This document shows positions 1 to 57,720 of a stretch of 57,720 nt of DNA, in pieces; the first letter of the stretch is position 1, and each line of letters begins with the position of its first letter. This DNA comes from Thermoleophilia bacterium (GTDB lineage Bacteria > Actinomycetota > Thermoleophilia > Gaiellales > Gaiellaceae), in assembly GCA_009694305.1 (NCBI GenBank), contig SHVL01000013.1, positions 1 to 57,720 on the forward strand, read 5' to 3'. The translations under genes were made by a program, and so were the position numbers. The notes beneath the pieces were generated by a model. It was not told the DNA's origin, did no database searches, and saw only the letters and a list, made by a program, of their open reading frames with translations.

Positions 1-2
1 TG

Positions 3-170
3 GATCAGCCTGCGACGGATACGCATTACACGGGTGCTTTGCCAGCCTTTTTCTATCAGGGGCTCGGGATCAGCTGTGGTGCGCTTCCCGGATACAAAAG
101 CACGGGTGTGTTTGTCGGGTCGGGTGGTTTGGGTGACGCTGGCATCTACGCGTATATGGCGAAGATCTGA
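3..170 (+). CDS. C-terminal fragment of a hypothetical protein (starts before the window)
   Basis: Open frame from the window edge to TGA at 168-170: ...DQPATDTHYTGALPAFFYQGLGISCGALPGYKSTGVFVGSGGLGDAGIYAYMAKI. Confidence 0.45.
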   Translation, partial: DQPATDTHYTGALPAFFYQGLGISCGALPGYKSTGVFVGSGGLGDAGIYAYMAKI

Positions 171-280
171 GCGGTTCAGCTTGCGTGTCCGGGGAATCCG
201 CCGGGCCAGTCTGCATCGCCCTGTGGCCCCTGGCGCGACCGCACTTCGCGTTGGGGTCATCCTAGGGGCCGAGAGTGTCG

Positions 281-604
281 CTACGTATCGAGGATCGTGC
301 CGATGAGGACTGTATCGTGAAGGTTCGCACCCCCGAGGTTCGCACCCAAGAGTACTGCCCCGTCGAGGTTTGCCTGACAGAGGAGCGCGTCGGTGAGGTT
401 CGCGCAGGTGAGGTTTGCGGTGGCGAGGTTTGCGTCGGTGAGGTACGTATGACTGAGGTCTGCCCCGTTGAGGTCTGCCCCGTTGAGGTTCGCTCCGCCG
501 AGACTCGCATGGGCGAGCCACGCATACGCGAGGTCTGCATCGGCGAGCGTGTCACCCTCGTGCGTGTGCAGCGGGTTCCCTCCGCCATCTCTGATCTCGA
601 TCAT
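281..604 (-). CDS. Pentapeptide-repeat protein
   Basis: Repeating A(D/N)LxxA units (LGGANLNGADLNGADLSHTYLTDANLATANLTCANL...); TAGAAT hexamer 6 nt upstream of ATG. Confidence 0.85.
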   Translation of the reverse strand: MIEIRDGGGNPLHTHEGDTLADADLAYAWLAHASLGGANLNGADLNGADLSHTYLTDANLATANLTCANLTDALLCQANLDGAVLLGANLGGANLHDTVLIGTILDT

Positions 605-940
605 GCCGGGATTCTATGCCTACCGGGGTTATTCGGGTAGCAAACGCCGCCAGCGCGTGGCCCGTCGTGGCTCAAACGTTCCGAAAAGCGCCCCCTCGCC
701 ACCATGCAGTTCGCACAGCCTCCACACCCGGCAACCCCGCATGAATGTTCGACCTGGCCGCTGTTGGCCCCCGCGCGTTTACACAAGACATTTATCGTCC
801 TGCTGCCAATGTCGTATCGACAGCGTACGGTATCCCTCCTCCGAGGTCAGCCTACGGTACTGCCTGCCCGAAGCGACCGACCAATGCGAGCGTCAGAAAG
901 GTGTACCCGGACTCGGGACTGTCCGCGAGGGGCAGTCGCG

Positions 941-1090
941 CTACTTCTGCCAGGCGGATTTCTTCGGCGCCTTGACGGGCTTGAAGTCGCTGCCGCCCGC
1001 GGGGATGCCGTCGCCATTGCATTTCTTGCACCAGACACCCTTTTCGTGTGGGCCGGGGCAGGAGATCGAGAAGAGATCGTGCTTGCTCAT
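941..1090 (-). CDS. Small hypothetical protein with CxxC (MSKHDLFSISCPGPHEKGVWCKKCNGDG...)
   Basis: Cys-rich composition resembling a zinc-ribbon fragment; longer start possible at 1132. Confidence 0.4.
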   Translation of the reverse strand: MSKHDLFSISCPGPHEKGVWCKKCNGDGIPAGGSDFKPVKAPKKSAWQK

Positions 1091-1172
1091 GTGCGTCCAG
1101 TATCGCAGATTCGTCGGATGCGCAGTGAACATTCCGGAGACCGCCGTCCCGCAGTTGCGCCCGGGTCCGGGC

Positions 1173-1445
1173 TCAGATGATGCGTTGACCCTGCTGCTGG
1201 CCGGCGAGATGGTCGCGGATCACCGCGAGGTTCGGAGCCTCGGAGTCGAGGTTCGCCCAGTCGCGAAGCTCACGCAGGATTGCTTCACGGGCCTGCAGCG
1301 TTGTCGCCACCGTGGCGTCGCGCCCGGGCCCCTTGCCTACCGTGTCCGCGCCGATTGCCGCATCCGGCGTGCCGCGGGCCCGCAGCTTTGCGATCAGCTC
1401 GGCACTCTCGGCATCGCTGATCCGGTCTCCGTACAGGCGAGGCAT
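1173..1445 (-). CDS. Hypothetical protein
   Basis: 90-aa ORF with plausible amphipathic composition, same strand as neighbours. Confidence 0.4.
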   Translation of the reverse strand: MPRLYGDRISDAESAELIAKLRARGTPDAAIGADTVGKGPGRDATVATTLQAREAILRELRDWANLDSEAPNLAVIRDHLAGQQQGQRII

Positions 1446-1589
1446 ACAACGTATCGTACGTGCAGTTGCGACCGTAAGCCTCTGAGACCCGCCCGGCTCT
1501 GCTCATTTTCTTGTCGATCATGCCCTCGACCGCCTCCTGGTCGGCCTCTCCGACGTCCGGGCAGCACTCGACGAAACCCGCTGCCGCCG

Positions 1590-2255
1590 CTACGCGCGGG
1601 TCAGGGTTCGGACGTCGCGGGCGACGACGTTCGGGAGAAACGGAAACAGATATCCGGTGCGCTGGAAGCCGTCCCGGTCGATGAGATAGAGCGTGAGTCC
1701 GTGGGTGATGTCGTTCGTGGTCGGGTGAACGGCGATGCCATAGGCGTCCCAGACGGGCGAGAGGTCTCGTTCTGTTCCCCGGAGCCAGTGCCAGCGCCAC
1801 GGTCCCGTCAGGCGCCATTGCGCCATCGCCTTCCGGATGCTCGCAGGCGTGTCTCCGGCAGGGTTGACGCTCACGACGAGGAGTGCGGGCCGCGCCTCGG
1901 GCTTGATGTCACGGAGGATCGTCCCCAGCTGAGAGCCCTCGATCGGGCACTGTTCCCTGCAGCGGGAGTCGAGGAACGTGAGCAGGACAGGGGTTCCCTT
2001 CAGCGCGTCGAGCGAGACGACTGCACCCCGGTGGTCGTGGAGGGTGAACGGCGCCGCTCGCCGCTCCTGCGCGTTCCAGTTTGCCTGGCCGTGGAACTCG
2101 GGCAAGTCGAGTGCAGCCGCGGTGCCACGGGTGAGAAAGTGAGCGCCGATGCCGATGCCGATCCCGATCCCGGCGAGGGCTGCAAGGAAGACTGCGAGAA
2201 TTGCTGCTTGGCGTCGGTGACTCGTCGTCGGTCGTGGTTCGACCGTGCCGCTCAC
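1590..2255 (-). CDS. SCO1/SenC family copper chaperone (thioredoxin-like)
   Basis: GxPVLLTFLDSRCREQCPIEGSQL resembles the SCO CxxxC region; next to cox genes. Confidence 0.85.
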   Translation of the reverse strand: MSGTVEPRPTTSHRRQAAILAVFLAALAGIGIGIGIGAHFLTRGTAAALDLPEFHGQANWNAQERRAAPFTLHDHRGAVVSLDALKGTPVLLTFLDSRCREQCPIEGSQLGTILRDIKPEARPALLVVSVNPAGDTPASIRKAMAQWRLTGPWRWHWLRGTERDLSPVWDAYGIAVHPTTNDITHGLTLYLIDRDGFQRTGYLFPFLPNVVARDVRTLTRA

Positions 2256-2377
2256 CGGCGCCGCTCTTCGCGCCTCAGGCTAATCAGCAGCCAGCAGGCG
2301 ACGATCGCGATCGTCGCGAGCGGGATAACCAGAGACAGGACGGGTCCGGTCAGAAGTCCGGATGCGACAAGGCTCAT
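2252..2377 (-). CDS. Small single-TM protein (41 aa)
   Basis: MSLVASGLLTGPVLSLVIPLATIAIVACWLLISLRREERRR; joined to both neighbours by 4-nt ATGA overlaps. Confidence 0.6.
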   Translation of the reverse strand: MSLVASGLLTGPVLSLVIPLATIAIVACWLLISLRREERRR

Positions 2378-3210
2378 CGTCCGGCCGCCAGATGTGCTGC
2401 CCGCGGCCCGCTCTCGTCGAACAGCCAGCGATAGGCGAAGACGAGGAGCGCTACGGCGAACGGGACAGAGCCCGGAATCCACATGATCCCTGCAGCGAGG
2501 TGCTGGTCGGCGAGCGCCGAGATTCCGCCGGGACGTGAGGCCAGGTCTGCGTATCCCGCGTAGAGCGGGGAGGGTGCGAGCACGAGCAGAAGCGTCAGGG
2601 CGGTACCCACGCCGATCGCAGTCAGGGCGAAGAGCGCGCGCGCCGGATAGCCAAGCCGGCTGTGCAGCGGCGGAGAGTCGATCAACTGCGACCAGAAGAG
2701 AAACCCGACCGCCAAAAACGTCGTGTGCTCGGCGATGTGGACAACCCCCGACCCGAGCGTCGCGTCAAAGAGCAGGGGCACGTGCCAGACCAGAATCACG
2801 CCGCAGAAGAGCGCGAGCGCCACCGGTGGCGATGCCAGCCAGCGTCCGGCTTCCCGTAGCGGGCGGGCCCAGCGGCTGTAGGTGAGGCCGCGCGCCGTCG
2901 GGCGGCGGACGTCCAGCGGCAGCGCGCGCCAGGCCGTCGCCCAGGGCCGTGAGAGCAGAATCAGTGGCGGCGCCACGGCCAGGAGGAGAATGTGCTGGGT
3001 CATGTGTGCCCAGAAGAGTTGCCGGTCGAGTGCCGCGAGGGGCGACGCGAACGCGAGAACGAGAGCGCCGAGACCTGCCGTGAACAGCAGTGCGTCGGTG
3101 GCGGCCCGGCGGCGGTTGCTGCGCCGTCGCCACCCGATTGCGTAGGCAAGAGCGAAGAGCGCAACCGTGGGGAGCGGCGACTCGAACTGCCAGTCCGTCA
3201 GATACGTCAT
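2374..3210 (-). CDS. ctaG: Cytochrome c oxidase assembly factor CtaG (caa3-type)
   Basis: Multi-TM protein with WAHMTQHILLLAVAPPLILLSRP and HxxxF motifs typical of CtaG. Confidence 0.88.
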   Translation of the reverse strand: MTYLTDWQFESPLPTVALFALAYAIGWRRRSNRRRAATDALLFTAGLGALVLAFASPLAALDRQLFWAHMTQHILLLAVAPPLILLSRPWATAWRALPLDVRRPTARGLTYSRWARPLREAGRWLASPPVALALFCGVILVWHVPLLFDATLGSGVVHIAEHTTFLAVGFLFWSQLIDSPPLHSRLGYPARALFALTAIGVGTALTLLLVLAPSPLYAGYADLASRPGGISALADQHLAAGIMWIPGSVPFAVALLVFAYRWLFDESGPRAAHLAAGR

Positions 3211-3223
3211 TGATCCTCCCGGC

Positions 3224-3820
3224 TCATGCGGTCACGTAGAGGCAGACCCACATGACGATGCCGAGTCCGGCCAGGTAGGCCCAGTAGAATGCGAGTGCTG
3301 CAAACCTCGGCCCGATGGCCTGCGACGGGTCGCGTTCGCCTCCCCGAAGCATGAACGCGATGAGCGTCTCGAGCCAGAGCATCGTTCCGAGCGCGAAGAC
3401 CGCAGTCAGGCCGCTCCAGGCGACAAAGACGCTCGCGTAGCCTCCGTCGGTGGGGCCGAACCCGAGCACGAAGTACTCCACTACCTGGAGCGCGACCGCG
3501 GCGATCCCGAGGAGAAACGACAGCGACGCAAGAAACAGCAGCCGGTTCCGGGACGCGGCAGCGCGGCGTGATGCGAGCAGGAGGACGACGGCGGAGGCGG
3601 CAGTGAGCAGGACGATCGCCGTCCCGAGGAGCAGTGGAGGGTCAACGCCCGCCGGGTGCCAGAGGTCGGCGGTGTTGAGCGAGCGCAGGTAGAGGTAGGC
3701 GAAGACGGGGCCGAGGAACGCGAACGTCGTCGCACCCGCCGCCAGGCGGGCGCCCACCGCGAGGTTGCGCGCCACGAGTTCGGGAGCTTCGGGCTCGGGG
3801 ATCCTTGCAGCCACCGTCAT
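3224..3820 (-). CDS. Cytochrome c oxidase subunit III-like protein
   Basis: Multi-TM protein in the cox operon (FAYLYLRSL..., FYWAYLAGLGIVMWVCLYV); start MTVAARIPEPE overlaps the cox1 stop (ATGA). Confidence 0.8.
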   Translation of the reverse strand: MTVAARIPEPEAPELVARNLAVGARLAAGATTFAFLGPVFAYLYLRSLNTADLWHPAGVDPPLLLGTAIVLLTAASAVVLLLASRRAAASRNRLLFLASLSFLLGIAAVALQVVEYFVLGFGPTDGGYASVFVAWSGLTAVFALGTMLWLETLIAFMLRGGERDPSQAIGPRFAALAFYWAYLAGLGIVMWVCLYVTA

Positions 3821-5691
3821 CCTCCTTCCGCCGCTGTCTGGAGTCCTGGCGTGTGTGGCTCTGGAGCCCGTCCGTAGTCGTGAGGGTCGCCGATCGTCGG
3901 GTCGTTGTCGAAGTTGTGGAGCGGCGGCGGCGAGCTCGTCTGCCATTCCGCCGACGTCGAGTGCCACGGGTTGGCGGGTGCCGGGATGCGCGCGATGAAC
4001 ATCGAGTAGACGAGGTTGGCAAGGAAGACCAGCATCGAGAAGCCGAGCACGAACGAGGACACCGACGACCAGGCGTTGAGGAACTCCCACCGCTCCGGAT
4101 ACGTGACGATGCGACGCGGCATCCCGAGGAATCCGACGATCAGCAACGGGAAGAAGGTCGAGTTGAAGGCGATGAACATGAGCCAGAAGTGCACCTTGCC
4201 GAGTGTCTTGTTCAGGGTCAGCCCGGTCATCTTGGGGAGCCAGTAGTAGATGGCCGCGAAGAACGTGAAAACGAGCCCGCCCATGATCGTGTAATGGAAA
4301 TGCGCCATCACGAAGAAGCTGCCGTGCGCCGTCGTGTCACTCGGCGCGTCGGAGTTGTAGATCCCGGTGATGCCTCCTACCATGAAGTTGAAGATCCACG
4401 CGAGGCAGAACAGCATCGGCACTTCCAGGCGAAGGCGCCCGCGCCAGATCGTGGCCAGAGCGCAGATGAAGATGAAGCCGGTGGGGATGGAGATGAGCTC
4501 GGTCGAAAGGATGTAGAACGGCCGTAGGTCGGCGGCGAGGCCGCTCACGAACAGGTGGTGCTGCCAGACCATGAAGCTGACGAGGGAGATTCCGAGCATC
4601 CCGGCGACCGCGAGCCGGTAGCCCCACAGCGGCTTGCGCGAGAAGACCGGAAGGAGCTGCAACAGGATCCCGGCGCCGGGAAGCATGAGGAGGTAGACCT
4701 CCGGGTGCCCGAAGAACCAGAACAGGTTCTGGAAGAGGTAGGCGCTGCCGCCCGCTGCCGGATAGAAGAACGTCGTCTGCGCGGTGCGGTCGAGCAGCAC
4801 GAGGAGCATGGCGACGGTCAGTACGGGTGCCGCGAGCACCATCGTTGCCGAGGTTGTGAAGATCCCCCAGACGAAGATCGGGAGCCGGCCCCAGCGCAGC
4901 TCCGGGGCGCGCATCGTGACGATGGTGACGACGAGGTTGAAGCCGAGCAGGGTCATCGAGAGTCCGACGGTTGCGAAGAAGAAGAGGTAGCCGTCGATGC
5001 CCGAGACGCCCTCCTCGCTGAGCGGTGCATATCCCGTCCAGCCGGTCTGGAAGCCGCCGAAGGCGAGGTTGGTGAGGAGTATCACGCCGGCGGCCATCAG
5101 CAGCCAGAACGAGAGCGACTCGAGCCGGGGGAACGCCGACCGACGGGCTCCGATCATCAGCGGGGCGATGAAGTTGCCAAACGTCCCCAGCACCGAGCTC
5201 GTCATCATTCCCATCATCAGTGTGCCGTGCGTGCCGACGAGGGTGAGGTACTTGTCGGGAGGCCAGATGTTCTGCCCGGGCTGAAGGAGCTCGGTACGGA
5301 TCAGCATGGCGGTGAGACCGGCAACGAAGAAGAAGACGCCGATCCCGGTGAAGTACTGCATCCCGACCACCTTGTGATCCGGCGTCAGGCGGAAGTACCG
5401 CCCGATGCCCTGCGCGTCCGGTCGGGGGAGCGACGGTGGACGACCGATGAGCCGCGAGGCCGGGTAGTTGGCGAAGCCGAGCCCGACCAGGAAGCCGATC
5501 AGACCGACGAAGTAGCCGAGTGCGAGCGAGACGTCGTCCTCGCCCGACTCGCTCATGTAGTCGAGGCTGGCCCCGTGGATCTGGTCACCGAGCCAGCGGC
5601 CGAGGATGTAGCCGACGACGGCAAGCACGATGCCGGTCGCCAGGTTGAACCCGACGAGGCGACGCAGGAGTGAGGGTTCCGTGGCGTTCAT
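3817..5691 (-). CDS. ctaD: Cytochrome c oxidase subunit I (heme-copper oxidase)
   Basis: THGTLMMGM, FWFFGHPEVY, WQHHLF and AHFHYTIMGG metal-ligand motifs; start MNATEPSLLRR. Confidence 0.93.
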   Translation of the reverse strand: MNATEPSLLRRLVGFNLATGIVLAVVGYILGRWLGDQIHGASLDYMSESGEDDVSLALGYFVGLIGFLVGLGFANYPASRLIGRPPSLPRPDAQGIGRYFRLTPDHKVVGMQYFTGIGVFFFVAGLTAMLIRTELLQPGQNIWPPDKYLTLVGTHGTLMMGMMTSSVLGTFGNFIAPLMIGARRSAFPRLESLSFWLLMAAGVILLTNLAFGGFQTGWTGYAPLSEEGVSGIDGYLFFFATVGLSMTLLGFNLVVTIVTMRAPELRWGRLPIFVWGIFTTSATMVLAAPVLTVAMLLVLLDRTAQTTFFYPAAGGSAYLFQNLFWFFGHPEVYLLMLPGAGILLQLLPVFSRKPLWGYRLAVAGMLGISLVSFMVWQHHLFVSGLAADLRPFYILSTELISIPTGFIFICALATIWRGRLRLEVPMLFCLAWIFNFMVGGITGIYNSDAPSDTTAHGSFFVMAHFHYTIMGGLVFTFFAAIYYWLPKMTGLTLNKTLGKVHFWLMFIAFNSTFFPLLIVGFLGMPRRIVTYPERWEFLNAWSSVSSFVLGFSMLVFLANLVYSMFIARIPAPANPWHSTSAEWQTSSPPPLHNFDNDPTIGDPHDYGRAPEPHTPGLQTAAEGG

Positions 5692-6548
5692 CCGCCGCGC
5701 CTCAGGGGAGGCGGCAGGTAGCTGTCGCTGTAGGGCGGCAGGTAGTGCGTCACCGGCTCGAAGAAGCGCTTCTGCTGGGCGATCCAGCGCTCGAACGCGG
5801 GTCTGGTCACAACGCGGCCCCGGGCGAACATGTAGCCGTGCCAGATCCCGCACAGCTCCGCGCAGCGTACGTCGAAGCCTCCTGGCCTCGTCGGTGTCAC
5901 GTAGGCGACGTTGTCCACGCCGGGATTTGCGTCTGCCTTCACGCCGAGCTCATAGGCCCAGAAGGAGTGGATCACGTCGAGCGAGGTGACGTGAAACTCG
6001 ATCACCCGGCCGTAGGGGAGTACGAGGCGGGGTGTTTCGAGGCCGCCGTAGGTGGGATAGCGGTAGGTGAACTGCCACTGCTGACCGATCACCTGGACGG
6101 GCAGTGGCGAGACCCCACCCTTCGTGCTTGCAGGTGAGAGCGGGTTCGCACCTTGCCCGCTGCCTGCTGCACCCGGCGCGAGAATCCGCCAGGTGCCGAA
6201 GGCGAACAACCCGGTCACGAGCACCGACGTGACGACGATCCAGACGTTCTGTAGCCCGCGGTGCCCGTAGACGCGTGGGCCTTCTTCGATCTCGGGCCCC
6301 GTTTGACGGAATCGCACCATGGCGTAGGCCAGGAAGCAAACGACGAGGAGCACGGCCGGAATGGCAACCGCATCGAGAACCCCGTTGTCCAGGTGCTGCC
6401 CGGTCGCGTCGTTGGAGTTGCCGTTCGCCGGGAGAGGGACGAAAATGATGTAGAGGGGTGTGAGGACGGCAGAGGCGACAACCCAGATCAGGAGGAACCA
6501 GAGGAGGTCTCGGTGACGTTCGGGCTGGCTCTGCTTGTCAGACGACAT
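5688..6548 (-). CDS. ctaC: Cytochrome c oxidase subunit II with CuA site
   Basis: DVIHSFW ... CAELCGIWHGYM (CxxxCxxxHxxM CuA motif); start MSSDKQSQPERHR. Confidence 0.92.
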   Translation of the reverse strand: MSSDKQSQPERHRDLLWFLLIWVVASAVLTPLYIIFVPLPANGNSNDATGQHLDNGVLDAVAIPAVLLVVCFLAYAMVRFRQTGPEIEEGPRVYGHRGLQNVWIVVTSVLVTGLFAFGTWRILAPGAAGSGQGANPLSPASTKGGVSPLPVQVIGQQWQFTYRYPTYGGLETPRLVLPYGRVIEFHVTSLDVIHSFWAYELGVKADANPGVDNVAYVTPTRPGGFDVRCAELCGIWHGYMFARGRVVTRPAFERWIAQQKRFFEPVTHYLPPYSDSYLPPPLRRGG

Positions 6549-7200
6549 CGAGGTAGCCGCCCATGTATCCGTACCGTTGCATCGGCCCACCGTTCCCTGC
6601 GTAGTAGCCCGCAGCACAGGGGACAAAGCACTGGAAGCGATAGCGCCCCGGCCCTCTCGTGCGGAAGCTGAAGGTGACCGTGTGATGCGCCTGATCGAGC
6701 GTGCACGGAGCGGCCGAGCACGTGTTCGAGGCATCGCCTGCAACACCGGGGAGTGGCACGAAGACACCGAGCTCGGGCACGGCAAACGTGTGCGCCGGCG
6801 CCTGCGGATCGACGATGTTCACCTCCTTGCCGTCCACGTCGATCACGCCGCCGATGGTGCCCTGCGGGCGCGCGAAGAACGGGTTTCGGAGACCGGTCGC
6901 ACTGTCGTACTGGAGGATCGTCACGTGCACGAGCGTGTTGGCAGGAAGCTCTATCTCGGTGCTGTGGATCCACTCGCCCTTCGCGTTCTCGACGAGATAG
7001 GAGACCCAGGCGGGATGCTCGTAGTCGGGCCCCAGTGCGCCCACGGTCTGCAGGGTCAGCTGTGTGCTCCCTGATGCGTCGGCGGCGGCCTGCACCCGCG
7101 GCGGCTGAATGGTGAAGTAGAAGACATACAGCACCGACAGGACGAAGAGAACGACGGCCCCAACGGCCGTCCCGAGGATTCCCTTTCGCCTCGTGGTCAC
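6538..7200 (-). CDS. Membrane-anchored cupredoxin / CuA-like domain protein
   Basis: N-terminal TM plus C-terminal FQCFVPCAAGYYAGNGGPM, a degenerate CuA-like region; co-oriented with cox2. Confidence 0.6.
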   Translation of the reverse strand: MTTRRKGILGTAVGAVVLFVLSVLYVFYFTIQPPRVQAAADASGSTQLTLQTVGALGPDYEHPAWVSYLVENAKGEWIHSTEIELPANTLVHVTILQYDSATGLRNPFFARPQGTIGGVIDVDGKEVNIVDPQAPAHTFAVPELGVFVPLPGVAGDASNTCSAAPCTLDQAHHTVTFSFRTRGPGRYRFQCFVPCAAGYYAGNGGPMQRYGYMGGYLDVV

Positions 7201-7408
7201 CGTATTTGTCCCTGCCGGCCGGAGAGTGGTTGCAGATTCCGGTACACGAGGGGTGATTATTCAACATTTTCTTCTTTCACGCAACGGTCGTCTCTGACCC
7301 CGGGGCCTGTCCCTCGGTTGCGACGTGCCCTGCGTCGGCCTCGCCCGGGGCCGACGTGCGGATCGAGAGTACCCCCACGGTGTCCTCTCCATCGGGTACA
7401 CTGTGGCA

Positions 7409-8071
7409 ATGAGCAGCCTCGAGCACGTTTCCCAGCAGCCGGCCGCCGTCACGCGTGACCGCGCCCGCGCCATCTTCGGCCAGACGATGGGCCTTGTCGC
7501 CCTCACCTGTCTTGTTGCGGCCCTCGGTGCCTATCTCGGCCGCGACATCTCTCGCGGGTGGGGCATCGTCGCCTTCATCGCTGCCATCGGATGCATCATT
7601 GGCCTCAACGTCGCCATTCGCCGCTCGGAGCAACTCGCGATCGGGCTCCTCTTCGGCATGGGCGCCTTCCTCGGGATCGCGGTCGCACCGACGCTTGCCT
7701 ATTACGCGGAGGTACAGCCCCAGGCCCTCTGGCAGGCCGCCGCGCTCACGGGCCTCTTCATCGGTGGCTGTGGCACGTACGGGTATGCCACACGTCGTGA
7801 TCTCTCGAAGATCGCGCGGGTTGCGTTCTTCGCGCTCCTGGGACTGATTGGCTTCGGGATCCTGCTGATGTTCGTTTCGATCCCCGGCGGCGACGTGATC
7901 TACGCGGTGGTCGGACTCGTCATCTTTGCCGCATACACGATGTACGACTTCCAGCGTCTGCGCCGGGCCGACTCGATCCGCGCTGCGCCTCTGCTCGCCG
8001 CCTCGATCTTCCTCGACGTCTTCAACGTCTTCATGCTGCTGCTCTCGCTCCTTGGCGGCGGTCGAGGCTAG
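7409..8071 (+). CDS. BAX inhibitor-1 / YccA family membrane protein
   Basis: Seven-TM pattern, YAVVGLVIFAAYTMYDFQRLRR and DVFNVFMLLLSLLGG. Confidence 0.85.
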   Translation: MSSLEHVSQQPAAVTRDRARAIFGQTMGLVALTCLVAALGAYLGRDISRGWGIVAFIAAIGCIIGLNVAIRRSEQLAIGLLFGMGAFLGIAVAPTLAYYAEVQPQALWQAAALTGLFIGGCGTYGYATRRDLSKIARVAFFALLGLIGFGILLMFVSIPGGDVIYAVVGLVIFAAYTMYDFQRLRRADSIRAAPLLAASIFLDVFNVFMLLLSLLGGGRG

Positions 8072-8433
8072 CCGGACGAGCGCACGTCGAGCGTCGCGCG
8101 CATCCCGCGCCCGCGGTGATCGGCGAGCGTGCACCAGAGGGCGAAGCGGCCGGAGCGAAGGCGCGCTTCGAGCGAGCCGGTCTGACCAGGGTGGACAACG
8201 CCGATCCGGTAGGTCATCGTGCCACCGACGCGTCTGAGCGCAAGATCGTGGTCATCCTCGCCGTAGTTGACGAGTTCGACGACCGCCAGGCCCTTCCGAA
8301 TCGACGAGCGAGACAGGGCGAGGGTGAACTCGTCGGCAGATACCTGCAGACGGGCCGTGGGTGGAGTGGCGGCTGTCGCGATCGGGACGATCGTGAACAC
8401 GAGAGCGAGCCCAAGTACCACGCGCGACGTCAT
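8068..8433 (-). CDS. Secreted cupredoxin (plastocyanin-like)
   Basis: Signal peptide; FALWCTLADHRGRGM copper-binding C-terminal motif. Confidence 0.75.
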   Translation of the reverse strand: MTSRVVLGLALVFTIVPIATAATPPTARLQVSADEFTLALSRSSIRKGLAVVELVNYGEDDHDLALRRVGGTMTYRIGVVHPGQTGSLEARLRSGRFALWCTLADHRGRGMRATLDVRSSG

Positions 8434-9812
8434 CGAAGGATCTTCGGGCGCGCGAACTTCCGAGCTCGAGGGATGATGGCCGCCGCGTCGGTGCCGAGCC
8501 AGTCCTCGAGGATCGAGCCGTAGAGGCCGCGGAAGTCGCTCGTCGCGCGCAGGTTGCCGTGGTCGTCGAGCTTCGCGAGGCCCGGGAACTCCCCGATCAT
8601 CTGCCCCGAAACCTGCGATCCGATCAGGAAGCCGGTACCGGCGGCACCGTGATCAGTGCCTCCCGATCCATTCTCCTTTGCGCGTCGGCCGAATTCCGTC
8701 CAGACATGCACGAGCACTCGATCCGCGAGTCCGCGCGCCTCCAGATCTCGCTGGAACGCGAGCAGTGAATCCGCAGTGAGCTTGAGGTCGTCGGACAGCC
8801 CTTGCGCCTGGTTGTCGTGCGTGTCGTACCGGCCGGCCGCCGAGAGAGCGACGACCCGCAGCGGCAGACCCGCTGCGAGCATCGCGGCCAGGCCGGCGAG
8901 GCGTCGGGGAAAGCGGTCGTCGCCGCCGGGATACGCGACCGGGCTGACGAGCGACTTGCGATCATCCTTGGGCCGGAACGGCGCCAACTGCTCGTAGAGT
9001 CGTGCGGACTGCGCCGCTGCCTCGCTCGCGGCCCTGAGACCCGGATCGCCGTTGGTTGGGAGCGCTCCGAGCTTTGCGATCGTGCCGACCATCCGATTCG
9101 AGACCTCGCCCCAGACGCCGCGAGCCCAGAAGTCGTACCGGTCGGGAGCATCGACTGCTGCGACGGGCATGTTCGCCGTCGCCAGGGACGGCTGCAGGCT
9201 CCAGTCGAGAGAAAGCCCCTGGAGGGGATTGTCGGGCCGCCCTACGCGGTCGAGGTATCGCCCGAGCCATCCAGTCGCCAGTCGCTCGTCGGCGGCACCC
9301 ACCTCCCAGAAATGACGTGACGTGAAGTGGGACTGATTGGGATGGTCGTAGCCGATGCCGGGAATCACGTTGACCTTGCCCTCGCCGTGAAGTTGAGCGA
9401 GTGGGCTCAACGAGGGATGCCACGTCAGTCGCGGATCTTCGGTGAATGCCGGCCCGGCGCCCGCGGCAAGAGCGAGTCGGGGCCGAAACTGGGGATAGAG
9501 CGAGTCGCCCGTCGGCGCAAGGAGCGACAGTGAGTCCGCTCCACCGTCGAGGAAGATCGAGACGAACACCTTCTGCTGCGGACTGGCCGCGGCCGCGGCG
9601 GCAATCCCGTCGTCGAATGCCCGCGGTCGAAGAGCAGCGCCCCCGTAGACGGCGAGTGCGAGCCCCACGCCGCGGGCAACGAACGTTCGTCGATCGAGGC
9701 CGGTACCTGCGGGCAGCGGCATGCCGGGCTCGATCGCCGGTAGGCCCCGGCCTGCCTCGGCGAGCCCGCGCCGCACGATCTCCGAGCGTGAATGTTCGTT
9801 GCAGCACGCCAT
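8430..9812 (-). CDS. DUF1501 family protein
   Basis: DRRTFVARGVGLAL signal region, VFVSIFLDGGADSLSLLAP, VWTEFGRRAKENGSGGTDHGAAGTGFLIG. Confidence 0.88.
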   Translation of the reverse strand: MACCNEHSRSEIVRRGLAEAGRGLPAIEPGMPLPAGTGLDRRTFVARGVGLALAVYGGAALRPRAFDDGIAAAAAASPQQKVFVSIFLDGGADSLSLLAPTGDSLYPQFRPRLALAAGAGPAFTEDPRLTWHPSLSPLAQLHGEGKVNVIPGIGYDHPNQSHFTSRHFWEVGAADERLATGWLGRYLDRVGRPDNPLQGLSLDWSLQPSLATANMPVAAVDAPDRYDFWARGVWGEVSNRMVGTIAKLGALPTNGDPGLRAASEAAAQSARLYEQLAPFRPKDDRKSLVSPVAYPGGDDRFPRRLAGLAAMLAAGLPLRVVALSAAGRYDTHDNQAQGLSDDLKLTADSLLAFQRDLEARGLADRVLVHVWTEFGRRAKENGSGGTDHGAAGTGFLIGSQVSGQMIGEFPGLAKLDDHGNLRATSDFRGLYGSILEDWLGTDAAAIIPRARKFARPKILR

Positions 9813-11155
9813 CAGCAGGTCTGCATGTCGGGGGAGACGGCGAGGAGTTGTCGCACCGCGTTCGCGACGAGCGGCGGGTAGGACTCGGCCTTCCAGCCCG
9901 TTACCCCGTGCAGTGAGTCACGGGCGAACGTGAGGAGCACCTCGTGGGTCTCGGGACGGATCGTCGGATTGCCGAGCGCGGTGAGCGCCTCAATGACGAT
10001 CGCCTCCGGGTTGTTCGGGACTTTTGGGCCCTTCTTGCCCTTGCGATCGCCGAGCGTCACCTTCTCGAGGGCGGTGTTCGCGATATTCCAGCGGCCGCGG
10101 AAGGCACTGGTGTCGAGCCAGCGGGAATCGTCCCAGCCTGCCACGTTCGGCGGGTTGAAGAGGCGTTGCCCGGCTCCGTCGGAGAGCCACACCCAGGCGG
10201 AGGTGTCGATGCCGCGGTTGAGGCCTCGGAGAAGCCCCGTGATGTAGACGACCGGTGGCTTCACCATCCGTGGGCCGGTGTAGAGAGCGGGATGCCGCAG
10301 GACGGCATCGAGGACGGGTTTGACCTCGAAGTTCTTGCGGTAGAGCACCTCGAGCCCTGCCCTCGTCCGTGCGTCCGGTGGCTCTGGAACAAAGTAGCTC
10401 CACAGTTTCTCGACGAAGAACTGCGCGTGCTGCGGATGATTCACGCAGAGTCGTACCGCGTCGCGCCACGAGAAGGCACCCTTCCGGCCGAAGACCGTCT
10501 TCATGCCCGTGTCGTGGAGCTTGGGGTCGAAGCGAAAGTCGGTCTGACCCTTGCCCCGCTTCCACGTGCTCGTCCAGCCGGTAAGCGTGCGGGCCTGCTC
10601 ACGTACGTCGTTCTCGGTGTAGCCGTTCCCCTCGCCGAGCGTGAAGAGCTCCATCAGCTCGCGGCCGTAGTTCTCGTTCGGGGCGTCCTTGCGGTTGTCG
10701 GTGCCCGAGAGCCAGACCAGCATCGCCGGATTGGCCGTGATCGAGACGAGAAGGCGATCGAAGCTCCCGAGCGCATGCCGTCGGAGGAGGCGGTTCTGCG
10801 CGAGCATCATCTTCTGCGAGCCGACCCCCGAGTTCGACGTGGCGAACCAGTCGTGCCAGACGAGAGTCATGCGCTCGACGAGTGGACGGCTGGTCCTGAC
10901 CATGCGGTCGAGCCACCAGAGATGGTCGTGGCCCCACGCGTCGGCCGGTGCGAGGGGGCGTCCTTTCTCGTCGCGCGGTTGTGGCCCAATCCAGCGCTCA
11001 TCGGGTGGGTGTGTGAGCGAGCGGACGGCGCCGTCGAGGCCAAGGCGCGCGAGGCTTGCAGCCTGGCCCCTGCGCGGGCCGAAACCGGCGCGCCAGAGGA
11101 GACGCTCGGCTTCGGCGTGTCCGAACGCACCCTTGTACGTAGGAATTGCGGCCAT
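9812..11155 (-). CDS. DUF1800 family protein
   Basis: HAEAERLLWRAGFGPRRGQ, WHDWFATSNSGVGSQKMMLAQNRLLRRHALGSF, NENYGRELMELFTLGEG. Confidence 0.9.
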   Translation of the reverse strand: MAAIPTYKGAFGHAEAERLLWRAGFGPRRGQAASLARLGLDGAVRSLTHPPDERWIGPQPRDEKGRPLAPADAWGHDHLWWLDRMVRTSRPLVERMTLVWHDWFATSNSGVGSQKMMLAQNRLLRRHALGSFDRLLVSITANPAMLVWLSGTDNRKDAPNENYGRELMELFTLGEGNGYTENDVREQARTLTGWTSTWKRGKGQTDFRFDPKLHDTGMKTVFGRKGAFSWRDAVRLCVNHPQHAQFFVEKLWSYFVPEPPDARTRAGLEVLYRKNFEVKPVLDAVLRHPALYTGPRMVKPPVVYITGLLRGLNRGIDTSAWVWLSDGAGQRLFNPPNVAGWDDSRWLDTSAFRGRWNIANTALEKVTLGDRKGKKGPKVPNNPEAIVIEALTALGNPTIRPETHEVLLTFARDSLHGVTGWKAESYPPLVANAVRQLLAVSPDMQTC

Positions 11156-11196
11156 CACTACACCCTCTATCGTTCGGTTGCCCCAATTTCTTGGTA

Positions 11197-11410
11197 ACTC
11201 GATTGAGAATGACGGCTCCCTCGTGAAGAATTTCAAAGCCGTTGAGGGCGATCGTGCGCTTGGCGAGGGCGAAGGGATACAGCCTGGCAAGAGGGGAACG
11301 CTGGTGCTCACCCTCGCACCTGGGAAGTACCTGCTCGTCTGCAACATCCACGGTCACTACAGCCTCGGGATGCACTCCATTTCCCCTGTGAATATAGATC
11401 TGGATCTACC
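11197..11410 (+). pseudogene. Remnant of a cupredoxin (C-terminal copper-binding region only)
   Basis: Reading frame encodes VKNFKAVEGDRALGEGEGIQPGKRGTLVLTLAPGKYLLVCNIHGHYSLGMHS; no N-terminal signal or start upstream. Confidence 0.6.
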
Positions 11411-11533
11411 GCTTCGCGCGGCGCGCGTGTCCCCATCCGGCACCTGGGCCGGTCGAGGTCCGACGGGTCGGGCGAAGCGGTGTTTCCGGGTTGAGCGTGA
11501 TGCCAGTCTTCGGCCGCGACTATTCTTCCGGGC

Positions 11534-13438
11534 ATGAAGGTGATCCTCCCCGATGCGACGGAGCTCGAACTGCCCGACGGCGCAAGCGGTCTCGACGCGG
11601 CGCGCGCGATCGGCCCGAAGCTCGCCGAACAGGCTGTGCTCGTGAAGGCCGACGGTGTCTCGCAGGACATCCGGCTGCCGCTGCCGAACGGTGCGAAACT
11701 CCAGATCCTGACGACGCGAGACACCCATGACCCGGATGCGCTCGCGGTGCTTCGCCACTCGGCGGCCCATCTCCTTGCCGAGGCGGTCCGCAGGCTGCAC
11801 CCGGGCGTGAAGGTGGCAATCGGGCCGCCGATCGACAACGGCTTCTACTACGACTTCGAGTTTCCGACCCCCATCAACGACACCGATCTGGAGGCGATCG
11901 AGGCGGAGGTGCAGCGCGAGCTCGGCGAGGGCCGCGCGTGGGAGCGCGAGGAGATCTCGGCCGACGAGGCGCGCGCGCGGTTCGAAGCCGAGGGCGAGCC
12001 CTACAAGGTCGAGCTCGTCGAGACCGCGGAGGGTGCAATCTCCCTCTACACGCAGGGCGACTTCACGGATCTCTGCCGCGGCCCACACCTGCAGACATCG
12101 GCGCCGATCAAGGCGTTCAAGCTCACCTCGCTCGCGGGGGCCTACTGGCGTGGCGATTCGAACAACGCGCAGTTGACGCGCATCTACGGCACGGCGTTCT
12201 TCAGCCAGAAAGACCTCGACGCCCACCTCGAGCGGCTCGACCAGGCTCGTGCGCGCGATCACCGGCGCCTCGGCGCAGAGCTCGACCTCTTCCACTTCGA
12301 CGAGCACTCGCCCGGGTCGCCCTTCTGGCATCCGAAGGGTATGGCGGTCTTCAACGCGCTGGAGGATCTCCGGCGCAGGGAGAACGGGCGACGCGGCTAC
12401 TCGGAGGTGAGGACCCCGCTGATCTACGACAAGGCGCTCTGGGTCACCTCGGGCCACTGGGAGAAGTTTCGCGAGAACATGTTCCTGATCCCGATCGACG
12501 ACGAGCACACCTACGCGGTCAAGCCGATGAACTGCCCGGGCCACATGCTCCTGTTCGGGAGCCAGCTCCGGAGCTACCGTGAGCTGCCGTTGCGTTTTGC
12601 CGAGGCGGCACCGCTCCACCGCAACGAGCTTGCCGGGGCGCTGCACGGTCTCACGCGTGTGCGGTACGTGACCCAGGACGATGCCCATATCTTCTGCTCA
12701 CGGGAGCAGATCGACGGCGAGCTCGACGGGTGTCTCGTGTATCTCCGCTACCTGTATGGGCTCTTCGGAATCGAGCCTCGCGCCGAGCTCTCGACACGAC
12801 CCGAGAACAAGCTCGGAGCCGACGAGGAGTGGGATTTTACGGAGGGCAAGCTGATCGAGGCGCTCGACCGTCACGAGATCTCGTATTTCGTCGGCGAGGG
12901 CGAGGGATCGTTCTACGGCCCCAAGATCGATCTCCACATCACCGATGCCCTCGACCGCTCGTGGCAGCTCGGCACGATCCAGCTCGATGCTCAGATGCCG
13001 TCCCGCTTCGGCCTGACGTTCATGGGCCGCGACAACCGCGAGCACCCGGTTTTCGTCATCCACCGGGCGCTCTTCGGCTCCCTCGAGCGCTTCATCGGCA
13101 TCATCATCGAGCACTATGGCGGCGCGTTCCCGCTCTGGCTCGCGCCGGTTCAGGTGCGGCTCCTGCCCGTTAGCGAGCAACACCGGAACGGTGCCAGGGA
13201 GATCTCGGCGAAGCTCCGTGAGGCCGGCTTCCGGGCCGAGCTCGACGAGCGAGACGAGACGCTCGGCAAGCGGATCCGTGACAGCGAGCTCGAAAAGATT
13301 CCCGTCGTCGTCGTTTTCGGGGAGCGCGAATCGGAAGCGGCGCTCGCTGTCCGCACACGCGGTGAGGGCCAGTCCACTCGCTCTCTCGACGAGCTGGTCG
13401 CCGAACTCGAGCACGTCGTGGCACCGTCGCGCGGCTAG
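11534..13438 (+). CDS. thrS: Threonyl-tRNA synthetase
   Basis: TGS domain, HSAAHLLAEAV, MNCPGHMLLF and HRALFGSLERFIGI class II motifs. Confidence 0.97.
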   Translation: MKVILPDATELELPDGASGLDAARAIGPKLAEQAVLVKADGVSQDIRLPLPNGAKLQILTTRDTHDPDALAVLRHSAAHLLAEAVRRLHPGVKVAIGPPIDNGFYYDFEFPTPINDTDLEAIEAEVQRELGEGRAWEREEISADEARARFEAEGEPYKVELVETAEGAISLYTQGDFTDLCRGPHLQTSAPIKAFKLTSLAGAYWRGDSNNAQLTRIYGTAFFSQKDLDAHLERLDQARARDHRRLGAELDLFHFDEHSPGSPFWHPKGMAVFNALEDLRRRENGRRGYSEVRTPLIYDKALWVTSGHWEKFRENMFLIPIDDEHTYAVKPMNCPGHMLLFGSQLRSYRELPLRFAEAAPLHRNELAGALHGLTRVRYVTQDDAHIFCSREQIDGELDGCLVYLRYLYGLFGIEPRAELSTRPENKLGADEEWDFTEGKLIEALDRHEISYFVGEGEGSFYGPKIDLHITDALDRSWQLGTIQLDAQMPSRFGLTFMGRDNREHPVFVIHRALFGSLERFIGIIIEHYGGAFPLWLAPVQVRLLPVSEQHRNGAREISAKLREAGFRAELDERDETLGKRIRDSELEKIPVVVVFGERESEAALAVRTRGEGQSTRSLDELVAELEHVVAPSRG

Positions 13439-13487
13439 CCTCCCGATCCACCCCACGGAGAGCGCTTTGCCCTGCTACCATTCCGAC

Positions 13488-13592
13488 CTGAAAAGTAGGG
13501 GCCGTTACCCTCACCTCCGGAGCCACGAGCTACGCGGGTACAACCGAGTCGAACGACGAGGGAAACGGTGCCGCTGCCTGCCAGCGGTTTTT
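13488..13592 (+). promoter_or_regulatory. Structured infC leader with intrinsic-terminator-like hairpin (candidate attenuator)
   Basis: Helix CCGTTACCCTC(13502-13512)/GAGGGAAACGG(13558-13568), then CCGCTG-CCTGC-CAGCGG-TTTTT (13571-13592), about 60 nt before infC. Confidence 0.55.
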
Positions 13593-13651
13593 GCCATTTC
13601 AGGGAAGGGACAGCACGGTTTTGAAGAGAGAGCAAACTTGGTGAGAAGCCT

Positions 13652-14338
13652 TTGAGGCCCCGGCGCCGCCCTGAAGACAGGACCCGGCCGGTCGTCCAGA
13701 CGGAACGGATCAACGACGAGATCCGCGTGCCGACCGTGAGGCTCGTGGGTGAGGACGGGGAGCAGATCGGGATCAAGACGACCGACGAGGCTCGCGAATA
13801 CGCGTACAGCAAGAATCTCGACCTCGTCGAGGTGGCAGCGCAGGCAGACCCGCCCGTCGCCCGGGTGATGGATTACGGAAAGTTTCGCTACGAACAGGAA
13901 CAGAAGGCGAAGGTCGCGCGGAAACACCAGTCGCAGATCAACGTCAAGGAGATCAAGCTCAGACCAAAGATTGGAATCCACGACTACGAGACCAAGAGGG
14001 GCCACGTCGTTCGCTTTCTCAACACGCGAGCGAAGGTCAAGGTCACGATCATGTTCCGGGGCAGGGAAAACCTGCACCCCGAGCGTGGGCGCGACCTTCT
14101 GATGCGGCTCGCCGAGGACATCAAGGATGTCGGGCAGGTCGAACAGCCCCCTCTGATCGACGGGCGCAACATGATCATGGTCTTCGGGCCGACAAAGAAC
14201 GCAGGAGTGAACCCAGATGCCGAAAGTCAAGACGGGAAGCGGAGCGAAGAAGCGCTTCAAGGTGAGCGGAACGGGCAAGTTGATCCGCCGCCACGCGATG
14301 AAGAGCCACAACCTGGAGCACAAGAGCTCGAAGCGTAA
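13652..14338 (+). CDS. infC: Translation initiation factor IF-3 (TTG start, C-terminal extension overlapping rpmI)
   Basis: [24 protein letters not shown] ... [25 protein letters not shown] ... [10 protein letters not shown]. Confidence 0.93.
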
Positions 14339-14414
14339 GCGCGGCTTCCGCAAGGATCAGCCGCTCGCAGCGAACGATGTGCCGCGCGTCAAACGACTTC
14401 TGGGGCTGAGGTAA
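14217..14414 (+). CDS. rpmI: 50S ribosomal protein L35
   Basis: [42 protein letters not shown]. Confidence 0.96.
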
Positions 14415-14417
14415 CCG

Positions 14418-14795
14418 GTGGCAAGGGTCAAACGATCGGTTGCAGCGCGCAAGAAGCGCCGGAAGGTCCTGGAGCAGGCAAAGGGCTACTGGGGTCTCAA
14501 GAACTCCCACTACACCTACGCCAAGGAACAGGTCGAGCACTCTCTCACCTACGCCTACCGTGACCGCAAGAACAAGAAGCGCACGTTCCGGCGTCTGTGG
14601 ATCGTCCGCATCAACGCTGCGGCGAGGCTGCACGGGCTCTCCTACAACCAGTTCATCTCGGGGCTGCACAAGGCAGGGATCGAGCTCGACCGCAAGTCGC
14701 TCGCCGACATCGCGGTCTCCGACCCGGTGGCCTTCGCCGCGGTCGCCGAGCAGGCGAAAGCCGCACTCGCGCTCGATCAGGCCGAGGCAGCCTGA
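14418..14795 (+). CDS. rplT: 50S ribosomal protein L20
   Basis: [62 protein letters not shown]. Confidence 0.96.
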
Positions 14796-14818
14796 CCCCG
14801 GAAGACCTGCAGGCCGAA

Positions 14819-15043
14819 GTGCTCCGCCATCAGGCGGAGCTCTTCACGCTGCACCATTCGCTCGAAGAGGCAGTCGCAGACGGGTGCCCACGCGCCCGGG
14901 TGTTGTCACGGCGGCACGACGAGCAGCAGCGTGCCCCGGACGACGGATGGGAGCTCGAGGTGTGCTTGTGCCCTGCTCCGGCGCGCCTCGTTGCGCTCGC
15001 CGGCCTCCACGGGGAATGGCTCGACTGGCTGGAGGCCGCGTGA
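14819..15043 (+). CDS. Small hypothetical protein between rplT and the rRNA methyltransferase
   Basis: Frame LRHQAELFTLHHSLEEAVADGCPRARVL...GWELEVCLCPAPARLVALAGLHGEWLDWLEAA; TGA overlaps the next GTG start. Confidence 0.4.
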   Translation: MLRHQAELFTLHHSLEEAVADGCPRARVLSRRHDEQQRAPDDGWELEVCLCPAPARLVALAGLHGEWLDWLEAA

Positions 15044-15717
15044 TCACCTCGAAGGACAACGCGCGGCTCAAGCTCGTTCGCGCCTTGCAACGGAAGAAGG
15101 AGCGTGAGGAATCGGGTCTCTTTGCCTGCGAGGGCGAGGATCTCTGCGATGCAGCGCTTGCCGCGGGGATTGAGCCGGTAGACCTGTTGGTCGCGGGAGA
15201 GAACGTCGAGGCCGAGCTGCTCGCGGGCGTTTCGACGCTCCCCCATCCGGCACGGGTGATCGGCGTCTTTCGACGCGACGACCTTCCCGTGGGAGTGCGT
15301 GCAACGTGTCTCGCGCTCTGGCAGCTTACTGACCCCGGCAACGTCGGGACGCTGATCCGTTCCGCCGACGCTTTCGGAGCGGCCGTGTCGCTGTCGGAAG
15401 GTTGCGCCGAGCCGCTCTCACAGAAGGCGCTGCGTGCGAGTGCCGGTGCGATCTTCCGCGTGCCGCTCGTCGCCTGGGACGAACGCCCCGGTCGTCAGAT
15501 CGCGCTCGACGCGAGTGGAGCGATGGCGCTGATGGACGTCGATCTCACGGCGCCGGTGACGATCGTGCTCGGGGCCGAGCGGGCGGGGCTTCCCGACGAG
15601 ATCCTCGACGCGTGCCACACGGTCGCGGCGATCCCGATGCCGGGCGACGCGGAGTCGCTCAACGTCGCAGCGGCGGGCGCGATCGCCCTGTACGAGCTCT
15701 CGCGCCGCGCTTCCTGA
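15040..15717 (+). CDS. TrmH/SpoU family RNA 2'-O-methyltransferase
   Basis: WQLTDPGNVGTLIRSADAFGA, IVLGAERAGLPDEIL, IPMPGDAESLNVAAAGAIALYE. Confidence 0.92.
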   Translation: MITSKDNARLKLVRALQRKKEREESGLFACEGEDLCDAALAAGIEPVDLLVAGENVEAELLAGVSTLPHPARVIGVFRRDDLPVGVRATCLALWQLTDPGNVGTLIRSADAFGAAVSLSEGCAEPLSQKALRASAGAIFRVPLVAWDERPGRQIALDASGAMALMDVDLTAPVTIVLGAERAGLPDEILDACHTVAAIPMPGDAESLNVAAAGAIALYELSRRAS

Positions 15718-15832
15718 TCACGTTCGACTGCGGCGAGGCGGGCGCGGCGAGACCCGGTACGCTCTCTGGCTCTCTTCACGCTGCCTTCCGATGCATCGTC
15801 CTCCCGCCCCATGGCGGCCGGGCCCGAAGGAG

Positions 15833-17722
15833 TTACCAGGCGCCGCCTCCGCCGCCCCCTCCGCCTCCGCCGCCTCCACCGGAGAAGCCGCCGCCCCCTC
15901 CGCCCGAGCCCGACGACGGGGGTGCGAGCGCCGAGCCGAAGCCCGACGCGAGATCGCCGATCGCCATCGAGGACGCGCCCGAGCCGAGGCCGCCGCTACC
16001 CGTGATCCAGTACACCGACGAGCCCCGGGCCAGCTCCTCGGGCATGGCAAGATGGGCCGCCTGGAGCACCCGCTCCGCGATCCCGAACGCGATCCCGTAG
16101 ACGAGCAACCGCTCCCAGAGCGCGAGCGTCGCCGGGGGTGCCTCCTGCAGGCGCGGGAAATCGGTGAGATAGCGCCGGAACGCCTCCCACCGCTCGGCCT
16201 CGATCTCACCGTCGGGTGACCGCCTCCGCCACAGCCTCCGCTGGGTCAGGGCACCGAGGACGAGTGCAGCGTTGATCAGGGCCGCAACGGCGAAGCCGAT
16301 GAGGACGACGTCGCTCCAGCGCGGATGGACGGAGCGCCAGCCGTGCGCGGCGAAATAGAGCAGGATCCCCGCGGCCGCGAGCAGTGCGACGAGAGCGATA
16401 CCGAGCGCTGCCGCCCCGCGTGAGATGAACCAGAACCGGTTCCCGACCTCGGTGCCGATCGTCGCCTTGAACGCCGTGAAGTGCGTGCTCATAACCTCCC
16501 TGTCGGCCTCGATTCGCTCGCGGAAGCGCGACAGCCGTTCCGGCCCGTCCTCGATCACGCCATTGACGACCAGCACGACAGCGTTCTCCCAGGGACGGAG
16601 ACTCGAGCCCTGCTGCGTGCCCGGGGAGATCTCGAGGTCGGAGATGCTCTCGGTACGCATGCCGCCCCAGGTCGCACGTTCCGTCGTCACGGGTGTCGAG
16701 GTAAACACCCCACGGCGAATCAGGTCGAACAGGGTCGCGGTGAACTCGAAGGATCCGGCCTCGCCGCCCTGCCGTACGAGAATCGGGACGAGGGCAGGCT
16801 CGGTCTCGGTCGGTGGCTCCTGTTCGTACTCGCGGTCGTAGCCGCTCCTGAGTTCGCGGCCGTAGATCCAGAAGACGCCGCTGACGATGAGTGTCGCCGG
16901 GATCGTGCCGAGGAGGAGCAGAGCGATGACGTAGCGCCAGGGATGGCGCTTTGCGTTCTCGATCCGTTCGCTGTCCTTCTCGAAGGCCGCCGCGTCGGCT
17001 GCCTCGGCGGCGAGGATCCCGGGAAGCCCGGGGCCCGAGACCACGTGCATTCCGAGAGTCGAGTCGAAGGCCGAGCGCGGGAGTACGGTGCGGAGCTCGA
17101 CGTACTGCCCGGCCGGCACGTCTATGGCCCGTAGCACCGCGCGTGCGCCCGTGAACTGCACGTCTCCCCGGACGTAGACCGGATGACCCCAGGCGCGCAT
17201 GATCTTGCCGGGGGTGGTCTCGGTCGCCGTGAGTCGTCCGAGGGGTTCGTCCCACTCGGAGCCCCAGACCTTCAGATTGACGTCCACGACGTCGTCGTAG
17301 GCGACGGCGACACCTCTGAGCCGGTAGTGCACGGCAAACGTGCGGATCTCGCCGTTTGCCCGGTAGTGCCAGACGATCCGGGCCATCCCGTCGCCGGGAG
17401 CGGTGCCGAATGTGCTCTCCGCGTCGGCGCAGCCGAGCGTGGCGCAGCCGCCGGGCCGGTAGGCCTGACCGTTCTCGCTCACGCGCACCTGATCGACGAG
17501 CTCGCCGGCGCGAAGCGGGATGTCGCGGTAGCCACCGCTGAACGGGCCGCTGAACGAGTAGGTAATGAGCTCGTCCACGACGAGGCTGCCGTTCGGCTCC
17601 ACCTGCACCGAGACATCGGCCTGGGGCAGCGAGAACGACTTCGCGTGGGCCACGCTCGCAAGCGCAAGCGCGGCGAGCGTTACGGCAAGGAGTGCGCTAC
17701 GCGCTCGGAGGCGTGGGCGCAT
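15833..17722 (-). CDS. DUF2207 domain membrane protein with Gly-rich C-terminus
   Basis: Signal peptide, VEPNGSLVVDELITYSFSGPFSGGYRDIPL, C-terminal GGGGGGFSGGGGGGGGGGGGGAW; adjacent to lemA. Confidence 0.85.
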   Translation of the reverse strand: MRPRLRARSALLAVTLAALALASVAHAKSFSLPQADVSVQVEPNGSLVVDELITYSFSGPFSGGYRDIPLRAGELVDQVRVSENGQAYRPGGCATLGCADAESTFGTAPGDGMARIVWHYRANGEIRTFAVHYRLRGVAVAYDDVVDVNLKVWGSEWDEPLGRLTATETTPGKIMRAWGHPVYVRGDVQFTGARAVLRAIDVPAGQYVELRTVLPRSAFDSTLGMHVVSGPGLPGILAAEAADAAAFEKDSERIENAKRHPWRYVIALLLLGTIPATLIVSGVFWIYGRELRSGYDREYEQEPPTETEPALVPILVRQGGEAGSFEFTATLFDLIRRGVFTSTPVTTERATWGGMRTESISDLEISPGTQQGSSLRPWENAVVLVVNGVIEDGPERLSRFRERIEADREVMSTHFTAFKATIGTEVGNRFWFISRGAAALGIALVALLAAAGILLYFAAHGWRSVHPRWSDVVLIGFAVAALINAALVLGALTQRRLWRRRSPDGEIEAERWEAFRRYLTDFPRLQEAPPATLALWERLLVYGIAFGIAERVLQAAHLAMPEELARGSSVYWITGSGGLGSGASSMAIGDLASGFGSALAPPSSGSGGGGGGFSGGGGGGGGGGGGGAW

Positions 17723-18329
17723 CGCCGGCGGGGGGAGATGCCGGAGCCGCGGGAGCTGCCGGGGCGACCGGCTGAAAGCTGACCTCCGGTACCTCCCGGT
17801 CAGCTGCATCCTCGACCTCGAAGAACTCGTGCGTCGTGAAGCCGAGCGGGCCGGCGAGGAGGACAGCGGGAAACACCTGGATCGCGTTGTTGAACGTCAG
17901 CACGGTGTCGTTGTAGACCTGGCGCGAGATCGCAACCTTGTCCTCGGTGTCCTTCAGCTGCGCCTGGAGATCGAGGAAGCTGGTGTTCGCCTTGAGGTCG
18001 GGATAGGCCTCGGCGACGGCAAAGAGCTTGCCGAGCGCCTGGGTCAGGAAGCCCTCGGCCTCGGCTGTTTGTGCCGGCCCCTGCGCGCCGGCTGCGGCGG
18101 CGCGCGCCTGAGTGACGGCCTCGAAGGTGCCGCGCTCGTGCGCGGCATACCCCTTCACGGCTTCGACGAGATTCGGGATCAGGTCACGACGCCGCTTGAG
18201 CTGCACCTCGATCTGGGCCCACGCGTTGGCGACCCGGTTGCGCTTTGTGACAAGGCCGTTGTAGAGCGCGATCAGGTAGATCGCGATCAGAATGACGACC
18301 ACGACGATTACGATCAGCGCCAGCGACAT
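17697..18329 (-). CDS. lemA: LemA family protein
   Basis: N-terminal TM, YNGLVTKRNRVANAWAQIEVQLKRRRDLIPNLVEAVKGYAAHE. Confidence 0.93.
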   Translation of the reverse strand: MSLALIVIVVVVILIAIYLIALYNGLVTKRNRVANAWAQIEVQLKRRRDLIPNLVEAVKGYAAHERGTFEAVTQARAAAAGAQGPAQTAEAEGFLTQALGKLFAVAEAYPDLKANTSFLDLQAQLKDTEDKVAISRQVYNDTVLTFNNAIQVFPAVLLAGPLGFTTHEFFEVEDAADREVPEVSFQPVAPAAPAAPASPPAGDAPTPPSA

Positions 18330-18409
18330 TGCACTAGCCTAGCCGATAGCGCGCTAGGGTGCCTTGCGTCGCCCCTGTAGCGCCGGCTTCTCTCGCTGCC
18401 ATCGGGGTC

Positions 18410-20736
18410 GTGAGCGCTTCGCAGAAACGACTTTCGCTCACCGTCTCGCTCGCCCTCGCCGTCGTCGCCGTGGGTGTCGGTGCCGTCGCGCGGGAGGCGG
18501 CCGCCGGAGGTGCGGATCGACAGGTGGCAGCGCCGGGTGGAGGTCTCTCCCAATCACCTGCGTCCAACGCCGCCCCGGTCAGGGCGCCGCTGGCGGGGCC
18601 GACCCGGGTTTCATCGGTCGCAGGGTTTGGCTCCTCGTCCTTCCAGGCTGTTGCTTCGGCCGGGCGGGCACGGGGCGCTGCCGCCGCGGTCGGAGCCGCA
18701 CACGCGGCAGGGCTCGCCGTCACGGCCGACGGGATCAGGGTCATCGTGGTCGCACATCCCGGAGGGGTCGCTGCAGCGCGAGCCGCGGTAACGGTGCACG
18801 GGGGAACCTTCGAGCGATCTGCGGGTGATCTCGTGCAGGCGCTCGTCACCGGCGAAGAGATAGCCACTCTCAACGCCGCCGGCTTCACAGCATCGGGCCT
18901 CCGCGGGACAGGAGTCAAGGTCGGCATCATCGACCTCGGCTTTCAGGGATACGCGGCGTTGCTCGGCACCGAGCTCCCTACCTCGGTGACGACGCGCGAT
19001 TTCTGTGGTGGCAACCTCACGACGGCGGAGCAGCACGGAACGGCTTCGGACTGGAGTCGTACAGCTCCCGGGGGCCGAACATCGCCGGCGTGGTCAAACC
19101 CGATGTGAGTGGCTACGACGCTGTTTCCTCCGCGATCTACGGTGCGTTCGGGAGTTGCGGTGTCAGCGGCTTCAGCGGCACCTCCGCCTCGTCGCCGGGG
19201 ATTGCCGGGGCGGCCGCGCTCCTGCTCGAGCAGAGCCCGGGCCTCACGCCAGCGCAGCTTCAGGCGAAGATCGCATCGTTCGCCGTAGACCAGGGCGTCG
19301 CCGGGACGGACAACCTGTACGGCGCCGGCCGCGTGGTTCTGCCCACGCTCGTGCTCAACACGTCCCTGCCTACACTCTCCGGCACGTTGCAGACCGGCGT
19401 GGTGCTCACGGCCGTGCAGGGAACGTGGTCGGGCAGCCCCGCGCCGACCTTCACCTATCAGTTCGAGCGGTGTGACGCCGCTGGTGCTTCCTGCGTGGAT
19501 ACCGGGCCTGCGTCGGTGACCATGACGTACGCGCTCGCGAATCCGGCCGACGCCGGCAAGCGGATCCGGGTGAAGGAGATCGCCACGACCGTCAACGGGT
19601 CGGTGACCGCGGAATCGGCCGCGACGGCGCAGATCGCCGCGGCGCCACTCAACTCCGTGCTGCCGGTGATCACGGGAGCTGCGACCACCGGGCAGTTGCT
19701 GACCGCGACGACGGGCACGTGGACGGGCTTTCCGACACCCTCGTTCAGCTTCCAGTGGGAGCGCTGCGATGCGACGGGTGCGGCATGCTCTGACATCGGG
19801 CTCGCGACCGCTGCGGCCTATCTCGCCGGGACGCTCGACCTCGGCCTGACGCTCCGGGTCAAGGTCGGTGCGTCGAACGCGTCCGGTACTGCAGCCCCGG
19901 TGGAGTCCGGAAAGACAGCCGTGATCTCGGCTCCGGCGGGTGGCGGCGGCGGTGGCGGTGGCGGCGGTGGTGGTGGCGGCGGAGCGGGAACCAGCTACCT
20001 CGTCGCCGGGATCAGCGGTCCTGCCACGGCCAGGGTCGGTGACTCGATCGCCTACGAAGTCACGGCGCAGGACATCGGCACTGGTGGCTCCGACGGGGTT
20101 GTCGCCACGATCAGGCTGGCGACGGGGGTCACCTTCGCGGCCGTCTCGTTCGACCGGGGCCAGGGGTGCACGGGGACGACGGTACTGACCTGCAGGCTCG
20201 ACTTCCTGAACGGGCCGCTCGTCGCACACCTCCGCATCGACGCACGGGTCGGTGCGCAGGGTGCGCTCGCGACGACGGTCGTGCTCAGCGCGCGTCAGTC
20301 GGAGCTGAGCCCGGCCAACAACACGGCGTCGGTGACGACCGTTGTTGCCCCGGTGGAGGTCGTCCCGACCGTGACCGTGCTGCCCGTGCCGAACCTCGTG
20401 CGCAAGGGTGTGGGAACCGTGAGGCCTGTGCGCCTGGGCGGGAAGGCCTCGCTCGCGTTCGGCGCCGTCCTCAACCGTCCCGCGCGCGTTCGCCTGACGG
20501 TGAAGCCGGTGGGAGTGACCAGGTCGCTCCTGCTCGGAGCGGGCAGTCGGGTCGGGTCACGCAGGCTCACCTCGAGCGCCTTCTCGATGAGTTCTGTGCT
20601 CGGCGCCGGGACGTTCTCGGTCAGGGTCGTTGTCGGCAGCCGCCCGCTCGCGAAGGGGAAGGCCTACGTTGCCACGCTCGTCGCCACGACCCCCGACGGC
20701 CGGACGAGTACGCTGACGCTGACGTTCAAGGGGTAG
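18410..20736 (+). pseudogene. Subtilisin-like (S8) serine protease, disrupted by internal deletion and frameshift
   Basis: Asp motif GVKVGIIDLGFQG and His motif QHGTA in ORF 18359-19108; SYSSRGP...VKPDV and GTSASSPGIAGAAALL in another frame (ORF 19090-20736). Confidence 0.75.
19940..19983 (+). repeat. Poly-glycine coding GGN tract
   Basis: ggtggcggcggcggtggcggtggcggcggtggtggtggcggcgga. Confidence 0.85.
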
Positions 20737-20777
20737 GAGCCGGGTCGTTGCCCGCGGCAGCTGCGGCCGCAGTCGCG

Positions 20778-21482
20778 TCAGTCGCGGCGACAGCAGGTCC
20801 AGATCATGTCGTCGTGGCCCCGGTAGGGGCGCCGGTCGAACCAGCCGTACAGGTCGGCGACGTCGAACCCCGCCTCGTCGATCAGGCGACGCCATTCGAT
20901 CGCCGAGAGCCAGTGCAGCTCCATCGCCGCCGTGGACTCGCCCGACCGCACCGACAGGAGCAGCGAGCGGCGGCTCTCGTCCCAGTCGGCCCGCTCGAAG
21001 ATGCCTGCCTCCCGTTCGAGCCAGAGGCCATTCGTCTCGACGATGTCTTCGGGGCTCGGTGCGAACACGTCGAACACGAGGCGCCCTCCCGGCTCGAGGA
21101 GGTCGTGCGCGGCCCGTAGCGCCCGGAGCTTCTCGGCTTCGTCAGGCAGGTGGAGCAACGACCGGAAGGGGCAGATGACGAGGTGGACGTGCTCGGTGAC
21201 CGGAGGGTCACACAGGTCGCCGACGCGTAGGTCTACGAGTGCGCCGACCCCGCGTTCCTCTGCAAGAGCCCGGGCACGCGCCAGCATGCTCGTGGAGAGG
21301 TCGATCCCGATCACCTTGCGTCCGGCCTGTGCGATCGGAACAGCAATCCTCCCCGACCCGACCGCGAGCTCGACGACGGGGCCGTCACATCGCTTCGCCT
21401 CGCCGACGTAGAACGCGATGTCCTCGACCACGGAGACGCTCCACGCGTCGTAGATCTCCGCAATCGCGTCATAGAGAGCCAC
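20778..21482 (-). CDS. Class I SAM-dependent methyltransferase
   Basis: VVELAVGSGRIAVPIAQAGRKVIGIDLSTSML, LLEPGGRLVFDVF. Confidence 0.88.
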   Translation of the reverse strand: MALYDAIAEIYDAWSVSVVEDIAFYVGEAKRCDGPVVELAVGSGRIAVPIAQAGRKVIGIDLSTSMLARARALAEERGVGALVDLRVGDLCDPPVTEHVHLVICPFRSLLHLPDEAEKLRALRAAHDLLEPGGRLVFDVFAPSPEDIVETNGLWLEREAGIFERADWDESRRSLLLSVRSGESTAAMELHWLSAIEWRRLIDEAGFDVADLYGWFDRRPYRGHDDMIWTCCRRD

Positions 21483-21538
21483 GCGAAGAGTGTAGGGGTG
21501 CTATCCCGGGGCGAGCGCGTTGGTAGGCTCGGCCCTCC

Positions 21539-22534
21539 ATGGATGCCGAAGCACTCGAGCGCGAAGGACTTGCGGCTGCCGCTGCCGCAATCTCGGCCGA
21601 CGCTGTCGAGGCCGTCCGGATCGAGTTCCTGGGGCGCAAGAGCGCAATCAAGCAGGCGCTACGCGACGTGCGCGACCGCGAGACCGGGATGACGTTGAAC
21701 GCCGTACGCGAGCGGCTCGAGACGGCGATCGACGAGCGCGAGAGCGTGCTCGCGCGCGCGGAGCTCGATGCGCGGCTGACGCAGGAGCGGGTGGACGTGA
21801 CCCTCCCCGTGGGCGGCCAGACGCGGGGAAGCCTGCACCTGATCACCCAGATCCGGCGGGAGGTCGAGGACATCTTCCTCGGTCTCGGCTACCGCGTCGT
21901 GGACGGCCGCGAGGTCGAGACGACCCGCTACAACTTCGACGGGCTGAACTTTCCCGCAGGCCATCCGGCTCGCTCGCCGCTCGCAACGCTCTTCATCGAC
22001 GAGGAGACCGTCCTGCGGACGGAGACATCGCCATCGCAGATTCGCACGATGGAGATGCAGCAGCCGCCCGTCTACATGGTCTCGCTCGGTCGCACCTACC
22101 GGCGCGACACGCCCGACGCGACGCACTCACCGATCTTCCATCAGGTCGAGGGGCTCGTCGTGGACGAGGGCATCACGCTCGCTGACCTGACCGGGACGCT
22201 CGACCTCCTCTTCAAGAAGCTGTTCGGTGAGCAGCGACGGAGCGAGTTCAGGACACATTACTTCCCGTTCACGGAGCCGTCGATCGAGGCCTACGTCTCC
22301 TGCCACATCTGCGACGGCGACGGGTGCCCGGTCTGCCGCCACTCGGGGTGGATCGAGGTCGGAGGAGCCGGCATGGTGGACCCCAGACTCTTCGAGTTCG
22401 TGGGCTACGACCCCGAGCGCTACAGCGGATTCGCATTCGGCTGGGGGCTCGAGCGCATCGCGATGCTCCGCCACGAGTTCCCTGACCTCCGTGAGCTGTG
22501 GCGCAACGACCTGCGTTTCTCGAGGCAGTTCTGA
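21539..22534 (+). CDS. pheS: Phenylalanyl-tRNA synthetase alpha subunit
   Basis: EFLGRKSAIKQALRDV, HPARSPLATLFID, VYMVSLGRTYRRDTPDATHSPIFHQVEGLVVD. Confidence 0.97.
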   Translation: MDAEALEREGLAAAAAAISADAVEAVRIEFLGRKSAIKQALRDVRDRETGMTLNAVRERLETAIDERESVLARAELDARLTQERVDVTLPVGGQTRGSLHLITQIRREVEDIFLGLGYRVVDGREVETTRYNFDGLNFPAGHPARSPLATLFIDEETVLRTETSPSQIRTMEMQQPPVYMVSLGRTYRRDTPDATHSPIFHQVEGLVVDEGITLADLTGTLDLLFKKLFGEQRRSEFRTHYFPFTEPSIEAYVSCHICDGDGCPVCRHSGWIEVGGAGMVDPRLFEFVGYDPERYSGFAFGWGLERIAMLRHEFPDLRELWRNDLRFSRQF

Positions 22535-22589
22535 TGCAGCGTCCTGCAACGATCCTTCGGACATGTTCGCTGCAGGACGCTGCATCAGA
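22530..22589. repeat. Perfect 19-bp inverted repeat with 22-nt loop over the pheS stop codon
   Basis: TCTGATGCAGCGTCCTGCA (22530-22548) / TGCAGGACGCTGCATCAGA (22571-22589). Confidence 0.95.
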
Positions 22590-22700
22590 TGCTCGCTGCT
22601 CGCGGGTCAGCTGCTGTGCAGCTGCCCCGCGAGATCCTGAAGGGGCGCTCTTCGCGTGCCCGGGAACCATGACGCGTCCGGTGAACGAGGCACCGCACTA

Positions 22701-24995
22701 GTGCGCGCACCTCTCTCCTGGCTGCGTGAGTACGTTCGCGTGGATGCGACGGCGGAAGAGATCGCGCGCCGACTCGCCGTCTCGTCACTCGAGGTCGATC
22801 GCGTTATCGAGATGGGCGTCGAGGACGTCGGCGACAACCTCTCCTACCTGCGCGTCGGCCGCGTTCTCTCGGCCGACAAGCACCCGAACGCCGATAAACT
22901 GCAGCTCTGCCAGCTCGACACGGGGGAGGGAGAGCCGCGGCAGATCGTCTGCGGCGCCTGGAACTTCGGCGTCGGGGCCACGGTCGCGGTCGGGCTTCCC
23001 GGCGTGCTGCTGCCGGGCTTCCCGGCGCCGCTCGACGAGCGCCCGCTGCGCGGCGAGCTCTCCCGCGGGATGATTCTCGCCGAGGACGAGATCGGCCTCG
23101 GCTCCGACCACGCCGGAATCATGATTCTCCCCGACGGCATCGAGCCGGGCACGCCGCTGTCGGACGTGTTGCCCGTGCACGAGCAGGTGCTCGACCTGAC
23201 ACCGACGATGAACCGCGTAGACCTGCTCTCGATGGTCGGCCTGGCTCGCGAGGTGGCAACACTCTTCGACGGCGAGCTTCTGCCGATCGCCGTTGACGAC
23301 CCGCCGGCCCTCGAGACGGAGCCGGTCGATGTCACGGTCGAAGACCCGCTGGGCTGCCCGCGGTACCTCGCTCGCGTGTTCAGGGGCGTCACGGTCGCGC
23401 CGTCGCCGATGTGGCTCAGGGCCCGGTTGCACGCGGCAGGAATGCGGTCGATCTCGAATGTAGTGGACGTCACGAACTACGTCATGCACGTCTACGGCAG
23501 CCCGCTGCACGTCTTTGACCGGACGAAGCTCGAGGGCGGGCGGATCGTCGTTCGCCGCGCCACCGCAGGCGAGGAGATCCGTACGCTCGACGGCATCCCG
23601 AGGAAGCTCGACACGCGGGATCTCCTGATCACCGACGGAGAGAAGGCTGTCGCCCTCGCGGCGATCATGGGCGGTGAGGACAGCGAGGTCACGGACGCGA
23701 CGACGGAGGTGCTCCTCGAGGCTGCGAACTTCGAGCCGATCGGAATCATGGGCAGCTCGGAGCGCCTCGGCCTTCGTACCGAGGGATCGAACCGCTGGGA
23801 GAAGGGCGTCGATCCGTATCAGGCAGAGGCGGCCGCGGTGCTCGCCAGCCGACTCCTGGTGGACTTCACGGGAGCAGAGCTGACAGGAAGCACCGATATC
23901 CATTCGGGGCTTCCGGAGCGGCCCGTCGTCCGGCTGCGTACCGATCGCACGGATCGCATCGTCGGTCTCGTCGTCTCCTCCGAGGAGCAGCGGTCGATCC
24001 TCGACCGGCTCGGCTTCGAGGTGAGCGAGGACTGGGACGTGACGGTGCCGACGTGGCGCGCTCGTGATGTCACGCGCGAGATCGACGTGATCGAGGAGGT
24101 GGCGCGCGTCGTCCTGCCGCGCGTTCCGAGGACGATGCCGCTGCGTCGGCTCGTGGAGGGGCACCTGACCGGCGACCAGCGCCTGCGACGCGTGCTCGAG
24201 GACGTTCTGACGGGCGCCGGTTTCTCGGAGGCCTACACGTGGAGCCTCGTCGCGAACGACCCGGACCCGTCTGCCATTCGCCTCTCCGACCCGATGAGCG
24301 GCGACCAGGCGATTCTCCGGACGACCCTGATCCACGGTCTTGTCGAGGCAGCACGTGAGAACGTCGATGCGGGGAACGCCGGCATCAGGCTCTTCGAGTT
24401 CGCGCGCGTCTACCTCCCGTCAGATGAGCAGCTACCCGAGGAGCGCTGGCGCGTTGCCGGCATCGCCGCGGGTGGATTCGACGCAGCCCGTGCAGCCGTC
24501 GAAGTCGTGTATGACGCTCTCCATCTCGGCCTGCGGGTGCGCCGCGCACAGCGCCCGTTTCTGCATCCGGGCAAGGCGGGTGAAACCGACGCAGGCTGGC
24601 TCGGGGAGCTGCATCCGGCGTTGCTCGATGGCTCGTGGGGCGTGTTCGAGCTCGACGTCGCGACCCTGATCGGGCCGGTGCCCGAGAGGATCCTCTACGA
24701 CGACGTGATCACCTTCCCGCCGCTGCGCCAGGACATCGCGGTCGTCGTCGAGGAGGAGGTCGAAGCAGCTGCTCTCGTTGACGTGATCCTCGAAGCAGGG
24801 GCACCGGAGCTGCGCGAGGCACGCGTCTTCGACGTCTACCGTGGCGACCAGGTGGGTGAGGGGCGCAAGTCGGTCGCGATCCACCTGTCTTTTCAGGTGC
24901 CAGACCGGACGCTGTCCGACGACGACGCGCTGGTCGTGCGGCAGCGTGTGGTCGCGGCGCTCGCAGACCGGTTCGAGGCGGAACTTCGCGGCTGA
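22701..24995 (+). CDS. pheT: Phenylalanyl-tRNA synthetase beta subunit
   Basis: VRAPLSWLREYVRVDATAEEIARRL ... KHPNADKLQLCQLDTGEGE ... EVARVVLPRVPRTMPL; GTG start. Confidence 0.96.
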   Translation: MRAPLSWLREYVRVDATAEEIARRLAVSSLEVDRVIEMGVEDVGDNLSYLRVGRVLSADKHPNADKLQLCQLDTGEGEPRQIVCGAWNFGVGATVAVGLPGVLLPGFPAPLDERPLRGELSRGMILAEDEIGLGSDHAGIMILPDGIEPGTPLSDVLPVHEQVLDLTPTMNRVDLLSMVGLAREVATLFDGELLPIAVDDPPALETEPVDVTVEDPLGCPRYLARVFRGVTVAPSPMWLRARLHAAGMRSISNVVDVTNYVMHVYGSPLHVFDRTKLEGGRIVVRRATAGEEIRTLDGIPRKLDTRDLLITDGEKAVALAAIMGGEDSEVTDATTEVLLEAANFEPIGIMGSSERLGLRTEGSNRWEKGVDPYQAEAAAVLASRLLVDFTGAELTGSTDIHSGLPERPVVRLRTDRTDRIVGLVVSSEEQRSILDRLGFEVSEDWDVTVPTWRARDVTREIDVIEEVARVVLPRVPRTMPLRRLVEGHLTGDQRLRRVLEDVLTGAGFSEAYTWSLVANDPDPSAIRLSDPMSGDQAILRTTLIHGLVEAARENVDAGNAGIRLFEFARVYLPSDEQLPEERWRVAGIAAGGFDAARAAVEVVYDALHLGLRVRRAQRPFLHPGKAGETDAGWLGELHPALLDGSWGVFELDVATLIGPVPERILYDDVITFPPLRQDIAVVVEEEVEAAALVDVILEAGAPELREARVFDVYRGDQVGEGRKSVAIHLSFQVPDRTLSDDDALVVRQRVVAALADRFEAELRG

Positions 24996-25073
24996 CCAGA
25001 GCGTTCTCGTGGTGCAGTCGTGGAGCGGCGGTTGGTTGCTCTCTCCGCCTCCGCGCCTTCTGACACGGGGTGC

Positions 25074-25736
25074 TTACAGGGTCTTGCCACCCACGAGCCA
25101 CACGGGCCCCTGGGTGTCTACGTTGTCGGTGTCGGAGAGAACCCGCAGCACGCAGGCCGCCCCGACGATGCCCTCATCGTCGAGGCGCTCGAAGCAGCGC
25201 CGCGCCATCGACGGCGAGGCGCCGTAGCCCGAGCGCCCCGAGCAGCGGAAGGTGAAGACGAGTCGCGAGCCGCTGCGCGTCGGGTTGAGCGGCGCGCACA
25301 GGAGTGCCGTGCGATCGAGGAGCGTGCTCGAGTCGATCGCGAGTTCGCAGAGCAGATCCGTCCAGTCGGAGGGTAGAGGCGCGAGCGCCGCATCCCAGCT
25401 CCCGGCAACAGAGCCGGTCTGTCGCGACGCATTCCCGGCGTCCTCCGGGGCGGTAGCGACGCGGGTCCGGACGTTGGACTGCTCCAGGTGGCACCAGATC
25501 CGGTCACGGTCGAGGAGCCCGAACAGCCGCAAGGCAGTCTGCTGGCTCTGCGGCCCTGCGCTGCTCTCGACCTCGAACACGAGCGACGCGCCGACCTTGC
25601 CGGCGTTGATCGAACCGAGAACCTGCCCTACGCGAGCGAGGTCACCCGGCTGATCGGGTGTCAGCGTCAGCCGGGCCTGCTCCCAGTCTGTCGGGAAGCC
25701 GTCCGCCATCGTGCGCCACTGATCGACAAGTCTCAT
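25074..25736 (-). CDS. Hypothetical protein
   Basis: 220-aa ORF MRLVDQWRTMADGFPTDWEQARLTLTPDQ... Confidence 0.6.
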   Translation of the reverse strand: MRLVDQWRTMADGFPTDWEQARLTLTPDQPGDLARVGQVLGSINAGKVGASLVFEVESSAGPQSQQTALRLFGLLDRDRIWCHLEQSNVRTRVATAPEDAGNASRQTGSVAGSWDAALAPLPSDWTDLLCELAIDSSTLLDRTALLCAPLNPTRSGSRLVFTFRCSGRSGYGASPSMARRCFERLDDEGIVGAACVLRVLSDTDNVDTQGPVWLVGGKTL

Positions 25737-25833
25737 GGTTGTTCAGCATAATGACGGCGATGCAACCGGTAGGAGAAGAGCTGCGTGCACCCAACGCAAG
25801 ATTCAGCCTGGCACCCGTGAGGAGACACCACTC

Positions 25834-27069
25834 GTGACGACCGACGTCAAGCTTCCCCGACTCGGACAGGGAATGGAGTCCGGCACGATCGTTCGCTGGC
25901 TCAAGGCGGAAGGTGATCCTGTCAAGGTGCACGAGCCGCTCTACGAGCTCGACACCGACAAGGTGACGCAGGAGGTCGAGTCGGAGGTTGACGGTGTCCT
26001 GCTGAAGATTCTCGTGCAGGAGGGGGAAACGGCAGTCGGGGCGACGATCGCGGTGATCGGACAGGGAACCGACGGAGCTCCCGGCGAGTCGATGCCGGCC
26101 GAGCCTGCCACCCCCACACCATCAGCCGACCCGCCCCCGGGAGCCGTGCAGCCACGGGTGGGGCCGTCGGGTCATGACGGCGGCGGGGCCGGCTCCGGCG
26201 CGCACCCGGGCGCCCGGCTCAAGGCGTCACCGCTTGCAAGGCGGATTGCGCGCGAGCGTGGACTCGATCTGTCGGCGGTCTCCGGCAGTGGGCCCGACGG
26301 CCGCATCCTTGCAGAGGACGTCGAACACGCCGGCACGGGGATTTCTTCGCAGGCTACGGCGGCGCCCGTTGTACGGCAGCCTGCCCAAGAGGTCGAGGTG
26401 ATCGCGCTCACTGCGACCCGCAAGACGATCGCGCGCCGGCTCACCGAAGCCTGGGCGGCACCGGTCTTCCAGCTCGGTGTCTCGGCCGACATGACAGAGA
26501 CTCTGCGCCTCCGGGAGCAATCCGTGGCGCGGCTTGCAGAGGGTGACGTGAAACCGACCGTCAACGATCTTCTCACGAAGCTCGTCGGGGTGGCCCTCAT
26601 GCGGCACCGGGCGCTGAACGCGACCTTCATGGGTAGCGAGATCCACCGCCATCCCGGCGCCCACGTCGGCATGGCCGTCGCTGCCCCGAGCGGCCTCGTC
26701 GTCCCCGTCATCCGAGACGTAGACAGCCGCAGCGTGCAGGAGATCGCCCGTGACCGCGCCGATCTCGTCGGCCGTGCCCGCGCTGGCAAGGCGACCCTGC
26801 AGGACATGGAGGGCGGCACGTTCACGATCTCCAACCTGGGGATGTTCGGCATCGAGCAGTTCGTCGCGGTGATCAATCCACCGCAGGTCGCCATCCTCGC
26901 GGTCGGAGCGGTGAAGGACACGCCGGTCGTCGTTGACGGCGAGATCGACATCGCGCCGATGATGCACGTCGTTCTGACCTGTGACCACCGCGCGATCGAC
27001 GGGGCCGACGGGGCCGAGTTCCTGCAAACGCTCGTCGCGCTGATCGAGCAACCGGCGCTCGCTCTCTGA
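25834..27069 (+). CDS. 2-oxo acid dehydrogenase E2 component (dihydrolipoamide acyltransferase)
   Basis: Lipoyl domain LYELDTDKVTQEVESEVDGVLLKIL, E3-binding domain ASPLARRIARERGLDLSAVSGSGPDGRI, catalytic LTCDHRAIDGADGAEFLQTL. Confidence 0.94.
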   Translation: MTTDVKLPRLGQGMESGTIVRWLKAEGDPVKVHEPLYELDTDKVTQEVESEVDGVLLKILVQEGETAVGATIAVIGQGTDGAPGESMPAEPATPTPSADPPPGAVQPRVGPSGHDGGGAGSGAHPGARLKASPLARRIARERGLDLSAVSGSGPDGRILAEDVEHAGTGISSQATAAPVVRQPAQEVEVIALTATRKTIARRLTEAWAAPVFQLGVSADMTETLRLREQSVARLAEGDVKPTVNDLLTKLVGVALMRHRALNATFMGSEIHRHPGAHVGMAVAAPSGLVVPVIRDVDSRSVQEIARDRADLVGRARAGKATLQDMEGGTFTISNLGMFGIEQFVAVINPPQVAILAVGAVKDTPVVVDGEIDIAPMMHVVLTCDHRAIDGADGAEFLQTLVALIEQPALAL

Positions 27070-27073
27070 ACAC

Positions 27074-27547
27074 GTGACGGTCGTCGTCCGGAGGGGTGGC
27101 ACGCAGGACGCACGATTCCTGCGCGACATGCTGCACCATGCGTACTACTGGAAGGAACGCGCACCGAGTGGTGGCCCGGGACCGGTGCAGCTCTACGTGA
27201 AGGCGTGGGGGAGGCCGGGCGATACGGCGGTGATCGCGTTGCTCGACGGGTTTCCGGTCGGGGCAGCGTGGTTTCGACTCTTCGAGTCCGAGGCCGCGGG
27301 GTACGGGTTCATCGACGAGCAGACCCCGGAGCTTGCCGTTGCGGTCGTGCCGAGCGCGCGGGGACTCGGGGTCGGCAGCTCGCTCCTCGCGGCACTCCTC
27401 GAGCGGGCCAGAGCCGACGGCTACACGGCGCTCAGCCTTGCCGTCGATCGCCACAACGAGGGTGCGATCGGGCTCTACCGCCAGTTCGGGTTCGTTCAGG
27501 TGCAGGAGGACACGGACTCTCTCACCCTCCGGCTCGAACTCACGTGA
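27074..27547 (+). CDS. GNAT family N-acetyltransferase
   Basis: ELAVAVVPSARGLGVGSSLLAALLERARADGYTALSLAVDRHNEGAIGLYRQFGF. Confidence 0.9.
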   Translation: MTVVVRRGGTQDARFLRDMLHHAYYWKERAPSGGPGPVQLYVKAWGRPGDTAVIALLDGFPVGAAWFRLFESEAAGYGFIDEQTPELAVAVVPSARGLGVGSSLLAALLERARADGYTALSLAVDRHNEGAIGLYRQFGFVQVQEDTDSLTLRLELT

Positions 27548-27586
27548 GTACGATCGTGAGAGAAGTCAGCGACGAAAGGGTGAAGC

Positions 27587-28978
27587 GTGGAATGTGACGT
27601 AGCAGTCCTCGGGGGCGGCCCGGCCGGGTACACCGCGGCGATCCGCGCGGCACAACTCGGAGGCAAGGTCGTCTGTATCGAGCAGGAGCCCGCACTGGGA
27701 GGCACCTGCCTGCGCGTCGGGTGTATCCCCACAAAGGCCTGGGTGCAGACCGCCCACGCACTGCACGATGCGCGCGAGACGTTCGCGAAGCTGGGGGTCG
27801 CGGTCTCCGAGCCACAGCTCGACTTCACTCGGGCTGCCGCCTGGAAAGACGGTGTGGTCGAGCAGATGACAGGTGGTGTCGCCGGGCTTCTGCAGGCAAA
27901 CGGGGTCGAGTGGATCCGGGGCACGGGGCGGTTCACGAGCCCAACGACGATTGCAGTGGAGGGCGGCGAGGGCGTGACGTTCAGGAGCGCGGTCGTCGCG
28001 ACCGGCGCGCATCCCATCCGCCCGCCCATTCCGGGGCTCGACGCGCCGCGCTGCGTGGACTCCTCCGGGCTCCTCGCCCAGACAGAGGTGCCCCGCCGAC
28101 TCGTCGTGCTCGGGGGCGGCATCATCGGCTGCGAGTTCGCCTCGATCTTCGCGCATTTCGGCAGCGAAGTGACGATCGTCGAGATGCTGCCGACGCTCAT
28201 CCCGCAGGAGGATGCCGACGCTGCAAAGGAGCTACGGAAGGCATTCACGCGCCGCGGGATCACGATGCACCTCGAGAAGCAGTGCACGGGCATCGACGAT
28301 CTCGGAGACCATCTCGTCGTGCACTACGGCGACGGGGAGTCGGTCGAGACCGACCTGATGCTCGTTGCCGTCGGCAGGGCACCCAACGTCAGCGGCCTCG
28401 GGCTCGACGAGATCGGCGTCCCGACCGACCCGCGCGCCGGGATTGCAACCGACGACCATATGCGCACTGTGATTCCGACGATCTTTGCCGCGGGTGATGT
28501 GGCAGGCCGCTGGCAGCTTGCCCATACCGCGTTCCGCGAGGGCGAGATAGCGGCCGAGAACGCGATGGGCCACGACACGGCTCTCGGTACCCCGGCCGTA
28601 CCTCGTCCTATCTACACCGATCCGGAGATCGCAGGGGTCGGCCTGACCGAGGCGGAAGCCCGCGAACGCTACGGAGACGCCGTTGCAGTCGGGGTATTCC
28701 CCTGGGTCGCGAACGCCCGCGCCACCATGTCCGGATCGACGACGGGCTGGGTGAAGTCGATCCACGAGACGACCTACGGCGAGCTGCTCGGTCTCATTAT
28801 CGTCGGGCCCCATGCCACCGATCTGATCGAGGTCGGCGTCGTCGCGATCGACGCCGAGGCCACCGTCGAGGTGGTGGCAGACGGGATTGCTCCGCACCCG
28901 ACGCTCTCGGAAGCTATAAAGGAAGCGGGCCTTGTCGCTCTTGGCCGGGCTATCCACCTACCACCAAAGAGGCGCTGA
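27587..28978 (+). CDS. lpdA: Dihydrolipoyl dehydrogenase (E3)
   Basis: AVLGGGPAGYTAAIRAAQLGGKVVCIEQEPALGGTCLRVGCIPTK (CxxxxC redox motif), FAAGDVAGRWQLAHTAFREG. Confidence 0.95.
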   Translation: MECDVAVLGGGPAGYTAAIRAAQLGGKVVCIEQEPALGGTCLRVGCIPTKAWVQTAHALHDARETFAKLGVAVSEPQLDFTRAAAWKDGVVEQMTGGVAGLLQANGVEWIRGTGRFTSPTTIAVEGGEGVTFRSAVVATGAHPIRPPIPGLDAPRCVDSSGLLAQTEVPRRLVVLGGGIIGCEFASIFAHFGSEVTIVEMLPTLIPQEDADAAKELRKAFTRRGITMHLEKQCTGIDDLGDHLVVHYGDGESVETDLMLVAVGRAPNVSGLGLDEIGVPTDPRAGIATDDHMRTVIPTIFAAGDVAGRWQLAHTAFREGEIAAENAMGHDTALGTPAVPRPIYTDPEIAGVGLTEAEARERYGDAVAVGVFPWVANARATMSGSTTGWVKSIHETTYGELLGLIIVGPHATDLIEVGVVAIDAEATVEVVADGIAPHPTLSEAIKEAGLVALGRAIHLPPKRR

Positions 28979-29346
28979 TGCTGCGATCCGAGAACACACG
29001 ACATACTCCGCTCGCGATGTCCGTTGGCTCGTGGTATGTGCGACGGCTGATTCGCAAGCGGGGAGCAGCGGCCATCGCCGGGTACGTGGCGGGAGAGGGG
29101 CTGTCGTTTGCCCGTCGTCCCCCGAAGCGCCATCTCCTCCGTCTTGCTCTCGTGGTCGGCATTGCGACCGCAGGTGGCCTCTACGTCGTGCGTCGCCGAC
29201 AGGGGGGTGGGGACGACGGGGGAGACTGGAAGCTGGACGTGCCGGATGTCCCGGTCGCGCCGATGCCGGCGGATCCCGCACCGGCGCCCGAGCCGGATCC
29301 CGCACCGGCGCCCGAGCCGGATCCGGCGGACATCATCGCGACGTGA
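28978..29346 (+). CDS. Small membrane protein with Pro/Glu/Asp-rich tail
   Basis: One TM segment (LLRLALVVGIATAGGLYVV) and PAPEPDPAPAPEPDP tail; ATGA-type junctions. Confidence 0.6.
   Translation: MLRSENTRHTPLAMSVGSWYVRRLIRKRGAAAIAGYVAGEGLSFARRPPKRHLLRLALVVGIATAGGLYVVRRRQGGGDDGGDWKLDVPDVPVAPMPADPAPAPEPDPAPAPEPDPADIIAT
29271..29318 (+). repeat. 24-bp tandem repeat x2 (codes for DPAPAPEP)
   Basis: ggatcccgcaccggcgcccgagcc repeated exactly twice. Confidence 0.9.
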
Positions 29347-30434
29347 GCGACGGCGCACGGCTCGTCCGGAGGTCACTCGAGCTGCTGCCCCCCGGTGACC
29401 CGGTCGCGTCACCCGCCGCGGACGATGCCTCGCTCGGCCTGAACGAGGGCGTTGACGGCGCATTTCCCTCGGCTCTCGCGGCGATTGCCGATGCCGTTCC
29501 CCGGCTCAACCGATACCCCGGACGCGGCTCCGACGTGCTCGTCTCGGCCCTCGCGGCGCGGCATGACGTGCAGCCCACGCAGGTCGTCGTCACGGCGGGT
29601 GCCGATGCAGGTATCGGCTACGTGTGCCAGGCAGTCCTCGATGCCGGAGACGAGGCGGTCATTCCGTGGCCGTCATTCCCCAGTTTCGTGCGCGATACGC
29701 AGAAGCGCGACGCGCTACCCGTCACCGTGCCTCTCCGTGAGAGCCGGGTCGATCTCGAGGCGATGAGGGCCTCGGTGACCGCCCGTACGCGACTGGTGTT
29801 CGTCGCGACGCCGAACAACCCGACCGGCCTCGTGATCCCGCGTGACGAGCTGATCGCGTTCGTTGCCGCGCTTCCCGACCACGTTCTGGCCGTGATCGAC
29901 GAGGCGTACTTCGACTACCTCGATCCCGTCGGCCGCCTCGATGCGATCGCGGACATCGTTCGGGTGGGCGGCGATGCGCTCGTGCTGCGAACGTTCTCTA
30001 AGCTGTACGGACTGGCCGGTCTCCGGGTCGGCTACGCCGTCGGGCCGACGGCCGTGGTTGCCGCGATCCGGAAGGTACAGCGGGGATATGACGTCGGATC
30101 GCTCGCGCAGGCGGCTGCACTCGCGAGCCTCGCCGACACGGCCGAGGTGCAGCGGCGGCGTGCGGCAAACGGGGTGGCGGTTGCGGCCCTCGTTTCGACC
30201 TTGCGTGCGCATGGGCTCGAACCGCTCGCAGGCAGCGTCGCGAACTTCGTGCTCGTGGATGTCGGGAACGATGCCGGCCGACTTGCGGCGAAACTCCTGG
30301 AGCAGCGGGTGGCGGTGCAGGCGGGCGAGGTATTCGGCGCGCCCACCGCTCTGCGGATCGGAGCCGGCTCCGACGCCGATCTCGCCCTGCTCGACGCTGC
30401 GCTCGGTGTCGTACTCGATAATCGAGGTAGATGA
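29343..30434 (+). CDS. Histidinol-phosphate aminotransferase-like PLP enzyme
   Basis: VVVTAGADAGIGYVCQAV, VATPNNPTGLVIPRDE, VLRTFSKLYGLAGLRVGYAVG. Confidence 0.88.
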   Translation: MSDGARLVRRSLELLPPGDPVASPAADDASLGLNEGVDGAFPSALAAIADAVPRLNRYPGRGSDVLVSALAARHDVQPTQVVVTAGADAGIGYVCQAVLDAGDEAVIPWPSFPSFVRDTQKRDALPVTVPLRESRVDLEAMRASVTARTRLVFVATPNNPTGLVIPRDELIAFVAALPDHVLAVIDEAYFDYLDPVGRLDAIADIVRVGGDALVLRTFSKLYGLAGLRVGYAVGPTAVVAAIRKVQRGYDVGSLAQAAALASLADTAEVQRRRAANGVAVAALVSTLRAHGLEPLAGSVANFVLVDVGNDAGRLAAKLLEQRVAVQAGEVFGAPTALRIGAGSDADLALLDAALGVVLDNRGR

Positions 30435-30561
30435 GGGAGCGCGCAGCAGCGCACATGCCCTCTCCGCAGCCCTGCGGAGATCAGGATCCTGTAAACCCGG
30501 GCCGCTCACGCCGGAGCCTCCGCTACTCTGATTCCTACGGGCGCCCGGCTCCCGTTTCCCT

Positions 30562-32505
30562 ATGCGGACGACACTCAAGAGAGGCGTAGGACGAGGGCAC
30601 TCCGAGAACGGCAACGGCACGATGCAGTTGCCACCGGACGCTCTCGGCCCGATCGCGATCTACCACCAGCCCGAGCCGCCCCGACGGACGCGGCGTTCCC
30701 TGGCGTTGACGATTCTCGGCTGGGCCGCGGTCGTCGTCGCCGTCTCCGCATCCGGGGTCGCAGGAGGCGCCTACCTCTACCTGCATCAGTCGGTGGCCGC
30801 AGTTGCGCCGCGCAGCCAGGACGTGAAGGTCACAGCCCGTCGGCTCGACCTTCCCGTTGCAGGCCAGCCGGCCACGGCGCTCGTGATCGGTTACGACCGG
30901 AGAGCGAGCGAGGGCAAGAATGCACCGTCACGCTCGGACACCCTGATGCTTCTGCGGGCAAATCCCAAGAGCGAGACGATCTCGCTGCTCTCGTTCCCTC
31001 GCGACCTGCGGACGGAGCTCGTCTGTCCCGGTAGGTCGTCGTTCTCGGGCAAGATCAATGCCGCCTACGCGTACTGTGGAGCCAAGGGGACGCTCGAGAC
31101 GGTGCGTACGCTCACCGGTGTCCCGATCAACTACCTGATCACCGTGAACTTTACGGGGTTCCGGCAGGTCGTGGACAAGCTCGGCGGAATCTGGATGGAT
31201 GTGGATCGCCGCTACCTCAACACCCACAGCGGGCCGGGCGGCTACGCAACGATCAACCTCCAACCCGGCTACCAGCGTCTCGGGGGGTATCAGGCGCTCG
31301 ATTTCGTGCGCTTCCGGCACACCGACAGCGACCTCTACCGCAACGCCCGCCAGCAACTCTTCGTCCGGTCGCTCAAGGATCAGATCCGTGCGGGCTTCTC
31401 GCTGCGGAAACTTCCGCAGGTGGTCAGCGTGCTGACGAAGAACATCGAGGTAGGGCAGGGTGGGGGCCACGACGTCAGCGCCAGGACTGTTCTGGCCTAC
31501 GCTGTTCTCGCATACTCGCTGCCCCCCGGGCATGTCTTCCAGTCGCGCATCGACGGACTCGGCGGGTACTCCGATCTGACGACCTCCTCCGAGAACATCT
31601 CCTCCGCCGTCCGTGAGTGGGCGAACCCCGACGTCGAGTCGCCGAAGAAGGCAACCGCGGTCGCTCTTGGCGAGAAGGTGAAGGTGAAGACGCCGCCTGC
31701 CGGAGAGACGTCGGTCACGATCCTGAACGGCAACGGCGTCGCAGGCTCGGCCTCGAACGCGAGCTACCTGCTCGGTCAGCGCGGCTACGCGATCCTGACG
31801 CCGCCGAACGGCATCCCGGCGAACGCGCCGAACTTCTCGTTCTTCCGGACGACGGTCTACTTCGATGCCACCCGGAAGGGCGCCAGGGAGGCCGCGCGCA
31901 AGGTCGCGGCCCTGTTCGGGTCGGCCGACGTCGCGAAGTCGTCTCCGGCGATCACCGCGCTCGGGAACGGTGCGATGCTGACGACGGTCGTGGGACAGAC
32001 CTTTCACGGTACGCTTGCCGCAGCTTCGGTAGATCAGACTCCGAAGCGAAAAGAGGCGAATGTCGTGCCCGGTACCTCGGCGGCAATCGATCTGTTGCGC
32101 GAGCGGCAAGGGAAGGTCAACTTCCCGCTCATGGTGCCGACGGTGATCGAGCATTCGTCGTGGATCGATCGTGAACGGCCGATCCGGCTTTACTGGTTCG
32201 ACGCCAAAGACCCGAAGCACAAGACGGTGAGGCTCACCTACAAGATGGGCTCGAACGACTACTGGGGCGTCCAGCAGTCCGACTGGAACGACGCAGCCGT
32301 GCTTGGCAGCCGCAACTTCGTGCGCAATATCGGTGGACGGCGGTACGAGCTCTTCTACAGCGGGCCACGCCTCCACATGGTCGTGCTGCGGCAGGGCCGT
32401 GCGAGCTACTGGGTCGTCAACACGCTGCTCGACAAGCTCCCGAACGAGACGATGCTCGCGATCGCGAAGGGGCTGCGGCCGATCTCGAAGGTCAGGGTCT
32501 CCTAG
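30562..32505 (+). CDS. LytR-CpsA-Psr (LCP) family protein with LytR_C-like C-terminus
   Basis: TM near N-terminus, SRSDTLMLLRANPKSETISLLSFPRDLR, DYVRF-like ALDFVRFRHTDSDLYRNARQQ; VTILNGNGVAGSASNASYLL. Confidence 0.9.
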   Translation: MRTTLKRGVGRGHSENGNGTMQLPPDALGPIAIYHQPEPPRRTRRSLALTILGWAAVVVAVSASGVAGGAYLYLHQSVAAVAPRSQDVKVTARRLDLPVAGQPATALVIGYDRRASEGKNAPSRSDTLMLLRANPKSETISLLSFPRDLRTELVCPGRSSFSGKINAAYAYCGAKGTLETVRTLTGVPINYLITVNFTGFRQVVDKLGGIWMDVDRRYLNTHSGPGGYATINLQPGYQRLGGYQALDFVRFRHTDSDLYRNARQQLFVRSLKDQIRAGFSLRKLPQVVSVLTKNIEVGQGGGHDVSARTVLAYAVLAYSLPPGHVFQSRIDGLGGYSDLTTSSENISSAVREWANPDVESPKKATAVALGEKVKVKTPPAGETSVTILNGNGVAGSASNASYLLGQRGYAILTPPNGIPANAPNFSFFRTTVYFDATRKGAREAARKVAALFGSADVAKSSPAITALGNGAMLTTVVGQTFHGTLAAASVDQTPKRKEANVVPGTSAAIDLLRERQGKVNFPLMVPTVIEHSSWIDRERPIRLYWFDAKDPKHKTVRLTYKMGSNDYWGVQQSDWNDAAVLGSRNFVRNIGGRRYELFYSGPRLHMVVLRQGRASYWVVNTLLDKLPNETMLAIAKGLRPISKVRVS

Positions 32506-32540
32506 CCGGCAGCGCTTGTGCCGGGTACCCTCCGACGGTC

Positions 32541-33842
32541 GTGAGCGTCACTCCTTCTCGTGTTGCGATCTTCGGTGCCGGCTACGTCGGCCTCGTCACC
32601 GGGGCCTGCCTTGCCGACCTCGGCCACTCGGTCGTCATTCGCGATGTCCTGGCCGATCGCATCGAGGCACTCAAGCGTGGCGAGATCCCGATCTACGAGC
32701 CGGGTCTCGCAGAGCTGATCGCGGCCAATGCCGAGCGAATCGCCTTCACGACGGACGTCCGGGAGGCAATCGACGGCGCCGACTTCGTCTACGTTGCGGT
32801 CGGCACGCCTCCCACCTATTCGGGCGATGCCGATCTCTCGGCTGTCTGGAACGTGATCGACGAACTGCCAGCGATCGACCGGGCGTGCGTCGTCGTGATG
32901 AAGAGCACCGTGCCGGTCGGAACCGGCTCGAAGGTGCGCCACCGGCTCGACGAGCGTGGCCTCGTGCAGGTCGGATATGCGTCGAACCCCGAGTTCACGG
33001 CGGAGGGCACGGCCGTCGCCGACTTCCTTCGTCCCGACCGCATCGTTGTCGGCGCCTTCCGCGAGGAGGACGGCGACGCCGTGGTTGCCTTGCACGCGGG
33101 GATAGAAAGCCCCGTGGTGCGTTGCGACGTCGCCTCGGCGGAGATGATCAAGCTCGCGGCCAACGCGGCCCTGATGACGCGCATCTCGTTCATCAACGAG
33201 ATCGCCAACGTCTGTGAGGCAACGGGCGCGGATGTCGTGCGTGTCGCGGAAGGGATCGGGCTCGACCGCCGCATCGGCCCCAGCTTTCTGCGCGCCGGGA
33301 TCGGCTTCGGAGGGTCATGTTTCCCCAAGGACTCCCTGGCGCTCAAGCAGCTCGCAGCGAACTCCGGCTACCACTTCCAGCTGCTCAATGCCGTGATCGA
33401 GGTCAATGAGCTCCAGAAGCGCCGTGTGATCGGGAAGCTGCATCGCCACCTCGGTTCGCTCCGCGACAGGCGGGTGGCGCTGCTCGGCCTTGCTTTCAAG
33501 CCGGACACCGACGACACGCGAGAGGCGCCGAGCATCGTGCTCGCGGGCAGGCTTCTTGCCGAGGGAGCCGAGGTGCGCGCGTGGGACCCGATCGTTGACG
33601 GTCACGACCTGTACGGTGTCGAGATCGCGGCCAGCCCCGCGGCTGCGGCAGCCGGTGCGGATGCCGTCGTGATCGTTACCGAGTGGCCGGAGCTCATCGA
33701 CGTGGACTGGGCGAGCGTCGGTGCGTCGATGCGGACGCCGGTTCTGATCGATGGGCGCAACCTGCTCGATCCCGTGCTGATCCGGGCCGCGGGATTCCAG
33801 TACGAGGGCATCGGCCGGGCAGCGGGCCCGCCGGAAGACTGA
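32541..33842 (+). CDS. UDP-glucose/GDP-mannose dehydrogenase family protein
   Basis: VAIFGAGYVGLVTGACLADLGHSV, GIGFGGSCFPKD, GLAFKPDTDDTREAPS. Confidence 0.94.
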   Translation: MSVTPSRVAIFGAGYVGLVTGACLADLGHSVVIRDVLADRIEALKRGEIPIYEPGLAELIAANAERIAFTTDVREAIDGADFVYVAVGTPPTYSGDADLSAVWNVIDELPAIDRACVVVMKSTVPVGTGSKVRHRLDERGLVQVGYASNPEFTAEGTAVADFLRPDRIVVGAFREEDGDAVVALHAGIESPVVRCDVASAEMIKLAANAALMTRISFINEIANVCEATGADVVRVAEGIGLDRRIGPSFLRAGIGFGGSCFPKDSLALKQLAANSGYHFQLLNAVIEVNELQKRRVIGKLHRHLGSLRDRRVALLGLAFKPDTDDTREAPSIVLAGRLLAEGAEVRAWDPIVDGHDLYGVEIAASPAAAAAGADAVVIVTEWPELIDVDWASVGASMRTPVLIDGRNLLDPVLIRAAGFQYEGIGRAAGPPED

Positions 33843-34534
33843 TGGAGGCAATCGTGCTGGCCGGCGGCAAAGCCGAGCGGATGGGAGCTGCCGCTGCAGG
33901 GCGACCGAAGTCGCTCGTCGTCGTCGGTGGTAAGCCCTTGCTCGCCTGGCAGGTCGGACGCCTGCGCGGAGCCGGTGTCTCGCGGGTGATCGTGAGTTGC
34001 GCCGCGGGGCAGGAAGAAGACTTCGAGCGTGACCTCGCCGACACGGGCGTCGAGATCGTCTGCGCCGGCGAGCCCGAGCGGCTCGGCCGCGGTGGTGCGA
34101 TCCGCTTTGCAGCCTCGCTGCGGAGGGAGTCGGGTGACGTGCTGGCGATGAACGGTGACGAGCTCGTCGCGGTGGACTTCACGGGGCTCCTTGCGCGCCA
34201 CCGTGCGACCGGTGCGGCTGCCACGGTGACGGTCGCCCGCCCTCTGTCGCAGTTCGGGCAGGTCGAGGTGCGGGACGACGACGTCGTGACGGGGTTTCAC
34301 GAGGTCGCACCGGTTCCTTACTGGGTCAACTGCGGGATCTACGCGCTCTCGGCCGAGGGACTGGCCCGGTTTCCGGAGCTGGGAGATCACGAGACGACGA
34401 TCTTCCCCGAGCTCGTGACCGAGGGCTCGCTGCATGCCTTTCGCCACGAGGGCCTCTGGCTAACCGTCAACACGCCCAAGGAGCTGCGCCGCGCCGACGA
34501 GCACGTGACCGCGCACCCGGAGTGGCTCGCGTGA
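33842..34534 (+). CDS. Nucleotidyltransferase (sugar-1-phosphate type)
   Basis: MEAIVLAGGKAERMGAAAAGRPKSLVVVGGKPLL. Confidence 0.9.
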   Translation: MEAIVLAGGKAERMGAAAAGRPKSLVVVGGKPLLAWQVGRLRGAGVSRVIVSCAAGQEEDFERDLADTGVEIVCAGEPERLGRGGAIRFAASLRRESGDVLAMNGDELVAVDFTGLLARHRATGAAATVTVARPLSQFGQVEVRDDDVVTGFHEVAPVPYWVNCGIYALSAEGLARFPELGDHETTIFPELVTEGSLHAFRHEGLWLTVNTPKELRRADEHVTAHPEWLA

Positions 34535-34908
34535 CATCGCCGTATGCGTGCGTGCCACGGCGGATTGAAAAGCCGTGGGGCTACGAGCTGATCTGGGCGG
34601 AGACGGATCTTTACGTGGGCAAGGTGCTCTTCGTCCGTGCAGGAGAGGCACTGAGCCTTCAGTACCACGAGCAGAAGGACGAATCCTGGCTGGTGCAGTC
34701 CGGTCGGGCCTCTCTCGAGCTCGGCGAGGTGGGTGGGGCACTGACGACGACCGAGATCGGCGAGGGAGATTCGTTTCGCTATCGACCCGGAACCGTGCAT
34801 CGGGTGACGGCAATCGCCGATACCACGATCCTCGAGGTCTCGACGCCGCACCTCGACGACGTCGTGCGGCTCGACGACCTCTACGGCCGACCGGAACGAG
34901 ACCGGTGA
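34531..34908 (+). CDS. Cupin, mannose-6-phosphate isomerase type II-like
   Basis: RRIEKPWGYELIWAETDLYVGKVLFVRAGEALSLQYHEQKDESWLV; GTG start (alternative GTG at 34522). Confidence 0.85.
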   Translation: MTSPYACVPRRIEKPWGYELIWAETDLYVGKVLFVRAGEALSLQYHEQKDESWLVQSGRASLELGEVGGALTTTEIGEGDSFRYRPGTVHRVTAIADTTILEVSTPHLDDVVRLDDLYGRPERDR

Positions 34909-35906
34909 GGCGTCTGCACCGAGCGGCCGACGCTCCTACGCTGCAGAGCACGAGCCTCGATCCTGACCGGATCATCCGGCTCGAGGAGGACGCCGTGGTC
35001 ATCCTCGACCAGCGGCGTCTGCCCGGCGAGATGGTCGAGCTCCGGTGTCACAACGCGGCAGAGCTCACCGACGCTATCCGGCAGCTCGCGGTGCGGGGAG
35101 CGCCGTTGCTCGGCGTAGCTGCGGCGTACGGCATGGCGCTTGCGGCCGCCCGGGGTGACGACATCGGCGAGACGTACGATCTTCTCGCGGCCTCGCGCCC
35201 GACCGCTGTCAATCTCCGGTGGGCGCTCGACGAGATGCGGCCCGACCCGACGCGGGAGCGTGCGAGAGGCATGCACGACGACGAGGTCGAGCGATGTCGG
35301 AGAATGAGCGCGCACGCCGTCGTGCTCGTGCCGCCGGACGCCCGGATCCTCACCCACTGCAACGCGGGTGGCCTTGCGACGGGAGGGTACGGCTCGGCCG
35401 TCGGGGCGATGCGAGCCGCGTGGGAGCAGGGGAGAGTGGCACACGTCTGGGTGGACGAGACCCGTCCGCTACTCCAGGGCTCCCGTCTGACGGCCTTCGA
35501 GCTGGAGGTGCTCGGGATCCCCTGCTCCGTCATCGTGGACGGCGCGGCCGCGTCGCTGATGGGCGCCGGTGAGGTTGACATCGTGATCACGGGCGCCGAT
35601 CGCATTGCGGCGAATGGTGATACCGCCAACAAGATCGGCACCTACGGCCTGTCCGTGCTCGCACGCCACCACGGCATTCCGTTCGTGATCGTTGCACCGA
35701 CGTCTACCATCGATTCCGGAGCGGCCGATGGTGCGTCTATTCCGATCGAGGAGCGCGACGGCATGGAGGTGACAACCCGGTTTGCCGCCCGAAATCCCGC
35801 CTTCGACGTCACGCCCGCCGATCTGATTACGGCGATCGTGACGGAGGAGGGGGTTCATCGTGCTCCCTATCTAGCCTCGCTCCCGGTACCGGTGCGGTCG
35901 CGATGA
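34905..35906 (+). CDS. mtnA: S-methyl-5-thioribose-1-phosphate isomerase
   Basis: VRGAPLLGVAAAYGMAL, ILTHCNAGGLATGGYGSAVGAMR, VWVDETRPLLQGSRLTAFEL, DIVITGADRIAANGDTANKIGTY. Confidence 0.92.
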   Translation: MRRLHRAADAPTLQSTSLDPDRIIRLEEDAVVILDQRRLPGEMVELRCHNAAELTDAIRQLAVRGAPLLGVAAAYGMALAAARGDDIGETYDLLAASRPTAVNLRWALDEMRPDPTRERARGMHDDEVERCRRMSAHAVVLVPPDARILTHCNAGGLATGGYGSAVGAMRAAWEQGRVAHVWVDETRPLLQGSRLTAFELEVLGIPCSVIVDGAAASLMGAGEVDIVITGADRIAANGDTANKIGTYGLSVLARHHGIPFVIVAPTSTIDSGAADGASIPIEERDGMEVTTRFAARNPAFDVTPADLITAIVTEEGVHRAPYLASLPVPVRSR

Positions 35907-37015
35907 TCCTGGACGAGGTAGGCCCCGCAACGCGCGCGGTGCTCGAGCGGCACGGGTTCGACGCCGACGCCTTCGATCGGCTTCGGTCTTCGCTCGTAGC
36001 CGGAAGGCTGGTACCCGGGGCGAACGTCGTCGCCGGAACCGTCGAGCCGCCACACACCGGCGATCTCACGGTCATGCCGACTACCGGGCAGCACGGCTTC
36101 GAGGAGGCCGTCGCCGCAGGAGTGGAGGCGCTCCGTGCCGGCTCGATCGCTGTCGTCGTCCTGGCGGGCGGTATGGCGACACGGTTCGGCGGCGGGGTCA
36201 AGGCCGTCGCGACGGCGATCGACGGACGCAGCTTCCTCGAGGTGAAGCTCGAGGAGACACGACGCGTTGCGACAGCCCTCGACTGCGAGATTCCGGAGAC
36301 GGTGATGACGAGTTTCGCGACCGACGAGGCCGTTGCGTCGCACCTCGTGCAACGGCGGCTGGGAGACCCGCTGCGCTTCGTGCAGCCGGCGGCGCCGCGC
36401 TTACGGCCCGACGGCAGCCTCTTTCTCGGAGCAGACGGGCAACCGTCCCTCTACGGGCAGGGGCACGGCGATCTCTTCTCGGCGATCCGCCGCTCGGGTG
36501 CCCTCGACGTCCTCGTTCAGCGCGGAGTGCGTACGGTCGTGGTCTCGAACGTGGACAACCTCGCAGCCAGGGTAGACCCGGCAATCGTCGGCATGCATCT
36601 TCGTGCGGGAACGCCTTTGACGGTCGAGGTCGTCTCGAAGGAACGCGATACCGGTGGCGCTCCGGCGCGGGTAGACGGTAGGCCGCGACTCCTCGAGGCG
36701 ATGCAGTTCCCGCCCGGTTTCGACCAGGACCGCGTGCCCGTCTTCAACACCAACACCTCGCTGATCACCGTCGAGGCGCTCGCCGCACCCGGCGACCTCA
36801 CCTGGCTCGTCGTCGAGAAGAGCGTCGCCGGAGAGCCGGTGATCCAGTTCGAGCGGCTCTACCACGAGCTCTCGGCCCATGTCACGACGTCGTTCCTCGT
36901 CGTTCCTCGTTCTGGCCCGAGTGGACGTTTTCTCCCGGTCAAGGAGCCCGCGGATCTTGCCGGGATAGAGCCGCTCCTACGCGAAATGCTTGCGGCGTCT
37001 CCCGTGTCGCTCTAG
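35903..37015 (+). CDS. UDPGP-type UTP-sugar-1-phosphate uridylyltransferase
   Basis: VVVLAGGMATRFGGGVKAV, YGQGHGDLFSAIRRSG, VVVSNVDNLAARVDPAIVG. Confidence 0.85.
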   Translation: MILDEVGPATRAVLERHGFDADAFDRLRSSLVAGRLVPGANVVAGTVEPPHTGDLTVMPTTGQHGFEEAVAAGVEALRAGSIAVVVLAGGMATRFGGGVKAVATAIDGRSFLEVKLEETRRVATALDCEIPETVMTSFATDEAVASHLVQRRLGDPLRFVQPAAPRLRPDGSLFLGADGQPSLYGQGHGDLFSAIRRSGALDVLVQRGVRTVVVSNVDNLAARVDPAIVGMHLRAGTPLTVEVVSKERDTGGAPARVDGRPRLLEAMQFPPGFDQDRVPVFNTNTSLITVEALAAPGDLTWLVVEKSVAGEPVIQFERLYHELSAHVTTSFLVVPRSGPSGRFLPVKEPADLAGIEPLLREMLAASPVSL

Positions 37016-37017
37016 AG

Positions 37018-37034
37018 GCGTGCTAGAAGCACGC
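37018..37034. terminator. Hairpin between convergent genes
   Basis: GCGTGCT-AGA-AGCACGC, 7-bp stem, no clear T tract. Confidence 0.45.
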
Positions 37035-37048
37035 GCGTACGAGAGAGG

Positions 37049-38887
37049 TCAACCCCATACCTTGCCGAGTGTGATGTCGACCCCGAAGAGACCGGCGTCC
37101 TGGAAGTCGTAGGTCGAGTCCGTTCCGTCGATTGCGATACACGAGATCATGAGGGCGATGTTGGCGATCCCCCCCATGTAGTCGGAGTAGATTGCACGGG
37201 GGCCGGGAGCGTAGATCGTGCCCGAGATCGAGCCCAGCTTCCCGTTGGCGCCCGTTGTTGCCGTGGAGCTGAACGCAATGTCGGCCAGATCGACGTTTTT
37301 CGACTTCGCATCGCATTTGCTCGCCGGCCCTGCCACGCTCAGCGTGCGGTCCTCGAAGATCGTCAGGCCTGCGTATCGCCCTGTCGCCTGGGGGCCGAGG
37401 TCGACGCTTCCGGTGGTATTCAGCTTGAACTGTTCGATCGCTCCGGCTCCTGCCGTGTTCGTATCGTCCTGCGTGTTGTAGATGAGGACGTCGGGCGCGC
37501 TCAGGGTGGAGGAGCCGCAGACCGAGAATCCACCGCCTGCCATGATGTAGGTGCCGGCAGCCAGAGTCACGTTGGCCGTCGTTGACGAGGTGGTCGTGCA
37601 GGTGCCGCCGACCTTCAGGCCGCACTCGGCTTCGCTCGCCACACCGATACAGATGCCGCCATAATAGGTACCGGGCTGCAGCGTCTGGGCGCCGGACGAG
37701 ATCTTGCACGATGTCGGGAGGGCTGCGTTGCCTCCGGTGCCGATGACAGGGATCGCCTTGATCTCCTTGTCCTTGTTGTGTGAGGCGGCTGCGGTGCCGA
37801 TCGCTGCTCGTTGCACCGTGAGGTTCACGGTGCCGCCGCCGCTTGTGACGTACATCTTCTCGGAATCGATGATGATGATCTCCCCGTTCGGGATCGTCGG
37901 AGCTGACTCCTTGACGACGATCGCCGTCTGGGTCGAGGTGATGGTGCTCTTGAGATGCAGTGTCGGGGAGTAGGACGTAGCGGATCCGTAGGCGGGGCTC
38001 GGGCAGGCGGGCGCACCGACCGGTGGCTCTGCCACATCCACGAACGGGTCGGCGAGAATGGGCGACCCCATTGTGGGACAGCCGGCGATCTGCGGAGAGT
38101 TCGAGGCGTTGCCCGGGCCGAAGTAGGAGTACTTGAGAGGGGGCACAGGACACTGCGTGCCACCGACGCGCACCTGCGTGGAGTTCACGTAGACCTCCCA
38201 GCCACCGACCGTCTCGATTGTCGGCGCCGTGATCAACCCGACGGTGCCCTTGATATCGAATCCGTCGCCGGTGTTACAGGAGTTGACGTAGACGCCGTTT
38301 GTCACGGTGAGGTGCCCACCCGTCCTGAGGATCAGGGTGTGGTTGTCGCACGACGTGTCGAGTGCGACGAACGAGTACGGCGGCGCTGGGATCGAAACGG
38401 TTGCGTAGAGCGTTCGCGTGAGCGGCGCTGCACCACCCGTCGGATTGCGAGCGCTCCCGATCGACTTGATCGTCCAGGTTTTCGTTGCGGCGGCATAGCT
38501 GCCTCCCCAGGTCGCGGTTCCACCTTCTGCATAGGTCGTAACAGTGGAGTTCGCGTCGCCTGCGACGGTCGGCTGCTGACCGAGTTGCGTCGTGTCGGCG
38601 CGTGCGACGGTGATGACCGACATCGCGTTGTTGATCCCTGCTTCGGCGAGTGCGTAGGCGTCCTGGCCTGATGCGCTCAGATTCGCGCTGCGTGCGCTGG
38701 TCGTCGAGTAGCCGATCACGGTCGTCACGGTGAGGCTCAGGACGAGCATCATCATGATGGCCATCACGAGCGCAAAACCGCTCTCGTCCGAGAGTCGGCC
38801 GGCCAGTTCGCCGAGGCGGCCTCCCGGTCGAGCGACGGATTCGCTGCAGTCACCTCTCTGGCCCGGATGTCGTACGCGTTTGCCCAT
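37049..38887 (-). CDS. Pilus assembly PilX-like protein
   Basis: ESGFALVMAIMMMLVLSLTVTTVIGYSTTSARSANLSASGQDAYALAEAGINNA. Confidence 0.75.
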   Translation of the reverse strand: MGKRVRHPGQRGDCSESVARPGGRLGELAGRLSDESGFALVMAIMMMLVLSLTVTTVIGYSTTSARSANLSASGQDAYALAEAGINNAMSVITVARADTTQLGQQPTVAGDANSTVTTYAEGGTATWGGSYAAATKTWTIKSIGSARNPTGGAAPLTRTLYATVSIPAPPYSFVALDTSCDNHTLILRTGGHLTVTNGVYVNSCNTGDGFDIKGTVGLITAPTIETVGGWEVYVNSTQVRVGGTQCPVPPLKYSYFGPGNASNSPQIAGCPTMGSPILADPFVDVAEPPVGAPACPSPAYGSATSYSPTLHLKSTITSTQTAIVVKESAPTIPNGEIIIIDSEKMYVTSGGGTVNLTVQRAAIGTAAASHNKDKEIKAIPVIGTGGNAALPTSCKISSGAQTLQPGTYYGGICIGVASEAECGLKVGGTCTTTSSTTANVTLAAGTYIMAGGGFSVCGSSTLSAPDVLIYNTQDDTNTAGAGAIEQFKLNTTGSVDLGPQATGRYAGLTIFEDRTLSVAGPASKCDAKSKNVDLADIAFSSTATTGANGKLGSISGTIYAPGPRAIYSDYMGGIANIALMISCIAIDGTDSTYDFQDAGLFGVDITLGKVWG

Positions 38888-38999
38888 TGCTAGATGTTTC
38901 GGCAGCCGGGGTGGACGACGTGCTCCCTCGTTCGGGGTAATCGGTGAAGTCCTGTTGCTGTCGATCGGCTGCCGGTGGAAACGGCGAGAGGCCTGGCGA

Positions 39000-39635
39000 T
39001 CAGGTGCCGGTCGTCTCATCGAACGCCGAGTCCTCGGTTGCGTACACCTTCGAGGTCGTGACGGTGTCGCGGACGGTGATCCGCACCAGCTTGATTGCGG
39101 CAGCCTGTTCGACCGATTCGGTCTCGCAGCCGGGAGCGGAGGTGGAGTAGGGGGAGGCAGTGCTCAGGGTGCCCATGGCGCAGTCCCAGACCACGTAGGT
39201 GTCAACGCGATACTGCGCGTTGTCGGGCCCGGTCACGGGAGTGCGGAGCGCGACGAGAGCGGGATCGGCTGTCGCGCAGGTTGCGACGGCCGTGCCGGCA
39301 GGCGAACCCGCGGTGCGTACTGCATCTGTTGTCGCGTTGTTGAGGCAGATCGCCGGGAAGGTGAGCGCGCGGAACTTCTCCATCTGGGCGTCGGCGAGTG
39401 CGGCGCCACTCGACGTCGCAGACGCCCGGTTGAGAGCGGCAAACCCCGAGCTCAAGCCCGTGAAAACAGCCAGGATGCCGATGTTCAGAACGGTCATCGC
39501 GATCAGCAACTCGATGAGGCCGAACCCCTCCTCCCGGTGCAGACGACGGCGAAGCGAGGTGAGGGGGCTCTGACGGTGGTGCCCGCCGATCTCGCCTGCC
39601 GTACCCGGTGTGGGCCGTTGGTCTCGTGTCGTCAC
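39000..39635 (-). CDS. Prepilin-type N-terminal methylation protein (PilV-like)
   Basis: EEGFGLIELLIAMTVLNIGILAVFTGLSSGFAALNRA; GTG overlaps upstream stop. Confidence 0.85.
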   Translation of the reverse strand: MTTRDQRPTPGTAGEIGGHHRQSPLTSLRRRLHREEGFGLIELLIAMTVLNIGILAVFTGLSSGFAALNRASATSSGAALADAQMEKFRALTFPAICLNNATTDAVRTAGSPAGTAVATCATADPALVALRTPVTGPDNAQYRVDTYVVWDCAMGTLSTASPYSTSAPGCETESVEQAAAIKLVRITVRDTVTTSKVYATEDSAFDETTGT

Positions 39636-40378
39636 GAGCGCACGCTGTTTCGTAGCGCGATGTCGTCTACGAGCCTGAACGACGAGGTCGTGGAGCTCGG
39701 GCCGTTCACGTTCACCGGAAGCGTGATGTGGAGCACAGGAAGACTCGTCGCCGACCTGAAGACTCCGCCGCAGGCGGTCGTCGTGCTGGGCAGGCAGAAG
39801 GGTGTTGCCGTTGTCAGGTAATCGGCCCATTTCATCCCACTCGTCGAGCAGGTGGGCTGGCTCGACAGAGACGCGAGACGGTACAGCGCAAAGTCTCCGG
39901 TCGTCGCTGTGCTCGTGCCCGTGCACCAGGTGACGAAGACCTGGAGGCTCGTATTCGAAGTGAGGCCATTGGTCGGGCAGTAGCCACCGAGGGTCAGGTT
40001 GATGCCGTTTCCGGAGGTGCCGTCCGAGACAGGACTGGCAGACGAGCTGACGACCGTCACCGCGCTCGCACAGTGGAGCTCCCGTCGGAGCTTGTCGAGA
40101 GCCAGTCGCCCTTCGGCCTGAGCCTGATAGCGCCTGTTGATTCGGACTTCCGACCGGGAGGCCCCGACGGCAACGGTGCTGAGTGCGCTCAGGATGATGA
40201 GCATCACGGCCATCGTCACGAGGAGCTCGATCATGCTGACACCCTGTTCGGCGGTCGCTCGCGCGATGGCTCTCTGCAGGGCCGGTCGGTGACGAGGGGC
40301 GGCCTCGGGGACGCGAGAGTCCACGCATCTGCGCTGCAGAATCGGGACAAGACGTCTGGGCAAGGTTGATCGGCGCAT
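39632..40378 (-). CDS. Prepilin-type protein (PilW-like)
   Basis: EQGVSMIELLVTMAVMLIILSALSTVAVGA. Confidence 0.85.
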   Translation of the reverse strand: MRRSTLPRRLVPILQRRCVDSRVPEAAPRHRPALQRAIARATAEQGVSMIELLVTMAVMLIILSALSTVAVGASRSEVRINRRYQAQAEGRLALDKLRRELHCASAVTVVSSSASPVSDGTSGNGINLTLGGYCPTNGLTSNTSLQVFVTWCTGTSTATTGDFALYRLASLSSQPTCSTSGMKWADYLTTATPFCLPSTTTACGGVFRSATSLPVLHITLPVNVNGPSSTTSSFRLVDDIALRNSVRS

Positions 40379-40550
40379 CGTTCCTGGGTGTTCTTCCGCC
40401 ACGGGCATTGCCCGCCACTCTTCATCTTTTCGGAATCACCGGAGCGTTTCTCCGTCGCTCATCCGGGGGATCTTGGGCGCCGGTACGCGGCACAGAGACG
40501 ACCCGAAATCGGCACACGGTCGTCACAGGTAGGCGCCTAGCATCGGCAGG

Positions 40551-41213
40551 GTGCAGTTGCGAAACGTGTTCATACCGAGCCGCTGTGGCATCTGTGGCCG
40601 GATCGGCGAGCCGGCCTGTGAGGGCTGCCTTCGGTGCCTCGTGCGCTGTGTTCCCCCGTGGTGTGAGCTCTGTGGTGCTCCGGGCCCGTGGCCCGTGCGC
40701 TGCTGTGCCGAGTGCAGGGGCAGGCGGCTTGCCTTCGGCAGCGCGCGTGCCGCGTTCGTGTACGAGGCGGGAGCGAGGGCGTTTGTGACCTCGTGGAAGG
40801 AACGCGGGCGGCGTGACCTCGCGAGGGTTGCTGCGCTCCTCGTCACGGAGGTCGTGGCCCGGCCAGACGTTGACGCAATCTCCTTCGTTCCGGGCGATCG
40901 CGACCGGGGTCTTGCCCGGGGTCACGCGCCGGCGGCGGCGTTGGCCGCCGAGGTGTCCGCGCTCTGGTCGATCCCGCTCCGGGATCTTCTCCGGCGGCGT
41001 CCGGGTGTAGAGCGACAGCGCAACCTGCCTCGGGCCGAGCGTCGGAGGAACGTCTCCACGGCTTTCACGGGCAGGGGCCCGTCACCGGCCCGCGTGTGCC
41101 TCGTTGACGACGTCTACACCACCGGATCGACGGTTGCGGCGTGCGCTTCGGTGTTGCGACGTGAGGGGGCGGGACGCGTGGACGTCGTCTGTCTTGCGAG
41201 GGCAGTGCGATAG
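40551..41213 (+). CDS. comF: ComF family phosphoribosyltransferase-like protein
   Basis: CGICGRIGEPACEGCLRCL and CAECRGRRL Zn-ribbon, VCLVDDVYTTGSTVAACASVLRREGA PRPP loop. Confidence 0.92.
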   Translation: MQLRNVFIPSRCGICGRIGEPACEGCLRCLVRCVPPWCELCGAPGPWPVRCCAECRGRRLAFGSARAAFVYEAGARAFVTSWKERGRRDLARVAALLVTEVVARPDVDAISFVPGDRDRGLARGHAPAAALAAEVSALWSIPLRDLLRRRPGVERQRNLPRAERRRNVSTAFTGRGPSPARVCLVDDVYTTGSTVAACASVLRREGAGRVDVVCLARAVR

Positions 41214-41247
41214 AACGGGCCCCGAGCTACTCCCCGGCCCTCGACGT

Positions 41248-41298
41248 GGCTACGCCGCGAACGTGGCTACGGCGCGAACGTGGCTACGGCGCGAACGT
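41248..41298. repeat. 17-bp tandem repeat, 3 units
   Basis: ggctacgSCgcgaacgt x3 at 41248, 41265, 41282. Confidence 0.92.
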
Positions 41299-42285
41299 GA
41301 CACAGCTACCGCAGGCGAGGTTCACCTTCCGGCCCTGGGCCCAACCAAAACCATGCGTGTCAGCGGTCGCAGAGATCGCGGGCGCCCCGGCACTGCCCTG
41401 CAGCAGCAGAGTATCCCTGCCGTTCGAGATCTTCAGGGCGTGGATTTCGTTGTTGCGCCTGTAGAGGATGCGCCCCTGGAAGAAGTCGGTCATGAGTGCT
41501 CCTGCGGGCAGAGTGACGGCCGACGACGACCCGGCCGGGGTTCGGATCTGGACTTCGTCCGCGCGTTGCACGACGAGACCAACGGGCGCGAGTGCCAACG
41601 CCTTCACCGCTCCCGGTTGGACGCCAACAGTCCAGGAATGCGATCCGTCGGCCTTCAGCATCTCGATCTCACCCGTCTTGCGTAGCGCTGCCACCACCGC
41701 CCCCGCGGGCCCCTTGCCTGCGGTGATCAGGGTGATCGGCGCTGGTTCGGTCGCCTTGAACACGGCCACGCCGTTCTCGCCGAGGAGGACGACCTGCCTG
41801 CCGACCGCGTACGGGATCCCGAGTCCGCCCGTCGAGTCACCAATCACCATCGGCGAGGGAAGATGTACGTCCTGCGCGACGAACCGCAGTTGCTTCGGAG
41901 CCTTCTGCGTCGTCGTTGCGGTCATCAGTTGCCACTCGCGTGTGTTCCCGCCCGTGTAGCGGATCCAGAGTGCGCGCTTCCCGCTCACGCCGATGGAGGA
42001 GATTCCGGTGCCGGTGCTGCCGAGATCGACACATGCCCCGGGCTTGCCGAAACGCCAGAAGCCCTTTGTATTCGTGTTCCACAACTCGACGTGGTCGCAG
42101 TCGGTCTTCGTCCGCGCCACCGTGAAAGCGAACGACGCGTTGTTCAGCGCGACGAGACGCACGGGCCCGTTGCGCACGCTCGTGCGTCCCGGCAACTGCA
42201 GGGCGAGAGCCCCACCTGCTGTGAGGAGGGTCAGCGCGAGAGCGGCGACTGGCACGAGACACAGGGGTGCGGGGTACGGCTTCAC
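41284..42285 (-). CDS. Secreted/anchored hypothetical protein, possibly beta-propeller-like
   Basis: GTG start, signal peptide VPVAALALTLLTAGGALA, repeated beta-like segments; alternative ATG at 42315. Confidence 0.6.
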   Translation of the reverse strand: MKPYPAPLCLVPVAALALTLLTAGGALALQLPGRTSVRNGPVRLVALNNASFAFTVARTKTDCDHVELWNTNTKGFWRFGKPGACVDLGSTGTGISSIGVSGKRALWIRYTGGNTREWQLMTATTTQKAPKQLRFVAQDVHLPSPMVIGDSTGGLGIPYAVGRQVVLLGENGVAVFKATEPAPITLITAGKGPAGAVVAALRKTGEIEMLKADGSHSWTVGVQPGAVKALALAPVGLVVQRADEVQIRTPAGSSSAVTLPAGALMTDFFQGRILYRRNNEIHALKISNGRDTLLLQGSAGAPAISATADTHGFGWAQGRKVNLACGSCVTFAP

Positions 42286-42356
42286 GTTCGCAGGATGGCA
42301 CGAGTTTATGAACAATCAATGAACGAGCACAGCTCTCCCGGTACGCTCTCTCCTGG

Positions 42357-45008
42357 ATGTCCACCACAGATTTCGGCAAGTTCGAGAAGGTCCTGCGCCT
42401 TGGCGAGGGGCGGCGCGTGAAACGCCTCAAGCAGCAGGCGGCCTTCATCGCAACTCTCGAGCCGGATTTCCAGGTTCTCTCGGACCAGGAGTTGCACGCG
42501 AAATCAGCCGAGTTCCGGCAGCGTCTTACGAACGGCGAGTCGCTCGAGGAGCTGATCTTCGAGGCGTTTGCGGCAGTGCGCGAGGCCCGGTGGCGGGAGT
42601 CGGAGCAGCGGATGTTCGACGTCCAGATGATGGGGGGCATCGTCCTTCACGAGGGCGACATCGCCGAGATGAAGACCGGTGAAGGCAAGACGTTCGTCGC
42701 CTCCACGGCGCTCTTCCTGAATGCGCTCCCTGCAACCGGTGTCCATCTCGTGACCGTCAATGACTACCTCGCGAGGCGAGATGCCGCGTGGAACCGTGGG
42801 GTCTTCGAGCGGCTGGGAATGACGGTCGGGTCGATCGAGAACATGATGCCTTTCGACCGGCGCAAGGTGGCCTACGAGGCCGATGTCACCTACGGCACGA
42901 ACTCCGAGTTCGGCTTCGACTATCTGCGTGACAACATGTCCACGGCGCTCGAAAGCTGCGTCCAGCGGAGTCATGCGTTCGCGATCGTGGACGAGGTGGA
43001 CTCCATCCTGATCGACGAGGCGCGCACGCCGCTGATCATCTCCGGCGAGCCCGAGACCGCTGCGAGCACCTACTACGACTTCGCGCGGATCGTTCGCGAC
43101 CTCCGCGGCGAGCCGGCGACGCGTAAGTCGGCCAAGGGCGAGGACGAGACCGAGCTTTCGGGTGCCGACTATCTCTACGACGAGAAGCACAAGACGGTCT
43201 CGCCCGCGCAGACCGCTCTCGATGCCGTCGAGCGTGCGGTCGGGGTGGACAACCTCTACGACCCGCGCCACGTGCAACTCGTCAATCACCTGAGCCAGGC
43301 GCTCAAGGCCGAGTCGCTGTACAAGCGCGACGTGGACTACGTGATCGAGGACGGCGAGGTGAAGATCGTTGACGAGTACACCGGACGGATCATGGAAGGG
43401 CGCCGCTGGAGTGAGGGTCTGCACCAGGCGATCGAGGCGAAGGAGAACGTCGAGATCCGTGAGGAGAACGTCACGCTCGCGACGATCACGCTCCAGAACT
43501 ACTTCCGCCTCTACGAGAAGCTGGGGGGGATGACGGGAACGGCGAAGACCGAGGAGAAGGAGTTCGTCGAGATCTACAACCTGCACGTGATCGAGATTCC
43601 CACCAACGTGGTGGTCGCGCGGAACGACGAGAACGACTACATCTTCAAGAGCAAGGAAGCGAAATGGAACGCGGTCGCGACGGATCTGGTCGAGCGCCAC
43701 GAGAGGGGGCAGCCGGTTCTCGTCGGTACGATCGCCGTCGAAACGTCCGAGTATCTGTCAGAGATTCTGACGCGACGCGGCGTTCCACACAACGTGCTCA
43801 ACGCCAAGGAGCACGAGCGCGAGAGTGAGATCATCGTTGACGCGGGGCTGAAGGGCGCGGTCACGATAGCCACGAACATGGCCGGCCGCGGCGTGGACAT
43901 CAAGATCGACGACGAGGTGCGCGGCCTCGGTGGCCTCTACGTGCTCGGAACCGAGCGCCACGAGTCGAGGCGCATCGACAACCAGCTTCGCGGCCGCTCA
44001 GGCCGTCAGGGCGACCCCGGCGAGACGCGGTTCTACCTCTCGGCGCAGGACGACCTCGTACGGCTCTTCGCGGGCGACCGGATCCACGGGATCATGGAGC
44101 GCTTCAAGATCCCGGACGACCAGCCGATGGAGGCCTCGATTCTCTCGCGGCAGATCGAAGGCGCCCAGAAGAAGGTCGAGGAGCAGAACTTCGTCGCGCG
44201 CAAGAACGTCCTCAAGTACGACGACGTGATGAACACCCAGCGGATGGTGATCTACGAGCAGCGCCGCAGCGTCCTCAACGGTGACGACACCTCCGGGGAG
44301 ATCAGGGGTTGGATCGAGGGTGTCGCGGGTCAGAACGTCGTGCTGTTCACCGAGGGAGACGACCCTGCCACGTGGGACATCGAGGGTCTCGTGGTGCAGA
44401 TGGGTGCGCTCTACGGCTGCGACATGACAGCCGACGAGGTGCGCGAGGAAGTGGAGCTGTCACGTGAGTCGCTGACCGCCGAGTTCAGCGACGACGCGCT
44501 CGACACCTACAACGACCGGGAGACCGGATTCGGGCCGGAGCTGATGCGCGAGATCGAGCGGTTCGTGATCCTGCAGGTGGTAGACACTCGCTGGCGCGAG
44601 CATCTCGACTCGATGGACTACCTCCGGGAGGGCGTGCACCTGCGGGCCATGGCCCAGAAGGATCCGCTCGTCGAGTACCGGGGCGAGGGACACACGATGT
44701 TCGAGGAGCTCAGTCGCGTCATCCGTGAAGAGGTCGTGGTAACTCTGTTCCACGTCGAGGTGCAGCAGAGCGACGCCGAGCAGGCGCTGCAACCCGCCGA
44801 CGCGCCGCAGGTGCTCGCCTACGAGCACGAGGTCTCGGCGGGCGCCGACGCCATCGCAGCGGCCGGTGGGGCCACGCGCGAGCCGATCATGGCCATGGAG
44901 GCTCCGGTTCAGCGACAGTTCGTGAAGAACGACGAGCAGGATGTTGGCCGAAACGACCCCTGCTGGTGTGGATCGGGCAAGAAGTTCAAGCGCTGTCACG
45001 GGGTGTAG
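42357..45008 (+). CDS. secA: Preprotein translocase subunit SecA
   Basis: MKTGEGKTFVASTALFLNAL, VDEVDSILIDEARTPLIISG, NMAGRGVDIKID, C-terminal DPCWCGSGKKFKRCHG SEC-C motif. Confidence 0.98.
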   Translation: MSTTDFGKFEKVLRLGEGRRVKRLKQQAAFIATLEPDFQVLSDQELHAKSAEFRQRLTNGESLEELIFEAFAAVREARWRESEQRMFDVQMMGGIVLHEGDIAEMKTGEGKTFVASTALFLNALPATGVHLVTVNDYLARRDAAWNRGVFERLGMTVGSIENMMPFDRRKVAYEADVTYGTNSEFGFDYLRDNMSTALESCVQRSHAFAIVDEVDSILIDEARTPLIISGEPETAASTYYDFARIVRDLRGEPATRKSAKGEDETELSGADYLYDEKHKTVSPAQTALDAVERAVGVDNLYDPRHVQLVNHLSQALKAESLYKRDVDYVIEDGEVKIVDEYTGRIMEGRRWSEGLHQAIEAKENVEIREENVTLATITLQNYFRLYEKLGGMTGTAKTEEKEFVEIYNLHVIEIPTNVVVARNDENDYIFKSKEAKWNAVATDLVERHERGQPVLVGTIAVETSEYLSEILTRRGVPHNVLNAKEHERESEIIVDAGLKGAVTIATNMAGRGVDIKIDDEVRGLGGLYVLGTERHESRRIDNQLRGRSGRQGDPGETRFYLSAQDDLVRLFAGDRIHGIMERFKIPDDQPMEASILSRQIEGAQKKVEEQNFVARKNVLKYDDVMNTQRMVIYEQRRSVLNGDDTSGEIRGWIEGVAGQNVVLFTEGDDPATWDIEGLVVQMGALYGCDMTADEVREEVELSRESLTAEFSDDALDTYNDRETGFGPELMREIERFVILQVVDTRWREHLDSMDYLREGVHLRAMAQKDPLVEYRGEGHTMFEELSRVIREEVVVTLFHVEVQQSDAEQALQPADAPQVLAYEHEVSAGADAIAAAGGATREPIMAMEAPVQRQFVKNDEQDVGRNDPCWCGSGKKFKRCHGV

Positions 45009-45119
45009 GCCGTACCGCGCAGGACACGTCTGCTCGTCGAGGCACTGCTCGCGTCCGTCGGCATCCTCGCCTTCGTCGCTCTCGCCTCGGCGTTCGTCCG
45101 TAGCGGCCAGGTCATAGCC

Positions 45120-45647
45120 GTGGACGACGACGTCTCGCGTTGGGTCACAGACACTGTTCCGGTGGGGGTCGAGTGGGGTGCAAGAGTCTTCACGTGGCTT
45201 GGCGGCCCGGTCGGGACGACGGCCGTGACAGGCATCGCAGTGGGCATCCTGATGCGAGCTGCCCGCGGGCGAGATGCGGCCTTCGTGGCACTGTCGGTCA
45301 TCGGTGTCACTGTGCTCGTGGCGATCCTGAAGGCGATCTACGAGCGGGCGCGGCCGGAGCTCGGTAGCCCCATCCCGCTGCCTCATTCGTACTCGTTCCC
45401 GAGCGGGCACGCAGCGACGGCAGTCGTGCTCTACGGCGCGCTCGGGATCCTTCTCGCCGAGCGCTCGCGCTCGCGGGCGCGCTCGGTGGCATGGCTCGTG
45501 GCCGCGGCTGCTACGGCCTTTGCCATAGGAGCGAGTCGTGTGCTCCTGAACGTCCACTTCGTCAGCGACGTTGTCGCGGGCTTCGCGGTCGGCCTCGCGT
45601 GGCTCTGCTGTTGCGCGATCGTCAGGGATCTGCTCGCAGGACGGTGA
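45120..45647 (+). CDS. PAP2 family phosphatase (true N-terminus unclear)
   Basis: KAIYERARPELG ... SYSFPSGHAATAV ... GASRVLLNVHFVSDVVAG phosphatase signature. Confidence 0.85.
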   Translation: MDDDVSRWVTDTVPVGVEWGARVFTWLGGPVGTTAVTGIAVGILMRAARGRDAAFVALSVIGVTVLVAILKAIYERARPELGSPIPLPHSYSFPSGHAATAVVLYGALGILLAERSRSRARSVAWLVAAAATAFAIGASRVLLNVHFVSDVVAGFAVGLAWLCCCAIVRDLLAGR

Positions 45648-45715
45648 GGGGGTGCAGCCCGTCGCCTGGGTCCGACGACCCGGGCTACCGTGTGCACGGC
45701 AGCTAGAATCCCTTC

Positions 45716-46823
45716 GTGGCGGACCAGGAGAATCAACCGCTCGCGCATCTGCTCGAGGAGCTCGGAGCCCAGCTCGACTGGGTTCGGGAGTACCTTTGAC
45801 CCCGTTCAACTGACGGCCCGACAGCAGGAGCTCGAAGCAGCGATGGCCGCCCCGGGCTTCTGGGGCGACCAGCAGCAGGCAGCACGCATCTCGACCGAGC
45901 ATGCTCGGGTGACACGACGGCTCGACCGGTACATCCGTCTGACCGGTGAGGTCGAGGAGGCAGCCGAGCTGTTCGAGATGGACAGGTCGCTCGAGGACGA
46001 GCTGCGAGCTCAGCTGGCACCGGTGTCGGAGGAGCTCTCGCGGCTGCAGGAGGATGCGCTCTTCAACGGCACCTACGACGGGGGTGATGCCGTCGTCTCG
46101 ATCAACGCCGGGACAGGTGGCACCGACGCGCAGGACTGGGCCGAGATGATGCTGCGGATGTACCTTCGGTGGTCGTCCGACCGGGGATACGAGACCGCTC
46201 TCGTCGAGGCGAGCCCGGGAGAGGAAGCAGGTCTCAAGTCGGTCACGATGACGGTAAAGGGCGAGAACGCCTACGGCGCCTACAAGGCGGAACGCGGCGT
46301 GCATCGGCTCGTGCGCCAGTCGCCGTTCGACTCCGCCCATCGGCGTCACACGGCCTTCGCCCAGGTCGTCGTAGCCCCGCTGCTTCCCGACGACGAGGAC
46401 GTCGAGATCGACGAGGGCGACCTTCGTGTGGACACCTACCGTGCGAGCGGCGCGGGCGGCCAGCACGTCAACAAGACCGACTCCGCCGTCAGGCTGACGC
46501 ATCTCCCGACGGGCATCGTCGTGCAGTGCCAGAACGAGCGGTCGCAGACCTCGAACAAGGCAACGGCTATGCGGATTCTCCGGTCGCGGCTGGTCGAACT
46601 TCAGGAGGAGCAGCGCGAGGCAGAGATCGCCCGCGAGCGTGGAGCGACGCAGGATATCGGCTTCGGGAGTCAAATCCGCTCGTACGTGCTGCATCCATAC
46701 CAGATGGTGAAAGACCACCGCACCGACTTCGAAGTGGGGAACGCCCAGGGTGTGCTCGATGGTGCCCTCGACGGCTTTGTCCGCGCCTATCTGCTGGCCA
46801 AGGCCGCCGGAACCGCGCACTAG
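45716..46823 (+). CDS. prfB: Peptide chain release factor 2, +1 programmed frameshift
   Basis: Frame 0 MADQENQPLAHLLEELGAQLDWVREYL ends CTT TGA C at 45794-45800; continues +1 as DPVQLTARQQELEAAM...; RASGAGGQHVNKTDSAVRLTH GGQ motif. Confidence 0.96.
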
Positions 46824-46852
46824 GTGGTCGGTATCGGGAGGAACGACTGACG

Positions 46853-47710
46853 ATGTCCGCTAGACTAGAGACTAAATCCGACCCGGAGTGGCCCTCGCGG
46901 CCCTCTGTTCCATCTGATCCGGTGCAGGACGATCTCCAACTGACATCCCCCGTGACGGCCTTCTCAGGCCCCTCGCCCGCCTACGCGGACGGGGCCGATG
47001 GCGCGGCGGGTGTCAGCGGCTCGTCGATGATCGTGCTCGAGGATGTCCACAAGGTCTACGAGCCGAACGTGACAGCGCTCGACGGCGTGTCGTTCGTGAT
47101 CGAGAAGGGCGAGTTCGTCTTCGTCGTCGGAGCGTCGGGCTCCGGGAAATCCACGATCATCCGCCTGCTGCTGAAGGAGCTCGAGCCTTCCTCGGGCCGG
47201 ATCCTCGTCGGCGGCCGTGACCTCGGACGGCTCAAGCATTCACGGATACCGATGCTCCGCAGAAATGTGGGCTGCGTCTTCCAGGATTTCAAGCTGCTGC
47301 CAAACCGCACTGCAGCGGAGAACGTCGGATACGCCCTCCGCGTCCAGGGCGAGCCGACCGCCTCAATCCGTCGCAAAGTGCCCGAGGTGCTCAACCTCGT
47401 CGGCCTTGCACACAAGATGAGCTCCAAGCCGGAGGAGCTCTCCGGCGGCGAGCAGCAGCGCGTCTCGATCGCGCGTGCCGTCGTCAATCACCCTCCGCTC
47501 CTGATCTGCGACGAGCCGACCGGCAACCTCGACCCCGACACCTCCGTCGGGATCATGCAGCTTCTGCACCGCATCAACACCGCAGGCACGACCATCCTGA
47601 TGGTCACGCACGACCGGGAGATGGTGGACAAGATGCGCAAGCGCGTGATCGCCCTCGACCAGGGCAAGCTGATGCGTGACGAGCGGCGAGGCGGGTACGA
47701 GACCGAATGA
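46853..47710 (+). CDS. ftsE: Cell division ATP-binding protein FtsE (long N-terminus; alternative start 47027)
   Basis: VVGASGSGKSTIIRLLLKELEP Walker A, LSGGEQQRVSIARAVVNHPPLLICDEPTGNLDP. Confidence 0.94.
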   Translation: MSARLETKSDPEWPSRPSVPSDPVQDDLQLTSPVTAFSGPSPAYADGADGAAGVSGSSMIVLEDVHKVYEPNVTALDGVSFVIEKGEFVFVVGASGSGKSTIIRLLLKELEPSSGRILVGGRDLGRLKHSRIPMLRRNVGCVFQDFKLLPNRTAAENVGYALRVQGEPTASIRRKVPEVLNLVGLAHKMSSKPEELSGGEQQRVSIARAVVNHPPLLICDEPTGNLDPDTSVGIMQLLHRINTAGTTILMVTHDREMVDKMRKRVIALDQGKLMRDERRGGYETE

Positions 47711-48579
47711 CACGCCTCAGGCTCGTACTCTCCGAAGCCCTCCGCTCGATCGGTGCGAATCTCTCCACCTCCGTCGCGGCGACAATGACCGTCCTCATCG
47801 GGATGCTCCTGCTTGGCCTCTCGATTGCCCTCGGAAGCTGGGTGGTCTCGTGGTCGAACCACGTCAAGTCGGAACTTCAAGTACAGGTCTTCTTCGTTGA
47901 CTCGGTCACGCCGAAACAGGTGAACGCCGTCGGAAGAAAGCTGGGTAGCGACCCGCGGGTCGGCAACTACCAGTTCGTCTCGAAGGCCGAGGCACTGCGG
48001 CGGATGAAGAAGAAGTACCCGCAGTTGACCGCCAACCTGCCGTCGAATCCCCTGCCGGCCGCATTCGAGGTGACTCCGAAGAAGGCAGAGGACGTCAAGG
48101 TGATCGCCACCGTCCTGCGGAAGCAGAAGTTCGCAGGCGTCGAGAAGATCAAGGATGGGCAGCAGACCTCGGCGCGCATCCTGCAGGTGGGCAAATGGAT
48201 CTCCTACGTCTTCGTGGCGATGGTCGTCGTGCTCCTGATCGCCTCGGTCATCCTGATCGCGAACACGATCCGCCTCTCCATCTTCTCCCGCCGCCGCGAG
48301 ATCGAGGTGATGAAGCTTGTCGGTGCGACGAACTGGTTCGTCCGCGGGCCGTTCATGCTCGAGGGCCTGCTCTGCGGCCTCGTCGGCTCGATCGCCGCCG
48401 TTCTGCTGCTCTTCATCGGGAAGCAGTTTGCGCTGCCCGCGATTCTCGGCCACATCGACACGACCGACGACGTCAAGGCGCTGTCCTTCGGCCTCACCGC
48501 GCTCGCGCTCATCGGCGTCGGGCTCCTCATCGGCGCACTCGGCTCGGGCCTGACGTTGCGGCGCTTTTTGAAGGTCTAA
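47707..48579 (+). CDS. ftsX: Cell division protein FtsX
   Basis: LSEALRSIGANLSTSVAATMTVLIGMLLLGL, RRREIEVMKLVGATNWFVRGPFMLEGLLCGLVGS; directly after ftsE. Confidence 0.94.
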   Translation: MTRLRLVLSEALRSIGANLSTSVAATMTVLIGMLLLGLSIALGSWVVSWSNHVKSELQVQVFFVDSVTPKQVNAVGRKLGSDPRVGNYQFVSKAEALRRMKKKYPQLTANLPSNPLPAAFEVTPKKAEDVKVIATVLRKQKFAGVEKIKDGQQTSARILQVGKWISYVFVAMVVVLLIASVILIANTIRLSIFSRRREIEVMKLVGATNWFVRGPFMLEGLLCGLVGSIAAVLLLFIGKQFALPAILGHIDTTDDVKALSFGLTALALIGVGLLIGALGSGLTLRRFLKV

Positions 48580-48639
48580 CGCGGCGAGATTTCTGCGATG
48601 GAAGAGCATATCGCGGAAATCTCGCCGCGTTAGACCTTC
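48570..48639. repeat. Perfect 24-bp inverted repeat with 22-nt loop over the ftsX stop codon, followed by CATTTTTCTG
   Basis: GAAGGTCTAACGCGGCGAGATTTC (48570-48593) / GAAATCTCGCCGCGTTAGACCTTC (48616-48639). Confidence 0.96.
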
Positions 48640-48688
48640 CATTTTTCTGCTCGCTTCGCGAGATCCTGAAGGGGCTCGCCCGCGAGCC
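48595..48688 (+). repeat. 94-bp perfect direct repeat, copy 1
   Basis: gcgatggaagagcatatcgcgg...gatcctgaaggggctcgcccgcgagcc. Confidence 0.96.
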
Positions 48689-48737
48689 TCTGAGTTCAGC
48701 AACGGTGATGAGGGGCGTTCTAGCGGTGTGGGGTTCC

Positions 48738-48831
48738 GCGATGGAAGAGCATATCGCGGAAATCTCGCCGCGTTAGACCTTCCATTTTTCTGCTCGCTTC
48801 GCGAGATCCTGAAGGGGCTCGCCCGCGAGCC
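48738..48831 (+). repeat. 94-bp perfect direct repeat, copy 2
   Basis: Identical to 48595-48688. Confidence 0.96.
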
Positions 48832-48922
48832 ATGTGGACGGTGTCCTTCCGCGGACGCCGGTGACAGGCTTCAGCCTGTCTCCTGGGTTCGTCGTCCTGG
48901 GTTCCGCCGGTACCCTCACTCC

Positions 48923-50593
48923 ATGACCGGTGGGCGCAGACAGGGACGCGGCCGGGCGAAGCGCCCGAGCCGCTCCGAGCGCCACGAGCGCGCCCGTGCC
49001 GCCGGTGGGCAGGCGGCTGTGAGGCGCGCCGAGGGCGCGATCGAGACCACGCTGCCGCAGCGGCGTGTCGAGCCCGAGTCCGTCGTTGCTCACCTCGGGC
49101 CGACGAACTCCGGCAAGACCTACCACGCGCTCGAGGTGCTCAAGGAGCGCGGCCGCGGTGTCTATGCGGGGCCCCTACGGATGCTCGCGCAGGAGGCACA
49201 CCGGAGGCTCTCCGCGGAACTCGGTGCCGACGCCGTCGGCCTTGTCACCGGTGAAGAGCGCGTCAACGACGGGGCCCCGATCATCTGCTGCACGGTCGAG
49301 ATGGCGCCGAGCGCGGGCGAGGTGCTCGTGCTCGACGAGGTGCAGTGGGCGGACGATCCCGAGCGCGGGTCTGCGTGGACGCGTCTGCTGCTCGCGGGCG
49401 ACTACCGCCACATCCTCCTGCTCGGGGCGCTCGATGCGGAGCCGCTCGTCCAGCGCGTCTTCCCGGACGCCGAGATCAAGGTGTTCGAGCGCATTCTCCC
49501 GCTCGAGTTCGTGGGCGAGCGCCCACTCCGGGGGCTCACGCCCGGCACCGTCGTCGTGGCCTTCAGCCGCAAGGCCGTGCTGGCGCTCGCCGGTGAGATC
49601 AACCGCCTGCATCCGGGCCGCGTCTCGGTGTTGTACGGAGCGATGCCGCTCAGCTCGCGGCGCGAGGAGATAGACCGATTCCTCGCCGGGACATCCGATG
49701 TCACCGTCGCCACGGACGTGCTCGGGCACGGGGTCAACCTTCCCTGCGAGACGCTGCTCTTTGCCGAGACGACGAAGTTCGACGGCGAGTCGCGCAGGGA
49801 TCTGCTGCCGTGGGAGCTCGCACAGATCGCAGGCCGTGCCGGGCGATTCGGCCTCGTCGAGCGGGGCCACGTCGGGGTGCTCACAGGAGTGCCGTGGGCG
49901 AACGCCGATCCGGCGATCGTGGAGGAGGCGCTCCGGCCCCACGTGCTGCTCCCGTCCGGGCATCTCGGCTACCGGATCGTTGACGAGGCGCGCATCCGGC
50001 CGCGCCTTGCCGACCTCGGAACCGATGACCCGCGCCGTCTCGATGCGGCGCTTGCTGCGTGGCATCGCGTTGCGACGCGCACGTGGGCCTACGAGAGCTG
50101 GCTGTCGGTGGAATCGCTCTCGCCGCTTCGCGGCCGTCTTGCAGCGATCCAGAGACGTCTGACCGAGCGCAATCGCCGGCTCACGATCGAGGATACGTGG
50201 AAGCTGATCAACGCGCCCGTGGACGAGGACAACGCGGAGCTCCTTGCCACGCTCGCGCTCGCCGTCTCGGGCGACACGGCACAGCGGTCGCTGCTCACGT
50301 TCCTGCTCGATCCCGCGAGGCTGCGTGACGCCACACTCGAGGAGGCAGAGCAAGCTGGAAGAACTGCAAGCATTCTGCGGTGGTTCGCGTTGCAGTACAC
50401 CGATGTCGGCGGGGTCTCGATCGAGCGTGCCACAGCCCTAGAGGAGGCTGCAGCGGCGCGCGTTGTCGCTCGCCTGCACGTCGAGGTGCGCGACCCCACG
50501 ATCGGCCGCTGCCGCAAGTGTGGCAAGACCTGCGCGCCATGGTTTCCGATGTGCGACCGCTGCTTCGGTCGTGGGGGCGGGCGGCCACGATGA
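48923..50593 (+). CDS. Suv3-like DExH RNA helicase with C-terminal zinc ribbon
   Basis: VVAHLGPTNSGKTYHALEVL, VLVLDEVQWADDPERGSAWTRLLL, ATDVLGHGVNLPCETLLFAETTKFDG, QIAGRAGRFG; tail CRKCGKTCAPWFPMCDRC. Confidence 0.88.
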   Translation: MTGGRRQGRGRAKRPSRSERHERARAAGGQAAVRRAEGAIETTLPQRRVEPESVVAHLGPTNSGKTYHALEVLKERGRGVYAGPLRMLAQEAHRRLSAELGADAVGLVTGEERVNDGAPIICCTVEMAPSAGEVLVLDEVQWADDPERGSAWTRLLLAGDYRHILLLGALDAEPLVQRVFPDAEIKVFERILPLEFVGERPLRGLTPGTVVVAFSRKAVLALAGEINRLHPGRVSVLYGAMPLSSRREEIDRFLAGTSDVTVATDVLGHGVNLPCETLLFAETTKFDGESRRDLLPWELAQIAGRAGRFGLVERGHVGVLTGVPWANADPAIVEEALRPHVLLPSGHLGYRIVDEARIRPRLADLGTDDPRRLDAALAAWHRVATRTWAYESWLSVESLSPLRGRLAAIQRRLTERNRRLTIEDTWKLINAPVDEDNAELLATLALAVSGDTAQRSLLTFLLDPARLRDATLEEAEQAGRTASILRWFALQYTDVGGVSIERATALEEAAAARVVARLHVEVRDPTIGRCRKCGKTCAPWFPMCDRCFGRGGGRPR

Positions 50594-50625
50594 AGAAGCA
50601 TATTGCGGCCGTCCGCCCCCACGAC
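50568..50625. repeat. 19-bp inverted repeat (1 mismatch) over the helicase stop codon
   Basis: GTCGTGGGGGCGGGCGGCC (50568-50586) / GGCCGTCCGCCCCCACGAC (50607-50625). Confidence 0.95.
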
Positions 50626-50721
50626 CTACGCCATGCCTCCTGCCGCGCTGCGCGCGGATCCTGAAGCCGGGAACCGACGGTTCTCCGGTGGCCCCTCCAT
50701 CGAGAGGAGGCTCCGTAGCTT

Positions 50722-50880
50722 CTACGCTCGGTAGTGACGGGCGACGGCGATCGTCGTCGCGCCGGCCACGAAGGCGATCGCGTTCGGAATGATGATCGCC
50801 AGGTTCACGAGGGCAATCCCGTACGCAACCCACAGCGTGACGCCGCTGATCGCGAGCGCCGTGGTCGTTGATGTGGGAGC
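50722..50880 (-). pseudogene. C-terminal remnant of a SemiSWEET/PQ-loop-like membrane protein
   Basis: Minus-strand frame ALAISGVTLWVAYGIALVNLAIIIPNAIAFVAGATTIAVARHYRA*; upstream frame is non-membrane and lacks a start. Confidence 0.5.
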
Positions 50881-51036
50881 TCTTTTGCGAGGCGGACGGG
50901 ACGGGACGGGCCTGTCGTCAGTCGAGCAGGTCGCCGCGCTCGCGGGAGTCGCCGTAGAGCGGTCGGATTACGTCTGCGGGAGGGTGCACGGGGCGAGCGT
51001 AGCGGCTGTAGGCGCGCGCGCCCCTACAATCGCCCT

Positions 51037-51501
51037 GTGGCTAAACCGCTGGGAATCAAGCTGATCGCGGAAAACCGCCGTTCACGGCACGACTACGAGC
51101 TGCTCGAGCGCGTCGAGGCGGGCATCGTGCTCAGCGGCACAGAGGTGAAGGCGCTGCGGGCAGGCCACGCCCAGCTCGGTCATGCTTTCGCGGACGTGCG
51201 CAACGGCGAGATGTGGCTGATTGGTGCCTCGATCTCCGAGTACGCCCAGGGCAACATCTCGAATCACATCACCGATCGCGACCGCAAGCTGCTCCTGAAG
51301 CGGAACGAGATCGACAGCCTGTACGCCAAGGTGCGCGAGAAGGGGCTCACGCTCGTCCCCACGAAGCTCTATTTCAAGGACGGCAAGGTGAAGGTCGAGA
51401 TCGCGCTCGGGCGCGGGAAGGACAAGGGCGACAAGCGCCGCACGATCGCCGACCGTGACGCGAAGCGGCAGATGGAGCGGGCGCTCAAGACCCAGCGGTG
51501 A
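51037..51501 (+). CDS. smpB: SsrA-binding protein SmpB
   Basis: IAENRRSRHDYELLERVEAGIVLSGTEVKALRAGHAQLGHAFADV ... GRGKDKGDKRRTIADRDAKRQMERALK. Confidence 0.97.
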   Translation: MAKPLGIKLIAENRRSRHDYELLERVEAGIVLSGTEVKALRAGHAQLGHAFADVRNGEMWLIGASISEYAQGNISNHITDRDRKLLLKRNEIDSLYAKVREKGLTLVPTKLYFKDGKVKVEIALGRGKDKGDKRRTIADRDAKRQMERALKTQR

Positions 51502-52405
51502 GCGGCCCTCTGACCCGAATCGTCCCTGGCTCGACCACGTAGCCGTACCGCTCGTTGAGCACTCGAATCGGCGCGTTCCGCTCCTCGTTGGCCGTCTTCA
51601 GCATCGCGTAGCCGCCGTCGATTGCCCACGCGATCTCGGTGCGCTTGAGAGCGCCGGCTATCCCGCGCCCCCGCCAGGCGCGCTTGACGCCCGTGATGTC
51701 GTGGAAGACCGTGTCCGGTAGCGCCTCGGAGAGCGACAGCTTCGCGTATCCGACGACCTCGGAGCCCGCGGTTGCCACGAATGTCGCATCTGGCCTGTCG
51801 CTTGCCCCGGCGAGGTCGTTGTCACGCCATTTCTCGAACGGGGCCATCGCTGCCGACTCCCTGCCGGGGATGTCGGGATAGGCTTCGCAGGCGACCTCGT
51901 AGATGCCCCCTATCGTGTCCGGGCGGTCGGCCCAGCTCGTGATCGTGATCCCCTCGGGTGGGTCGGCCTCGGGTCGGTCGAACCCGTCGAGATCGAGCCG
52001 CAGTAGTACGTCGCGTCCTACCTCGGTGAAGCCGCGGCGACCGGCCCAGGCAAGTGATCCCGCGTCGTCCTCGTCCACCGTCCCGTCGGCGAGCGACTGG
52101 CCGCCGGCGAGAGCCCAGGCGGAGAGCCGCTCGAGGACTGCCGTGCCGAGTCCGTGCCTCTCCCACGGCGCGAGCACGCTCACCTCGAGCCGGGCAACGC
52201 CGGGGTCGGCGTGCCAGCCGATGATCCCGTGACCCGTGGCGGTATCGACGCCGTCGGCCGTGGCGACGAGCCAGATCATCGATTCGGCCTGGCTGCTCCA
52301 GTCGATCATCATCGAGGGTGTCAACGGGTCGCGAGGACGCACGGCGTTGCTCACCCCAAGCCAGCGGTCGAGCGCTCCCTGGTCCAGTTCCTCGATCTCG
52401 ATCAT
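51485..52405 (-). CDS. GNAT family N-acetyltransferase (tandem domains)
   Basis: RLEVSVLAPWERHGLGTAVLERLSAWA and GVKRAWRGRGIAGALKRTEIAWAIDGGYAMLKTANEERNAPIRVLNERYGY. Confidence 0.85.
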   Translation of the reverse strand: MIEIEELDQGALDRWLGVSNAVRPRDPLTPSMMIDWSSQAESMIWLVATADGVDTATGHGIIGWHADPGVARLEVSVLAPWERHGLGTAVLERLSAWALAGGQSLADGTVDEDDAGSLAWAGRRGFTEVGRDVLLRLDLDGFDRPEADPPEGITITSWADRPDTIGGIYEVACEAYPDIPGRESAAMAPFEKWRDNDLAGASDRPDATFVATAGSEVVGYAKLSLSEALPDTVFHDITGVKRAWRGRGIAGALKRTEIAWAIDGGYAMLKTANEERNAPIRVLNERYGYVVEPGTIRVRGPLTAGS

Positions 52406-52469
52406 CCCGGAAGCCTAATGGTGCCTTGTCACAGGACGGCCGGAGGAGTATCGTCGTGTCCTCGGATCG

Positions 52470-52961
52470 TTGTCGACGTACCAAGGAGGCCGTCGCTTGC
52501 ACCCGGTAACCCTGACCGTCAACGGAGCCCGTCACGAGCTCGAGCTCGAGCCGCGTGACCTTCTCGTTCACGTCCTGCGCGAACAGCTCTCGCTCACCGG
52601 CACGAATATCGGCTGTGACACGTCCTCGTGCGGCGCCTGCACGGTGCTGCTCGACGGCCAGTCGGTGAAGTCGTGCACGATCCTCGGCGTTCAGGCCGAC
52701 GGAGCCGCGATCACGACGATCGAGGGGCTCGCCACGGGGGGCGAGCTGCACCCGGTGCAGCAGGCCTTCCACGATCACCACGCACTTCAGTGCGGGTATT
52801 GCACGCCGGGGATGGTGATGGCCGCGGTCTCGCTGATCGAGAACGGCGAGGCAGGCGACCGTGATTCCATCCGGTCGGGCCTCGAGGGCAACCTCTGCCG
52901 CTGCACGGGGTACCACAACATCGTCGAGGCAATCGCCGAGGTTGCGGGGGCGACGTCATGA
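52470..52961 (+). CDS. Xanthine dehydrogenase/CODH family small (2Fe-2S) subunit
   Basis: GCDTSSCGACTVLLDGQSVKSC and QCGYCTPGMVMAAVSL ... EGNLCRCTGYHNI; start TTG 52470 or 52498. Confidence 0.93.
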   Translation: MSTYQGGRRLHPVTLTVNGARHELELEPRDLLVHVLREQLSLTGTNIGCDTSSCGACTVLLDGQSVKSCTILGVQADGAAITTIEGLATGGELHPVQQAFHDHHALQCGYCTPGMVMAAVSLIENGEAGDRDSIRSGLEGNLCRCTGYHNIVEAIAEVAGATS

Positions 52962-55300
52962 GCGCCACCGAGACGTGGGGCATCGGCGCTCCACTCAAGC
53001 GCAAGGAAGACGACCCTCTGCTTCGCGGGCGGGGAACGTACGTCGACAACATCGATCTGCCGGGGACGGTCGTGATGGTCGTCGTTCGCAGCCCGTACGC
53101 GCACGCCAGGATCACCTCGATCGACACGTCCGCCGCGAAGGCGGCAGAGGGTGTCGTCGCCGTCTATACCGGTGCCGATCTGCGCGACGACTGGAAGGCT
53201 GCGATGCCGTGCGCCTGGCCCGTGACGGAGGACATGAAGAATCCCGAGCACTTCCCACTTGCCGTCTCCGAGGTCAACTACCAGGGAGACGGGGTGGCTG
53301 TGGTGCTCGCAGACACGCGAGCGCACGCAGTGGACGCCGCGGAGCTCGTCGACGTCGACTACGAGGTGCTCGACGCAATCGTTGACGTCGCGGCCGCCGC
53401 GGAGGACGGTGCCACGCTTGTCCACGAGGAGCTCGGAACCAACGTGTCGTACGTGTGGCCGCTCGAGAGCGGCACGTTCGACGAGAGCGCCGACGTGATC
53501 GTCAAGCACACGTACATCCAGCCGCCGCTGATCCCGAACGCGATCGAGCCGCGCGGCGTCGTGGCGCGCCCGGAGCCCGGCGGCGACGTCACGCTCTGGT
53601 CGGCGACGCAGATACCCCACATCCTGCGCCTCCTCACGGCAGCAACCCTCGGAATGTCCGAGACGAAGCTGCGCGTGATCGCGCCCGATGTCGGAGGTGG
53701 TTTCGGCTCCAAGCTCGACGTCTACGCCGAGGAGCTACTCGCGGTCGCCATCGCGCGTCGCCTCGGGACGCCCGTGAAGTGGATCGAGGAGCGCTCCGAG
53801 AATGCCCTTGCGACGATTCACGGCCGGGACTTCGTCACCACGCTCGAGCTCGCCGCGACGAAGGACGGGAAGATCACCTCGCTGCGCGCAAACGTGATCG
53901 CCTCGATGGGGGCGTACCTGCAGCTCGTCACTCCGGGAATCCCGTTGCTCGGAGCCTGGATCTACGCCGGCCCGTACGAGATCCCGAACTACAGCGTCAC
54001 CTTCACCGGTGTCTTCACGAATACGACGCCGACCGACGCCTACAGGGGAGCCGGGAGACCGGAGGCGACCTACGTTCTCGAACGCACGATGGACCTGCTC
54101 GCGAAAGAGCTCGGGATGGATCGGGTCGAGCTGCGGCGAAAGAACTTCATCACCGAGTTCCCCGCCACGATCGCGTCGGGACTGACGATCGACAGCGGCG
54201 ACCACCACGCGTCGCTCGACCGGCTCCTCGAGCACCTCGGTCTCGAGGAGCTCGAGGCCGAGCAGCAGGCGCGACGCGACCGCGGCGACACGAAGCAGAT
54301 CGGCATCGGCTTCTCGACCTACAACGAGATGTGCGGCCTCGCGCCGTCGCGTATCCTCGGCGCGATCCGCTACGCCGCAGGAGGCTGGGAGACGGCGACC
54401 ATCCGGTGCCTTCCCACGGGGACGTTCCAGGTCGTCACGGGCACGTCACCCCACGGGCAGGGCCACGAGACGGCGTGGTCGCAGATCGTTGCCGACCAGC
54501 TCGGCTGCGATCCATCAGAGGTCGAAGTGCTGCACGGCGACACGAGCATCTCGCCGTACGGCCTCGACACCTACGGGAGTCGCAGTCTCCCGGTCGGAGG
54601 TGCGGCGCTCTGGTCCGCCGGCGAGAAGATTATCGAGAAGGCGCGCGAGATCGTCGCGCACCAGCTCGAAGTGGCGGCCGACGATCTCGAGTACGAGGCC
54701 GGCACCTTCACAGTGAAGGGCTCGCCCGACAAGGAGATGACCGTGAAGGGCGCCGCGTGGGCTGCGTTCGCTGCGCACAATCTTCCGGACGGGATGGAGC
54801 CGAACCTCGAGGCGACGGCGACGTACGACCCGCCGAACTTCTCCTGGCCTGGTGGCGCACACGCCGCGGTCGTGGAGGTTGACACGGGAACCGGAGACGC
54901 TCGCCTGATCCGCTACGTTGCCATCGACGACGTCGGCACTGTCGTCAACCCCCTCATCGTCGACGGTCAGGTGCACGGCGGCATCACGCAGGGTATTGCC
55001 ACCGCGCTCTACGAGGAGGCGATCTACGACGAGGACGGGAACCTCGCGAACGGCACGATGGCGATGTACCTCGTCCCATCCGCCGCGGAGCTCCCTTCGT
55101 ACGAGCTCGATCGAACCGAGACCAAGGCGACGGACCATCCGTTTGGAGCCAAAGGCGTGGGGGAGACCGGAACGATCGCCGCAGCGCCCGCCGTGATCAA
55201 CGCCGTCATAGATGCGCTCTCGCATCTCGGCGTCACCGATATTCAGATGCCGGCGACTCCCGAGAGAGTCTGGCGCGCAATCGAGGAGGCACAGCAGTGA
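52958..55300 (+). CDS. Xanthine dehydrogenase/CODH family molybdopterin-binding large subunit (form II AYRGAGR motif)
   Basis: GGGFGSKLDVYAEELL, TPTDAYRGAGRPEATYVLERTMD, GTSPHGQGHETAWSQI, GAKGVGETGTIAAAPAVINA. Confidence 0.93.
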   Translation: MSATETWGIGAPLKRKEDDPLLRGRGTYVDNIDLPGTVVMVVVRSPYAHARITSIDTSAAKAAEGVVAVYTGADLRDDWKAAMPCAWPVTEDMKNPEHFPLAVSEVNYQGDGVAVVLADTRAHAVDAAELVDVDYEVLDAIVDVAAAAEDGATLVHEELGTNVSYVWPLESGTFDESADVIVKHTYIQPPLIPNAIEPRGVVARPEPGGDVTLWSATQIPHILRLLTAATLGMSETKLRVIAPDVGGGFGSKLDVYAEELLAVAIARRLGTPVKWIEERSENALATIHGRDFVTTLELAATKDGKITSLRANVIASMGAYLQLVTPGIPLLGAWIYAGPYEIPNYSVTFTGVFTNTTPTDAYRGAGRPEATYVLERTMDLLAKELGMDRVELRRKNFITEFPATIASGLTIDSGDHHASLDRLLEHLGLEELEAEQQARRDRGDTKQIGIGFSTYNEMCGLAPSRILGAIRYAAGGWETATIRCLPTGTFQVVTGTSPHGQGHETAWSQIVADQLGCDPSEVEVLHGDTSISPYGLDTYGSRSLPVGGAALWSAGEKIIEKAREIVAHQLEVAADDLEYEAGTFTVKGSPDKEMTVKGAAWAAFAAHNLPDGMEPNLEATATYDPPNFSWPGGAHAAVVEVDTGTGDARLIRYVAIDDVGTVVNPLIVDGQVHGGITQGIATALYEEAIYDEDGNLANGTMAMYLVPSAAELPSYELDRTETKATDHPFGAKGVGETGTIAAAPAVINAVIDALSHLGVTDIQMPATPERVWRAIEEAQQ

Positions 55301-56136
55301 TCCCTGCATCGTTCGACTACGAAGTGGCGGAATCCGTCGAGCACGCCCTGGCGCTGCTCGGGGCCGATCCCGACGCGAAGGTCCTCGCGGGCGGACACTC
55401 GCTCGTGCCGGCGTTGAAGTTGCGCGTCTCGCGACCGTCGAAGCTGGTCGACATCGGTCGCCTCTCCGATCTCGCGTACGTGCGTGACGCCGGTTCGCAG
55501 CTCGCTATCGGGGCGCTCACGCGACATGCGGCCGTGCAGGGTGATCCCCTCCTTCAGGAGCATTGCCCGATTGTCTCCTCGACAGCGGGCAAGGTCGGTG
55601 ATCCGCAGGTGAGGCACCGTGGCACGATCGGCGGCTCGCTCGCACACGGCGATCCTGCCTCGGATCTCCCGGCCGTGATCCTCGCGCTCGACGCCGAGCT
55701 CGTGATCGTCGGCGCCGGAGGCGAACGAACGGTTGCTGCCGCCGACTTCTTCACCGGCGTCTTCCAGACGGCGGTCGGCCCTGGCGAGCTGCTGACCGAG
55801 ATCCGGATTCCCAAGCTCGGTGACGCGACAGGGTGGTCGTATCTCAAATACCACCGCCGCGCGCAGGATTGGGCAACCGTGGGCGTAGCAGCGATCGTTC
55901 ACCGCGACAACGGCACCGCGACGTCGGCGTCGGTGGCGCTCACGAACATGGGTGGGACGACGCTCCGCGCCGCAAGCGTCGAAGCGGCGGTTGCCGCCGG
56001 GTCGTCGCCGGCCGAGGCTGCCGCTCATGCAGCCGAGGGAGCCGAGCCGGCGAGCGACACTGCGGCGTCGGCCGAGTTCCGGGCTCATCTCGCCCGCGTG
56101 CTCACCGAACGGGCCTTGATGGAGGCTCTCGCCTGA
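55297..56136 (+). CDS. Xanthine dehydrogenase/CODH family FAD-binding medium subunit
   Basis: AKVLAGGHSLVPALKLRVSRPSKLVDI, RHRGTIGGSLAHGDPASDLPAVILAL. Confidence 0.93.
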   Translation: MIPASFDYEVAESVEHALALLGADPDAKVLAGGHSLVPALKLRVSRPSKLVDIGRLSDLAYVRDAGSQLAIGALTRHAAVQGDPLLQEHCPIVSSTAGKVGDPQVRHRGTIGGSLAHGDPASDLPAVILALDAELVIVGAGGERTVAAADFFTGVFQTAVGPGELLTEIRIPKLGDATGWSYLKYHRRAQDWATVGVAAIVHRDNGTATSASVALTNMGGTTLRAASVEAAVAAGSSPAEAAAHAAEGAEPASDTAASAEFRAHLARVLTERALMEALA

Positions 56137-56145
56137 ACCGTGCAA

Positions 56146-56176
56146 TCCGGGCGGCGCCGTCTCGGCGTCGCCCGGA
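56146..56176. terminator. Strong hairpin between convergent coxM-like and moxR genes
   Basis: TCCGGGCGGCGCCG-TCT-CGGCGTCGCCCGGA, 14-bp stem with one G-T. Confidence 0.6.
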
Positions 56177-56184
56177 CCGGAGCT

Positions 56185-57117
56185 CTACGGGTCGAGCGCG
56201 AGTGCGAGTGCCTCGTCGGGCGTCGTGCCGGGCCTGCAGATGAGGCGGTGACGAAGCACGTACGGCGCCATCGATCGCACGTCCTCGATCGTCACGTTGT
56301 CTCTGCCGTCGAGCCGGGCCTGCGCCTTCGAGGCGCTGAGGAGATGGATGGCCGCGCGTGAGCTCGCACCCAGCTCGAGTCCGGGATTTTCCCGCGTCCT
56401 TCGTACGACCGAGATGATGTACTCGGCCACGCCGAATGGAACTTCCGTGCCGTCGAGCTCACGACGGGCACTGTCGAGCCCCACGACTCCGAGCAGCGAC
56501 TGGATGTCTCCGAGCATGTCGGGCGTGACACCCGTGTGCGGGAGCCGGAGCATCTCGATCTCGCTCTCGACATCGCAGTATTCGAGGTCGATCTTGAACA
56601 GGAAGCGGTCGAGTTGCGATTCGGGCAGGGGATAGATGCCCTCGTGCTCGTAGGGGTTCTGCGTTGCGATCACGAGAAAGGGGTCGGGGAGCCTGTACGA
56701 TTTTCCCTCGACAGTGACGGTGTGCTCCTGCATGGCCTCGAGGAGGGCTGCCTGCGTCCGTGGGGGCGTTCGGTTGATCTCGTCGGCGAGCAGGACGTTC
56801 GTGAACGCGACGCCCTGGAGGAAGACTTGCTCGCCCATTTTCGTCGTATTGTGACCGGTGATCTCTGCGGGCGTTGTGTCGGGCGTGAACTGGACGCGCT
56901 TGAAGTTCGTGCCCAGAACGTGCGCCATTGCCCGGCCGAGCAACGTCTTGGCGCTGCCGGGAGGGCCTTCGATCAGAACGTGCCCCTGGGCGAGTGCTGC
57001 GACGAGAAGCAGGTCAACCGCATTGCCCTGACCGATGACCACCTTGCTGACCTCTTCGCGTGTGCGGTTACGCAGGTTGACGAGATTCTCGTACGGACGT
57101 GGCATGACCTCGGACAC
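56185..57117 (-). CDS. MoxR family AAA+ ATPase
   Basis: VLIEGPPGSAKTLLGRAMAHVLG, LLADEINRTPPRTQAALLEAMQEHTVTVEG, VIATQNPYEHEGIYPLPESQLDRFLFKI. Confidence 0.95.
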   Translation of the reverse strand: MSEVMPRPYENLVNLRNRTREEVSKVVIGQGNAVDLLLVAALAQGHVLIEGPPGSAKTLLGRAMAHVLGTNFKRVQFTPDTTPAEITGHNTTKMGEQVFLQGVAFTNVLLADEINRTPPRTQAALLEAMQEHTVTVEGKSYRLPDPFLVIATQNPYEHEGIYPLPESQLDRFLFKIDLEYCDVESEIEMLRLPHTGVTPDMLGDIQSLLGVVGLDSARRELDGTEVPFGVAEYIISVVRRTRENPGLELGASSRAAIHLLSASKAQARLDGRDNVTIEDVRSMAPYVLRHRLICRPGTTPDEALALALDP

Positions 57118-57240
57118 GGTTCCCTCCCCTCTACGTTGATGCCGACCCACACACTACCCTGAACCTGGATTTGTCTACGCACCCTGGACTATCGCTATCC
57201 GACTGCTGCGGCTACACTGGAGGGAGTACAAATGACATAC

Positions 57241-57601
57241 GGGGGCGACCTGGTTTCGACGTGGTCGGTTCTCCGGCTGAGTTGCGAGCCGAGGTCCCCG
57301 GTCGGCCTCGTTAATCCACCGGGAAACAACACAAATGCGAATCGTTCAGATCTCGCACTCGCTGCCTAGTCTGACTAGCTAGCGACGCCCGTTCTGGCTG
57401 GGCCCGAGGCCAGAACCGGCGCTAACCATCGGGCTTGGCGCAGAGGGAGAGTCAATCGCCCGACGCGCGACACTTCAGGATTGACTGGCCCGCCGGTAGG
57501 TCGTTCGCCACCGGCCGTCGGGCGAGATCCAAGGCGAACTACGCTCGTAGACGCTCTGTTCGGTGCGTCCGCGGACGCGGGTTCGATTCCCGCCGCCTCC
57601 A
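57241..57601 (+). ncRNA. ssrA: tmRNA; tag GNNTNANRSDLALAA at 57322-57366
   Basis: 5' GGGGGCGACCTGGTTTCGACGTGG, tag ORF ending CTCGCACTCGCTGCCTAG, 3' GCGGGTTCGATTCCCGCCGCCTCCA; acceptor ends pair. Confidence 0.95.
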
Positions 57602-57606
57602 TAATA

Positions 57607-57621
57607 CCCTGTTTTGCAGGG
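57607..57621 (+). terminator. Possible ssrA terminator hairpin
   Basis: CCCTG-TTTTG-CAGGG then ATTGTAGT. Confidence 0.35.
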
Positions 57622-57648
57622 ATTGTAGTCCTCTCTGGAAAGGTGCTG

Positions 57649-57720
57649 ATGGCCAGAGAGGACGTAGAGGAGAGGCTGTTCACGTGGTGGAGGGAGTGTC
57701 AGGGGGTGACGCTCAGAGCG
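57649..57720 (+). CDS. Start of an ORF running off the window
   Basis: MAREDVEERLFTWWRECQGVTLRA..., preceded by GAAAGG. Confidence 0.35.
   Translation, partial: MAREDVEERLFTWWRECQGVTLRA

Follow-up and report, generated by a model that had tools for sequence, protein, structure and literature searches.

A gene for a Suv3-like helicase in a Thermoleophilia bacterium (Gaiellaceae; contig SHVL01000013.1) ends in a long palindrome, one arm of which runs into the terminal codons of the gene itself. What placed a hairpin across this gene end, and how did host codons come to be repeated, inverted, behind it? Here, the window means the whole stretch of DNA that was analysed (57,720 nt). G000 denotes the genome of this bacterium, G001 that of its sister species, G006 that of a third species of the genus, and G002 to G005 those of four further congeners.

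A long hairpin spans the end of the helicase gene

A preliminary description of the window had reported that the terminal codons of the helicase recur inversely downstream with one mismatch, and this was confirmed. The arm at 50568-50586 (GTCGTGGGGGCGGGCGGCC) recurs in inverted form at 50607-50625 with a single mismatch, which is a G-U pair as RNA, and one more outward pair (50567 with 50626) extends the hairpin (H1) to a 20-bp stem including this G·U, with the stop codon in the loop, where the description had placed it. The likeness of the loop to that of a similar element behind ftsX also held, as 50586-50607 matches it at 16 of 22 positions, and the small hairpin CCGCGC-TGC-GCGCGG, followed by ATCCTGAAG, was found as described. 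The features of the helicase gene end and of the other copies in the window are as follows.

48923-50593, + strand: Suv3-like helicase coding sequence, from the conserved start ATG 48923 (PF22527 DEXQc_Suv3, 4.5e-34)
50567-50586, + strand: 5′ arm (A) of H1, opening with six bases of helicase coding sequence, GGTCGT (Gly-Arg of CFGR)
50573-50593, + strand: codons GGGRPR and stop TGA, attributed to the element from orthologue C-termini
50587-50606, + strand: loop region of H1, containing the family core GATGAAGAAGCATAT and the in-frame stop TGA (50591-50593)
50607-50626, + strand: 3′ arm (A′) of H1, an inverse copy of A, including ACGACC, the inverse of host GGTCGT
50627-50642, + strand: linker TACGCCATGCCTCCTG (family consensus GATGYTTTCTG); the T-run is absent from the helicase copy
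50643-50657, + strand: second hairpin (H2), CCGCGC-TGC-GCGCGG; stem variable, position conserved
50658-50666, + strand: conserved ATCCTGAAG
50667-50703, + strand: third hairpin (H3), CCGGGAACC-GAC-GGTTCTCCGG, and right-end motif TGGCCCCTCCATCGA, common to remnants at two other G000 genes
48570-48688, + strand: ftsX copy, with stem 48570-48599 / 48610-48639, loop, TTTTTCTG, H2, ATCCTGAAG and H3; the ftsX stop TAA lies within the 5′ arm
48734-48831, + strand: incomplete second copy of the ftsX element, in tandem (99% over 98 nt)
22530-22701, + strand: pheS copy of a G006-like sub-type, CTGATGCAGCG...GAGGCACCGCACTAG; congeners are empty, pheS running straight into pheT

The H3 and right-end variant of the helicase copy reads CCGGGAACC..GGTTC..GGCCCCTCC, and the two remnants carry it as well. 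In strength, the helicase inverted repeat ranks second in the window, after the ftsX element. The conserved ATCCTGAAG occurs six times in the window against 0.29 expected, a count reached in 0 of 100 shuffles. No Rfam family matched the element at gathering score; the sole match in the window was a tmRNA gene (RF00023) at 57241-57604, a few kilobases from smpB.

The helicase tail and stop codon differ from those of orthologues

Helicase orthologues from five congeners begin to align at residues 1-11 of the protein read from ATG 48923, which supports this codon as the true start rather than the listed GTG at 48728. The GTG lies just ahead of the second, partial ftsX-element copy (window 48728-48922).

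At the other end of the gene, the congener proteins terminate in CDRCFGRSRS*, CDRCFRRQR*, CARTARR*, CARTGRR* and CDRCARS* (CARS*), and none of these genes has the repeat; the CFGR of the present helicase is shared with G005. The stops of the helicase gene and of a convergent MtN3-type gene fall in one common CTAG in G003, while in G000 they lie ~130 bp apart with the element in between. Given that the congener tails lack the repeat and that the two stops have moved apart, the GGGRPR tail and the stop codon are, on this comparison of sequences, products of the element. This answers the question raised earlier of whether the C-terminal tail was conserved or created by the element. Orthologues lacking the repeat and sharing identical 3′ flanks, a combination named beforehand as speaking against the element, were looked for and none was found. 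The convergent MtN3/SemiSWEET-like gene (50722-50967, - strand) appears N-terminally truncated or frameshifted relative to that of G003.

Related copies form a covarying family within the genus

Eleven copies from G000 and G001 were aligned, and a covariance model was built on them. The model found at least 15 copies in G000, 26 in G001 and 9 in G006, three species of the genus, and none in G002-G005 or in 144 other relatives, although searches over 40 genomes ran under strict filters that may have passed over weak relatives. A pattern scan of genome contigs gave matches across unrelated phyla which, apart from Thermoleophilia CAN_BIN38, are probably due to chance. Within the genus, the element is found in dozens of related copies at other gene ends, as a short (~100-175 bp), non-coding, multicopy sequence; tandem copies are frequent in G001, and one also occurs at ftsX. 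Two copies begin 1-6 nt past tRNA-Leu and tRNA-His genes (L237:1427-1515 and L238:1408-1489). The pnp 3′ end (loci L239 and L224) bears the element in both G000 and G001, and the other sub-type in G006.

The 11-copy alignment has variable stems, whereas the loop core, linker, H2 loop and GATCCTGAAG are constant. Of the stem cells, 94% are paired, and 15 of the 21 pairs show changes on both sides. Covariation was 0.647, compared with 0.181 ± 0.029 in shuffles (0 of 500 reached the observed value) and 0.06-0.15 in slid registers; stem energies range from -38 to -60 kcal/mol. The palindromic 3′-end family proposed in the preliminary description is real, but its members fall into two sub-types, ftsX/helicase on one side and pheS on the other. 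The further statement that the helicase arm differs completely from the ftsX and pheS arms has to be revised: the inner arms of most copies have a common purine-rich/CGCGAT core, and only the outer arms are locus-specific.

Inverted chimeras arising during assembly or amplification might produce such palindromes, and the data do come from metagenome-assembled genomes in which several copies sit at contig ends. However, the same loop, linker and ATCCTGAAG recur at dozens of loci in separately assembled genomes, and the orthologous ftsX and glmS copies have diverged, so that we regard an artefact as extremely improbable. An integron attC-like recombination site, with variable arms, conserved structure and a stop inside, was considered owing to the arms at ftsX. 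The attC core sites follow the consensus RYYYAAC/GTTRRRY, which the ftsX arms GTCTAAC/GTTAGAC of G000 fit. The ftsX copy of G001 no longer has this motif and the other copies do not show it, and the elements sit at core genes (pheS, glmS, aroB and pnp among them); the idea, for which we see next to no likelihood, was dropped since only the G000 ftsX copy fits.

The element has IS630-type ends and targets CTAG

The nature of the element and the outer arm as reversed host sequence had escaped the preliminary description; the ends and the CTAG target are best visible in a sister species, G006. The G006 copies are near-identical, ~175 bp long and probably young, and read CTAG|TGCGGCGTCTC...GAGACGGCGCA|CTAG, with the layout CTAG|TGCGGCGTCTCGCAAC..loop..GTTGCGAGACGCCGCA-CTCGATGCTTGCTG-H2-GATCCTGAAGGGGC-H3-...GTCGAACGTCTGGAGACGGCGCA|CTAG. 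Their terminal inverted repeats (TIRs) are ~29 bp long (left TGCGGCGTCTCGCAACATTCCACCGGAAA, right TGCGCCGTCTCCAGACGTTCGACCCGAAA). Written as a degenerate 32-nt pattern, the TIR was present in 9 of 103 genomes of the bacterial family, and the reversed control in none.

In G035, a genome of another genus, the TIR directly adjoins an open reading frame that matches DDE_3 (8e-8) and the IS630 model NF033545 (2.1e-12), the latter under the whole-protein cut-off because the frame holds the C-terminus only. The same TIR stands in G006 (L305, C8) beside a probable IS630 transposase C-terminal relic, behind a metE-like gene and near a DNA C5-methyltransferase-like frame; judged by eye, this relic looks like the same C-terminus as the G035 fragment. 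Complete transposases bearing these ends were looked for in G000, G001 and G006, and none turned up. Derivatives of ~70-90 bp with the same TIR, flanked by CTAG, occur in G004 and G001 (L388, L395, L401, L406), and in G034 a filler of ~190 bp lies between the same TIR ends. IS481-type elements also target CTAG, and an IS481-type origin was our first guess from the target; rve_3 genes exist in the genus, but the best rve_3 locus, L280, where the ends were compared, has no matching ends, and the IS630 match replaced this candidate.

CTAG stands at both ends of most G006 copies and is usually the CTAG of a gene's TAG stop. Where the left CTAG is intact in G006, its TAG ends a frame of 179 codons or more in 12 of 12 copies, and orthologues confirm the stop for eight of these: purQ, aroB, pnp, rpsT, glcD, cofH and two others, the names being our reading of the sequences. 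As background, 400 kb of G006 contain 106 CTAG sites, a tenth of the number predicted from composition; a crude gene call identifies 32 of them as stops. Orthologous pheS-pheT sites are empty in G001-G003 and G005, the empty G001 pheS having one CTAG, and empty sites were likewise found at aroB, pnp, rpsT, purQ and cofH; they establish that the element was inserted at several genes. An orientation bias of the G006 copies was at first suspected (12 of 12); to judge from coding scores, however, the right ends of C5, C1b and C3b appear to lie at the TAG stop of a convergent gene, and no bias is therefore claimed.

IS630-family elements insert into TA and duplicate only TA (PMC2170065), and IS630 itself prefers the TA of CTAG, going by the title of Tenzen and Ohtsubo (1991) as cited in PMC2170065. 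Since the TIR borders an IS630-family transposase fragment and the target is TA within CTAG, the element is best read as an IS630-type MITE, and we infer that it is mobilised in trans by an IS630-family transposase. The edges of the helicase copy itself in G000 read GGTCGTGG at the left and CTAC at the right; they no longer show an intact TA duplication, the left edge has no intact TA or CTAG, and the TIRs are not clear, so that CTAG is a putative target for this copy, taken from the empty G003 site. Its membership of the family rests on the shared internal parts and a model score of 65 bits, obtained with the copy itself in the seed alignment.

Some hairpin arms repeat adjoining host codons

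The 3′ arm in G006 is nearly constant and copies the element only, with no host copy at any site. In a subset of G000 and G001 copies, the stem enters 4-8 nt of native host codons. The host bases inverted downstream are AAGGTC at ftsX, CGATGACG at the C248 site, GTTTCAC at the SDR site, GAG at glmS and GGTCGT at the helicase gene, and at the first four, comparison with orthologues that lack the element or that stem shows the bases to be native. When the outer arms of 26 copies were compared with their own loci, the complementarity sum was 355, against 267 ± 12.4 after permutation (0 of 20,000 permutations); this signal is due mostly to SDR, C248, C315, C229, the helicase gene and ftsX (whose two copies are orthologous and hence not independent), and is absent at many loci.

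Arm changes are paired between species. At ftsX, G000 and G001 differ at four points of the left arm, among them a 1-nt indel, and each of these differences has its mirror image in the right arm. The glmS host codon is GTC in G001 and GTG in G000, a synonymous difference, and the right arm changes with it (GTCGAG/CTCGG versus GTGGAG/CTCCA). At the SDR site the same CTAG is filled in both species, and the stem enters the host in G000 but not in G001. In G000, what is left at the C248 site is a remnant that lacks the hairpin.

Template switching is documented as a process by which hairpins arise and are maintained (PMC8794818). From the paired arm changes and the host extensions we infer that it has acted here, at the hairpin, during replication after insertion. 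By cut-and-paste, an IS630-family transposase acting in trans would first place the MITE in the TA of a CTAG. Since a hairpin forms the left end of the element, its insertion at a stop codon would leave that hairpin across the gene end. In a second step, the nascent strand would fold back on the hairpin during replication, and one arm would be copied into the other. Such copying would keep the arms complementary and, in some copies, lengthen the stem into adjoining host codons, which would explain why the terminal codons of the helicase are inverted downstream. We consider it fairly likely that the element is a non-autonomous IS630-type MITE whose hairpin is then kept and extended in this way.

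Alternatively, the insertion itself might copy the target flank, the nicked gene end priming its own extension on the small hairpin of the element so that A′ is made at integration. Host codons do appear in A′ at several independent loci, and the loop core CGCGAT..ATCGCG could prime such a fold-back. However, host sequence is copied at none of the sites in G006, whose copies are the most recent; one SDR site shows the extension in one species and not in the other; and IS630-family transposition duplicates TA only (PMC2170065). We therefore think this route improbable. The broader claim that the element copies the host gene end while integrating or settling, by self-primed fold-back synthesis that gives each copy a custom arm fitted to its own gene, is unlikely too; if true, it would describe a mobile element with a host-templated, self-perfecting hairpin.

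The hairpin may serve as a terminator in some copies

The mirrored changes could also be selected compensatory changes. The hairpin would then be primarily a transcription terminator or a stabiliser of mRNA 3′ ends, its arms kept complementary by compensatory mutation. Placement at gene 3′ ends and directly behind the two tRNA genes agrees with this, as do the stable stems and the covariation, and five or six T lie within 8 nt past the stem in ftsX, glmS of G000, C94 and C315. The T-run is absent, however, from the helicase, pheS and G006 copies; pheS-pheT and ftsX-helicase are co-directional pairs, where a terminator would be costly; the mirrored indel and the host-specific extension arise more easily by copying; and a remnant from which the hairpin is deleted survives at the C248 site. 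As the primary explanation of the hairpin, termination is thus a tentative alternative that we find rather unlikely.

Predicted terminator activity is plausible for the copies with a T-run (ftsX, glmS of G000, C94, C315) and for those right behind tRNA-Leu and tRNA-His. It is not plausible for the helicase copy, where the first 8 nt after the stem hold two T, too few for a rho-independent terminator. Selection on RNA structure may act as well as template switching. The new C-terminal tail and stop of the helicase, and a rho-independent terminator in the T-run copies, are probable side effects of the insertion and its extension.

Relation to known repeats and implications

IS630-linked MITEs (RUP), stop-supplying repeats (BOX) and terminator-like repeats (SPRITE) are already known. 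RUP of pneumococcus, an IS630-Spn1-linked MITE, is likewise short and non-coding, with a TIR common with an IS630-family element and a TA target (PMC2229807, PMC3049150). RUP is described as intergenic. In the present family, by contrast, the CTAG mostly belongs to a host stop codon, and the hairpin that forms the left end has an arm able to copy host codons. Correia/NEMIS elements of Neisseria resemble the present family in length (~107-155 bp), TIRs, TA at the termini and stem-loop transcripts, but their TIR is different, and the text consulted in PMC2229807 reports no host-templated arm for them. In pneumococcus, 36 genes take the stop codon at their very 3′ end from BOX, and SPRITE repeats resemble terminators and are over-represented near the 3′ ends of genes (PMC3049150), as here; no sequence relation to either is shown, their arms are element-encoded, and SPRITE lacks similarity to IS TIRs. 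Intrastrand template switching makes hairpins and homogenises inverted-repeat arms (PMC8794818, PMC8604942), but those papers do not link the process to a mobile element by which the nucleating hairpin would reach stop codons. A limited literature search returned no match for stop-codon CTAG targeting together with host-templated arms, and no paper on a Thermoleophilia MITE.

In this GC-rich genus CTAG occurs rarely, and roughly one occurrence in three is a stop codon; an element that targets CTAG would therefore be steered to gene ends without special machinery. The case also illustrates how elements of this kind remodel the C-termini of proteins together with the stop codons. Because the element brings the hairpin with it, the family offers a natural test of whether template switching or selection builds and keeps long RNA stems, in which the host codons serve as the reference arm and the native state is known from empty orthologues.
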